Positions 1 through 44,768 of a stretch of 44,768 nt of DNA are shown here, piece after piece. The DNA is from Phycisphaerales bacterium. Its GTDB lineage: Bacteria; Planctomycetota; Phycisphaerae; Phycisphaerales; SM1A02. Positions within the stretch are counted from its first letter, which is position 1. Every line of letters begins with the position of its first letter. Both the position numbers and the translations under genes were made by a program. The notes below the pieces were generated by a model that had not been told where the DNA came from, ran no database searches, and saw only the letters and a program-made list of their open reading frames with translations. The stretch spans positions 6,058-50,825 of the forward strand of contig JABABZ010000001.1 in the NCBI GenBank assembly GCA_014237965.1. Reading direction: 5' to 3'.

Positions 1-242
1 CCCGACCTTGCCCGCGGGCCACTCGTGCCGGCGGACGTCTCCGAGCGGAATGGTTCGGCATCCACGGTCGGTTCCCCGAGTTGAGGCCGGCTCGTCGGAT
101 TCTCGAGGCGTCGCCGCGGATCGGCCGACGGGGATGGAGCGAACCGCCCCCGGCTCGCTAGACTGTGCCCTCGCGCGAGGTCGCTTCCAGTACAGAGTCG
201 TTCGCTCCGGTCGGAGCGATCCAGCATGGATTCGGGTCAAGA
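1..242. other. Upstream stretch before nuoH; possible 3' end of a preceding gene
   Basis: No complete gene is visible. Plus frame 1 is open from the window edge to a TGA at 82-84 with mostly G/C third bases, so it may be the last 27 codons of a gene whose body lies outside the window. Frame 3 is also open, to a TAG at 159-161, so the choice is not secure. A TAGACT hexamer at 159-164 resembles the -10 box seen before radA (1824-1829) and the tricorn-like gene (27651-27656) and may give nuoH its own promoter. I found no convincing -35 box. Confidence 0.3.
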
Positions 243-1502
243 ATGTTCACTGCCACTCCCGATCAGGTTCAGCTCGTCTTCTCCATCATCGTGATCGCGG
301 TGATGCTGCACGTGTTCCTCGTGGCTTGTGCCTATTCGATCATGCTCGAGCGGAAGCTCAGCGCGTGGATGCAGGACCGCGTCGGGCCCAACCGGGTCGG
401 CCCCAAGGGACTCTTCCAGCCGCTTGCGGACGGACTGAAATTCCTCCTCAAGGAGGATTACACCCCGCTGGGCGTCGACAAGGCGTTGTTCACCATGGCT
501 CCCGGGCTGATCATGCTTCCGGCGATGATCGGTTTCGCGGTGGTTCCCTTCGCCGGTCTCATCGATATCACCGGCCTCATCAACCTGCTCGGAATCGCTC
601 AAGCCAACACCGTCTATCAGGTCTCGGCGGTCGGCGCGGACATCAACATTGGTGTGGTCTACCTCATCGCGGTCGCATCGCTCGGCGTCTTCGGGGTGAC
701 TCTCGGTGGCTGGGCCAGCAACAACAAGTGGTCGTTCCTCGGCGGCCTTCGGGCCGGTGCCCAGATGATCTCCTACGAGATCCCGATGGGGCTCTCGCTG
801 CTCGCGATCATCCTCGTCTCCGGCTCGATCAGTCCGATGGTGATTATCGGCGGACAGATCGACGGGGCCTGGAACCTGATGCAGCTTCCGGTGGCCGCGG
901 TCATCTTCTATACATGCATGCTCGCGGAGAGCAATCGAGCCCCCTTCGATCTCGCGGAATGCGAGAGCGAGCTGGTGGGCGGGTACCACACCGAGTATTC
1001 GTCGATGCGATTCGCCCTCTTCTTCCTTGCCGAGTATTTCCACATGATCACCGGTGCGGCCTTCTTCACCATGCTGTTCCTGGGTGGTTGGTCCTTGAAT
1101 CCGTTCGGCGGCTGGGACCTCCCGGTCGAGGGCGCCTGGTGGATGGGTTTGATTCAGTTCGGCGTGGTGGCCTTCAAGATGTTCCTCCTCGTCGCCTTCG
1201 CGATGGCCATCCGGTGGACGTTGCCGCGATTCCGTTTCGACCAACTCATGCGGCTCGCCTGGGAAGGCATGATCCCCGTGTCGCTTCTGGTCATGCTCAT
1301 GGTCTCCTTCTTCCTCTTCATGGGTTGGAACGACTACATGTGGGCGGGATCGCTCGGCTGCCTGGTGGTGATCTATGTGGTTCTCCCCTTCATGCCACAG
1401 CAAGCCGATCCGAATCACCGAATACGTCTCATCGGCAGCCGGTTCAGCCCCGTGGAGGGCGGATCGGGCCTCGAGCAGCTCTCCAAGCCTCCTGTCAGCT
1501 GA
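243..1502 (+). CDS. nuoH: NADH-quinone oxidoreductase subunit H
   Basis: NuoH is a membrane subunit of respiratory complex I. It joins the quinone-reducing peripheral arm to the proton-pumping arm and helps form the quinone cavity. The 419-residue product has at least eight hydrophobic segments. It carries family signatures: [19 protein letters not shown] near the N-terminus, a KEDYTP loop, [10 protein letters not shown] in the middle, and the acidic loop [17 protein letters not shown]. The ATG at 243 is preferred because the protein then begins just before the first membrane helix; an in-frame GTG at 165 would add 26 residues unlike the family. It is longer than the roughly 325-residue E. 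coli protein, mainly through a hydrophilic C-terminal tail. No nuoI or other nuo gene follows, so the complex I genes here are not in the usual uninterrupted order. Confidence 0.97.
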
Positions 1503-1521
1503 TTCCATCGGGAACTTCACG

Positions 1522-1731
1522 ATGCGTCACGGTCTCTCTGGTCTGGTCGGTCTCCTCTATCTGGGGATCACGACTGGTTTTCGTCTCCGTGGCCGGTACT
1601 GGTCGTGGCGGATGGAGACGGCGCTGGGGTCTGATCGATCGACCTGGCCCTCTGCGGCGGAACGACGGCGATCGTTCATCGCCTATGGGGCCTGGGCGCG
1701 TCGGCTCCGGTTGGCGGCCCGCGAACGCTGA
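1522..1731 (+). CDS. Small hypothetical protein downstream of nuoH
   Basis: This 69-residue product is not one I can name. It starts with a short hydrophobic stretch (about residues 4-17, LSGLVGLLYLGITTG). A basic, aromatic segment RGRYWSWRMETALG follows, then a strongly basic C-terminus ending RRLRLAARER. This fits a small inner-membrane protein with a positively charged cytoplasmic tail. The ATG at 1522 lies 19 bases after the nuoH stop and has GGGAA about eight bases upstream, so it is probably co-transcribed with nuoH. A role in respiratory-complex assembly is possible from context only. The reading frame stays open upstream into nuoH, so the start rests on the ribosome site and spacing. 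Confidence 0.6.
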   Translation: MRHGLSGLVGLLYLGITTGFRLRGRYWSWRMETALGSDRSTWPSAAERRRSFIAYGAWARRLRLAARER

Positions 1732-1764
1732 TCCCGTCGAGTTCGTCGTTTGAATCCTGATCTT

Positions 1765-1810
1765 CGCCCCTGAAGAAGCCCCGCATTCCTGTCGGAGGTG
1801 GTCAGGGGCG
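1765..1810. repeat. 9-bp inverted repeat upstream of radA
   Basis: CGCCCCTGA (1765-1773) is matched by its exact reverse complement TCAGGGGCG (1802-1810), separated by 28 bases. The right arm covers the place where a -35 element would lie for the TAGACT box at 1824-1829. It could be an operator or a weak terminator of the nuoH transcript; there is no T-run after it. Confidence 0.4.
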
Positions 1811-1823
1811 CTTCGTCGGGCCG

Positions 1824-1829
1824 TAGACT
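1824..1829 (+). promoter_or_regulatory. Predicted -10 box (TAGACT) of radA, likely leaderless
   Basis: TAGACT fits a TANNNT-type -10 element. It ends seven bases before the A of the radA ATG at 1837, so transcription would begin at or within a base of the start codon. No Shine-Dalgarno sequence is seen between the box and the ATG, which agrees with a leaderless mRNA. No clear -35 hexamer is present. Confidence 0.5.
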
Positions 1830-1836
1830 TCAAGCC

Positions 1837-3252
1837 ATGGCCAAGAACCGAACGTCATTCGTCTGTCGTGATTGTGGTGGGACCCAACCCAAGTGGATCG
1901 GGCGCTGCCCGGACTGTGGGGCCTGGGATGCGCTCGAGTCCTTCACCGAGTCGGCCGCCTCGGCGACGAGTTCGGTCGGCACCGTGGCGGGGATCGCACT
2001 GACCGGCTCGATCGAAGGCGACGGCGGGGCGACCGGCGTCCTCGCCAAGGCTGTCCCGCTGATCGAGATCGATCAGCTCGACGTCCCTCGGATTCCGACC
2101 GAGATCAGCGAATTGGATCGTGTACTCGGGGGCGGGTTGGTTCCGGGCGCGGTGGCTCTGCTCGGCGGCGAGCCGGGCATCGGCAAGAGCACCATCTTGA
2201 TGCAGGTCGCAGCAAGCGTCGTCGGGGCGGGGCGAACGGTGCTCTATGCCAGCAGTGAGGAGAGTCCACAACAGATTCGCCTTCGAGGAGACCGGCTGAT
2301 CGGCGAGGATCTGGCCTCCGCCAGCGAACTCTTCCTCTGCACCGAGACCAATCTGGTCCGGATCATCGAGGAGATTCGCCGCGTAAAACCCGCTCTGGTC
2401 CTGCTGGACTCGATTCAGATGGTCTATCGGGGGGATCTGGATGCCCCGCCGGGATCCACCACCCAGCTTCGCCGCTGCTGCCACGATCTCGTTCAGGTCG
2501 CCAAGATCACCGGCGCGGCCGTGGTCGTCGTGGGCCATGTGACCAAGGAAGGGCAATTGGCGGGGCCGAAGCTGCTCGAACACCTCGTGGATGCCGTTCT
2601 GTCCTTCGAAGGCGATCGGGAGCACGGGCATCGGATCATTCGTGCGACCAAGAATCGTTTTGGATCGACGCAGGAGATCGGCCTGTTTGAAATGACGGAT
2701 GCCGGGCTCCAGGAGATCGACGAAGGCGGTATCGCGGTCGAAGTCGATGGTCCGGGCATCTCCGGCTCGATTCTCACGGCGACGATGGCCGGCACCCGGT
2801 GCCTGCCAGTGGAGATTCAGGCGTTGACTTCGACGGGATTCCTCGGGTCCGCGAAGCGTCGTGGAACGGGGTTGGATTCCAATCGGCTGGCCATGTTGAT
2901 CGCCGTCCTGGAGAAACACGGCGGGCAGCGATTGGCCGATCAGGACATTTTTGCCGCGGTGACCGGCGGAATCCGTGTGGTGGAACCCGCCGCGGATCTC
3001 GCGTTGGTACTCGCCATCGCGGGGGCGCACCACGGCCGGGCGATGTCGCGGGGGACCGTCGTCCTCGGTGAAATCGGACTCACCGGCGAGGTTCGATCGG
3101 TCCGCAACATCGAACAGCGGCTTCGAGAACTGGCCCGTCGAGGTGCCACATCCGCGATCGTGCCGTCTTCGCAGGCCGCCCCAAGCCAGAATCTCGGGCT
3201 GGAGATCCTCCCGGTTCGGGGAATCGGCGCGGCACTCGGCCTGTTGAACTGA
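1837..3252 (+). CDS. radA: DNA repair protein RadA
   Basis: RadA is a RecA-related ATPase that acts in the cytoplasm on recombination intermediates, promoting branch migration and processing of stalled forks. The 471-residue product has the full family layout. An N-terminal C4 zinc finger uses Cys10, Cys13, Cys24 and Cys27 (CRDCGG and GRCPDCG). The Walker A motif GGEPGIGKST lies at 110-119 with Lys117. The RadA-specific KNRFG motif is at 272-276. The C-terminal part is Lon-protease-like and lacks the protease active site, as in all RadA proteins. The ATG at 1837 gives the usual MAKNRTSFVC opening; in-frame codons back to 1798 add only unrelated residues. The gene appears to be its own transcription unit, and nine T residues follow the stop at 3253-3261. 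Confidence 0.98.
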   Translation: MAKNRTSFVCRDCGGTQPKWIGRCPDCGAWDALESFTESAASATSSVGTVAGIALTGSIEGDGGATGVLAKAVPLIEIDQLDVPRIPTEISELDRVLGGGLVPGAVALLGGEPGIGKSTILMQVAASVVGAGRTVLYASSEESPQQIRLRGDRLIGEDLASASELFLCTETNLVRIIEEIRRVKPALVLLDSIQMVYRGDLDAPPGSTTQLRRCCHDLVQVAKITGAAVVVVGHVTKEGQLAGPKLLEHLVDAVLSFEGDREHGHRIIRATKNRFGSTQEIGLFEMTDAGLQEIDEGGIAVEVDGPGISGSILTATMAGTRCLPVEIQALTSTGFLGSAKRRGTGLDSNRLAMLIAVLEKHGGQRLADQDIFAAVTGGIRVVEPAADLALVLAIAGAHHGRAMSRGTVVLGEIGLTGEVRSVRNIEQRLRELARRGATSAIVPSSQAAPSQNLGLEILPVRGIGAALGLLN

Positions 3253-3632
3253 TTTTTTTTTCGCGGTCTTTCGAGCGGGTGTTGGCGTTGCAAACCCTCA
3301 AAACATGGAAAACCTGACGGAATCGGTTTTCGAACTCGCGAGCCAGAAGTGTCTCTATAGCAGCACCTTACGGCGGCCTCTCATCAGGCGGGAACGAATG
3401 TTCGGGCTTTGTTCGCACTTCGGGCGACTGCCCGCATGGCGAAGTCGACTGGAGTGGGTATAGTCCCGCTCTTGATCCCGAACGGCCATGTTGGTCGATA
3501 GGGAAACTCACGTCCGGCTTTTGCCATTGGGTGGTAAACAGCACACACGGGCGGGTGGATGAACAAGGGCAGTCGTACATGGGTCACACCAATTCGACAT
3601 TCACGCCCAGGCACTTCTTGGAGAGTCACCCA
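3253..3632 (+). promoter_or_regulatory. 380-bp leader region of the first porin
   Basis: No gene is seen between radA and porin 1. The region opens with a nine-base T-run (3253-3261). It contains a perfect small hairpin at 3421-3434 (CGGGC, loop GACT, GCCCG) and two AT-rich boxes that could serve as -10 elements: CTATAG at 3355-3360 and TATAGT at 3459-3464. Neither has a good -35 partner. A GGAGA ribosome site at 3620-3624 serves the ATG at 3633. If transcription starts near either box, the 5' UTR would be about 160-270 bases, long enough for post-transcriptional control. It matches no riboswitch class I recognise. Confidence 0.35.
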
Positions 3633-5021
3633 ATGAGTCTGACCAACAGGTTTGGGCTCGTCGCTGGAACGACCGCGCTGGCTATCGCCGGCACGGCATT
3701 TGGCGGCGCAGAGTCTGACAACGACGCACTTGCACAGATCGCTGAACTCAAGCAGGAGCTCGCAGAGCTCAAGCAGGAGAACAGCCAGGACTGGTTGACC
3801 GAGCAGCGGTCTGCCGAAATTCGTGGCATCGTTCAGGATGTCCTCGCTGACGCCGACACTCGTACCAGCCTGCAGAGCAGCGGTGCGATGGCCGGTTACA
3901 ACAACGGCTTCTTCCTCGCCAGCCCCGACGGGAACTTCTCCCTCAATGTCGGTGGTCAGGTCCAGATCCGCTGGACCATGAACATGGCGAAGGACGCGTC
4001 GAACACTCAGGACAGCCAGTGGGGCTTCGAGAACCGTCGCACCAAGCTCGACTTCTCGGGCAACGTGTTCAGCAAGGACTGGACCTATCGGGTCCGGGCC
4101 GCGTTCAACCAGGGTGCCGAGCAAGGCAGTTCTCAGGACGCCAATGGTGCTGCAGCCCTCGACTTCGCCTACATCGAAAAGGCGATGGAAGGCGGCATGA
4201 GCGTTCGTGTCGGTCAGTTCCGGGCTCCTTGGATGCGTGAAGTCCTCGTCGACTCCGCGTACCAGCTCGCTGCGGAACGATCGATTCTTTCCAGCCTCTT
4301 CGGCCAGGGCTACTCGCAGGGTGCCCAGTTCGGCTATGAGATGGACAACATGCGGTTCACGGCTGGTGCATTCGACGGCATCGGTGGCGCGAACAACAAC
4401 AATACTGGTTGGTACAACAGTGCGAACACGAACTGGGACAACACTCCCACGAACTACGCGTTCGCCGGCCGTGGTGAATTCAAGATCTCTGGTGACTGGA
4501 GTCAGTTCGACAGCCTCTCCAGCTCCAAGACGAATGAAGCCGGCATGATGGCTGGTGTTGCCGTCGTGTACGAACGAGGCAACAAGAACAGCGCCGCTGA
4601 CGGCACCAAGTCCTTCGGAGTCACGGGTGACTTCACCTGGGACTTCGGTGGCGGCGCAACTCTGTTCGCTTCGGGCGTCTGGGTGAACAACGACCTCCAG
4701 GGTTCCTCGAGTAAGAACCCCTGGGGTGCCACTGTTCAGGGCGGCTACTTCGTGAACGATGACATCGAGCTCTTCGCTCGTTACGAGTACATCGACTTCG
4801 ACGTCGACAACAGCGATACCAGTAAGTACAACGGCTTCACGGTCGGTGCCAACTACTTCTTTGCTGCTGGCGTGAAGTTCACGGCGGACTTCACCTACAA
4901 CATGAAGAGTCTGTCCGGCAACTCCGCACAAGCGGCGCTCAATGGCGCAGGCCTCCGTACGGACGCGCCAGGCAAGGATGGCCAGTGGGCCATTCGTGCT
5001 CAGCTCCAGCTCCTCTTCTGA
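3633..5021 (+). CDS. Outer-membrane porin (paralog 1 of 3)
   Basis: The 462-residue product is a predicted beta-barrel porin of the type usually matched to phosphate-selective porin O/P. Residues 1-26 form a Sec signal peptide. A heptad-like coiled coil follows (IAELKQELAELKQEN). Next comes a motif shared with the two following porins (WLTEQRSAEIRG, then DVLADADTRTSLQ), and then a long strand-rich region opening GFFLASPDG. The protein ends in phenylalanine (LQLLF), the usual signal for barrel insertion. The ATG at 3633 has GGAGA eight bases upstream and begins the signal peptide; the open frame extends 34 codons further but without coding character. Substrate specificity cannot be read from the sequence. 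It likely forms a diffusion channel held by its N-terminal stalk. A strong terminator follows. Confidence 0.88.
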   Translation: MSLTNRFGLVAGTTALAIAGTAFGGAESDNDALAQIAELKQELAELKQENSQDWLTEQRSAEIRGIVQDVLADADTRTSLQSSGAMAGYNNGFFLASPDGNFSLNVGGQVQIRWTMNMAKDASNTQDSQWGFENRRTKLDFSGNVFSKDWTYRVRAAFNQGAEQGSSQDANGAAALDFAYIEKAMEGGMSVRVGQFRAPWMREVLVDSAYQLAAERSILSSLFGQGYSQGAQFGYEMDNMRFTAGAFDGIGGANNNNTGWYNSANTNWDNTPTNYAFAGRGEFKISGDWSQFDSLSSSKTNEAGMMAGVAVVYERGNKNSAADGTKSFGVTGDFTWDFGGGATLFASGVWVNNDLQGSSSKNPWGATVQGGYFVNDDIELFARYEYIDFDVDNSDTSKYNGFTVGANYFFAAGVKFTADFTYNMKSLSGNSAQAALNGAGLRTDAPGKDGQWAIRAQLQLLF

Positions 5022-5048
5022 GTCTGAAGTTCATCCACCCGAAGATCG

Positions 5049-5074
5049 CCTCACCCCTCGCAAGAGGGGTGAGG
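5049..5074 (+). terminator. Hairpin after porin 1
   Basis: A perfect 10-bp stem (CCTCACCCCT pairing with AGGGGTGAGG) encloses a six-base loop. No T-run follows, so it may protect the mRNA 3' end or assist the canonical terminator 15 bases downstream. Confidence 0.6.
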
Positions 5075-5088
5075 CTTCAAGGGCTCGG

Positions 5089-5122
5089 CCGGTCGAACCG
5101 CAAGGTTCGACCGGTTTTTCTT
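5089..5122 (+). terminator. Rho-independent terminator of porin 1
   Basis: A perfect 11-bp stem (CCGGTCGAACC and its complement) closes on a GCAA tetraloop of the GNRA type. It is followed at once by TTTTTCTTTC. This is the strongest intrinsic terminator in the window and separates porin 1 from porin 2. Confidence 0.92.
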
Positions 5123-5268
5123 TCGTCGGAGATTCGGACGGAATCGACCGGGTTCGAATGTACTCAGGGATCGTGAAGAGAGGGTCTGCTTTGGATGAAT
5201 GCCCCGCCAGCTCCTTGCGGGCGAGTCTCCTCCTCGTCATTCTCTCTTCGTACTCGTACCGGTCGTTA

Positions 5269-5281
5269 TTTGAAGTTCAAA
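5269..5281. promoter_or_regulatory. Palindrome upstream of porin 2
   Basis: TTTGAA-G-TTCAAA is a perfect 6+1+6 palindrome 45 bases before the porin 2 ATG, overlapping TTATTT (5266-5271), a candidate -10 region. It is operator-like in form and position. Nothing similar was noticed before porins 1 or 3. The rest of the 305-bp gap between porins 1 and 2 holds the two terminator hairpins and no gene. Confidence 0.35.
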
Positions 5282-5326
5282 CAACAAGGCGCCTCACCCG
5301 TTCCGAGAATCTGGAGTCAACCCCCA

Positions 5327-6703
5327 ATGATCACCTTCTCCGCCTCCCTTCAAACGGCTTCGCTGGTGCTGATCGCGCCATTGGTGGCTCATGCCTCGAC
5401 GGCGGTCGAGCCATCGGATGTCGTGGGGCAGATTGCCGAGCTCCGAGCAGAGATTGCTCAACTGAAGCAGGAGAATGACGAGGGATGGTTGACCGAGCAG
5501 CGGTCAGCCGAGATCCGCGGTGTCGTGAAGGATGTCCTCGCCGACGCCGACACCCGAACGAGTCTTCAGGATTCGGCGGCCACCGCGGGTTGGAAGAAGG
5601 GGTTCTTCCTCAGGAGTCCGGATGGCGACTTCAGTCTCAAGGTCAGTGGGCAGCTGCAGGTTCGCTACGTGCTGAACAGTCGAAAGGGTGATCAGGATCT
5701 CGGGCCGTTCAATCCAGCCAACACGCTGTGGGGGTTCGAGAATCGTCGGACGAAGCTGTCGTTCTCGGGGAACATCTTCGACAAGTCCTGGACCTACAAG
5801 GTCAAGGCGGGATTCCGGAGAGCCGGCGGTGCGTTCGTCCTCGAAGACGCGTATGTGCAGAAGCAGCTTGACGGCGGCCTGGCGATCAAGGTCGGCCAGT
5901 TCAAAGCTCCCTGGATGCGTGAGGAGCTCGTGTCGAGTTCGAAGCAGTTGACCGTGGAGCGGTCGATCGTCAATGAGTACTTCAATCAGGGGTACTCGCA
6001 GGGCATCCAGCTGGGCTACGAGGCCGAGTCCTTCCGAGCCTGGGTCTGGACCGGCGACGGCATCGGTTCGCGGGGCTTCGGGCCGGCGAGATCCAACAGC
6101 CAGAACACCAATTGGGATCGGACTGCGACGAATTATTCGTTCGCCGGTCGGGCCGAGTACAGGATCTCCGGCGACTGGAGTCAGTTCAAGGACTTCAGCA
6201 GCAAGCAGGGAAGTGGATCGGGCATGATGGTCGGGCTGTCTGCCGTCACGCAGCGGGCGAACAAGAATCTCGGTGCCAATGCCGATGGAACCAAGGTCTA
6301 CGGGGTGACCGGGGATCTGACCTGGGACATGAGCGGCGCGAGCCTGTTCGTCTCCGGTGTCTGGACCAACGTCGACTCGCCGAATGCGGGTGGCGACTCG
6401 AATCCGTGGGGCGTGACGATTCAAGGCGGGTACTTCCTCACCGAGTCCATGGAGGCCTTTGTTCGATACGAGTACATGGACTACGACCCCCCGCTCCTGA
6501 CGGACGCCGCCAGATACGACGGGTTCACGGTCGGCGGGAACTGGTTCATCAACTCCAGTGTGAAGTTCAGCGCGGACTTCTCGTACAACTTCGCATCGCT
6601 TGCCGGCAGGGCGTTCGTGGCGAGCAGTGCCGGGTTTCGGGCCGATGAGCCCGGAGAAGACGGTCAGTGGGCCGTTCGAGCGCAGTTGCAGCTGATGTTC
6701 TGA
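5327..6703 (+). CDS. Outer-membrane porin (paralog 2 of 3)
   Basis: The 458-residue paralog has the same architecture as porin 1: signal peptide (about residues 1-22), coiled coil IAELRAEIAQLKQEN, the WLTEQRSAEIRG and DVLADADTRTSLQ motif, then a strand-rich barrel ending LQLMF. Identity to porin 1 is high in the stalk, where even the DNA is nearly identical (around 3796-3830 and 5488-5522). Long stretches of the barrel also match (GFENRRTKL, WTYKV, RISGDWSQF). Residues predicted in loops differ most, suggesting a different channel preference. The ATG at 5327 has CTGGAG ten bases upstream and starts the signal peptide. It lies behind the terminator of porin 1 and ends before its own terminator, so the three porins are probably expressed independently. 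Confidence 0.87.
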   Translation: MITFSASLQTASLVLIAPLVAHASTAVEPSDVVGQIAELRAEIAQLKQENDEGWLTEQRSAEIRGVVKDVLADADTRTSLQDSAATAGWKKGFFLRSPDGDFSLKVSGQLQVRYVLNSRKGDQDLGPFNPANTLWGFENRRTKLSFSGNIFDKSWTYKVKAGFRRAGGAFVLEDAYVQKQLDGGLAIKVGQFKAPWMREELVSSSKQLTVERSIVNEYFNQGYSQGIQLGYEAESFRAWVWTGDGIGSRGFGPARSNSQNTNWDRTATNYSFAGRAEYRISGDWSQFKDFSSKQGSGSGMMVGLSAVTQRANKNLGANADGTKVYGVTGDLTWDMSGASLFVSGVWTNVDSPNAGGDSNPWGVTIQGGYFLTESMEAFVRYEYMDYDPPLLTDAARYDGFTVGGNWFINSSVKFSADFSYNFASLAGRAFVASSAGFRADEPGEDGQWAVRAQLQLMF

Positions 6704-6763
6704 ATCTTCGCGTTCATCCACCCGACGAACGTGGCTCCCTGGTGGGCCGCGTCACCGGCTCGG

Positions 6764-6800
6764 CCGACCGGCTCTCTGATGGAGTCGGTCGGTTCTTCTT
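6764..6800 (+). terminator. Rho-independent terminator of porin 2
   Basis: An 11-bp stem (6764-6774 with 6782-6792, one G-U pair) encloses a seven-base loop and is followed by TTCTTCTT. The position 60 bases after the stop and the pyrimidine tract support termination. Confidence 0.8.
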
Positions 6801-6936
6801 CGGCCGGGAGGCCGCGGATGAGGGTGAATGTCGTCTGGAAACAGGTGGCCGGAATCAGGAGAGGTTTCTCATGCGGGAGCGACGAGGAGGCCGATGTCAC
6901 AAGGTCTCGATCCGTTATTCATGACAAAGGAATTCC

Positions 6937-8583
6937 ATGCGCAGGATGCGAATTGGACAGGCGGCTGGGGTGATCGGGGCATCGCTCCTCGCGGTCACCG
7001 GGTCAACCTTCGGGCAGGATGCCGGAACCAGCGACGCCAGTGCCATCCAGGAGATGGCTCGACGGCTCGCCGAGATCGAAAAACAGAATGGCACCCTGCA
7101 GACCCGGGTCAACGAACTCGAGGCGGCTGATGCCCAGACCTGGTTGACCCAGGAGCGTGCCGACCAGATCCGCGGCGTCGTCACCGATGTGCTCGCCGAC
7201 TCCGAGACCCGGGCAAGTCTTCAAAGTGCCGGCATGAACGCCGGTTGGGACGACGGATTCTTTCTTCAGAGTCCGGACGGGCGGTTTCGGCTCGAGGTCG
7301 GCGGCATGGTCCAGGCCCGGTACATGTACTCCCATATCAGGAAGGGGTTCACGGCGGACACCCCCCAACCCGGCCAGGAATTCGCGGCCGAGGATGACGT
7401 GACATCCCGGAAGGGTTGGGATATCCCGCACGCCCGGTTGGACTTCCGAGGCCATGTCTTCGGGCCGGACACCCGCTTCCGGGTGCAAGGGGAGTTCAGC
7501 AATCAACGGCCGGATGCCTTCCAGCTCTACTCGAACCCACCGGTGGCGGCTGCTCCGGAGTACGGCGCTGCGAATGGCAACTTCCAACTGCTGGATGCCT
7601 ACATCATTCAAGAGCTGGGCAACGGATTCGCCGTGCGAGTCGGGCAGTTCAAACTCCCCTTCGATCGAGGATGGGAAGTTCCCATCGCCTATCAACTCAC
7701 CGGTGAGCGGGATACCGTCGCGGTGCACATGGGGCTCGGGCGCAGTCAGGGCGTGGAACTCGCCTGGGGAAGCGATTCGGTCCGAGTTCGCGGTGCATTG
7801 AGTGATGGCGCGAACGATCGGCTCTTCAGCGGTTTCGCATTCAGTACGACTCAGCCCGCGAATTCGCCGTACTACTTCTCGCAGGCCGAAATGGCCATTT
7901 CCGCTCGAGCCGAATTCAAGCTCGCGGGGCAGTGGCGTGACTTCGAGTCCATGACCTCGCCACCCGGTGAGGAATTCGGCCTGTTGCTCGGGGTCGGAGC
8001 GCATTGGCAACGCAGTCAGGTCTTGCTCAATCCCACGTCGTACAACGGGTCGCCGGACGCCGACTGGAACGACTGGCTGGCATTCACCGCGGATGTGACC
8101 GCCAATCTCGGGGGTGCGACCATTTCCGCATCGGCCTACTACCACATGGTCGATTCGTCATCGGCGTATCTCTACTTCGGATTCGCGCCCGTCGGGGGGG
8201 GTTCGAACCCGACATTCGATGCCGGCAACGTGAGCATGTTCGGCCTGAGCCTGTACGGCTCCCTGTATCTCAGCGAAGATGTCGAGGGCTACATCGGGTA
8301 CGACTACATGGACGTCGTGAGCAATGGCAATCTCGCCGATCTCCAACTCAATCCGCCCGGGGGGAACGCCATCTATGGCGCGTTTGCGGACACCTCCAAC
8401 TATCAGGGCTTCACGATGGGCGCCACGTGGTATCTCGACGGCGAGGACCTGAAGTGGGGCTTCTCCGCGACATTCATGCCCAATTCCGTCTCGCCCGCCT
8501 GGGTCACGCCCGAGACGGGAATTCGTTCGACACCGGTGAGCGACTCCTACGTCTTGAAGACGTATGTCCAGCTGCTCTTCTGA
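6937..8583 (+). CDS. Outer-membrane porin (paralog 3 of 3, divergent)
   Basis: The 548-residue product is the most diverged of the three porins. It has a signal peptide (residues 1-26), a coiled-coil region of a different sequence (EMARRLAEIEKQNGTLQTRV) and the shared motif in altered form (WLTQERADQIRG, then DVLADSETRASLQ). The barrel then begins GFFLQSPDG and ends in YVQLLF. It is about 85-90 residues longer than the other two, with the extra length spread over barrel loops. The ATG at 6937 follows AAGGA about six bases upstream. The conserved barrel phrase VRVGQFKLPFDRGWE parallels VRVGQFRAPWMRE of porin 1. It is likely a separately regulated channel for another solute class; the substrate is unknown. 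Confidence 0.86.
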   Translation: MRRMRIGQAAGVIGASLLAVTGSTFGQDAGTSDASAIQEMARRLAEIEKQNGTLQTRVNELEAADAQTWLTQERADQIRGVVTDVLADSETRASLQSAGMNAGWDDGFFLQSPDGRFRLEVGGMVQARYMYSHIRKGFTADTPQPGQEFAAEDDVTSRKGWDIPHARLDFRGHVFGPDTRFRVQGEFSNQRPDAFQLYSNPPVAAAPEYGAANGNFQLLDAYIIQELGNGFAVRVGQFKLPFDRGWEVPIAYQLTGERDTVAVHMGLGRSQGVELAWGSDSVRVRGALSDGANDRLFSGFAFSTTQPANSPYYFSQAEMAISARAEFKLAGQWRDFESMTSPPGEEFGLLLGVGAHWQRSQVLLNPTSYNGSPDADWNDWLAFTADVTANLGGATISASAYYHMVDSSSAYLYFGFAPVGGGSNPTFDAGNVSMFGLSLYGSLYLSEDVEGYIGYDYMDVVSNGNLADLQLNPPGGNAIYGAFADTSNYQGFTMGATWYLDGEDLKWGFSATFMPNSVSPAWVTPETGIRSTPVSDSYVLKTYVQLLF

Positions 8584-8611
8584 GCCGCTGGCCGGCTGAT
8601 TGCTTCCATTC

Positions 8612-8650
8612 ATGCGGTCTCGCTGGTTCGCCGGCGGGACCGCATTTTTT
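8612..8650 (+). terminator. Rho-independent terminator of porin 3
   Basis: A 12-bp stem (8612-8623 with 8634-8645, one G-U pair) with a ten-base loop runs directly into six T residues (8645-8650). Confidence 0.9.
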
Positions 8651-8756
8651 CATTGACCGGCCGAGATCAGCCGGCCGAACCGACGCGAGTCGATGCCATT
8701 TTCGGGGATCTCGCGCCGCTCGCCGTCCGCCCCCGGCGGTCGGGCCGCGGTTCTCC

Positions 8757-8762
8757 TAAAAT
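8757..8762 (+). promoter_or_regulatory. Predicted -10 box (TAAAAT) of purL, near-leaderless
   Basis: TAAAAT is the only AT-rich hexamer in an otherwise GC-rich stretch. It ends eight bases before the purL ATG at 8771, so the predicted start of transcription is at or within two bases of the start codon. Candidate ribosome-site bases (GAGG) would lie upstream of the transcription start and so be absent from the mRNA. Confidence 0.5.
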
Positions 8763-8770
8763 GAGGCGAA

Positions 8771-11700
8771 ATGTCCACCGCCACCGCCGTGTCTTCGCCC
8801 ATGACCGCCACTGTTCATCGAATCGAGATCCATCGTCGGCCCGAAGCCGGGGATCCCGCCGCGGACGCCCTTCGCCGGGATGCCGCCGGGCTCCCGGATG
8901 CGTTGGTTCCGTCCTCGGTGGCCTGTGCCGCCGTCTATCTGCTGGAAGGTCGACTCTCCGACACCGAACTGCTGCGGATCGCGGAGGAGCTTCTCGCGGA
9001 TCCGGTCATGCAATCTCCCGTGATCGGCGCGGCGGCCCCGGAGCCGAATCAGGTGGTGATCGAGGTTCATCCGCTTCCGGGTGTGATGGATCCCGCGGCG
9101 GCGTCGATCGCCACGGCGATCGCAGCCCTGGTCGGTGAGGATCGGGCGTCCGGCATCGTGGTTCGAACCGGACGGCGATACACCTTCGGCGGGATCGACG
9201 CTGATGCCGGACGGGAACTCGCGACGAGGCTGCTGGCGAATCCGGTGATTCATGCGATTCACACCGAGCCCTATCAGCCGGATTCGTTCCCCGTCGGCCA
9301 TCATCGTCCGTTCGAGGTTCGCGACGTCCCGCTTCGTGATCTCGACGCTCCTGCGTTGGAACGGTTGAGTCGGGAGGCTCATCTCTTTCTCTCGCTCGAT
9401 GAGATGCTGGCGATTCAGTCGCACTATCGAGCGTTGGAACGAGAACCCCGTGAGATCGAGCTCGAGACGCTCGCGCAGACCTGGTCCGAGCATTGCGTGC
9501 ACAAGACGCTCAAGGCGACCATCGACTATCACGAGCCGGAGGATCTCTCCGATCGCGGAGCGGTTTCGATCCGGGAGTCGGTGGAAGGCCGTCCGGGACA
9601 TTCCCTGGGCGCGGATGGCCGTGTTCGGATCGACAATCTCCTCAAGTCGACCGTGGCGGCGGCCACGCATCGTCTGATGGCGGAGGGATTGGACGACTGG
9701 TGCCTTTCGGTCTTCGTGGACAACGCAGGAATCGTCGGCTTCGACGAGGACACCGCGGTCTGCATGAAGGTCGAGACGCACAATCATCCCTCTGCGATCG
9801 AGCCGTATGGTGGCGCGGCCACCGGAATCGGCGGGTGCATTCGCGACATCATGGGCACTGGCCTCGCCGCGAAGCCGATCGCGGCGACCGACGTCTTCTG
9901 CGTCGGCACGGATGCGCCGTCGGCCGTTCCGAACGGCTGTCTGCATCCGCACCGCATTCTGGGGGAAGTGGTCGGAGGCGTCCGAGATTATGGAAATCGC
10001 ATGGGCATTCCCACCGTCAACGGTGGTGTCTGGTTCGATGATCGGTACATCGGGAATCCACTGGTCTACTGCGGATGCGTCGGCGTCATGCCGCGAACCG
10101 CCATCGAAGGCGATGCCGTTCCCGGCGATCGAATCATCGCGATGGGCGGTCGGACCGGGCGAGACGGGATTCACGGCGCGACCTTCTCCAGTGCCGAACT
10201 GACCGACACGCACGCGGATGAGTTCAGTCATGCGGTGCAGATCGGAAACGCGATCACCGAGAAGGTGACTTTGGATGCGGTGCTTGCGGCACGCGATCAC
10301 GTCGATGGCTGTCTGTTCACCGCGATCACGGATTGCGGTGCGGGCGGCTTTTCCAGCGCAGTTGGTGAGATGGGGGAGAAGATCGGCGCCGACGTCCAGT
10401 TGGATCAGGCGCCGCTGAAGTATGACGGGCTGACTCCGGTCGAAGTCTGGATCAGTGAAGCACAGGAGCGCATGGTGCTCGCGGTACCCGCCGAAAAGGT
10501 CTCCGAGATCGCGTCCATCTGCGAGAGCCATGGCGTCGAATGGTGCGACCTCGGCACTTTCGGCACGCCCGATCGCGAGTTGATTCTTCACTGGGATGAG
10601 GTCGAGGTCGGCCGAATCGGCATGGAGTTCCTGCACGACGGCGTGCCGATGCCGGTCCGAGAGGCGGTCTGGGATCCGGAATGGGCGAGACAGGAAGCCG
10701 GCGGTGAAGACGTCGGTGTCGAACCGCGTCCGAAGGTCGTCGATACCGCAGGCCTCTTCGATGCCGCAGCGAGCCTGCTGGGGCACCCCAACCTCGCGAG
10801 CAAGGCGTGGATCGTCCGGCAGTACGATCACGAGGTGCAAGGCGGAAGCGTCGTCAAGCCGTTCGTCGGCCCGAATGCCGGGCCGGGTGATGCGGCGGTC
10901 GTTCGACCGGTCCCGACGTCGCCCAAGGGACTGGCGATCGGTAACGGTCTGGCCACGGGGTTGGCACGCGATCCATACGAGATGGGTCTTGCGGCGATCG
11001 ACGAGTGCGTTCGAAACATGGTCTGTGTCGGTGCTGATCCGTCACAGATCGCGATCCTCGACAACTTCTGCTGGCCTGGTTGCGACGATCCGCGGAATCT
11101 CGGCTCCCTGGTGCGAGCGGCCGAGGCCTGCCTCGATGGAGGGCTTGCCTACGGGACGCCGTTCATCAGTGGCAAGGACTCGCTCAACAACCAGTTCACG
11201 ACCGACCAAGGCCGGACCATTCGAATCCCGCCGACGCTGCTCATCTCAGGCATGGGCATCGTCGAGGACGAATCGTTGGCAACGACCATGGATGCGAAGC
11301 GGTCTGGAAACCATCTTCTCCTGATCGGCGAAACGACCGATCGGCTCGGCGGATCGCACTTCGTCCGCGTCGGCGGCGACCTCTCGGCCGGTCGCGATGA
11401 ACTGCCGACGGTCGATCTGGAGCGAGGCCCCCGTACGGCCGGGGCGGTTCATGCCGCGATCAAGCAGGGGCTGGTCCGCAGTGCACACGACGCGAGCGAG
11501 GGTGGCGTGCTCGTCGCCGCGATCGAAATGGCGTTCGCGGGTGGGCTCGGGGTCGAGGTTCGACTGGGCATGATTCCGGTCGGGTGTGAGGACGTCTCCG
11601 ACGTCGCTCGTGCGTTCGCCGAAGATCCTTGCCGGTACCTGCTTGAGGTGAAGGACAGCGACCTTGGCGAGATCGCCGAGATCTTCGATGGGATACCCCA

Positions 11701-11833
11701 TGCGGTCATCGGCCGGTTCACCGAGGCCGGACCGAAGGGTGGCGAAGTACTGGTTTCGGGCGATGATCTCGGGGAGTCTTCCGAGTCGACCGATCGCTTC
11801 CGCGACGCCTGGGAGAAGGGATGCGACCGATGA
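8771..11833 (+). CDS. purL: Phosphoribosylformylglycinamidine synthase PurL with fused PurS-like N-terminus
   Basis: PurL is the ATP-dependent synthase subunit of step four of purine synthesis, converting FGAR plus ammonia (from PurQ) to FGAM in the cytoplasm. The 1020-residue protein is intermediate between the small (~740) and large (~1300, glutaminase-fused) types. Residues ~12-190 hold two PurS-like halves (HRIEIHRR... and VVIEVHPLPG...), which would make a separate purS gene unnecessary. Catalytic signatures follow: QTWSEHCVHKTLKATI, KVETHNHPSAIEPYGGAATG, DCGAGGFSSAVGEMGE and ISGKDSLNNQF. The start at 8771 places the protein directly behind the TAAAAT box; a second in-frame ATG (MTATVHRIEI) is ten codons later and could also be used. 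The stop overlaps the purQ start. Confidence 0.97.
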   Translation: MSTATAVSSPMTATVHRIEIHRRPEAGDPAADALRRDAAGLPDALVPSSVACAAVYLLEGRLSDTELLRIAEELLADPVMQSPVIGAAAPEPNQVVIEVHPLPGVMDPAAASIATAIAALVGEDRASGIVVRTGRRYTFGGIDADAGRELATRLLANPVIHAIHTEPYQPDSFPVGHHRPFEVRDVPLRDLDAPALERLSREAHLFLSLDEMLAIQSHYRALEREPREIELETLAQTWSEHCVHKTLKATIDYHEPEDLSDRGAVSIRESVEGRPGHSLGADGRVRIDNLLKSTVAAATHRLMAEGLDDWCLSVFVDNAGIVGFDEDTAVCMKVETHNHPSAIEPYGGAATGIGGCIRDIMGTGLAAKPIAATDVFCVGTDAPSAVPNGCLHPHRILGEVVGGVRDYGNRMGIPTVNGGVWFDDRYIGNPLVYCGCVGVMPRTAIEGDAVPGDRIIAMGGRTGRDGIHGATFSSAELTDTHADEFSHAVQIGNAITEKVTLDAVLAARDHVDGCLFTAITDCGAGGFSSAVGEMGEKIGADVQLDQAPLKYDGLTPVEVWISEAQERMVLAVPAEKVSEIASICESHGVEWCDLGTFGTPDRELILHWDEVEVGRIGMEFLHDGVPMPVREAVWDPEWARQEAGGEDVGVEPRPKVVDTAGLFDAAASLLGHPNLASKAWIVRQYDHEVQGGSVVKPFVGPNAGPGDAAVVRPVPTSPKGLAIGNGLATGLARDPYEMGLAAIDECVRNMVCVGADPSQIAILDNFCWPGCDDPRNLGSLVRAAEACLDGGLAYGTPFISGKDSLNNQFTTDQGRTIRIPPTLLISGMGIVEDESLATTMDAKRSGNHLLLIGETTDRLGGSHFVRVGGDLSAGRDELPTVDLERGPRTAGAVHAAIKQGLVRSAHDASEGGVLVAAIEMAFAGGLGVEVRLGMIPVGCEDVSDVARAFAEDPCRYLLEVKDSDLGEIAEIFDGIPHAVIGRFTEAGPKGGEVLVSGDDLGESSESTDRFRDAWEKGCDR

Positions 11834-12654
11834 CCGGCTCGAGCCACGACCAACGTCCGAAGGCCTTGATCATCACGGCGCCCGGGATCAACTGCGACGG
11901 CGAGTTGAGTCTGGCATTTCAGGAAGCCGGCGCGTCGCCGACGTCCGTGCTGCTCACCGAACTGATCGAACGGCCGGCGATCGTCGATGACTTCGCGCTC
12001 ATCGGACTTCCGGGTGGATTCAGTTACGGCGATGATGGCGGCGCGGGGCGGGTGCTCGCTCAGTTGATTCGCAAGGGACTCTATGGGGCGTTGGCCGCCG
12101 CGATCGAACGCGGCGTTCCGATGATCGCCCCTTGCAACGGTTTTCAGATCGCGGTTCAGGCGGGACTGCTTCCCGGGCCGGGAAACGGCGAGAACTGGCC
12201 CGAGGTGCCGGCTCGACCGACCGTCGCACTGGCGCCCAACGAGTCAGGCCGATTCCGGGACGACTGGACGGGAATCGAGATTCAGCCTTCGAGCCGGTGC
12301 ATCTGGACGTCCGGAATCGAATCGAGTGATCGCGCGGTGATGGTGCTGCCTTCCGCACACGGCGAGGGCCGGTTCGTGGCGGGGCCCGACGTCCTGTCCG
12401 ACCTCGAGAATTCCGGCCGCATCGCCTTGCGATACACGGCTCGAGATCATTTCAATGGATCGCACGATCGTGTCGCGGGAATCTGCGATGCCAGCGGCCT
12501 GGTCTTCGGACTGATGCCGCATCCGGAGCGATACACCCGATGGTCACAGCATCCGACCTGGACCCGACTGGATCCATCGGTTCGATCGGGTGACACGCCG
12601 GGGCTCATGATGTTCAAGAATGCCGTCCGTCACGCGTTGGCTGCGGTGAGCTGA
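11830..12654 (+). CDS. purQ: Phosphoribosylformylglycinamidine synthase, glutaminase subunit PurQ
   Basis: PurQ is a class I glutamine amidotransferase that supplies ammonia to PurL for FGAM formation. The 274-residue protein shows the nucleophile elbow APCNGFQIAVQAG with the catalytic cysteine, and the C-terminal HPE dyad in LMPHPERYTRW. The oxyanion phrase GLPGGFSYGDDGGAGR lies before them. The ATG at 11830 overlaps the purL TGA as ATGA and has AGAAGGG ten bases upstream, a standard arrangement for translational coupling; the ATG nine bases earlier lies almost on that ribosome site and is less likely. Overlap ensures near-equal synthesis of the two subunits. An adjacent zinc-ribbon membrane gene follows after only five bases and may share the transcript. 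Confidence 0.96.
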   Translation: MTGSSHDQRPKALIITAPGINCDGELSLAFQEAGASPTSVLLTELIERPAIVDDFALIGLPGGFSYGDDGGAGRVLAQLIRKGLYGALAAAIERGVPMIAPCNGFQIAVQAGLLPGPGNGENWPEVPARPTVALAPNESGRFRDDWTGIEIQPSSRCIWTSGIESSDRAVMVLPSAHGEGRFVAGPDVLSDLENSGRIALRYTARDHFNGSHDRVAGICDASGLVFGLMPHPERYTRWSQHPTWTRLDPSVRSGDTPGLMMFKNAVRHALAAVS

Positions 12655-12659
12655 ATCTC

Positions 12660-13532
12660 ATGAAGAACCGGCTTGACACCTCGTCTCCAGGTCGGAAGAA
12701 ATCGCCGTGTTGTGGTCGCTGTGGGTATGACCTGACCGGGCTTCCAACCCGGGCACGATGTCCGGAGTGCGGTGTGGTACGGGCGGCGGCGCGACTCCGC
12801 GATGCGAACTCCCTCGCCCGGTCCAGTCATGGAGTGATCCTCGGGGTCGCTTGGCGCGAGGTGGTCGTGTTCACGGCGCAGCTCGGTCTCGGATTGCTGG
12901 TGCTTTCGTCGATCTGGACCTTTCCGGTCTGGATCATGCTTTCGCTCGGGCTCAGCCCGCCGCTGGTCGCGTGGTTTCGTTGCAGTTCGGCGATGCAACC
13001 TCCCGAGTCCTTGACCCCGGCCCGACGGACCATTCGGAACTGGATCCTCGTTGCCAGCGTTCTGCCCCTCGCACTGCTCGTCGCGGCGGCGCTTCTGGGC
13101 GATGGTGTTCCGGCTCGATCGCTTGAGTTCCTGGGCTTCGCGCTGGCCATGCTGGTCGGCGGTGCGGCTGCGATCTTCGCCAGCCGGACTGCCTGGTGGA
13201 TGCAGGAGGATGCTGCGGAGATGACCTTTGAGTCGGCGGCATGGTGCTACGTGTTGATGGTGTTCGGCCTGGTGATCATCGGTGGCTCGTATTTCTTCCA
13301 GCCGTGGATCAGCTTCGAGGACTTCGCGGGAAGAGCCCGATTCCCGATCTTCATCGGTGCGATCGGCTGGTGGATCTGCGTGGTCTTCGGAGATCTGAGA
13401 ATGCTCATCGCTGCGCTGCAGAGTTTGAGCCACCGGGCGCAGTACGACGACATCGAGCGTCGACGAGCCGATCGACAGGAAGCGGCTGATCGCGAGTTCG
13501 ACGCGCGATTCCGGGAGATGGACGGCAGGTGA
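12660..13532 (+). CDS. Multi-pass membrane protein with N-terminal zinc ribbon
   Basis: I cannot assign a function. The 290-residue product starts with a cytosolic zinc ribbon, CCGRCGYDLTGLP followed by CPECG (about residues 16-40). This CGYDLxGLP/CPECG signature recurs in planctomycete membrane proteins. Five to six hydrophobic segments follow (roughly residues 58-75, 76-100, 120-142, 150-172, 193-213 and 228-245). A basic tail rich in Arg, Asp and Glu ends the protein (RRRADRQEAADREF). Such zinc ribbons probably mediate protein or nucleic-acid contacts. It starts five bases after purQ, and its TGA overlaps a GTG of the next open frame, so it sits inside a tightly packed run of genes. Confidence 0.82.
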   Translation: MKNRLDTSSPGRKKSPCCGRCGYDLTGLPTRARCPECGVVRAAARLRDANSLARSSHGVILGVAWREVVVFTAQLGLGLLVLSSIWTFPVWIMLSLGLSPPLVAWFRCSSAMQPPESLTPARRTIRNWILVASVLPLALLVAAALLGDGVPARSLEFLGFALAMLVGGAAAIFASRTAWWMQEDAAEMTFESAAWCYVLMVFGLVIIGGSYFFQPWISFEDFAGRARFPIFIGAIGWWICVVFGDLRMLIAALQSLSHRAQYDDIERRRADRQEAADREFDARFREMDGR

Positions 13533-13570
13533 TCGGCGCGAGCCGGCCCGAGATCGAGGATGATCGACGC

Positions 13571-14560
13571 ATGAAGAAGATTCGCAGTATGACCAAGGAG
13601 GCCCGCGGAGAGAACCCGGTTTCCGGCGGACAAGGCCGTCCATGGCTTGGCTCACACCTCTCCATCGCCGGGGGAATGCACCACGCGCTCGATGCCGTGA
13701 CGGAGTTGCACTGCGACTGCGTTCAGGTCTTCACCAAGAATCAACGTCAATGGAAATCAAAGCCGTTGTCGGATTCCGACATCGAGGCCTGGAAGGCGGC
13801 GATCGAGCGGCTTGGATGGGAAGACACACCGTCACGTGTGGTGAGTCACAACAGTTATCTGGTGAACATGGCATCGCCCGATGCTGAGGGCTGGGAGAAA
13901 TCGGTCACGCTTCAGCGGGATGAACTCGAGCGATGTGAAGCGTTGGGGATTCCGGCCTGCGTGGCGCATCCCGGGGCTCATCTGGAATCCAAGCGAAAGC
14001 CCGGTGACCCCAATCCGATCGGCGTCCCGCCGAACGCGGACGAGGAGAAGGGGCTGGCCAGGATCGTCAAGGCGCTGGATCGGCTCGAACACGAGACGAG
14101 GGGGTTCACGGTCCGGACGGCGCTTGAGAACACGGTGGGAAGCGGTACCAATCTCGGCTACGACCCTGGACAACTCGGATGGATTCGTGACCGCGTGAAG
14201 GTCCCCGAACGCGTCGGATTCTGCTTCGACACCTGTCACGCGGTCGCGGCCGGCCACGACATGTCCACGAAGGACCGAGCGGAGGCCGCCCTCCGCCGGA
14301 TCGACGAGGCGTGCGGGCTCGACCAGGTGCTCGCGGTCCATCTCAATGACTCGATCGGGGTGCTGGGGAGCCGGAAGGACCGCCACGCCCATATCGGACA
14401 TGGGACGTGCGGCGAAGCCTGTTTCGAGGCCGTTCTGCGGGTTCCGGCCTGGCGAGAGGTGCCGATGGTCCTCGAGACGGAAAAGGAGGGCGGTCTGGAT
14501 GGTCGGTCCTGGGATGAGATCAACCTCGATACGCTTGGTTCACTGGCTCCGGGTACCTGA
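13571..14560 (+). CDS. nfo: Deoxyribonuclease IV (endonuclease IV)
   Basis: Nfo is a zinc-dependent AP endonuclease of base excision repair that cuts 5' of abasic sites and trims blocked 3' ends. The 329-residue product begins its TIM barrel at WLGSHLSIAGGMHHAL. All expected metal-ligand motifs are visible: SHNSYLVN, VAHPGAH, LENTVG, FCFDTCHAVAAGHD, AVHLNDS, DRHAHIGHG and LETEKEGG. The ATG at 13571 is chosen because GAGGAT lies about nine bases upstream. A GTG at 13529 overlapping the previous stop would add 14 residues, and an ATG at 13589 would remove six. The N-terminal ~30 residues before the barrel are charged and not conserved in the family. Confidence 0.95.
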   Translation: MKKIRSMTKEARGENPVSGGQGRPWLGSHLSIAGGMHHALDAVTELHCDCVQVFTKNQRQWKSKPLSDSDIEAWKAAIERLGWEDTPSRVVSHNSYLVNMASPDAEGWEKSVTLQRDELERCEALGIPACVAHPGAHLESKRKPGDPNPIGVPPNADEEKGLARIVKALDRLEHETRGFTVRTALENTVGSGTNLGYDPGQLGWIRDRVKVPERVGFCFDTCHAVAAGHDMSTKDRAEAALRRIDEACGLDQVLAVHLNDSIGVLGSRKDRHAHIGHGTCGEACFEAVLRVPAWREVPMVLETEKEGGLDGRSWDEINLDTLGSLAPGT

Positions 14561-14579
14561 TTGTGCCGACCTAAGGGGC

Positions 14580-14599
14580 GTGGGGGACTGGTCCTCCAC
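14580..14599 (+). repeat. Short inverted repeat between nfo and the TPR gene
   Basis: GTGGGGGAC (14580-14588) pairs with GTCCTCCAC (14591-14599) with one G-U pair. It forms a compact hairpin 20 bases after the nfo stop and 20 bases before the next ATG. No T-run follows; it may act as a processing or attenuation element. Confidence 0.35.
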
Positions 14600-14618
14600 T
14601 CGAGGCTCCTGACCAATC

Positions 14619-15644
14619 ATGCCCCATCGAATCAAGATCATCGTTCTTCTGGCCGTCCCCGCGCTCCTCATCGCCTGCCAGGGTGGCGAGAAGAATGGCT
14701 CGCCACGCTCATCCCTTCCCTCTCCGACGAGAGTGGTGACCGATGTCCGCGAGCCGACGGCGGTGCAGAAGTTCCGCACCGACGAGGGCCGAGCCGCCAT
14801 TGAAGATGGAGATCACTCCACGGCGATCCGGATCTTCGAAGAGCTGCTGGATGAGAACCCCTCGCTCACCGTGGCCTACATCGGCATCGGTGTGGCCTAC
14901 GAAGATCTGGGTGAGTACGAGCGTGCGGAACCGGCGTTCGAACGGGCGACCCGTCTCGATCCTCGAAACTATGAAGCGCAACTCGGCTTCGGCGAAGTGC
15001 TTCAGGTTCTCGGAAAACTCCGCGACGCGATCCGGGCCTATCAGCAGGCGCTGTCGATCGATCCGGAAAGCGTCGACGCGCTGGTCGGCATGAGCAGTGC
15101 ATTCCTCGGACTGGACATGGCGAGCAACGCGATCGCTCCCGCCGAGCGGGCCGTCGTGCTCGCGCCGGATGATGGTCGCGCCCGTGCGGATCTCGGCGAG
15201 GCGTACATGCGGGTCGATCGAATCGAAGACGCGATCGAGTCGTTCGAGATCGCGTTGGAACTCCTCGGCAACGAGCCGGCGGTGATTCGGAGCCTGGTCG
15301 AGTGTTATGCACGCGAGGAACGATTCGCGGAGGCGATCAACGCCGGGCAGGTACTCATCTCGATCGAGCCCTCGGCTCAGGCCTGGGAGCGACTCGGGCG
15401 GGCGTACTTCCGGCATGGCGACTACGACGCGAGCGTCGAGAGCTATCGCCGGGCGGTGGAGATCGACCCGGAGTTCTGGCCTGCGCTCAATGGAATCGGG
15501 GTCAACGAGCTCAATGCCTGGCTTCGATCGGGAAGAAAAGAAGTCGCGGCCCAAGATGCGGCCGGCGAGGCGTTCCGATCGAGCCTTCGGGTGTACCCTG
15601 ATCAACCGAAGGTCGTCCAATTGTTGACGACCTACCCCCTCTGA
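14619..15644 (+). CDS. TPR-repeat lipoprotein
   Basis: The 341-residue product is a predicted lipoprotein: a basic start and hydrophobic core lead to the lipobox LLIAC with Cys20 as the lipidation site. From about residue 65 to 310 it consists of tetratricopeptide repeats with the usual spacing of small and aromatic residues, for example YIGIGVAYEDLGEYERAEPAFERA and AWERLGRAYFRHGDYDASVE. TPR lipoproteins usually scaffold envelope complexes; here no specific partner is evident. The next gene, queF, starts 16 bases after the stop and is probably co-transcribed, though the functions are unrelated. The start is fixed by the signal sequence. Confidence 0.85.
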   Translation: MPHRIKIIVLLAVPALLIACQGGEKNGSPRSSLPSPTRVVTDVREPTAVQKFRTDEGRAAIEDGDHSTAIRIFEELLDENPSLTVAYIGIGVAYEDLGEYERAEPAFERATRLDPRNYEAQLGFGEVLQVLGKLRDAIRAYQQALSIDPESVDALVGMSSAFLGLDMASNAIAPAERAVVLAPDDGRARADLGEAYMRVDRIEDAIESFEIALELLGNEPAVIRSLVECYAREERFAEAINAGQVLISIEPSAQAWERLGRAYFRHGDYDASVESYRRAVEIDPEFWPALNGIGVNELNAWLRSGRKEVAAQDAAGEAFRSSLRVYPDQPKVVQLLTTYPL

Positions 15645-15660
15645 CGATCCCGGAAGACCC

Positions 15661-16035
15661 ATGCGACCGATCGCCGAAGAGATCCTCGAGTTCTTCGACA
15701 ACCCCGGCGACGATCCCTATGTGATCGAGCATCGGCACGAGGAATTCACCTCGGTCTGCCCGATGACCGGACATCCGGACTTCGGCACCATCATGCTCCG
15801 ATATCAGCCGGCGGCGGTCTGCGTGGAGCTGAAGAGTTTGAAACTCTACTTCCATGCGTTCAGAAACGAAGGCATGTTCTTCGAGGCCGTCACCAACAAG
15901 ATTCGTGACGACATCGCTCGGACGTCGAGTCCGATCTGGATGCAGATCGTCAGCGACTGGAAGGGACGAGGCGGCGTCAAGAGCCGGGTCATCGCGCCAT
16001 GGGGTGATGTGCCGCCGGAATTCCGCGCGGGCTGA
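15661..16035 (+). CDS. queF: NADPH-dependent 7-cyano-7-deazaguanine reductase QueF
   Basis: QueF reduces preQ0 to preQ1, a late step in queuosine synthesis for tRNA wobble positions. The 124-residue protein is of the short unimodular type. It has the catalytic cysteine in SVCPMTGHPDFG (Cys33, with Asp40 as the acid) and the substrate and NADPH-binding stretch VELKSLKLYFHAFRNEG. The ATG at 15661 is preceded by CGGAAGA. No other queuosine genes (queC, queD, queE, tgt) are adjacent. The stop lies five bases from the stop of the convergent minus-strand gene, so no separate terminator fits between them. Confidence 0.97.
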   Translation: MRPIAEEILEFFDNPGDDPYVIEHRHEEFTSVCPMTGHPDFGTIMLRYQPAAVCVELKSLKLYFHAFRNEGMFFEAVTNKIRDDIARTSSPIWMQIVSDWKGRGGVKSRVIAPWGDVPPEFRAG

Positions 16036-16040
16036 TCGAC

Positions 16041-18668
16041 TCAGCCACCGATGATCATCTCGAGATCGCCGAACTCGATGGGGAAGTTCGACTTCGGGGC
16101 GTCCGGAAGTTCGCCGACGGAGTTCGCTTGTTCCGGGGTCAGCGATTCCAGAAGTTTCCTCGCTGCGTTCTCGTCGATCTCGGTTCGAGCGAATCGGATC
16201 CGCTCTCGTTCAGACTGCTTTTTCTGTATCGCGGCCATGTCGAAGTCCCCGTCCATCAGGAGCATGGATCTGGCGGTGCCGCGCTCGATCGCGATCAGTT
16301 CGCGACAGGCTTCGATCCAGGCGTTGGTCCAGTCGGCTTGAAGTGCGAGGACCGCCGACCGTTGAGCTTCGGTGAGGTCGGGCAGGGCGATTGCCTTCGT
16401 GAACAAGGTTGCCGGGGAACGAGGGTCGCGGAAACACCGAGGCCAGGCCTGGCGGTCGACCTGAAGTTGAAACTCGGCCTCGATGTTCGAGGGCAGTGAG
16501 GCCGCAAGACGCGCCCGCCAGCTTGATTGGAGGTCGGCCACGCCATCCTCCATCGTTCCACGCCGTTCTTCGATTTCCCGCATTTTTCGCAGCAGATCGG
16601 TGTCGACGTCGAAGTCGATCGCCGTGGATCGGACGACCGCTCCGTCGAGGTCGATGTCTTCCGAAAAGGCGGCCACCATGTCCTGCTCGGCGAGTTGCGC
16701 GTCGCGTCCGACTTCGATCATCCCGAGCGTTCGGGCGACCATCGCGGGGGTGATTTCCTCCACGTATTCCCGGCTCAACCGCCCGAGCCGGTCATCCCAA
16801 TCGGCTCTGGGCAGGACTTTCTCCAGCGCCTCCTCGAGATCCAGATTCGGGGTCTGGTCCCCGCCGGCTCCCAAGAACATTCCCCCGCCGCGCTCCAGTG
16901 ATTCCACGGCGATCGTTCGTCGCCGCTTCATCATCAACGACTTGATCGCCTCGGGGGCGTCGACGACCGTTCCCAGATCCCGGAAGAGAGATGCGTCGAG
17001 TTCGTTCATGGCATGAAAGATCTCTTCGCGTTGTGCAGCCCTTCGTCGAACATCCGCCGGGTCGATGCGGGCCGGGCCACCAGGACCGAAGCGGGGCTCC
17101 TGACCCTCTTGATAGGCCGCGACGAGGTTCTCTTCGATCTCCAGCCAGCCATCTTGATACGTGATGAAGAGGACGTCTCCAATGGGTCGAGTGGCGTCGT
17201 CGATCTCGAGCTTCGTGAGCATCACGTCGAAGGTGGCCCGATCGATGGGGCGAGGGACGCCGGAGAGACCGCCGCTGACGAAGTTCATGGCGAACTCGCC
17301 GGCCTCGATCTGAATCGGCTCGGCGTTCATGGAGTTCCCGATCATCATGGTGCCGATGACGATTTCCTGACCCTCGCCGCCGCCCATGATCAAGTCGCCG
17401 ATCCCTCCTTCGCGAACACGGTTGGCCAGGATCTCGGGCGAGAGATTCTGCAAGCGTGTTCGAGTGGAACGGTCCAGATCGGCGCGGGACTGACGGATCT
17501 CCGTCGAAGGGCGATCCGGACGGAGGCTGTCTCCGGCGTCGGTATTGACGGCGACGGCAACGCTTCCGATCTCCAGGATCGGTCCGGAGGAACCGGCTCG
17601 GATCTCGTCCTCGATCGCTTCGTTCAACTTGTCTTCCAGAGCACGATGCGACGTTCTCCAGTTCTCTTCAATCGCCGTGATTTCCGCGTAGGTCTCTTCC
17701 GGGAGCGAGCCTTCCTGGTGAGCGGCTCGGGCTTTCTCGAAGAGGGACGCAGGCGACTCGCGGTCCGGAAACGCCGACGGGTGTGACGCCGAAAGCCATG
17801 CATCGCGGAAGGTCGTGGCGAATGCTCGTTCGTCGGGACTGGAAAAGGCGTTCAGGATTCGATTCATCACCGAGCGATCGAGGCGCACGATGTCCGCTTG
17901 AAGCTCGCGAACCTCCATCGCTGCGTCCCGGCTGATCTGTTCCCGGGCGGCAAACCAGTCGGTCAGATCTTCAGCCGTCGCGAACTGGAGATCGAGTTCA
18001 TCCCCTCCGGTCTCCGCGCTCAGGCCGGCGCGGATGAGTGGAAGCTCGATCACGGCGTCCGCGAGGGCCGCGAGGCGACTGGTTCGAAGCCGGTCGTGTT
18101 CCAGAAGGATTTCGAGGACTCTGGCCGACCGGGCAGGATCCCGGTCTTGCGCGATGTCCATCTTCGACGTGACCGTGGTGTAGACCTCGAGTGGCTCGAA
18201 GCGGATTCCGTTGGTGTAGCGTCGGCCGGCCAGCGCCCGGGATCTCGCCCTCGATCGGGTGGTTTGAATCCGTTCGACGATGTCCTGATCGATCCCCGCG
18301 TCACTCAATGCCGTGAAGAGCCCGCGGTCGAGTGCGGCGATTCTCATCACCAATCGACGTCGTTCTCTGGTCTGACGCCGAACCATCTCCGGATTCGAGG
18401 CCCCGGGCGTCTCCGATCCGGCCCGCTTCTCCTCCAACCAGGTCTCGACCTCGCCTTCGCGCAGCGTCGCCATGGAGGCGAGGTATCGGCCATGCGGATC
18501 GGCGGCGATCTCGCGGTCGGACACGTTCGCCCCCGCGGCAGTCAGCATCGCGGCCAAATCGGCCGAGGAGATGGGATCCGGCAGGCCACGAGCGCCCTGT
18601 GCGAGAGAATCGGAGGTGGCCGAGCCCACCATGATCAGAAGAAATGCGATTCTGAGGTGAAGAGTCAT
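16041..18668 (-). CDS. Large secreted protein with an internal tandem duplication, function unknown
   Basis: I recognise no known domain. The 875-residue product has a Sec signal peptide (about residues 1-24, MTLHLRIAFLLIMVG then SLAQG) and is otherwise mostly helical and charged. Two similar units follow each other. Unit 1 spans roughly residues 29-420 and unit 2 roughly 470-853. Matching landmarks are PDPISSADLAAML / PRPIDRATFDVML, LVMRIAALDRGLF (106) / IFHAMNELDASLF (550), PDRESPASLFEKA (~301) / RDPRSPATLFTKA (~747) and LSPEILANRV (~409) / LTPEQANSV (~843). Landmark spacings agree (190 and 192 residues between the second and third pairs). Each unit ends before a glycine-rich phrase (GDLIMGGG, GDLEMIIGG). 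The start at 18668 follows the signal peptide; the open frame runs further upstream without support. A periplasmic structural role is a guess. Confidence 0.75.
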   Translation of the reverse strand: MTLHLRIAFLLIMVGSATSDSLAQGARGLPDPISSADLAAMLTAAGANVSDREIAADPHGRYLASMATLREGEVETWLEEKRAGSETPGASNPEMVRRQTRERRRLVMRIAALDRGLFTALSDAGIDQDIVERIQTTRSRARSRALAGRRYTNGIRFEPLEVYTTVTSKMDIAQDRDPARSARVLEILLEHDRLRTSRLAALADAVIELPLIRAGLSAETGGDELDLQFATAEDLTDWFAAREQISRDAAMEVRELQADIVRLDRSVMNRILNAFSSPDERAFATTFRDAWLSASHPSAFPDRESPASLFEKARAAHQEGSLPEETYAEITAIEENWRTSHRALEDKLNEAIEDEIRAGSSGPILEIGSVAVAVNTDAGDSLRPDRPSTEIRQSRADLDRSTRTRLQNLSPEILANRVREGGIGDLIMGGGEGQEIVIGTMMIGNSMNAEPIQIEAGEFAMNFVSGGLSGVPRPIDRATFDVMLTKLEIDDATRPIGDVLFITYQDGWLEIEENLVAAYQEGQEPRFGPGGPARIDPADVRRRAAQREEIFHAMNELDASLFRDLGTVVDAPEAIKSLMMKRRRTIAVESLERGGGMFLGAGGDQTPNLDLEEALEKVLPRADWDDRLGRLSREYVEEITPAMVARTLGMIEVGRDAQLAEQDMVAAFSEDIDLDGAVVRSTAIDFDVDTDLLRKMREIEERRGTMEDGVADLQSSWRARLAASLPSNIEAEFQLQVDRQAWPRCFRDPRSPATLFTKAIALPDLTEAQRSAVLALQADWTNAWIEACRELIAIERGTARSMLLMDGDFDMAAIQKKQSERERIRFARTEIDENAARKLLESLTPEQANSVGELPDAPKSNFPIEFGDLEMIIGG

Positions 18669-18843
18669 GGGATGTTCCAATTGGATCGAAAAGCGATGGG
18701 CAGGCATGTCTACCGTCAAGGATGGCGGAAGTTTCAGGCAAGCGAGGTCGAGGATGACGTTGAGGATGGGCGTCGCTCGCTCCAATTTACGCCGTCGGGA
18801 GTCATGGTGGAGGCGATGAGTCGGCGTCACGGTCTGATCGTGA

Positions 18844-20574
18844 TCAGGATGCCGGTGCCTCTTCGGCCAAGCGCCGCAGTTCCGGATAGAAGCGGCGGAT
18901 GGCGAGCGGGACGACGCTGCCATGAGTCGCCCCTGGCGCCAGTTCGACGTATCCCGGACCCTCCGGTTCCTCCAACCCGGCGCGGGCGGCGGTGCTGATC
19001 TCCATGAGACGTTCGACGGCGCGGTTCAGGTAGTACGAATCCGCGTCGCCGCAGATCAATCGCACGCGGTCTCGCAGGATGGGACCGTAGAGATCGGGGT
19101 CTTCGCGAACGAGGCGGGCGACGTCGTATCGACTCCAGTCTCGATCGATGACCGTACGGTCGATCACCCCGGTTTCGAGATCGAAGGCGGCGAGTGGAAG
19201 TCCACTGCTCGAGTCACGACCGGAGAACATCGCGTTCCAGGCGCCCCACTGTTCGCCGCTCGTGAAGTCCGGCGCCAGCGCTCGCTCCATCGCGATCTCC
19301 TCCTCGATCGTCATCATGACGTGGTCTTGCGCTTCGGTGAGTGGCGCCCGGTAGCTGGGTTGGAGAAGGCCATCCGCGTCGGTGAACAGAGTCTCGTCCG
19401 ATGTGAGATCGACGGTTCCGAAGGCCGTGAAGTCGACCGGGTCCGGAGCGCTGGAAAAGCACCCGCCGAAGAACTCGGGGTGCTCGAGTTGAAGCCAGAG
19501 GCTCGACCAGCCGCCGCTGGAATGGCCCGTGAGGAAACGGGCCTCTGGTGATGAGACGAGTCGGAATCGATGTTCGAGCCAGGGAATGAACTCCTCCACC
19601 AACGCCGTGGAGCGAGGCCCGAAGTTGTCACTGTCGACGAAGCCGTGGTGGCCGAGGCGGTCCTCCGGATCGAGCACGATCCAGATGGCTTGAGGAAGGA
19701 CCTCCCGCATCGACGGGTCATCCAACATCCGGGCGAATCGTGAGGCATCCCGGTGGTCACCGCCGAAGCCGGGAATCACGTAGATCACCGGCCAGAATCG
19801 GCGATCGGCATCGATGTCGAAGTAGGCCGGGGGAAAGGCGACGCCCGCTCGATGGGACACCGGTCGATCGAGCGCCTTGGACAGGATCGGGCTGTCGAGC
19901 TCGACCCACTCCAGGTTCGTTCGCTGGGGGAGGGGATCCTCTGGGATCATGGAGTCGATCGTGAGATCGAAGGCCTGAGTCGTTCCCGCCTGGAAGACGA
20001 TCTCCTTCGACGGGGAGATCGGATTGCCGGCGGCGTCATGGCTCCGATCAAGTCCCAGATCAAGCACGGCTCGGGCGAGGAAGCGGCCTTTGAGACGATC
20101 GAGGCGATCCGGAACCATGACCGTCTCGGGCTGGCCGCTTCCGAGCAGGAAGACCTGGCCGGCCGTGATCTCGCTGGCCGCGACCGGAATCGACAGGATC
20201 GGCTGTGGTCGTTGGAAGAAGGGGGCAGAGAGGGGATCCTCCCGTCGCATTCGCCCGGTCCGCTCGCACAGGAGCACCAGCAGGCGTGCCTGAGCCTTTC
20301 TGTCGGACAGGAGGGCCAGACGAGCCTGGTCGGCCACCTCGGGGGCCAGAGTCACTCGGAAGACCGTCGCGGCCGGCGGGGGCGGTGCCGGTTCGACATC
20401 ACGGATTCTGGAGGGTTCGGCGGTTGGAAGTGGCGTTGATTCCTGGAGCGCGGGACCCCCGAAGGCTGGAAGACCCATCCCCAGAGACGCCAGAACGAGG
20501 ATCACACGCCGAGCGATGAGGCTCGTCGGTCGGGCATCGGCTCGAGGTCTTCGGTGTCCGAGAGAGGATCGCAT
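18844..20574 (-). CDS. Secreted esterase of the alpha/beta-hydrolase (esterase D) type
   Basis: The 576-residue product has an N-terminal export signal (hydrophobic residues about 19-40 after an Arg-rich start). A proline-rich linker and a nonconserved region to about residue 240 follow. The C-terminal half is a putative-esterase domain (PF00756 type). The nucleophile elbow is GHSSGGWSS with Ser352. A strand with WPVIYVIPGFGG precedes it, and CGDADSYYLN and GATHGS (His551) probably supply the acid and histidine of the triad. Enzymes of this family remove acyl or feruloyl groups or hydrolyse short esters; the substrate is unknown. It lies 175 bases upstream of the duplicated protein on the same strand. 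The ATG at 20574 has only a weak ribosome site. Confidence 0.82.
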   Translation of the reverse strand: MRSSLGHRRPRADARPTSLIARRVILVLASLGMGLPAFGGPALQESTPLPTAEPSRIRDVEPAPPPPAATVFRVTLAPEVADQARLALLSDRKAQARLLVLLCERTGRMRREDPLSAPFFQRPQPILSIPVAASEITAGQVFLLGSGQPETVMVPDRLDRLKGRFLARAVLDLGLDRSHDAAGNPISPSKEIVFQAGTTQAFDLTIDSMIPEDPLPQRTNLEWVELDSPILSKALDRPVSHRAGVAFPPAYFDIDADRRFWPVIYVIPGFGGDHRDASRFARMLDDPSMREVLPQAIWIVLDPEDRLGHHGFVDSDNFGPRSTALVEEFIPWLEHRFRLVSSPEARFLTGHSSGGWSSLWLQLEHPEFFGGCFSSAPDPVDFTAFGTVDLTSDETLFTDADGLLQPSYRAPLTEAQDHVMMTIEEEIAMERALAPDFTSGEQWGAWNAMFSGRDSSSGLPLAAFDLETGVIDRTVIDRDWSRYDVARLVREDPDLYGPILRDRVRLICGDADSYYLNRAVERLMEISTAARAGLEEPEGPGYVELAPGATHGSVVPLAIRRFYPELRRLAEEAPAS

Positions 20575-20705
20575 CCTCAGATGCTACGGCCAGAAGGGCC
20601 AAGAGGGTGGTTCGATCGGGTCTGGGGCCTCTTCGGCCTTGGAAACTCGTTTTGGCCGCCTGATTGCGAGTTCAGACCCCGATCCAGCCGATACTTGAGC
20701 GGAGC

Positions 20706-20749
20706 CCCCACTCAGCGGCCTTGCCGGCTGTCTCCGTGTTCAGTGGGAT
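20706..20749 (+). repeat. Inverted repeat in the leader of the lipoprotein gene
   Basis: CCCCACT near 20706 is complemented in six bases by AGTGGG near 20744-20749, with a smaller GC-rich fold between them. It lies in the divergent region between the esterase (minus) and lipoprotein (plus) genes and may form a 5' UTR stem. No promoter with both boxes was identified in this 210-bp region. Confidence 0.25.
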
Positions 20750-20784
20750 TGTCGCTCTTTCCGGAACATCAAGCAGGATCTCGT

Positions 20785-21657
20785 ATGCAGCCTCACTCAG
20801 TTCCAACGAATCACTCGATCCCCACTCGGTCCGACCGCTGGTCCAGACTGGGACTCATCGCCTCCATCGTCTCGATCTCGGTGCTTCAGGGCTGCATCGC
20901 GACGCCGACCTCCGGGCTCGAGCGGATGAACAACGCCGTGGTGTACGGCGAGATGTCCATCGATGACCCGGAAATCGTGGTCGCGACCCAGGGCCCGGTG
21001 GACGTCGACATCGATTCCTTCGGTGGCACGGTCGTCATTGAATCGGTTCCGGGCCTCCAGAACACCATCATCGAGCCGGTTCGCCGTGCTCGTCATGGGC
21101 ACCTCCGTCGCGATGACGCCGCCTCGTCACTCGATGCGATGGATTACGTCGTCGAGTTGATTCCGGGCGATCTTGACCGTGAGACGGTGCGGATCGTGGC
21201 GACCAGCAACGACCCCGAGGAGCATCACCAGGGCGTCGACTTTCGCATTCGAACCGCGGATCTCGGGTCGGTCCGCGTTCGGACCGATCATGGCCGAGTC
21301 TGGGTGAAGAACAACACCTCCGGGGTCGATGTCCAGACCACTCATGGTGATATCCGGGTGATCACCGAGCATCCGATGAATGACCCGATCATTCTGGTCA
21401 CCAAGGAAGCCGAAGTCGACTATCGCGCACCGAAGGGATCCACGGGAATCTACGACCTTCGCTCCATCGGCGGCCTCGTCTACAACCGATTCACGGAGGC
21501 TCGCGTGATCAGCACCTCTGCGGAGAACGGGCCCGCGATCTTCGTTGCGGAGGTCGGAGGCGGGTTGAATCCGGTCCTCGTCCGCACCACCTACGGCGAT
21601 ATTCGAGTCGCGGTCACCGAGAATCCGACCGGCGTCGGCCCGGTCATCATGGAATGA
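20785..21657 (+). CDS. Predicted lipoprotein with repetitive beta-rich domain
   Basis: The 290-residue product has a signal sequence ending in a lipobox (SVLQGC, Cys37). The mature part is rich in beta strands with repeated phrases of the form VRVRTDHGRVWVKNN, VDVQTTHGDIRVI and VLVRTTYGDIRVAV. These recur at intervals like those in putative adhesins of the DUF4097 group, which form right-handed beta solenoids. The match is by pattern only. The ATG at 20785 has CAGGATC upstream and starts the signal sequence; the longer open frame back to 20554 would place 77 non-signal residues before it. It is probably anchored in the envelope. rlmE follows closely. Confidence 0.78.
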   Translation: MQPHSVPTNHSIPTRSDRWSRLGLIASIVSISVLQGCIATPTSGLERMNNAVVYGEMSIDDPEIVVATQGPVDVDIDSFGGTVVIESVPGLQNTIIEPVRRARHGHLRRDDAASSLDAMDYVVELIPGDLDRETVRIVATSNDPEEHHQGVDFRIRTADLGSVRVRTDHGRVWVKNNTSGVDVQTTHGDIRVITEHPMNDPIILVTKEAEVDYRAPKGSTGIYDLRSIGGLVYNRFTEARVISTSAENGPAIFVAEVGGGLNPVLVRTTYGDIRVAVTENPTGVGPVIME

Positions 21658-21708
21658 CCTGACCGGATTCCGGTGGATCTCCGAGCCCTCGAGAGGACTG
21701 GATACGCC

Positions 21709-22380
21709 GTGCGCGACGTGCAAGATCACTGGTTCCGCCAAGCGAAACGCGAGGGCTATCGCTCTCGAGCGGCGTTCAAGCTGACGGAGATCGATGACAA
21801 GAAGAAGGTGCTCTCCAAAGGCGATCGAGTGCTCGATTGCGGCGCGGCTCCAGGCTCGTGGTGTCAGGTCGCCGCCCGCCGAGTCGGTCCTAAGGGGACC
21901 GTGGTGGGGGTGGATCTGAAGTCGATCGATCCTTCCGGCCTTCCGCCGAACGTCACCTTGCTGGAAGCCGACCTTCGAGAAATCGAACTCCAGTCCATCG
22001 GCGGCACCGTGTTCGACGTGTTGCTCTCCGACATGGCACCCGATACCACCGGTGATCACTTCGGCGACCATCATCGATCCATTCGGCTCTGCAACGAACT
22101 CCTCGATCGAGCACACATCTGGCTCCGCCCTGGTGGAAATCTGGTCATGAAGGTGTTCGAGGGAGAGGCCTACCGAGACCTTCTCGACCGCGCGGGATCG
22201 ATGTTCAGCAAGGTCAAGGGGTTCAAGCCGGTCGCCAGTCGAGGGGAGTCGGTCGAGATGTTCGTGATCTGCTCCGGCCAGTTGTCGGCTTCGGAGCGAG
22301 ATCAGCAAGGTGGCGGGTCGGCGGAAGCCGAACAGATCGCACCGCCCCGACCGAAGCCGCGGCCCGGCTGGAGCAACTGA
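21709..22380 (+). CDS. rlmE: 23S rRNA (uridine-2'-O)-methyltransferase RlmE
   Basis: RlmE (FtsJ/RrmJ) methylates the ribose of U2552 in 23S rRNA late in 50S assembly. The product shows the family opening YRSRAAFKLTEID, the SAM-binding motif LDCGAAPGSWCQVA and the catalytic tetrad K-D-K-E. The tetrad lies in AAFKL, LSDMAPDTTGD, LVMKVFEGE and SRGESVEMFV. A proline-rich, probably disordered tail of about 30 residues extends beyond the family core. The GTG at 21709 is preferred because it lies a family-typical distance before the first motif and GAGAGG is about 11 bases upstream. A GTG at 21673 would add 12 residues and has no visible ribosome site. Confidence 0.95.
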   Translation: MRDVQDHWFRQAKREGYRSRAAFKLTEIDDKKKVLSKGDRVLDCGAAPGSWCQVAARRVGPKGTVVGVDLKSIDPSGLPPNVTLLEADLREIELQSIGGTVFDVLLSDMAPDTTGDHFGDHHRSIRLCNELLDRAHIWLRPGGNLVMKVFEGEAYRDLLDRAGSMFSKVKGFKPVASRGESVEMFVICSGQLSASERDQQGGGSAEAEQIAPPRPKPRPGWSN

Positions 22381-22515
22381 CGCTCGCGCACTTCCTTCGC
22401 CCCACGGAGTCGATCAAGGCGCAAGTGTTGCCGCTTTGACCGGACCGCGCCCGGCTTGAATCCGAACCAATCGACGAAAGCGGCCTTTGCAGGCCGTGAG
22501 TCCCGAGTCGCATGG

Positions 22516-22532
22516 TTGGCATGGGTATTGCC
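22516..22532 (+). promoter_or_regulatory. Sigma-54 promoter (-24/-12)
   Basis: TTGGCATGGGTATTGCC has GG at 22518-22519 and GC at 22530-22531 with exactly ten bases between, the invariant spacing of sigma-54 promoters. The match to TGGCAC-N5-TTGC is close, with T in place of the second C. Predicted transcription starts near 22543, 29 bases before the ATG at 22572, leaving room for the CGGAG ribosome site. Sigma-54 promoters need an enhancer-binding activator; none is encoded in the window. Confidence 0.8.
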
Positions 22533-22571
22533 TCTCCTGATGGAACACGGAACCTTCCTCGGAGAACATCC

Positions 22572-23552
22572 ATGCAGATCGGACCATCCAACCCTGAGCT
22601 TCTCAGCCCCGCCGGCCTCTCTAAGGTCATCGGTGCGGCATCCAACACCGTTCGCCCCGTGGAGGCGGCCCCTCCCACGGAAGCGCCACCCACCGCCGCT
22701 GGAACCCAGATTCTCGACATGGATGCATTCATGTCCGCTTGGGGAAGCGATGACCAGACCTGGGATGTTGATGGGTCCGGAACGGTCGACGGCATCGACC
22801 TCGGCCAGTTGCTCGCGGCACAGACCGCGGCGTCGACCGGTGATGCGGAATTGCAGGGACTTCTCGGAGCCTGGGGCTCCGCAGACCCTGATTGGGACTT
22901 CAATGCCGACGGCATCGTCGACGGCCAGGACCTCGGCATCTACCTCAATGGCGGCATTCCCTCGGATTCCGGTTCTTCATCCGAGTCCATGACCGTCGAG
23001 GGCTTCATGGAAGCCTGGGGCTCCGCCGACCCGATGTACGACCTCAATGGTGACGGAACCGTCGATGGCCAGGACCTCGGGCAGTATCTCGAGCAGCAGA
23101 TGGAATCAACCGCCGATCCGAGTCTCCTGGATCAGTTCATGTCCGCCTGGGGAACTGACAACCAGGAATTCGACTTCAACGGTGACGGCATCGTCGATGG
23201 CATCGACCTCGGCATCATGCTCGAACAGGCCGAGGGAACGCAGCTTCCCTCTTCCGAGCTTCCCGGATCAGGCAGCACGAGCGAGGCGATGGTGAATCGA
23301 CTCGCGGACTACGCGATGTCCCGACTCGATACCAACGGCGACGGTTTCATCCCGCTGGAGTCGCTGGACATCAAGGACGCCGCCAAGACTCGGTTCGATC
23401 TTGACGGTGACGGGCAGCTCTCACGGTCCGAGATGTTGTCGATGATCACGGCCGACGCGAAGCGATTCATGGCCGTCGAGGGGAACAACCTGATCGACTT
23501 CGCCTCCCGCTGGGAGCCAGTCTTCGATGCCGGGCAGGATAACGGCGGATGA
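22572..23552 (+). CDS. Dockerin-like/EF-hand repeat protein without Sec signal
   Basis: The 326-residue acidic protein has no Sec signal or membrane segment. After a Pro/Thr/Ala-rich N-terminus (residues 1-48), four repeats with a period near 46 residues lie at about 53-82, 97-126, 144-174 and 189-219. Each has the form AWGS, then D.NGDG.VDG.DLG, the calcium loop of dockerin and EF-hand motifs. A pair of ordinary EF-hands follows (DTNGDGFI at 253-260 and DLDGDGQL at 276-283). It probably binds five or six calcium ions. There is no enzyme module, unlike typical dockerin proteins. The ATG at 22572 has CGGAG about eight bases upstream and stands behind the sigma-54 promoter. Its stop overlaps the next gene as ATGA. 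Export by a flagellar-type or other non-Sec route is inference. Confidence 0.82.
   Translation: MQIGPSNPELLSPAGLSKVIGAASNTVRPVEAAPPTEAPPTAAGTQILDMDAFMSAWGSDDQTWDVDGSGTVDGIDLGQLLAAQTAASTGDAELQGLLGAWGSADPDWDFNADGIVDGQDLGIYLNGGIPSDSGSSSESMTVEGFMEAWGSADPMYDLNGDGTVDGQDLGQYLEQQMESTADPSLLDQFMSAWGTDNQEFDFNGDGIVDGIDLGIMLEQAEGTQLPSSELPGSGSTSEAMVNRLADYAMSRLDTNGDGFIPLESLDIKDAAKTRFDLDGDGQLSRSEMLSMITADAKRFMAVEGNNLIDFASRWEPVFDAGQDNGG
22728..23228 (+). repeat. Four dockerin-like coding repeats
   Basis: Four in-frame units of about 138 bases encode the AWGS...DGxVDGxDLG modules. Units 2 and 3 share the phrase GAWGSADP / EAWGSADP and DGQDLG; units 1 and 4 share MSAWG and DGIDLG. The pattern 1-4 and 2-3 suggests duplication of a two-repeat block, partly inverted in order. 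Confidence 0.7.
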
Positions 23553-23812
23553 ACCCGATGAAACGTGCCGTCGGTAGTCATGCGGTTCGCCGGTTCGCTG
23601 ATGGGCCATCCTCGGTCGGAGTCGATCCGGTGGTGATCGCTCGAATCGCGGATCGGGTCGGAGGGATCCTCTCGAGTCTCGGACACCAGACGATCCCGCC
23701 GAACATCTCGATGGTGCTCGAGCGTCTGAACCTGCCCGAGTCTTCCGTTGAAGCGGTTCTCGAACGCTTGAAGCAGACTCGATCGATGGGATCGGTCGAG
23801 CTCACCGCCTGA
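23549..23812 (+). CDS. Small hypothetical protein coupled to the dockerin-like gene
   Basis: The 87-residue product is unassigned. Its ATG overlaps the TGA of the preceding gene (ATGA at 23549-23552), so translation is probably coupled and the two proteins likely act together. The N-terminal 20 residues are basic. The rest is predicted helical, with VVIARIADRVGGILSSLG and SMVLERLNLPESSVEAVLERLKQ as amphipathic helices. There is no signal peptide or membrane segment. The size and helical content would suit a chaperone or regulator of its partner, but there is no homology evidence. A large hairpin follows the stop. Confidence 0.65.
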   Translation: MNPMKRAVGSHAVRRFADGPSSVGVDPVVIARIADRVGGILSSLGHQTIPPNISMVLERLNLPESSVEAVLERLKQTRSMGSVELTA

Positions 23813-23841
23813 CCTTCGATTTCAAATCCAGAATTCCCTGT

Positions 23842-23875
23842 CGGCGGCCCATGGCGATCACGCGATGGGCCGCCG
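23842..23875. terminator. Bidirectional hairpin between convergent genes
   Basis: An 11-bp perfect stem (23842-23852 with 23865-23875) and a 12-base loop lie between the stop of the 87-aa gene (23812) and the stop of dapL (23888). No T-run is present on either side, so termination would rely on the stem or on Rho. Confidence 0.65.
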
Positions 23876-23887
23876 GCGTAGGTGCGT

Positions 23888-25123
23888 TCAGACGAGAGTC
23901 TTGAGTCTCGCCACGACCTCTTCGACGTTCGCTCGGCTGTTGAAGGCGCTGATTCGGAAGAACCCCTCGCCGCATCGCCCGAATCCGGCGCCGGGTGTGG
24001 TGACGATCTGCGCCTCTTTCAAGAGTCGGTCGAACATCCCCCAGCTGTCCTGGCCCGACGGGCACTTGACCCAGACATACGGCGCATTCTCCCCGCCATG
24101 GACGGTGAGTCCCATTGCTTCGCAACCTCCTCGGAGGAGACCGGCATTGGTCATGTAGTGATCGATCAACATCGAGGTCTGTTCGAGCCCTTCCGTCGAA
24201 TACAAGGCCTCGGCGCCACGCTGCACGGGCCAGCTGACGCCATTGCTTCGGGTGCTCCAGCGTCGACTCCAGAGCTGGTGCAGCGGCACGCTCCGTCCAT
24301 CGCGGGTCCGGCCTTCGAGCGTCTTGGGAACCACCGTGTACCCACAGCGGATTCCGGTGAACCCGCCGTTCTTGGAGAAGCTCCTCGTTTCGATCGCGCA
24401 CTTGTTCGCGCCGGGAATCTCGAAGATGCTCCGAGGCAGATCCGGATCTCGGATGAAGTTCACATAGGCGGCGTCATAGACGATCAATGCGTCGGTCTCG
24501 AGCGCCCACTCGACCCAGTCCTGGAGGCGCGGGTGGTCGATCGTCGATCCGGTCGGGTTGTTCGGAAAGCAGAGATACACGAGATCGACGGGTGACTCGG
24601 GTGGGCTCGGAACGAAGCCATTGGCTTCGTTGCCTTCCATGGTGACGAGCCCTTCGTATCCTCCGCCATCGAGCGGTTCGTCGGTGTTTCCGACCATCAC
24701 ATTGGTGTCGACGTACACGGGGTAGACGGGATCGGTCACCGCGACGCGGTTTCCGACGCCCAGAATCTCCAGGAGGCTTCCGCAATCACCCTTCGATCCG
24801 TCGCTGACGAAGATCTCGTCGTCGGTGATCCCGATGCCTCGGTTTCGATAGTCGTGTTCGGCGATGGCCTTCCGAAGGAAGTCGTATCCGGTCGGTGGGG
24901 GATACCCGCGGAAAGTCTCATGCGATCCGAGGTCGTCGATCGCGTCGTGCATCGCCGAGAGGACGGCCGGGACGATCGGTTCCGTGACGTCTCCGATGCC
25001 GCATCTGATGATTCGGCCTGCGATCGCGGGATTCGCGTCGACATATTCGTTCACGCGACGTGCGATTTCTGGAAACAGATATCCCGCAGCGAGCTTGAGG
25101 TAGTTTTCGTTGATGAAGACCAT
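23888..25123 (-). CDS. dapL: LL-diaminopimelate aminotransferase
   Basis: DapL converts tetrahydrodipicolinate directly to LL-diaminopimelate with glutamate as amino donor, the short route to lysine and the peptidoglycan cross-linking residue. The 411-residue protein starts with the diagnostic INENYLKL...AGYLFPEIARRV and has the PLP-binding lysine in SFSKNGGFTG (Lys251). The fold-type I aminotransferase phrases FPNNPTGS and VYDAAYVNF are also present, and the C-terminus contains GRCGEGFFRISAF. The start matches the family exactly. A TATGCT -10 box (minus strand, plus coordinates 25178-25183) lies 55 bases upstream, so dapL may have its own promoter. This pathway is common in planctomycetes. 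Confidence 0.97.
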   Translation of the reverse strand: MVFINENYLKLAAGYLFPEIARRVNEYVDANPAIAGRIIRCGIGDVTEPIVPAVLSAMHDAIDDLGSHETFRGYPPPTGYDFLRKAIAEHDYRNRGIGITDDEIFVSDGSKGDCGSLLEILGVGNRVAVTDPVYPVYVDTNVMVGNTDEPLDGGGYEGLVTMEGNEANGFVPSPPESPVDLVYLCFPNNPTGSTIDHPRLQDWVEWALETDALIVYDAAYVNFIRDPDLPRSIFEIPGANKCAIETRSFSKNGGFTGIRCGYTVVPKTLEGRTRDGRSVPLHQLWSRRWSTRSNGVSWPVQRGAEALYSTEGLEQTSMLIDHYMTNAGLLRGGCEAMGLTVHGGENAPYVWVKCPSGQDSWGMFDRLLKEAQIVTTPGAGFGRCGEGFFRISAFNSRANVEEVVARLKTLV

Positions 25124-25256
25124 GCGGGCGTCGGTTCCGGAGTCTGGTTCTGCGGGATAACGGGGACCTGGGGGCGCAGCATACGTTCCCCGGAGGATCG
25201 AGCGGGGCGTGAACCAGGTCTGGAGGGCTCGGAATCTTCGTGGAGAGCTCGACCGC

Positions 25257-25883
25257 TCAGTTGGTCGGCTGGTGCAGTCGGACGGCGACCGCAGGCGGGA
25301 AGTTCGCCATGACCAACTGGCGGGAACCCCGATGTCGGCGATGCAGTCTCTTGCCGTGCGCGTCGATTCGTCGGAGGTTCCGCCTCGACTTCGGGCTGGT
25401 GATGGGCGCTTTTATGGCTCGGACGGCGGCATACTCGAAGTACGTGAGATCGCCGTCTTCGGCGAGAAGGCTGAGCATCCTCTTGAAGATGTCACGCACC
25501 AGCGGCGGCGGAAAATTGTTGAACGGGAGGCCGCAGATGATGTGGTCGAACGGGCCCTCGATCGGCGCGAGTTCGATCGGAGACTCGTGAAGTTCGACCG
25601 TCAAGTCCGGGTGCCGATCTCGAAAGGAATCGAGGAGGCGATTCTTGAGCACGCTGCAGAAGAACGGATTGATCTCGACGATGTGGAATTCGTCGCCGGG
25701 ATGAATGGATTGGAGGATCCTCGACGTGAACGGTCCGGTGCCCGGGCCGACCTCGAGCACCCTCTTCGGGCCGCTTGATGCCCGAAGCGAACTGGTCATC
25801 TCGCGCGCGAGCTTGCGACCGCTCGGCCAGACGGCGCCGGTGTGCTTGAAGTTGCGGAAGGTCTGAGAGAGAAAATCAAACAT
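25257..25883 (-). CDS. SAM-dependent methyltransferase, PmtA/KsgA-like
   Basis: The 208-residue product is a class I SAM-dependent methyltransferase. Motif I is VLEVGPGTGPFT (about residues 42-53), followed by the acidic VEINPF. The active-site phrase is ICGLPFNNFPPPLV, like the CxLPxxNxPP of bacterial phospholipid N-methyltransferases (PmtA group), which are distantly related to rRNA adenine dimethylases. A membrane-associated role on phosphatidylethanolamine is the best guess, supported by the Arg-rich C-terminal tail. The ribosome site before the ATG at 25883 is weak. It lies between the M42 peptidase and dapL on the same strand with gaps of about 100-130 bases. Confidence 0.75.
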   Translation of the reverse strand: MFDFLSQTFRNFKHTGAVWPSGRKLAREMTSSLRASSGPKRVLEVGPGTGPFTSRILQSIHPGDEFHIVEINPFFCSVLKNRLLDSFRDRHPDLTVELHESPIELAPIEGPFDHIICGLPFNNFPPPLVRDIFKRMLSLLAEDGDLTYFEYAAVRAIKAPITSPKSRRNLRRIDAHGKRLHRRHRGSRQLVMANFPPAVAVRLHQPTN

Positions 25884-25986
25884 GACTGATGCTCGGAGCG
25901 GAGTGTCACAGGATAGGGAGGAGAATCGGCCTCGGCTACATCTTGGGCCTCAGCACCGCGGAATTTCGTCGTACCTGTTCCGCGAC

Positions 25987-27078
25987 TCAGGAAATGGCGG
26001 GTATGAACGAATCTCCACTCTTCAGATCCCGGCAGAATCTCGCGAAGATGCGTGCGATCGCATCGAGATCCTCCAGGCTGGTGAGCTCGACGGTGGTGTG
26101 CATGTAGCGAATCGGCAGGCTCACCAGACCGCAGGGGATTCCGCCGTTGCGGAGGAAGATCGCATCCGTGTCGGTGCCGGAACGTCCCGGAGTCGCGGAC
26201 CGTTGAATCTGAATATCCTCGGCGGCCGCTGCGGCGAGCAGTTTCTCGACCACGATCGGTTGCGCAGGCCCGCCCACCGCGATCTTCGGGCCGCCGGACA
26301 TCTTGAAATCGCCATGTCGGTTCCGGTCGATGCCGGGCGTGTCGGTCGCGTGCCCGACGTCCGTGACGAGGGCGACGTCCGGCTTGAGTCCGTCCGCGAT
26401 CATCGCGGCGCCGTGAAGTCCGACCTCCTCTTGAACGGTGCTGACCGCCACCACGTTGCACTGCAGTTTCTCGCGATCATCCGCCAGCAGTCGGAGCGCT
26501 TCCGCCGCAGCCCAGGTTCCGATGCGATTGTCGAGTCCCCGGGCGAGAATCATGTCCTCGCCGAGCAGCATCGATCCGTCCGCGAACACGCCGGGATCAC
26601 CGATGTTCAATCTTGCAGAAGCCTCTTCCTTCGATCTGCAGCCGATGTCGATGAAGAGTTCGTGGAGTTTGCGCACCTTCGCATCACGACCGCGATCCTG
26701 AAGGTGGATCGCCGTCGCGCCGATCACGCCCACGACGGGTTCGTCGACTCCCTCGACGCTCGATACGAATCGAATCCGCTTTCCAACGATCGAACCCGCG
26801 TCGATTCCGCCGATCTGGCGGCAATAGACGAACCCCTTGTCATCGATGTTGTTGACCATCAAGCCGATTTCGTCGGCGTGGCCGCAGATCGCCACGGTGG
26901 GCGCGGCGTCGTGACCGCACTCGAGGCGGGCGAAGCAGTTTCCGTAGGCATCATTCCAGGTCGAGGTGGCCGATCGGCTCGCTTCTTCAAGCCAGAGGCG
27001 TTGGCCGGCGGTCTCGTGTCCGGAGGGCGACGGCGTGTCGAGGAGACGTCGCAGGAAATCGAGTGATTCTTTTCGCAT
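25987..27078 (-). CDS. M42 family aminopeptidase
   Basis: The 363-residue enzyme belongs to peptidase family M42 (glutamyl aminopeptidase/endoglucanase-type proteins), cytoplasmic co-catalytic metallopeptidases that form large tetrahedral assemblies. Metal ligands and catalytic residues are in place: GHADEIG (His67), ARGLDNRIG (Asp183), VQEEVGLHG (Glu217 catalytic and Glu218 ligand), TDVGHATD (Asp240) and RYMHTTVE (His327). It likely trims N-terminal residues from peptides made by larger proteases; the tricorn-like protease is encoded 0.7 kb away on the other strand. The ATG at 27078 gives the usual short lead MRKESLDFLRRLLDTPSPSGHE. Confidence 0.95.
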   Translation of the reverse strand: MRKESLDFLRRLLDTPSPSGHETAGQRLWLEEASRSATSTWNDAYGNCFARLECGHDAAPTVAICGHADEIGLMVNNIDDKGFVYCRQIGGIDAGSIVGKRIRFVSSVEGVDEPVVGVIGATAIHLQDRGRDAKVRKLHELFIDIGCRSKEEASARLNIGDPGVFADGSMLLGEDMILARGLDNRIGTWAAAEALRLLADDREKLQCNVVAVSTVQEEVGLHGAAMIADGLKPDVALVTDVGHATDTPGIDRNRHGDFKMSGGPKIAVGGPAQPIVVEKLLAAAAAEDIQIQRSATPGRSGTDTDAIFLRNGGIPCGLVSLPIRYMHTTVELTSLEDLDAIARIFARFCRDLKSGDSFIPAIS

Positions 27079-27135
27079 TCGACGATTCTAACCGCAGCGT
27101 CAGCCGGGCATCGAATCGGCAAAAGGAAGGCGATT

Positions 27136-27456
27136 TCAATCGCTGGAGGGTCGCTTCGGTCGTGCCTTGAGCCGGGGACCCTTGAAGTCGAACATCGTTT
27201 CGGCATCACGGACCGTGGCAGGTGAGTCATTTCCCGGCTTGGCGGGAGTCGAGTCTGCGATTCGTGTATCAAGTGGATCCAGCGATCGCGGGGTTGACTC
27301 GGCCCGGGTCGAGATCGGCTCGGCGACTCGCGATCCGAACGAGGTGTCGGTGGAGATCCCTTCCACTCGCTTGGAACGGGCGTCGTCGATCGATCGCTCC
27401 ATTCTCTGCAGGATGGCCCGCATTCGGTTGCTGGGGTCGTTTGGTTGCCGATTCAT
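27136..27456 (-). CDS. Small hydrophilic hypothetical protein
   Basis: The 106-residue product has no recognisable domain. It is highly charged and rich in Ser, Arg, Asp and Pro, with no signal peptide or membrane segment. An N-terminal helix (RMRAILQRMERSIDDARSK) is followed by a probably disordered middle and a basic end. The main support for a real gene is a good ribosome site, AAGGA nine bases before the ATG at 27456, and placement 57 bases upstream of the M42 gene on the same strand. The overlapping plus-strand frame of similar length has no such site. It may be a regulator or assembly factor for its neighbour. Confidence 0.55.
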   Translation of the reverse strand: MNRQPNDPSNRMRAILQRMERSIDDARSKRVEGISTDTSFGSRVAEPISTRAESTPRSLDPLDTRIADSTPAKPGNDSPATVRDAETMFDFKGPRLKARPKRPSSD

Positions 27457-27480
27457 GGTTTGAAGTCCTTCTTTTCGAGG

Positions 27481-27503
27481 TCAAGGTGAAAATCGGACCT
27501 TGA
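27481..27503. promoter_or_regulatory. Inverted repeat upstream of the 106-aa gene
   Basis: TCAAGGT (27481-27487) and ACCTTGA (27497-27503) are exact reverse complements with a nine-base spacer. The site is 25 bases upstream of the minus-strand ATG at 27456, suitable for an operator or a 5' UTR hairpin. No gene is seen in the rest of the 288-bp divergent region to 27744. Confidence 0.35.
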
Positions 27504-27650
27504 GCGGTCCAACTTCCCTCTTGTTCCGACTTTCGCGGCGATCAATTGCCGGACCATGGCGGACAGGTGGCGCAATCGGATCAGATGGAACTCGACGGCC
27601 AGTGGACGATCTGGGAGGAAGTCGATGGAAACCGCTGCCGGAGCGGGCGG

Positions 27651-27656
27651 TAGACT
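27651..27656 (+). promoter_or_regulatory. Predicted -10 box (TAGACT) of the tricorn-like operon
   Basis: TAGACT matches the box before radA and the one before nuoH. It lies 89 bases before the ATG at 27745, implying a leader of about 80 bases with a TTTGGAGA ribosome site. The sequence around it, AGACTGAGGCCGAACG, closely resembles AGACTGAGGCCCGAACG upstream of xerC at 41536-41552. Confidence 0.4.
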
Positions 27657-27744
27657 GAGGCCGAACGCCCCCCTTGACTCCTGAGACGCCCTTTCGGCGA
27701 CGCACGATTCAAGACTGAACAGTCGGTGATTTTGGAGATTCGTC

Positions 27745-30700
27745 ATGAGCCGTCGACCTTCGATTCGTTCTGTCCTTCGCTTCGCCCTTCTGACGGGGGC
27801 GATCGGCCTTCTCAGCTCCGGGCTCACGGTGGCCACTGCAGCGGCAGCGGTCTTCGGGAACTCCGGAACTCTTCGGGCGGAAGGAAACGTCGACCTTCCT
27901 CGATTCCCGAGCATCAGCCCGGATGGAGAGACCGTCGTCTTCAGTTGGCGAGGGGACCTTTGGAAGGTTCCTTTCGGGGGCGGAACCGCGACGAGACTCA
28001 CCAGCCATCCAGGCCGTGATCATGATTCGGCCTGGACGCCGGATGGTTCCATGATCGTGTTCGAAAGCGATCGAGATGGGACCACCAATCTCTGGAGAAT
28101 GGCCCCGGACGGCACCGGACTGCGGCGAATCACGGATCTTGACACTTCGGTGGCCCTCGGAGGGGTCGGGCACGATGCGGACGGGGAGGTCGTGGTTGGA
28201 TTCACGGGCTATCTCGAGGGCGATCTGTATCGTTCCCCGCGGCCATACGAGGTTTCGATCGAGGGTGGCGAGCCTCGTCGGCTGCATGACGCGTTCGGTG
28301 GTCTGAACGTCCGAAGTCCCGATGGGACCCGGGCCGCCTTCGAGCGGGGCAACGCGAAGTGGGAACGTCGCCACTATCGAGGTGACGACCGTCGAAACGT
28401 GTGGATTCACGATGGCGTGGAAGGCGGCTTCTCCCCGTTGACCGACTGGGAAGGAAACGATGGGAAGCCGCGATGGTCGGGCGATGACGCGGTGTTCTTC
28501 CTCTCCGATCGTCAGAACTCGACTCACAACATTCATCGTCAGCCGCTCGGTGGGGGAGAGGCTGAGGCGATCACCGACTTCGAAGAGATCGACGTCGCCG
28601 GTTTCGACGCCACCGCCGACGGACGAAAGATCGTCCTGCATCGTTGGGATTCCCTCTACACGATCGATCTCGATGATCCGGACTCGGTACCCCGCCCGCT
28701 GGTCATCATGGCGCCGGAAGACGCGCTCGACTCGGAGGAGAACCTCGACATCTCCCGACGGGTGACCGAGTCGGCGCTCAATCCGGATGGAAAGTCGATC
28801 GCGGTGATCGCGTATGGCGAGGTGGTGGTCCGCGGAACGGATGACGACTCGCTCTCACGTCGAGTGACCGAGACGCATGGTCGCGAGCGTGATCTCGCGT
28901 GGAGCCCCGATGGAACCACGCTCTACTTCACCTCCATGAATGGTGGCAATGCCTCGATCATGACGGCGACCGTGGCGCGGACCCGCGACGAGATCAAGCA
29001 GAACTATGCGGATCGAACGGCCCCCGAAGAAGCCGATGAGGAAGTCGAAGAGTCGACCGACCCTGAAGCCGAGGGTTCGAAAGACGACGCAGATGGGAAC
29101 GCCGGGCCGGATGATTCGCCGGCGGAGGCGTCCGAAGCGAAGCCGGCCGAGGGGGACGCATCGTCCGAGGACGATGCCGAGTCGAAGAAGGACGCGGAGT
29201 CGGAAGGCGATTCGGCGGCGAAGGACGATGCGGAGGCCGAGGATGAGTCCGATCCGCTCCTCGACCCGGCTCGGTGGGCGGATGCGGTGAGTTTCGAACT
29301 GACTCCTCTGCTCGACGCCGGTACCAACGATCATCGGGCCCTGCCATCGCCGGATGGCATGAAGCTGGGATTCATCCGTGGTCTTGGCGATCTGATGCTC
29401 TTCGATCTGGCCACCGGGGAGGAGACGTTGCTTCGAGCCGGATGGGATCGCGGCATCGAATTCGAGTGGAGTCTCGATTCGGCCTGGATCGTCTTCGATC
29501 AAGCCGACATGAACTTCAATCAGGACGTCTTCATCGTGCCGAGTGACGGGTCGGCGGCGCCGATCAACATCTCCCGGCATCCCGACAACGACGGCGGCGC
29601 CAGGTTCTCCGCGGACGCGAAGGTGTTGGCGTTCTCCAGCGAGCGCGATGGCGAGGAGTACGACGTCTGGTACGTGTTCCTTGATCGTGAGTTGGAGAAA
29701 CTGGCCGAACCCGAACTCGAAAAATACTTCGAAGACGCCGGCAAGGCGGCCAAGAAGAGGAAGCCGCTTGATCCGAACAAGGTGCGGAAGGCACTGGCCG
29801 CGGCCGCCGCGGCCGCGGTGACGGACGCCGAAGGCGAGCCGGATCCGGACGCGTCGAACCAGGTGGCTGAGGGCGAGGGATCGGAGGAAGAGGCCGATGC
29901 CCCGCCGTTCACGACCGAGGATCTTGAGACGGCGTATCTGCGACTTCGGAAGTTGACGAGTCTTCCGGGGAACGAGACGCGACTCACGATGCTGTCGGCC
30001 GGAAACGCCGTCTTGTTCAGCAGCAGCACGTCGGCTCCCGGAGTCTCCGGACTCTATACGGTCAAGTGGAACGGTACGGGTCGGAAGCGGCTCGGCGATT
30101 CGGTTTCGATGATGGGGCTCTCCGAAGACGGCGGGCGACTGGTCGCCGTCGGATCGGGGTCCGCCAAGACCATCGACGTTGGAAGCGGCAAGGTGACTTC
30201 GTACCCGATCAAGATGCGCATTCGACTCGATCTCGAGGCGCAGTCGAGCGAGAAGTTCCTCGAGGCGGCCGGGATCATCGGCGCGATCTTCTACGATCCC
30301 GAGATGAAGGGGCTGGACTGGCCCGCGTTGACCGAGCGATATCACGAGCTCGCCCGGAAGGCGAGAACCGCGGATGAGTTCAACTGGGTGGCCAATCGAC
30401 TCATCGGCGAACTCAGTTCCTCCCACATGGGAATCCGGGCCCGGGCCGAGACGATGCCGCTGTCACAGTCGATCGGTCGCCTCGGCGTCGATCTCGAAGT
30501 GGTGGACAACGGCTATCGAGTCACCGGGATCATCGAGGGTTCGCCGGCGGTGGAGACCGAGATGCCCTTGCAGGTCGGTGACGTGATCACCGCGATCGAT
30601 CTCGAGCCACTCGATCTCGATACGACCCCTCCGGACACCGTCGGCGGCCGCCTTCGTGGAAAGAGCGGTTCCGAGGTGATCCTCACCGTGCTGCGGACCG

Positions 30701-31431
30701 AACCGGCATCCGAAGACGGGACGATGCAGGATCCGGTCGAACTCGATCTCCTCCTCACCCCGATCTCGAACAGTGCCGTTCGAGGTCTCGTGTATCGAGC
30801 GACTCAGCGTCGTCGTTCGGCGCTGGTCGATGAATGGTCCGGCGGTCGGCTCGGATACACCCACATTCGAGGAATGAACCAGCCGTCGCTCGACGAATTC
30901 GAACGAGACATCTTCGCCGCGGCGGAAGGCCGGGACGGACTCATCGTCGATGTCCGGGACAATGGCGGCGGTTGGACGACGGATCGACTGCTCGCCTCGA
31001 TCATGGCTCGTCCGCATGCCTACACCGTCCCGAGGGGCGCGGATCCGTCGATCACCGGAACCTATCCCCAGGACCGGCTCTACATCCAGCGATTCATGCT
31101 TCCGATGAACATGCTCTGCAACGAGAAGAGTTATTCGAACGCCGAGATCATCTCCCATGCATTCAAGACCTTCGAACGTGGAACGCTGGTCGGGCAACGG
31201 ACCCATGGCAGTGTCATCTCCACCGGTGGAACTTCGCTGATCGACGGCACCTCGGTACGACTTCCTTTCCGAGGGTGGTATCTGGAGAGTGGCGAGGACA
31301 TGGACAACAACGGCGCCATTCCCGACATCGTGGTGACGCAGACTCCGGAAGATGAAGCGGCTGGAATCGATGCGCAATTGAAGGCCGCGGTCGACGATCT
31401 GATGAAACGGCTCGACGAAACATCGCCATGA
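27745..31431 (+). CDS. Secreted tricorn-like protease (S41 peptidase with beta-propellers and PDZ)
   Basis: The 1228-residue product follows the tricorn protease plan. After a signal peptide (about 1-35), a six-bladed TolB/WD40-like propeller spans about 45-410 (for example DSAWTPDGSMIVFESDRDGTTNLW). An acidic linker covers 420-507, and a second propeller follows to about 830. A C1 domain carries the Ser893-His894 dyad (SSSHMG), equivalent to the tricorn Ser-His pair. A PDZ domain lies at about 905-1010, and the S41 core at about 1030-1215 has VDVRDNGGGW and the nucleophile Ser1131 in SYSNAE. Archaeal tricorn is cytosolic; the signal peptide places this one in the periplasm. A run of seven alanines near 689-695 marks another linker. 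TTTGGAGA precedes the ATG. The stop overlaps the next gene. Confidence 0.93.
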   Translation: MSRRPSIRSVLRFALLTGAIGLLSSGLTVATAAAAVFGNSGTLRAEGNVDLPRFPSISPDGETVVFSWRGDLWKVPFGGGTATRLTSHPGRDHDSAWTPDGSMIVFESDRDGTTNLWRMAPDGTGLRRITDLDTSVALGGVGHDADGEVVVGFTGYLEGDLYRSPRPYEVSIEGGEPRRLHDAFGGLNVRSPDGTRAAFERGNAKWERRHYRGDDRRNVWIHDGVEGGFSPLTDWEGNDGKPRWSGDDAVFFLSDRQNSTHNIHRQPLGGGEAEAITDFEEIDVAGFDATADGRKIVLHRWDSLYTIDLDDPDSVPRPLVIMAPEDALDSEENLDISRRVTESALNPDGKSIAVIAYGEVVVRGTDDDSLSRRVTETHGRERDLAWSPDGTTLYFTSMNGGNASIMTATVARTRDEIKQNYADRTAPEEADEEVEESTDPEAEGSKDDADGNAGPDDSPAEASEAKPAEGDASSEDDAESKKDAESEGDSAAKDDAEAEDESDPLLDPARWADAVSFELTPLLDAGTNDHRALPSPDGMKLGFIRGLGDLMLFDLATGEETLLRAGWDRGIEFEWSLDSAWIVFDQADMNFNQDVFIVPSDGSAAPINISRHPDNDGGARFSADAKVLAFSSERDGEEYDVWYVFLDRELEKLAEPELEKYFEDAGKAAKKRKPLDPNKVRKALAAAAAAAVTDAEGEPDPDASNQVAEGEGSEEEADAPPFTTEDLETAYLRLRKLTSLPGNETRLTMLSAGNAVLFSSSTSAPGVSGLYTVKWNGTGRKRLGDSVSMMGLSEDGGRLVAVGSGSAKTIDVGSGKVTSYPIKMRIRLDLEAQSSEKFLEAAGIIGAIFYDPEMKGLDWPALTERYHELARKARTADEFNWVANRLIGELSSSHMGIRARAETMPLSQSIGRLGVDLEVVDNGYRVTGIIEGSPAVETEMPLQVGDVITAIDLEPLDLDTTPPDTVGGRLRGKSGSEVILTVLRTEPASEDGTMQDPVELDLLLTPISNSAVRGLVYRATQRRRSALVDEWSGGRLGYTHIRGMNQPSLDEFERDIFAAAEGRDGLIVDVRDNGGGWTTDRLLASIMARPHAYTVPRGADPSITGTYPQDRLYIQRFMLPMNMLCNEKSYSNAEIISHAFKTFERGTLVGQRTHGSVISTGGTSLIDGTSVRLPFRGWYLESGEDMDNNGAIPDIVVTQTPEDEAAGIDAQLKAAVDDLMKRLDETSP

Positions 31432-31955
31432 CGCCCGTCGCGGGATGGTGGGCGGGCTGTTCAATGTCGTTGGCAGTCGCCGCGTCGTGGGGGGTGCCCG
31501 GATGCGACGGCATGGAGACACGCATGTCGGATTCTGGAGCGACCGAGGCGGAGATCTCACAAGTCCAGAGCATGGCCTCCGACTGGCGATGGGAGCATCG
31601 ACTCCTCGTGGTCGCCGTGGGATCGAACGGCGAAGCATTCGACCGGCAGCGGGCCATCGTCACCGAAGCGAGTGAAGGGTGGCTTGATCGTGATCTTCTG
31701 TTGATCATGCTCGCGGACGAGGAAGGCTGGGTCATCGCCGATCCCTCGTCCGCTCGATCGAACTGGAGGGCTCTCTCGGCGGGAGAGGCTGCCGTGTTCC
31801 GGCGTCGTTACGATCTTGGCGAGGTGGAATTCGAAGCGGTGCTCGTCGGCAAGGATGGCGGCGTGAAGGCCCGGTACCGTGAGACCGTCGATCCGTCGAC
31901 GATCTTCCCTTTCATCGACGCGATGCCCATGCGGATGGGCGAAATGCGGGAGTGA
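31428..31955 (+). CDS. DUF4174 domain-containing secreted protein
   Basis: The 175-residue product contains a DUF4174 domain from about residue 50: RWEHRLLVVAV, then RQRAIVTEASEGWLDRDLLL, and at the end VLVGKDGGVKARY and IDAMPMRMGEMRE. These are the family landmarks; the fold is thioredoxin-like, but the biochemical role is not established. The N-terminus is hydrophobic with a possible lipobox (GVPGC), so it is probably exported. Its ATG overlaps the TGA of the tricorn-like gene (ATGA at 31428-31431), indicating coupled translation. The sulfatase follows after five bases. The short domain lacks a CxxC pair, so it is unlikely to be a disulfide oxidoreductase. Confidence 0.88.
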   Translation: MTPVAGWWAGCSMSLAVAASWGVPGCDGMETRMSDSGATEAEISQVQSMASDWRWEHRLLVVAVGSNGEAFDRQRAIVTEASEGWLDRDLLLIMLADEEGWVIADPSSARSNWRALSAGEAAVFRRRYDLGEVEFEAVLVGKDGGVKARYRETVDPSTIFPFIDAMPMRMGEMRE

Positions 31956-31960
31956 TTCGA

Positions 31961-33376
31961 ATGACCAAGGCAAGTCTCTTCTGTGTTCTTCTCCTCCTGG
32001 CCATGGCGCCCGCCGTGGCCTCGACCACCGGCGACGCGCTTCCGGACCGCCCCGACATCCTGCTGATCCTCATCGACGATCTTGGATGTCGAGATCTTGC
32101 ATGCGAAGGTCACGCGACACATCGGACACCGAACATCGACGCGCTTCGGGCGGGGAGCATTCGCTTCAGGCACGCCGGATGCAACGGGCCCAACTGTTCA
32201 CCGAGTCGCGCGGCGCTGGTCACGGCCCGACATGGAAGCCGGACCGATGTTCATACCGTCGGGAACGCGGATCGAGGGAAAGCCGCTGATCGGCGAGTCA
32301 AGACGCCGAAGAACGGGTTTCGAATCCGCGAAGAGGAGCAGACGATCGCGGAGACGTTGGGTGCCGCCGGATATCGAACCGGTTTCGTCGGGAAGTGGCA
32401 TGTGAGTGATGACCCGACGACGCAGGGATTCGATCGCAATGTCGCCGGCAACAAGGCCGGCCATCCCAAGTCGTATTTTCCGCCGTATCGAAACGCGGAT
32501 CTGAAAGACGGGCCAAAGGGCGAATATCTGGTCGATCGTCTTGCCTCCGAGACCGTCGCGATGATCAAGTCGTTCGAGTCGGCATCGAAGGAGGACGGGC
32601 GTCCCTGGTTCGTGATGTACGCACCGTATGCGGTTCACACGCCGATCCAGGCGAGCGCAGAAGCGGTGGCGGCGATGAAGGCACGGCATCCGGGGATGAC
32701 CGATCGGTCGGCACGCTACGCGGTCATGGTCGAGGCGACCGACCGGGCCGTGGGATCAATCCTGGCCGCCGTCGATGCGGAACGCACGGTGGTGTGCTTC
32801 GCAAGTGACAACGGTGGTCTTCAGCCGGTCACCGACATGTCACCGTGGAGAGGCGGGAAGGGGATGCTCTACGAGGGTGGGGTGCGAACACCGCTGTTCA
32901 TCCGGGCCCCCGGGCTTTCCGCACGTGATGTGGAGACGCCGGTACAGCTCTTCGACGTCCACCCGACGCTGGTCGAACTTGCCGGGGCCGCGATGCCGGT
33001 CGACCGACCGATCGATGCCGTGTCGCTGGTTCCGGCGCTCCGTGGGAATTCCCTGAATCGTGGCCCGTTGTTCTGGCACTTCCCCGCCTACCTCGAGGGC
33101 CGCGATGCCGAGAGTCACGAGCCGGGGCGGCCGTTCCGGACCACGCCGTGCGGTTCGATCCGCGAGGGACGATGGAAGCTCATCGAGTGGCTTGAAGATG
33201 GAGATGTGGAACTCTTCGACCTCGAGACGGATCCGGGGGAGCTGGTCGATCGGAGCAAGGCCGAGCCGGAACTTCGTGATGCCATGCTCGGGAGGCTTGC
33301 GGCCTGGAGGCTCCGGGTGAATTCCGCGATGCCCACGCCCCTTCCAGTCGTTCCGTCTTCGCCGGACTCGAATTGA
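31961..33376 (+). CDS. Secreted sulfatase (formylglycine type)
   Basis: The 471-residue product has a signal peptide (about 1-20) and a sulfatase domain. The maturation motif is NCSPSRAALVTAR with Cys79 as the residue converted to formylglycine; the usual LTGR ends here as VTAR. Other active-site landmarks are LILIDDLGCRDL (calcium aspartates), GFVGKWHVS (Lys and His), APYAVHTPIQ (His) and FASDNGGL (Asp-Asn). The C-terminal subdomain includes LFDLETDPGELVD. It probably hydrolyses sulfate esters on algal or other marine polysaccharides; the exact substrate is unknown. The ATG at 31961 is favoured because GGGAG is eight bases upstream; a GTG at 31952 overlaps the previous stop. An activating enzyme (FGE or anSME) is not in the window. 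Confidence 0.94.
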   Translation: MTKASLFCVLLLLAMAPAVASTTGDALPDRPDILLILIDDLGCRDLACEGHATHRTPNIDALRAGSIRFRHAGCNGPNCSPSRAALVTARHGSRTDVHTVGNADRGKAADRRVKTPKNGFRIREEEQTIAETLGAAGYRTGFVGKWHVSDDPTTQGFDRNVAGNKAGHPKSYFPPYRNADLKDGPKGEYLVDRLASETVAMIKSFESASKEDGRPWFVMYAPYAVHTPIQASAEAVAAMKARHPGMTDRSARYAVMVEATDRAVGSILAAVDAERTVVCFASDNGGLQPVTDMSPWRGGKGMLYEGGVRTPLFIRAPGLSARDVETPVQLFDVHPTLVELAGAAMPVDRPIDAVSLVPALRGNSLNRGPLFWHFPAYLEGRDAESHEPGRPFRTTPCGSIREGRWKLIEWLEDGDVELFDLETDPGELVDRSKAEPELRDAMLGRLAAWRLRVNSAMPTPLPVVPSSPDSN

Positions 33377-33396
33377 CGACCTGATCGATCGAAAAA

Positions 33397-33909
33397 TCAC
33401 CAGTCGCCGGCGTACTCGGTATCGAAGGATCCGGCCTGTGCCGCGGTCAGCTCGTGGAGCCGTCGTGCGATCTGGCGGAGATGGAGCGCATCATGTGCAG
33501 TCCAGGCGGCGAGAATGTCGCCGGCGCGGATGCTCCCGAACTTCACATGGGTCTTCTCGACGTTGAAGTCCTCGTCGACCACGGTCCGGAGCCAGTTCAC
33601 TTCGGTGCGTCGGACGGCCCTGAACTCGCGGAGCATGGTCTGGAGGTCACGCGACCGGTAGTCGCGATCTTTCGCGGCGGCGGTCGGGTCGATTTCCGGC
33701 CAGTCCGCGTCCGGGGCTTCGAGCGTCATTCGCAGTCGCGTACCGAAGTCGTCGAGATCCTCATCGACGAGATGGCAGATGATCTCGAGGATCGACCAGT
33801 CCGATTCGGAAGGACGCCATCGAGCATCCTCGGGACTCAGATCGGCGAGGAGCGCCACGATCGAGTCGGGAGTTCGTTCGAGCCGGCTGATCATCCAGAG
33901 GATGTTCAT
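33397..33909 (-). CDS. DinB/YfiT-like metal-binding four-helix protein
   Basis: The 170-residue product fits the DinB superfamily: a four-helix bundle with a metal site formed by three histidines. These are His46 in IICHLVDED and His139 and His143 in WTAHDALHLRQI. The opening IVALLADLSPEDARWRPSESDWSILEI is typical. Members bind nickel, zinc or iron and include thiol transferases, but most lack a known reaction. The gene is convergent with the sulfatase (20-base gap) and lies 89 bases downstream of the SWIM gene on the same strand, so it might be the last member of that unit. No terminator is seen between. Confidence 0.88.
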   Translation of the reverse strand: MNILWMISRLERTPDSIVALLADLSPEDARWRPSESDWSILEIICHLVDEDLDDFGTRLRMTLEAPDADWPEIDPTAAAKDRDYRSRDLQTMLREFRAVRRTEVNWLRTVVDEDFNVEKTHVKFGSIRAGDILAAWTAHDALHLRQIARRLHELTAAQAGSFDTEYAGDW

Positions 33910-33998
33910 GTCTGAATTGGACCACGACCACGCGAGGCGCGTCGGAGAAGCGGCGATTCGGGACGAGAATCACGCTTCAGCGGCAGACGCCGTTCGAT

Positions 33999-34940
33999 TC
34001 AATCCGTCTCTTCGGCGTCTGGATTGTCGATGTCCGGTGGCGGTGGTGCCGCCGCCATCGCGACGTCATCAAGCTCGGTGAGTCGGGCGCGAGCGGCGTC
34101 GGCGACCGAGTCGTAGATGCTCGCCAGGAGTCCGACCAGAGGAAAGCGTCCATCCAGGGGCGCGTTTCCCAATCGTCGGAGCAACGCCTGTGGGGCGTGT
34201 TCGATCCGACGTTCGCGTTTGAAAGCATCGAGTCCGGGACCAGGGCTCCAGAAGGTCTCGAGCGACTCCTCCATCGCAGGGAGACCGCGAACGGATGCGG
34301 CGGCTCCCGGAATCGGATGCGCGCGACTCACGCCGCTGGTCGCCAGCAGTCGGGCTTCCTGAAGTCGTTCGAGAAATCGCGGTCCGAAGAGCCCGCGAAG
34401 GGTGAGGATCAAGAGTGGATCCCCGTCCATTCGTTCGGCCATGAGGTAGGCGGCAGTGACCGCATGCCGGCACTTCTGCTGGCCGCAGTTGCAGGCGAAT
34501 CGAATCTGCGCGGGATCGGGAAGCAGGGTGACCCCGGCCGCGGCGAAGGGCTCGGCGATCTCCGGCGACACGTCGCCCGAGACGAGTTTCGCGGTGTATC
34601 TCGCTTCCCGCGCCATCGAGTTGACGATCTCATCCCAGCCGTCACGACTGATCGGATCGAACTCGATTCGAAGTTCGTGCGGTCGAGCCGCCACGTCCTG
34701 CACGGTCGCGGTGATTCGAGCCGGCTCCACATTGAGGAGAATGGTCTGGCCCTTGCGAGCGAACTCGAGTCCTTCGGAACGCGCGGCGTCATCGAAGTCG
34801 GAGAGCACGGCCTCCAACCAGGGGCCGGCGGGCCAGTTGAAGACGATCTCCTCGTCCTTGGAGCGGAGGCGAATGCCGTTCCTGACCTTTCGAGGCGTGT
34901 CTTCCCGGCGTCGGAATCCTTCGTCACGGCTGGTGATCAC
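33999..34940 (-). CDS. SWIM zinc-finger protein
   Basis: The 313-residue product carries a SWIM zinc finger, CNCGQQKCRHAVTAAYLM, with ligands Cys150, Cys152, Cys157 and His159. SWIM domains bind DNA or protein and, in bacteria, often occur beside an SNF2 helicase as here. The N-terminal 140 residues include a beta-rich region (LNVEPARITATVQ, LRIEFDPISRDGW) and the C-terminal half is helical. The GTG start at 34940 overlaps the helicase TGA (GTGA), so the two are translationally coupled and probably form one complex. The role of the pair is not established; DNA remodelling or repair is the usual suggestion. Confidence 0.88.
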   Translation of the reverse strand: MITSRDEGFRRREDTPRKVRNGIRLRSKDEEIVFNWPAGPWLEAVLSDFDDAARSEGLEFARKGQTILLNVEPARITATVQDVAARPHELRIEFDPISRDGWDEIVNSMAREARYTAKLVSGDVSPEIAEPFAAAGVTLLPDPAQIRFACNCGQQKCRHAVTAAYLMAERMDGDPLLILTLRGLFGPRFLERLQEARLLATSGVSRAHPIPGAAASVRGLPAMEESLETFWSPGPGLDAFKRERRIEHAPQALLRRLGNAPLDGRFPLVGLLASIYDSVADAARARLTELDDVAMAAAPPPPDIDNPDAEETD

Positions 34941-37900
34941 GCTTCATCCTCCTCGACGCCGGTCTCGCGGAGTGCAAGCACGTCGCGCAACTGGTTGGAA
35001 CTCAGTTCGGTCAACCAGGACTCGCCGGCACCGATGATTCGGCGAGCGAGGTCCGTCTTCTGTTCGATCATCTGGTCGATTCGTTCTTCGAGCGTGCCCG
35101 ACGTGATCATCTTGTGGACGTTCACGGTCCTGGTCTGCCCGATTCGGAAGGCCCGGTCGGTGGCCTGGTTCTCGACCGCGGGATTCCACCAGCGGTCGAA
35201 GTGAACCACGTGATTCGCGCTGGTCAGGTTCACGCCCACGCCGCCGGCCTTGAGGGACAGGATGAAGATCGGTGCCGCTTCTCGGTTCTGGAAGCGTTCG
35301 ATCATCTGATCGCGTCTTCTCTGCGGCGTGCCGCCGTGGAGGAACAACGGCTCCATGTCGAATTCCTGCCGCATGATCGTGGTCAGGAGATGCCCCATCT
35401 GCCGGAACTGGGTGAAGATCAACGCCTGATCGCCGGCGGCGACGACTTCTTCCAGAATCTCGACGAGCCGGATGCTCTTGCCGGATCGCTGGCTCAGTCG
35501 TTCGCCCTTCGCGGGCGCGAGGTCGGTCTCGCGAAGGAAGTGAGCGGGGTGATTGCAGATCTGCTTGAGTCGGACGAGCCCCGAGAGCACGAGTCCGCGA
35601 CGTCGGATACCCGTCGCCTCGTCGACCTTCCGAAGCATGTCCTGCACCACGGTGTCGTAGAGTTTCGCCTGTTCCGGGGTGAGCTGGACCTGTTGTCGGT
35701 TCTCGACCAGCGGCGGAAGATCGTCGGCGACGCCATCGTCGGTCTTGAGACGTCTCAGGATGAACGGGCCGACGAGCTGCTTCAGCCGTTCGGCGCGGCG
35801 CTCGTCGCGATGGCGTTCGATCGGGATGGCGAATCTCCGACGGAAGTCGCCCTGCGGCCCGAGGAAACCCGGGAGGCAGAACTCCATGATCGACCAGAGC
35901 TCCGTCAGGCGGTTCTCGACCGGCGTACCGGTGAGCGCGATCCGATGACGACTCTTGATCGACCGGATCGCGGTGGCCTGCTTCGTGGGTGGGTTCTTGA
36001 CGTGCTGGGCTTCATCGAGCACCACTCGTTCCCACTTGACCTCTTCGATCCACGGTCGATCCCGACTGACCAACGCATAGGTGGTGACCACGACGTCGCA
36101 GTTGTTGGACTTCTCCACGAACCCTTCGCCGACCGGTCGGTCAGGGCCGTGCTGCACATGGACTCGAAGTTCGGGTGCGAACCGTTCCAATTCCCGCCGC
36201 CAGTTGCCGGCCACGGACATCGGACAGACCAGGAGCGTCGGAGAGACGGCACCCGGCCGGACTTCACGCTCGTGCTGCAGCAGCGCGATCATCTGAATGG
36301 TCTTGCCGAGCCCCATGTCGTCGGCAAGGCACCCACCGAGACCGAACCGGTCCAGGAAGGCGAGCCAGGCGAGTCCGCGCTCCTGGTAGGGGCGGAGGGT
36401 CCCGTTGAAGTTCGCGGGAACCTTGATCGGTCTCGCCGAATCGTCGGGGATTCCATCCTCGCCGAGCAGTTCGGTGATCCAGCCGTCGGTCCGGACGCCG
36501 GTGATCGGCGGCATCTCGCCGTCCTCTTCGCCGACGGAGGCAAGTCGAAGCACTTCGCCGAGGGTCGCGGCGCCGCCGGGATGCTTGTCGAGGAAGACCT
36601 TGGCCCGCTCGAAGTCCTCGGCGCGGATCTCGACCCAGGAGTCGCCGACGCGAACCAACGGGACGCCGTTCTCCGCAAGTCGGCGGAGTTCTTCGAGGCC
36701 GACGTTCTGATCTCCGATCGAGATCTCCCACGAGTAGTCGACGAGGCTCGAGAGGCCCATCGCCGGAGGAGCTTCCGCATCGCCATGGGGCTCGATGATC
36801 ATTCTCACGCCGATGCGACTCGTGGTGCTTCCCCACCAGGACGGTGCCAGCACCTCGATGCCCGCCTCCTGCAGAATCGGTCGCGCATCCTGCAGGAACG
36901 CGTGTGACTCGGCGGTCGTGAGTTCGATGCCGGTGGGATCGATCTCTTCGAGGACATTCTTCAATCTCGGCCAGATCCGTTCCGCTCGGCCGAGTTCGGC
37001 GAGCAGCAGATCTCCGGGGGTCTCCTCGGAACCGACCACGGAGGCAAGGCGGCCTCCGCCGCCATCGGCCCAGATGTCCGCGGCGTCCACGATGATCGGC
37101 GGGTCGTCGGTGACCAGGAGGTGGAATCCCAGCGGCCATCGTGCGTTCTGCAGATCCTCCGGGGTCGCATCGAGGACGCCTTCCATCGGCTCGGTCAGTT
37201 GCAGGCAGAGTCGGACCGCTCGTCCTTCGACCGGATCGATGAGTCCTCCCAGCCAGAGTCTCGCGCCTCGGGTCACGTCGACGAGGGTTTCACGCGATGC
37301 CTGGACGTCTCGTTCCTCTCCGAGCAGGCCGGTGAGGAGTGCGACCTGTCGATCGGCATTGGAATCGCGATCCTCGATCGCATCGAGGTAGTCCTCGGCC
37401 ACGAGGGTTCGACGGACGAGTCCATCGATCATGGATTCGAGCGCCGACTCGATCACCGTCCATCGATCGGGCGCTGATGCGCCGGAGGTGGAGAGCGCGA
37501 TCGGAGGAATGGCCGATGCGAGATGGCCGAGTGGTTCCGCGAGTTCGGAGTCCGCGAGCCAGGGGACCCAGCGGCCTTTCAGCGGTCCGCCTTCAGTCTG
37601 GATCACCGACGGGACGAAGCGTTGATCTGCCAGCAGTTCGAGTGCGAATGTGGAGACTTCCGACCAGAATCGGACGTCATGGCCGGGCAGCACGTCGTTG
37701 ATGGGCTGTTCGACGATCCGCGTGAAGAAATCGACTGCGGTGGCCGCGTCGATCTGCAGGCAGGGGACTTCGGTCTTGACGAGAGAAAGGTCTTCGGCGT
37801 TGGGGACCGCGAGGGCGAGCTTGGTCGCGACCACGAGTCCGGGCACAGGTTGTCGAGATGCGCCGTATCCTCGGTGAGGAAGAAGGAGATGAAGCGGTTT

Positions 37901-38215
37901 CTCCGCCGGGACTTCGGCGTTCTGCAAGGAAGTGCCGAGCCGTTCGCGAAGATCTTCGATGGAGGCGGCGAACGGATGAAGCGTCGTCGTTCGGATCTTG
38001 GTGGCCACCACCGTCGGGTTGCTCGAAGAATCGACGGTCTCCGCGGAGGAGTCGGACGTCGCCGAAGCGCTGGAGTTCTTCCAGGCCGAATCGTCGTAAC
38101 GATCGACTCGTTCACCCCATAGGAACCACGCGTCGCCGCTGGTCACTCCGTGCAGAACAATCGTCGGAATTCCGGAAATGACTGCCGACCTCCATGTCGC
38201 GACGGCGTGTCGCAA
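34937..38215 (-). CDS. SNF2-family ATP-dependent helicase (HepA/HelZ type)
   Basis: The product (up to 1092 residues) is a bacterial SNF2 translocase. The N-terminal ~580 residues contain a bacterial SNF2-associated region (around LWLGGLIDPVEG and WEISIGDQNVGLEELRRL). The motor follows: Walker A DDMGLGKTIQ (Lys638), DEAQ box VLDEAQHVKN (734-737), LTGTPVENRL, SLKAGGVGVNLT and QATDRAFRIGQTR. Such proteins move along double-stranded DNA and displace bound proteins. The extent given begins at a TTG (38215), the first possible start, which lacks a good ribosome site. GGAGGT at 38188-38193 (minus strand) stands eight bases before an in-frame ATT at 38179, so an ATT start giving (M)SGIPTIVLHGV, like family N-termini, is plausible. 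It ends by overlapping the SWIM gene. Confidence 0.95.
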   Translation of the reverse strand: MRHAVATWRSAVISGIPTIVLHGVTSGDAWFLWGERVDRYDDSAWKNSSASATSDSSAETVDSSSNPTVVATKIRTTTLHPFAASIEDLRERLGTSLQNAEVPAEKPLHLLLPHRGYGASRQPVPGLVVATKLALAVPNAEDLSLVKTEVPCLQIDAATAVDFFTRIVEQPINDVLPGHDVRFWSEVSTFALELLADQRFVPSVIQTEGGPLKGRWVPWLADSELAEPLGHLASAIPPIALSTSGASAPDRWTVIESALESMIDGLVRRTLVAEDYLDAIEDRDSNADRQVALLTGLLGEERDVQASRETLVDVTRGARLWLGGLIDPVEGRAVRLCLQLTEPMEGVLDATPEDLQNARWPLGFHLLVTDDPPIIVDAADIWADGGGGRLASVVGSEETPGDLLLAELGRAERIWPRLKNVLEEIDPTGIELTTAESHAFLQDARPILQEAGIEVLAPSWWGSTTSRIGVRMIIEPHGDAEAPPAMGLSSLVDYSWEISIGDQNVGLEELRRLAENGVPLVRVGDSWVEIRAEDFERAKVFLDKHPGGAATLGEVLRLASVGEEDGEMPPITGVRTDGWITELLGEDGIPDDSARPIKVPANFNGTLRPYQERGLAWLAFLDRFGLGGCLADDMGLGKTIQMIALLQHEREVRPGAVSPTLLVCPMSVAGNWRRELERFAPELRVHVQHGPDRPVGEGFVEKSNNCDVVVTTYALVSRDRPWIEEVKWERVVLDEAQHVKNPPTKQATAIRSIKSRHRIALTGTPVENRLTELWSIMEFCLPGFLGPQGDFRRRFAIPIERHRDERRAERLKQLVGPFILRRLKTDDGVADDLPPLVENRQQVQLTPEQAKLYDTVVQDMLRKVDEATGIRRRGLVLSGLVRLKQICNHPAHFLRETDLAPAKGERLSQRSGKSIRLVEILEEVVAAGDQALIFTQFRQMGHLLTTIMRQEFDMEPLFLHGGTPQRRRDQMIERFQNREAAPIFILSLKAGGVGVNLTSANHVVHFDRWWNPAVENQATDRAFRIGQTRTVNVHKMITSGTLEERIDQMIEQKTDLARRIIGAGESWLTELSSNQLRDVLALRETGVEEDEA

Positions 38216-38347
38216 TTCGAATCTTCAAAGCCCGTTCCTGAGCCTTGAATTCATCCCACGTCTTCGGGATCGTCAGGCCGTGCGGCGTGCGACGATCATC
38301 AAGCGACCCGAGCCATCGTGCTCCGTGGGGGATCACGGGGTTCGGAG

Positions 38348-38420
38348 TGATTCCGCTGGGGCTCGAACCCAGGACCTGGCGATTAAAAGTCGCATGCTCT
38401 ACCAACTGAGCTACGGAATC
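38348..38420 (-). tRNA. tRNA-Lys (anticodon UUU)
   Basis: The 73-base minus-strand sequence folds as a cloverleaf. It has a 7-bp acceptor stem (GATTCCG/CGGAATC), D arm GCTC-AGTTGGTA-GAGC, anticodon loop CTTTTAA (anticodon TTT, lysine), and T arm CTGGG-TTCGAGC-CCCAG with discriminator A. The pair at the foot of the anticodon stem (27-43) is T opposite C, a mismatch. CCA is not encoded. A TACACT -10 box (plus coordinates 38432-38437) lies 11 bases upstream. A seven-bp hairpin at 38321-38339 follows the 3' end without a T-run. Confidence 0.95.
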
Positions 38421-38813
38421 CCGAGTCCCAAAGTGTAGTGGACGCCGCGTCTCCCACGGGCCGCTTGTCGCCCGATCCTGAATTCGTCCACACCGCCCCG
38501 CCCATCGAAGTCGGGTTCCGTCGAGTGGCAGAGGCGGCCCGGGGCTCGTGGCCGCTCCGCCGAGATCAGACTCGATGCGGCGGGCGGGCTTCTGAGTGGG
38601 CCTGAATGGCTTTTGAGGCGTTTTTTATAGGACGCGGTTCTCAACCGGATCCGAGGTGGTCCCCGGGGAGGAGGGATTCAGGCGGTCGGCGCCGCAAAAT
38701 CTCGGACTCAACCTCCCAACATGCAGAATTCCCAAGGTCGGAGTGAATACGGGCCTCTCAGACGTCGATGGCTCTCTCGCGGCGGAATCCCCGTCGCTCG
38801 GAGACCCTCAATC
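38421..38813. other. Divergent intergenic region between tRNA-Lys and the TolB-like gene
   Basis: No gene is supported in these 393 bases. The left end holds the tRNA -10 box. GCGGCC (38534-38539) is repeated in inverted form as GGCCGC (38550-38555). A T-run followed by TATAGG at 38621-38631 is the best candidate promoter for the plus-strand gene, whose leader would then be about 175 bases. CGGAGA near 38799 is the ribosome site. Confidence 0.4.
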
Positions 38814-40181
38814 ATGTTCATCAACACTCCTTCACGATCGTCCGCCTCCACCACGCAGTCTGGTGCCGGCTCTCTCATCCTCTCGTTGATCGCCGCGGTC
38901 GGTACCGCCGCTGTGGTGATCCAGATGGGTGGCTGCGCCAGTGGCCCTGACGAGTCGACGACTTCCATGTCCGATGCCGGTACACCCGACGTCGTGGCGG
39001 AAGCGACGGACGCGGATGGTCAGCCCTGGGCATCGCCGACGTACCGCAATGGTTGGTACGAGGACTTCTCGAGTCTCGAGACCAGAGAGGCCGCGGCCAA
39101 CGATGCTCCCGTCCAGACCGTGGACTTCGAGCAGCCGGAGGTGGTGTTCACCGCATCCAATCAGCCGATCGCCGACCGAAGTGCGGTTCGGATGAGCATG
39201 CTTGCGAGCTTCGGCGGAAACGTCGATTCGAGCGACTGGTCCGGTGGTGACACCAATCTCGCTCAGATCAGTTTCGCTGCCGAAGGCGCCGACTTCGATC
39301 CCGATGTCTCCTCCGGAGGAGATTGGGTCGTCTTCGCTTCCACCCAGCACCGAACCGATGCCGACATCTACCGGAAGTCGATCGACGGCCGAGTCGTCAC
39401 GCAGTTGACGACCGATTCCTCGCAGGACGTGATGCCCGAGATCGCTCCGAATGGCAAGCGGATCGCCTTCACCAGCGATCGAAACGGAAACTGGGACGTC
39501 TTCGTGATGTCCGTCGACGGTGGGCCGGCGATGCAGGTCACCTTCGACAACGCCCATGAACTTCACCCCACCTGGTCGCCGGACGGCAAGAAGCTCTGCT
39601 ACTGCCGATTCAACGATCGGACTTCGGAGTGGGAACTCTGGACCGTGTCGTTCGATCGCCCTGGTGTGCGTACCTTCATCTGCGAAGGCATGTTCCCGCG
39701 GTGGTCACCCGATCCGTCGCAGGATCGCATCCTCTTCCAGCGATCCCGAAAGCGGGGGAGCCAGCTCTACGGAGTCTGGACCATCGACCTTTCCGACTTC
39801 GGTGGTGCGAATCCGACCGAAGTGGTGGCCGCCGGCGATGCCGCGATCATGCATCCCGCCTGGTCCACGGACGGGTCCCGGATCGCGTTCACCTCCGTCG
39901 AGAATCCTGAAGTCACTGAAGACGGCATGCCCGTCGAGAGCGACATCTGGGTGATCAACGCCGACGGAACGGGCCGGATGGCGCTCACGTCGGGTGGATT
40001 CCGAAACATGCGGCCCACCTGGGCCACCGACGGCCGCGTCTACTTCACCAGCAATCGTGGCGGCCTGGATGTGATCTGGGCGGTCGCCGGCGGAACCTCG
40101 ATGTTCTCGCCGGAGTTCGATTCCGGACTGGAAGCCCCGAATGCGGTCGTCGGGGCCGGAGACGGCTTCGACGAGCACTGA
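38814..40181 (+). CDS. TolB-like beta-propeller lipoprotein
   Basis: The 455-residue product has a signal sequence ending in a lipobox (IQMGGC, Cys41). After a spacer of about 100 residues it contains PD40/TolB-type propeller repeats, for example MPEIAPNGKRIAFTSDRNGNWDVFVMSVDGG, LHPTWSPDGKKLCYC and HPAWSTDGSRIAFTS. It resembles the propeller half of TolB but lacks the TolB N-terminal domain, and no tol or pal genes are nearby, so it should not be called TolB. It likely sits in the envelope as a protein-binding scaffold. The ATG at 38814 has CGGAGA about ten bases upstream and begins the signal sequence. A 14-bp hairpin follows the gene. Confidence 0.87.
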   Translation: MFINTPSRSSASTTQSGAGSLILSLIAAVGTAAVVIQMGGCASGPDESTTSMSDAGTPDVVAEATDADGQPWASPTYRNGWYEDFSSLETREAAANDAPVQTVDFEQPEVVFTASNQPIADRSAVRMSMLASFGGNVDSSDWSGGDTNLAQISFAAEGADFDPDVSSGGDWVVFASTQHRTDADIYRKSIDGRVVTQLTTDSSQDVMPEIAPNGKRIAFTSDRNGNWDVFVMSVDGGPAMQVTFDNAHELHPTWSPDGKKLCYCRFNDRTSEWELWTVSFDRPGVRTFICEGMFPRWSPDPSQDRILFQRSRKRGSQLYGVWTIDLSDFGGANPTEVVAAGDAAIMHPAWSTDGSRIAFTSVENPEVTEDGMPVESDIWVINADGTGRMALTSGGFRNMRPTWATDGRVYFTSNRGGLDVIWAVAGGTSMFSPEFDSGLEAPNAVVGAGDGFDEH

Positions 40182-40220
40182 GCATTCGAAGCATCCGGAC
40201 ATCCCATTTGAGTACTCGAT

Positions 40221-40254
40221 CCGCGGGGTCGGCCATTCAGGGCCGGCCCCGCGG
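40221..40254 (+). terminator. Hairpin terminator after the TolB-like gene
   Basis: A 14-bp GC-rich stem (40221-40234 with 40241-40254, one G-U pair) closes on a six-base loop 40 bases after the stop. Only a short pyrimidine stretch follows, so it is a strong stem with a weak tail. Confidence 0.7.
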
Positions 40255-40428
40255 TCATTCTCACGGTCCGAACCCGCTCATTTGCCGTGGGATGGGCCGG
40301 CCGGCGGAAGGCTCTCGGATGGTTCTTCCTTTTCTCCCGTTCTCCCGAGAGATCGGCCGATGAAACGGATCGTACGGATGGGAGACATCCGGACGTCGCC
40401 CATCGCGAAGTCACACAGGCAGGATGCC

Positions 40429-41256
40429 ATGGCAACCGTATTCGTCTCAGATCGCCGACCGGCCACCCGCCGTGCCGACCGAAGTCCTCGAGTTCCCTCC
40501 AAGGGATTCCGGAGGCATCTTCGGTCCGTCCGGCTCGCCGGTCTCATCCTGCTTGCCGGCTCGTTCGGCTGCAAGACGGAGCCTGATCGGCTGTCAGGGC
40601 CTTCCGCCCCGGCGGCGCCCTACGCGGCCGTCTTGATGGTCGCACCGTTCACCAATGAGTCCGGCGTGGACATGAGGCCGGATCTCCGGGCATCGGTTTC
40701 CGACAAACTGGTCACCTCGCTCAACGCAGTCGATGGGTGGCAGGCCGTTCCGCTCAACCGCACGCTTCAGGCGATGCAACAACTCGGATTGGGTGAAATC
40801 CGATCCGTCGATGAGGCTCGAGCCGTTCTGCAGGCCGTGGGAGCCGATGGAATCATCGTGGGAACCATCACCGCATGGGATCCTTACGATCCGCCGACCT
40901 TCGGTGCGAACATTCTGCTCGTGGCCGATGAAGCGGAACTCCAGTCCTCCTTCGAATCCAGACGTCTCACCGGCCGCACCGGCGATGGGATGACTCTGGA
41001 GTCACAGTCGCCTCGGACACTCACCGACGTCGTCGGTGACTACGACGCGACCAGGCACGACGTCCGCCAGCATGCTCGCGACTACGCACGGAGCCACAGT
41101 GACGTCACGGGAGGGTTCGATCCTCCGGAGCGGTACTACTTGATGGTCTTCGATCGCTGGCTCGATTTCGCGGCTGACCAGCTGGTCGACGCCATGGTCT
41201 CGAAGGAACAAGCACGGGTCTCGCGGGTTGACGCGAGTCGATCTTCGACTCGGTGA
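40429..41256 (+). CDS. Predicted lipoprotein, FlgO/CsgG-like fold possible
   Basis: The 275-residue product has a basic N-terminal region and a hydrophobic stretch ending GSFGC (Cys48), an imperfect lipobox. The next ~110 residues (AAVLMVAPFTNESGVDMRPDLRAS, then LVTSLNAVDGWQAVPLNRTLQAMQQ and AVGADGIIVGTITAWDPY) follow the pattern of FlgO, LpoB and CsgG-type envelope lipoproteins, where a Rossmann-like domain binds a partner. The C-terminal third is charged and unassigned. The ATG at 40429 has GCAGGAT five bases upstream. The open frame begins at 40141, but its early part lies in the hairpin region of the preceding gene and is unlikely to be coding. Confidence 0.8.
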   Translation: MATVFVSDRRPATRRADRSPRVPSKGFRRHLRSVRLAGLILLAGSFGCKTEPDRLSGPSAPAAPYAAVLMVAPFTNESGVDMRPDLRASVSDKLVTSLNAVDGWQAVPLNRTLQAMQQLGLGEIRSVDEARAVLQAVGADGIIVGTITAWDPYDPPTFGANILLVADEAELQSSFESRRLTGRTGDGMTLESQSPRTLTDVVGDYDATRHDVRQHARDYARSHSDVTGGFDPPERYYLMVFDRWLDFAADQLVDAMVSKEQARVSRVDASRSSTR

Positions 41257-41278
41257 TTCCACGGCAAACCCCCTTGAA

Positions 41279-41312
41279 CGACCGAGCCACAAAATGAGCG
41301 GTCGGCTTTTTT
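41279..41312 (+). terminator. Rho-independent terminator of the lipoprotein gene
   Basis: CGACCG (41279-41284) pairs with CGGTCG (41299-41304) around a 14-base loop, followed by GC and six T residues (41307-41312). The short stem is offset by the good T-run. Confidence 0.65.
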
Positions 41313-41401
41313 CTACGTGGGTCCGACCGCCGGAAACCGCCTTTTGAGGACGGCAGCGGGGGTGCCATCGAGACGATCACGGATTTTTTCAGAAGTCCGG
41401 T

Positions 41402-41425
41402 AAGGGGACTGAACCCAGCCCCCTT
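41402..41425 (+). repeat. Stem-loop in the leader of xerC
   Basis: AAGGGGACTG (41402-41411) pairs with CAGCCCCCTT (41416-41425) with one mismatch and an AACC loop. It lies 130 bases upstream of the recombinase ATG. Its role is unclear; it may be a second terminator stem or a leader element. Confidence 0.35.
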
Positions 41426-41554
41426 CCGCGTCGATATCGGAACGGCGAGATTCGGGTTCTTCAGCCTCACGGAGGAGGCGGGGACTCGGCGAATTTCATG
41501 AGGCACGGGTCGATTCCCAGGCGAATCACCCATTCAGACTGAGGCCCGAACGAC

Positions 41555-42559
41555 ATGAGCAACCCACTTCCCCTTGTCCAGCAGTTCCTCGATTACCTGG
41601 TGGACGAACGGCACTTCAGCCCGTACACCGCTCGCTGCTACGGACTCGATCTCCGTCAGTACGGCGAATTCCTCGGTGAGGACTTCGGCGTTGATGTTTC
41701 GGTCGATGCCGAGGTCGCCAGTCTGGCCGCTCGCCAGCAGGATTCGAAGTCGCCAGAGGACACCAAGACCGTGACCGGTCTGATGCTCGCCGCCGACGTC
41801 GAGAGAATCCGGGGCTTCCTTGGTTGGATGGCCGATCGGGACTACTCCGCGGCGACCACGGCCCGAAAGATCGCCACGCTGCGTTCCTTCCACAAGTGGA
41901 TGGAGAAGCGAGGTCTTATCGGGCAGAATCCCATGCTTGCGGTCCGAACGCCCAAGCAGGCCAAGCGACTTCCCAAGGCGGTCTCCGTCGAACAGATCGA
42001 GCAGCTTCTGGCCGCGCCCGACGACACCGCCCTTCTCGGGGCTCGCGATCGAGCGATTCTCGAGACGCTCTACTCGACCGGTATCCGCGTGAGCGAGGTG
42101 GTTGGAATCAACCGAGGTGATCTCGACGACTCCGGTGAGGCCATCCTGATTCGTGGAAAGGGCCGCCGGGAACGCGTCGTCCCTCTCGGATCACACGCGC
42201 TGGCCGCACTTCGCCATTACGTGAGCCGCCACAACTCGGAACTCGCCGAGGCGGGGATGAAGGCGGGAGCCGATTCGCCTCTCTTCGTCAACAAGCATGG
42301 CGGCCGTTTGAGCAGTCGATCGGTTCGTCGGAAGGTCACCAAGTATCTCGAGCAGGTCGGGCTCGATCCCGAGATCAGCCCGCACACCATCCGGCACAGC
42401 TTCGCCACGCATCTCCTGGACAACGGCGCAGATCTTCGGTCCGTGCAGGAGTTGCTCGGTCATCAGTCGCTCTCGAGCACGCAGGTCTACACGCACCTCT
42501 CGAGTCGCCGAGTCCGAGACTCGTACGACAAGGCTCATCCCCGAGCGGAAGCCGGCTGA
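41555..42559 (+). CDS. xerC: Tyrosine recombinase XerC/XerD
   Basis: The 334-residue product is a Xer-type tyrosine recombinase that resolves chromosome dimers at dif. The N-terminal SAM-like domain (VQQFLDYLVDERHFSPYTARCY) precedes a catalytic domain with all active-site residues: Arg178 (GIRVSE), Lys202 (RGKGRRE), His277 and Arg280 (SPHTIRHSFATHLL), His303 (LGHQSL) and Tyr312 (VYTHLS). An insertion of about 25 residues near 50-80 makes it longer than the ~300 of E. coli XerC and XerD. Sequence alone does not separate XerC from XerD here. There are no adjacent phage genes or attachment sites, which argues for the housekeeping enzyme rather than an integrase. Confidence 0.94.
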   Translation: MSNPLPLVQQFLDYLVDERHFSPYTARCYGLDLRQYGEFLGEDFGVDVSVDAEVASLAARQQDSKSPEDTKTVTGLMLAADVERIRGFLGWMADRDYSAATTARKIATLRSFHKWMEKRGLIGQNPMLAVRTPKQAKRLPKAVSVEQIEQLLAAPDDTALLGARDRAILETLYSTGIRVSEVVGINRGDLDDSGEAILIRGKGRRERVVPLGSHALAALRHYVSRHNSELAEAGMKAGADSPLFVNKHGGRLSSRSVRRKVTKYLEQVGLDPEISPHTIRHSFATHLLDNGADLRSVQELLGHQSLSSTQVYTHLSSRRVRDSYDKAHPRAEAG

Positions 42560-42608
42560 CCCACGCTCGACCGGCCGGAGAGCCGATCGACATCACGAAG
42601 AACGTCCT

Positions 42609-42639
42609 GACGCCCCGTGAATCTCATTCACGGGGCGTC
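42609..42639. terminator. Bidirectional terminator hairpin between xerC and the membrane-protein gene
   Basis: A perfect 13-bp stem (42609-42621 with 42627-42639) and a five-base loop lie between two convergent genes. A modest GTTG sequence follows on the plus side. The stem is strong enough to serve both directions. Confidence 0.8.
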
Positions 42640-42659
42640 GTTGCGAACAGGGGTGTTGG

Positions 42660-43409
42660 TCAGGCGATCAGCACTCCGGCGAAGAGTTGCTCCTGCCGCC
42701 ACTGCATGCTTTCGGAACCTCGCTGTCGGATCGCACGCGGGAGCGCGAGATGAATCCTGACAGGGTCGGTCAACTCGACTTCGTCCGAGGTCTCATGAAC
42801 TCCAAGTCTGAAAGCGGCGCCGGCCCAGTCCACTCGGACCGTCCCGCACGGCATTCCCTCGTGGCTGCGAAGTCGTCCGCCGTGGCTTCTCGGATACCGA
42901 CTGGTCGCGGCGAGCTCGAGATCGACGACCTCGCCGCGGAGGTTCGCAGGCACGCGGATCGGCTGATGAATGACGCCGAAGTCACCACCCCCGCAGGTGA
43001 ATGCGATGTGGATGTCTTCGCCGCCATGGCGAACGGAGAAGCAATCACCCGTCGGGCGAAGGTGCACCACGGCGTGTGCGGGATTCTCAAATCGATTCTG
43101 ATAGTAGAGGCGGAGTTCAGCGGCGCCGCTCGAGTCGAGTCGCACCAGCGGCATGAAGCACACGCCGTCCGCCTCGTAGTAGATCGTCCCCACGGCTTCG
43201 GCGAGTTGATCCTGCAAGCGATCCGTGAACCAGAGCGCTCGAACCAGGAATCCGCCCAGACCGAGTACGAGGGTCAGGCTGATCACGCGCTGCGTCCAGA
43301 TTCCGCCGTCACCCTGTCCGATCGGACCGGAGGCCATCCAGGCGATGCTTGCCCAGATCGTGACCACAGCGAAAATCAGGACGAGTACGAAATTCCGTTT
43401 CTCATGCAT
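42660..43409 (-). CDS. Membrane protein of unknown function
   Basis: The 249-residue product has two transmembrane segments near the N-terminus (about residues 7-27 and 41-61). A soluble, beta-rich domain follows (LRLYYQNRFENPAHAVVHLRP, FSVRHGGEDIHIAFTCGGGDF, IRVPANLRGEVVDLELAATSRYP). This could be an immunoglobulin-like or arrestin-like fold, but I recognise no family. A strong ribosome site (GAGGAGG, seven bases before the ATG at 43409) supports the start. An inverted repeat 40 bases upstream may be an operator. The stop lies 21 bases from the shared terminator hairpin. Confidence 0.78.
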   Translation of the reverse strand: MHEKRNFVLVLIFAVVTIWASIAWMASGPIGQGDGGIWTQRVISLTLVLGLGGFLVRALWFTDRLQDQLAEAVGTIYYEADGVCFMPLVRLDSSGAAELRLYYQNRFENPAHAVVHLRPTGDCFSVRHGGEDIHIAFTCGGGDFGVIHQPIRVPANLRGEVVDLELAATSRYPRSHGGRLRSHEGMPCGTVRVDWAGAAFRLGVHETSDEVELTDPVRIHLALPRAIRQRGSESMQWRQEQLFAGVLIA

Positions 43410-43448
43410 GACCGCCTCCTCTTCGGAGAGCCAGATGCTCGGGGTCGA

Positions 43449-43466
43449 TCAGGTCCAGGGACCTGA
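43449..43466. promoter_or_regulatory. Operator-like dyad upstream of the membrane-protein gene
   Basis: TCAGGTCC-AG-GGACCTGA has perfect 8-bp arms and a two-base spacer. It is centred about 48 bases upstream of the minus-strand ATG at 43409, a typical place for a dimeric repressor. Confidence 0.45.
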
Positions 43467-43654
43467 CGGGCACCGTGCATGGCCGGTCGTCGCGGAACGC
43501 GGGCGAAGTGGAACGGAAGGGACTTCGTCTTAGAGGTCTCGAAGATCGAGAGTCGATTCAAGACCGGCGCGAACCGTGGCGCGACCTCACATCGGTCGTG
43601 ACCTCGAAACGCCGTACTCTCCTCTGTGGGGTGTGTTGATACGAGATCCGCGCC

Positions 43655-43675
43655 GCGACACATGTCGCGACACAA
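43655..43675. promoter_or_regulatory. Dyad plus direct repeat in the divergent region
   Basis: CGCGACA-CA-TGTCGCG (43655-43670) is an inverted repeat with 7-bp arms. The octamer GCGACACA also occurs twice in direct orientation at 43656-43663 and 43668-43675, a 12-base period. Such a layout could bind a regulator cooperatively. Confidence 0.4.
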
Positions 43676-43983
43676 TCAGAGAATCTGGAGATCAACGGGT
43701 TCTCGGAAAACCATCGAGACCCGGGAAGTGCGAGCCTGTCGGCGAACGGGGCATCGAGTTCGAGGTATCGACTCGTCTCGGCCATCGGCATTCGCCAGCA
43801 CCATTCCGGACAGAGGAAGCGTACCGCGCGATCGGAACGTGTCCCGGCTCGGGAAGGGATTTCACGAAGTATCTTTTGCTTCGGCGGCACCGCGCGGCAG
43901 TGCGGTACGATCGGCCGACAGGGCGGAACCGGCGTTCTTCCCGCCCGCTGTTTTTCGAGCGTTCAACCGCTCACGGAGTCCGA

Positions 43984-44768
43984 ATGGTGATCGACTCAGG
44001 CAACCTCAAAGAGCCTTGGCGGGTGTTGGAGGGGGATTGTGGCACGGTCCTCGACGAGATTCCCACTGGAGCCGTCGATCTGGTCTATGCCGATCCGCCC
44101 TTTGCGACCAATCAAGTCCAGAAGGGGCGATCGGACGACCTGGCATATGACGACCGGTGGCCTGATCTTGACTCGTATCTGGGATTCATGCGGGAACGCC
44201 TTGAAGGGCTGCACCGGGTTCTGGCTCCGGACGGAGCCATTCTGCTGCACGTCGACTGGCGGACGTCGCACCACCTGCGGGTGCTGCTCGATGAGATCTT
44301 CGGCCCGGATCGTTTCGTGAATCACCTCGTCTGGCAGTACGGCCTGGGCGGTTCGAGCCCGAGTCGATTCGCGCGAAAGCACGATGACATCCTCTACTAC
44401 GCCCGTGGCGAGAAGCGGTGGTTCGAGCCTCCATTGGTACCCGCGACAAGTCGCCGGATGGCTGGAATGATGAAGAAGGCGACCGACGTGATCGCGATTC
44501 CGGCGATCAACAACATGGCGTCGGAACGAACGGGCTGGCCGACTCAGAAACCTCTGGCACTTCTGGAGTTTCTGGTGGGCGCCTGTCTGAAGCCCGGGGG
44601 AACGGTCCTCGATCCATTCTGTGGGAGCGGAACGACCCTGGTGGCCGCGGTTCGGCTCGGCCGACGAGCGATCGGGATCGACCGGCATCCCGAGGCGATT
44701 CGCATCCCCGAGCAGCGTCTTTCCGAAATGGAGGACCCGCTCGTCCCGTCCGGGGGTCGAGCCGAGGG
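43984..44768 (+). CDS. Site-specific DNA methyltransferase, beta-class (partial, cut by window end)
   Basis: The first 261 residues are visible; the frame is open at the window end. Motif IV, YADPPF (Asp37-Phe40), comes first. Motif I, DPFCGSGTTL (210-219), is near the end, preceded by WPTQKPLALLE (motif X). This order defines beta-class amino-methyltransferases, which make N6-methyladenine or N4-methylcytosine; DPPF does not decide between them. A middle region (residues 41-180) would hold part of the target-recognition domain. The ATG at 43984 has CGGAG seven bases upstream. No restriction endonuclease lies upstream, so if none follows beyond the edge it is an orphan enzyme like CcrM. It heads a divergent region with operator-like sites. 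Confidence 0.9.
   Translation, partial: MVIDSGNLKEPWRVLEGDCGTVLDEIPTGAVDLVYADPPFATNQVQKGRSDDLAYDDRWPDLDSYLGFMRERLEGLHRVLAPDGAILLHVDWRTSHHLRVLLDEIFGPDRFVNHLVWQYGLGGSSPSRFARKHDDILYYARGEKRWFEPPLVPATSRRMAGMMKKATDVIAIPAINNMASERTGWPTQKPLALLEFLVGACLKPGGTVLDPFCGSGTTLVAAVRLGRRAIGIDRHPEAIRIPEQRLSEMEDPLVPSGGRAE

What the first reader, a model, noticed from the sequence alone, without database searches (positions are those of the whole stretch)
22516..23812. Sigma-54 promoter driving a Sec-less dockerin-like repeat protein and a coupled small protein
A -24/-12 element with exact 10-base GG-GC spacing sits just ahead of a gene encoding four dockerin-like calcium-binding repeats plus an EF-hand pair. The protein has no Sec signal, no enzyme module and no anchor. 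The next gene overlaps it as ATGA. Dockerin repeats in planctomycetes normally end large secreted proteins, so a short free-standing set under alternative-sigma control looks like a separate system. It could be a calcium-responsive cytosolic protein, or a substrate of a flagellar-type exporter given the frequent link of sigma-54 to motility.
Basis: partly seen in the sequence, partly recalled or inferred. Interest (0 to 1): 0.75.

Follow-up and report, generated by a model that had tools for sequence, protein, structure and literature searches.

The report
Flagellum-linked calcium-loop protein under sigma-54
In one family of planctomycete bacteria, a calcium-binding-type protein without a secretion signal is always switched on by the same special promoter and occurs only in genomes that carry the flagellar export machine, so it is probably a previously undescribed flagellar accessory or export substrate, here split into two overlapping genes.

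Summary
An exact sigma-54 site (TGGCATGGGTATTGC, 22517-22531) lies 40 nt before a 326-aa ORF with four dockerin-type calcium loops, an EF-hand pair and no Sec signal. An 87-aa ORF overlaps its end as ATGA. All 34 homologous loci with readable upstream DNA, in 19 genera, keep GGC-N7-TTGC 31-55 nt before the ATG. None of the 28 N-termini tested is signal-peptide-like. The 'coupled small protein' is not an independent partner: in every other relative that keeps it, it is the C-terminal domain of one fused protein. A fission in the window's subclade produced two overlapping ORFs, both under purifying selection. The protein lies between rlmE and, in most loci, a dapL-like aminotransferase gene. In the same genus, sigma-54 sites also precede flgF-flgG. 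All 34 family-bearing genomes have FlhA, against 126 of 181 overall. Best reading: a sigma-54-controlled, flagellum-linked Ca2+-loop protein, plausibly exported by the flagellar type III apparatus and folding on Ca2+ outside. Export, Ca2+ binding and sigma-54 dependence are not shown experimentally. The C-terminal domain has no Pfam or NCBIfam match above cut-off and no confident fold match.

The parts
22517..22531 (+). sigma-54 (-24/-12) promoter TGGCATGGGTATTGC
   Evidence: exact consensus, only such match in own genome; GGC-N7-TTGC invariant in 34/34 homologous loci
22559..22565 (+). Shine-Dalgarno-like region around CGGAGAA ahead of ATG 22572 (approximate)
   Evidence: GGAG/AGGAG-type motif at the matching place in nearly all relatives
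22572..23552 (+). ORF1, 326 aa: disordered Ser/Thr/Pro-rich N-terminus, four dockerin-type calcium-loop repeats, EF-hand pair
   Evidence: dN/dS 0.14-0.19 across five species
22572..22700 (+). N-terminal segment MQIGPSNPELLSPAG..., unstructured, no Sec signal; candidate type III export signal (inferred)
   Evidence: pLDDT below 50 for residues 1-45 of the fused homologue; low hydrophobicity in all 28 relatives tested
23549..23812 (+). ORF2, 87 aa: C-terminal helical domain, overlapping ORF1 as ATGA; fused to ORF1 in other relatives
   Evidence: predicted helices 27-43, 53-58, 64-77; dN/dS 0.16-0.34
21673..22380 (+). conserved upstream neighbour rlmE/ftsJ (rRNA methyltransferase)
   Evidence: Pfam FtsJ 2.7e-48; upstream of the family gene in 8 of 8 loci checked
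23888..25123 (-). convergent downstream neighbour, aminotransferase class I/II (dapL-like)
   Evidence: Pfam Aminotran_1_2 1.9e-31; found in 5 of 8 loci checked

Best explanation
The pair is the split form of one conserved protein family confined, in the genomes searched, to one GTDB-level family of the planctomycete order sampled. RNA polymerase with sigma-54 transcribes it from an invariant -24/-12 promoter, in the same regulon as flagellar rod genes (flgF-flgG here) (shown: sites; inferred: usage). The protein has no Sec signal. It carries an unstructured Ser/Thr/Pro-rich N-terminus, a variable number of calcium-loop repeats (EF-hands only to six units) and a small helical C-terminal domain, which in the window's subclade is encoded as a separate ORF overlapping as ATGA (shown; translational coupling is inferred from the overlap). 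Inferred: it is kept unfolded in the calcium-poor cytosol, passes through the flagellar type III channel and folds on Ca2+ outside as a flagellum-associated accessory or secreted factor.
For: Promoter: 34/34 loci in 19 genera keep GGC-N7-TTGC 31-55 nt before the ATG; flgE upstream regions in most of the same genomes do not, a built-in negative control. rpoN present. Flagella: 34/34 profile-identified family genomes carry FlhA against 126/181 in the taxon, hypergeometric 9e-7 by genome and 0.008 by genus. flgF has the sigma-54 site at -72/-75 in all eight genomes of the window's genus and a neighbouring genus where flgF was located; flgE has one in two further genera. Sec-less: 28/28. Disordered N-terminus. 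Fission: fused in the other relatives, split in one group of five species, both parts selected. A published sigma-54 survey finds flagellar genes enriched in Planctomycetia (PMC12316311).
Against: About 90 FlhA-positive genomes of the taxon lack a detected member, so it is not a core flagellar part. The gene sits between rlmE and dapL, not in a flagellar cluster. The sigma-54 regulon here also includes chaperone genes (dnaK, hsp20), so sigma-54 control alone does not mean flagella. FlhA co-occurrence is only modest (p 0.008) at genus level and was not tested on a species tree. There is no direct evidence of export, and no dedicated type III chaperone was identified.
Confidence: 0.5

Rival explanations
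1. A cytosolic calcium-responsive regulator or scaffold of the sigma-54/flagellar programme: it senses Ca2+ inside the cell, and the helical C-terminal domain docks on a flagellar or transcriptional partner.
For: No export signal of a known kind; the small helical C-terminal domain has a weak, sub-threshold similarity to an IclR-type HTH (E 0.012); the C-terminal domain is maintained as a separate polypeptide in five species.
Against: Dockerin-type loops are usually extracellular and would be largely calcium-free at cytosolic Ca2+ (general knowledge); repeat number varies freely, more like a structural or surface protein; no HTH match above cut-off and no fold match.
Confidence: 0.25
2. A sigma-54 general stress or envelope protein with no functional tie to flagella; the FlhA association reflects shared ancestry and genome reduction in flagellum-less lineages.
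For: Chaperone genes share the sigma-54 signature; genus-level association is modest; genomic location is non-flagellar.
Against: No member detected in any of 55 FlhA-less genomes, while rpoN is near universal in the taxon (162/181); flgF-flgG carries the same type of site in the same genus.
Confidence: 0.17
3. Export by another Sec-independent route (for example type I, like RTX proteins), with a C-terminal signal.
For: Acidic, calcium-loop-rich, Sec-less protein with a conserved C-terminus, the general layout of type I substrates (general knowledge).
Against: In the window's subclade the conserved C-terminus is a separate polypeptide, so ORF1 would have lost its signal while remaining under selection; the immediate neighbours tested are not type I genes.
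Confidence: 0.08

Closest known systems
Type I / GC-type dockerin repeats (Pfam PF00404, NCBIfam NF041540)
   Same: Calcium-loop units DxNxDGxVDGxDLGxxL with AWG-containing linkers; NF041540 passes its cut-off on the window ORF1 (33.4 bits against 29) and on the fused homologue L018 (37.3)
   Different: No secreted enzyme or anchor, no Sec signal, up to six units in tandem, often followed by an EF-hand pair and a new C-terminal domain
XopAW family calcium-binding type III effector (NF041410)
   Same: Sec-less EF-hand protein of the type III substrate class; weak match 25.6 bits over calcium-loop regions
   Different: Far below the curated cut-off of 120 bits; not a member
Sigma-54-controlled flagellar genes (rod/hook class, as in Vibrio, Campylobacter, Helicobacter)
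   Same: Same -24/-12 type of promoter; flgF-flgG shares it in the window's genus; FlhA co-occurrence
   Different: Not a known rod, hook, cap or FlgM protein; a separate FlgM-like gene exists in the same genome

Membership tests
sigma-54 promoter | GG-N10-GC with TGGC/TTGC core upstream of a start codon | tested here: met
sigma-54 promoter | rpoN in the genome | tested here: met
   204.7 bits, open frame of 542 aa
sigma-54 promoter | transcription depends on RpoN and an enhancer-binding protein | not testable with these tools
   needs expression data or a mutant
Dockerin type I (PF00404/NF041540) | calcium loop-helix units above the curated cut-off | tested here: met
   PF00404 35.7 bits (cut-off 22.9), NF041540 33.4 (cut-off 29)
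Dockerin type I (PF00404/NF041540) | attached to a Sec-secreted enzyme or scaffold | tested here: not met
   no Sec signal, no enzyme module: 'repeats like a dockerin', not a cellulosomal dockerin
Dockerin type I (PF00404/NF041540) | bound by a cohesin | not testable with these tools
   needs a binding experiment
flagellar type III export substrate | occurs only with the export apparatus (FlhA) | tested here: met
   34/34 profile-identified genomes; FlhA-positive genomes without the gene also exist
flagellar type III export substrate | unstructured N-terminal segment without a Sec signal | tested here: met
   consistent with, not diagnostic of, such a signal
flagellar type III export substrate | FlhA-dependent export | not testable with these tools
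   needs an experiment
FlgM anti-sigma factor | match to PF04316 | tested here: not met
   no FlgM hit in ORF1 or ORF2; one search finds a separate FlgM-like gene at G000:C133
XopAW effector (NF041410) | score above curated cut-off | tested here: not met
   25.6 bits against 120

The most novel reading that the evidence does not exclude
A new class of flagellar type III substrate: a dockerin-like calcium-loop protein kept unfolded in the calcium-poor cytosol, exported under sigma-54 timing and locked into shape by environmental calcium outside, with its C-terminal domain delivered as a separate translationally coupled protein in one subclade.
Probability: 0.35. Interest if true: 0.75.

Novelty: new variant of a known kind. 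Interest (0 to 1): 0.58.

Why it matters
It identifies a protein family (an unnamed C-terminal domain plus calcium-loop repeats) whose promoter core is invariant across 19 genera, and ties it to flagella in a phylum whose motility regulation is little studied. If the export reading holds, calcium-induced folding would be used to draw substrates through the flagellar channel, as RTX proteins do in type I secretion. It also gives a clean natural case of one protein fissioned into two overlapping genes.

Tried and rejected
Chance -24/-12 site: rejected by conservation in 34/34 loci. Missed signal-peptide extension upstream of 22572: the open frame to 22512 is not conserved and overlaps the promoter. 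Sequencing error or pseudogene for the split: rejected; five species, the same ATGA overlap, both ORFs under purifying selection. Programmed frameshift: not favoured; no shared slippery heptamer was seen at the junction by eye, and in the window the ORF2 frame is closed two codons upstream. FlgM replacement: rejected; a separate FlgM-like gene exists. Fold-based identity of the C-terminal domain: Foldseek against the PDB gave nothing significant, and the profile search of PDB sequences gave nothing below E 0.2. First genome contigs attempt with the diverse C-terminal alignment failed for lack of conserved stretches; the full-length alignment worked. Of the other strict sigma-54 matches in the own genome, only the flgF site lies clearly before a start codon; the rest are intragenic or unclear and were not used as evidence.

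Full report
Observation. The window carries TGGCATGGGTATTGC at 22517-22531 (GG and GC 10 nt apart), ATG 22572 with GGAG upstream, a 326-aa ORF1 to 23552 and an 87-aa ORF2 at 23549-23812 overlapping as ATGA. The site is the only exact TGGCAYRN4TTGC in the window and in the 3.03 Mb assembly. About 5.5 per genome would be expected from base composition, and strict sites are generally rarer than the reversed control pattern. Pfam finds EF-hands and Dockerin_1 in ORF1 and nothing over cut-off in ORF2. NCBIfam gives GC-type dockerin above cut-off on ORF1 and a weak XopAW hit.

Relatives. ORF2 and ORF1 were searched in the taxon family. In three relatives of the same genus (G128, G129, G130) and in the other genera that keep the domain, the two are one continuous ORF; only G000, G127, G131, G132 and G133 have the ATGA split. 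The tree places the split species on one side of one branch, with modest support (75/97), so one fission is the simplest account. Both halves are under purifying selection (dN/dS 0.14-0.19 for ORF1, 0.16-0.34 for ORF2). That the fused form is ancestral is inferred from its spread over the other genera.

Family. A profile of the C-terminal domain finds it in 29 of 181 genomes of the taxon family. A deeper profile adds five and finds none in the other families of the order within a 400-genome sample. Inspection adds two more members: G049 (six repeats, diverged C-terminus) and G003 (no recognisable C-terminal domain). Repeat number runs from none (G001, EF-hands only) to six. The public records are Phycisphaerae/Phycisphaerales MAGs, for example Phycisphaera sp. 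TMED9.

Promoter. In all 34 loci with readable upstream DNA, 19 genera, GGC-N7-TTGC lies 31-55 nt before the ATG, with GGC and TTGC invariant. The site was picked as the best in a 90-nt window; the chance of the seven fixed bases there is roughly 1% per locus (my estimate from base composition). The flgE upstream regions of most of the same genomes lack such a site, which serves as a negative control.

Flagellar link. FlhA is present in 126 of 181 genomes and in all 34 profile-identified family-bearing ones (hypergeometric 9e-7 by genome, 0.008 by genus; not corrected on a tree). RpoN is near universal (162/181), so it cannot explain the pattern. In the window's genus and a neighbouring genus, flgF-flgG has a sigma-54 site 72-75 nt before flgF in 8/8 genomes examined; flgE has one in G069 and G001. 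flgF and flgE were named from their sequences and mutual similarity, not from a family search. sigma-54 sites also precede dnaK-like and hsp20-like genes in other genera. A published survey reports sigma-54 enrichment of flagellar basal-body genes in Planctomycetia and of chaperones in Planctomycetia and, less, Phycisphaerae (PMC12316311).

Structure. ORF2 models as three well-predicted helices (mean pLDDT 72.5, core about 86) with no significant PDB match. The fused homologue has a disordered N-terminus (residues 1-45), EF-hand-like repeats and low overall confidence; its best PDB matches are calmodulin-type EF-hand proteins at marginal E-values. No N-terminus of 28 tested is signal-peptide-like by hydrophobicity; no dedicated signal-peptide predictor was available.

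Mechanism. Shown: invariant sigma-54 site, Sec-less calcium-loop protein, flagella-only occurrence in the genomes searched, split into two ORFs in one group. Inferred: sigma-54 transcription, calcium binding, translational coupling, export by the flagellar type III apparatus with calcium-induced folding outside. The cytosolic sensor reading is the main rival. The separation of the C-terminus in one group argues against a C-terminal (type I) export signal.

Verdict. A real protein family without a name in Pfam or NCBIfam for its C-terminal domain, more interesting than a lone chance promoter, but with its function untested.

Noticed in passing
L093:3653 (G000:C296:6652) and orthologues in G127, G131, G132, G133, G129, G130, G040: A conserved sigma-54 site 72-75 nt before flgF, followed by flgG: flagellar rod genes appear to be sigma-54 controlled in this clade.
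   Followed up: yes
L135 (G065 dnaK-like), L098 (G065 hsp20-like), L150 (G001 hsp20-like): Strict sigma-54 sites directly before chaperone genes in other genera, suggesting a sigma-54 heat-shock branch.
   Followed up: partly
and tables (G129 C25, G132 C14, G040 C29, G043 C37, G069 C23): rpoN lies about 7-9 kb from flgE in several genera.
   Followed up: no
table against table: FlgM-like matches are found in 159 of 181 genomes, including many that lack FlhA (for example genus g5), so FlgM-like proteins may serve another sigma factor there.
   Followed up: no
table: Strict sigma-54 consensus matches are about 2.3 times rarer than the reversed control pattern in 11 genomes (85 against 199), as if spurious sites were selected against.
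   Followed up: no
window 27745-31431 (+): Large tricorn-protease-like gene (named from its sequence only) with a long acidic low-complexity insert; conserved near the family gene in other genera.
   Followed up: no
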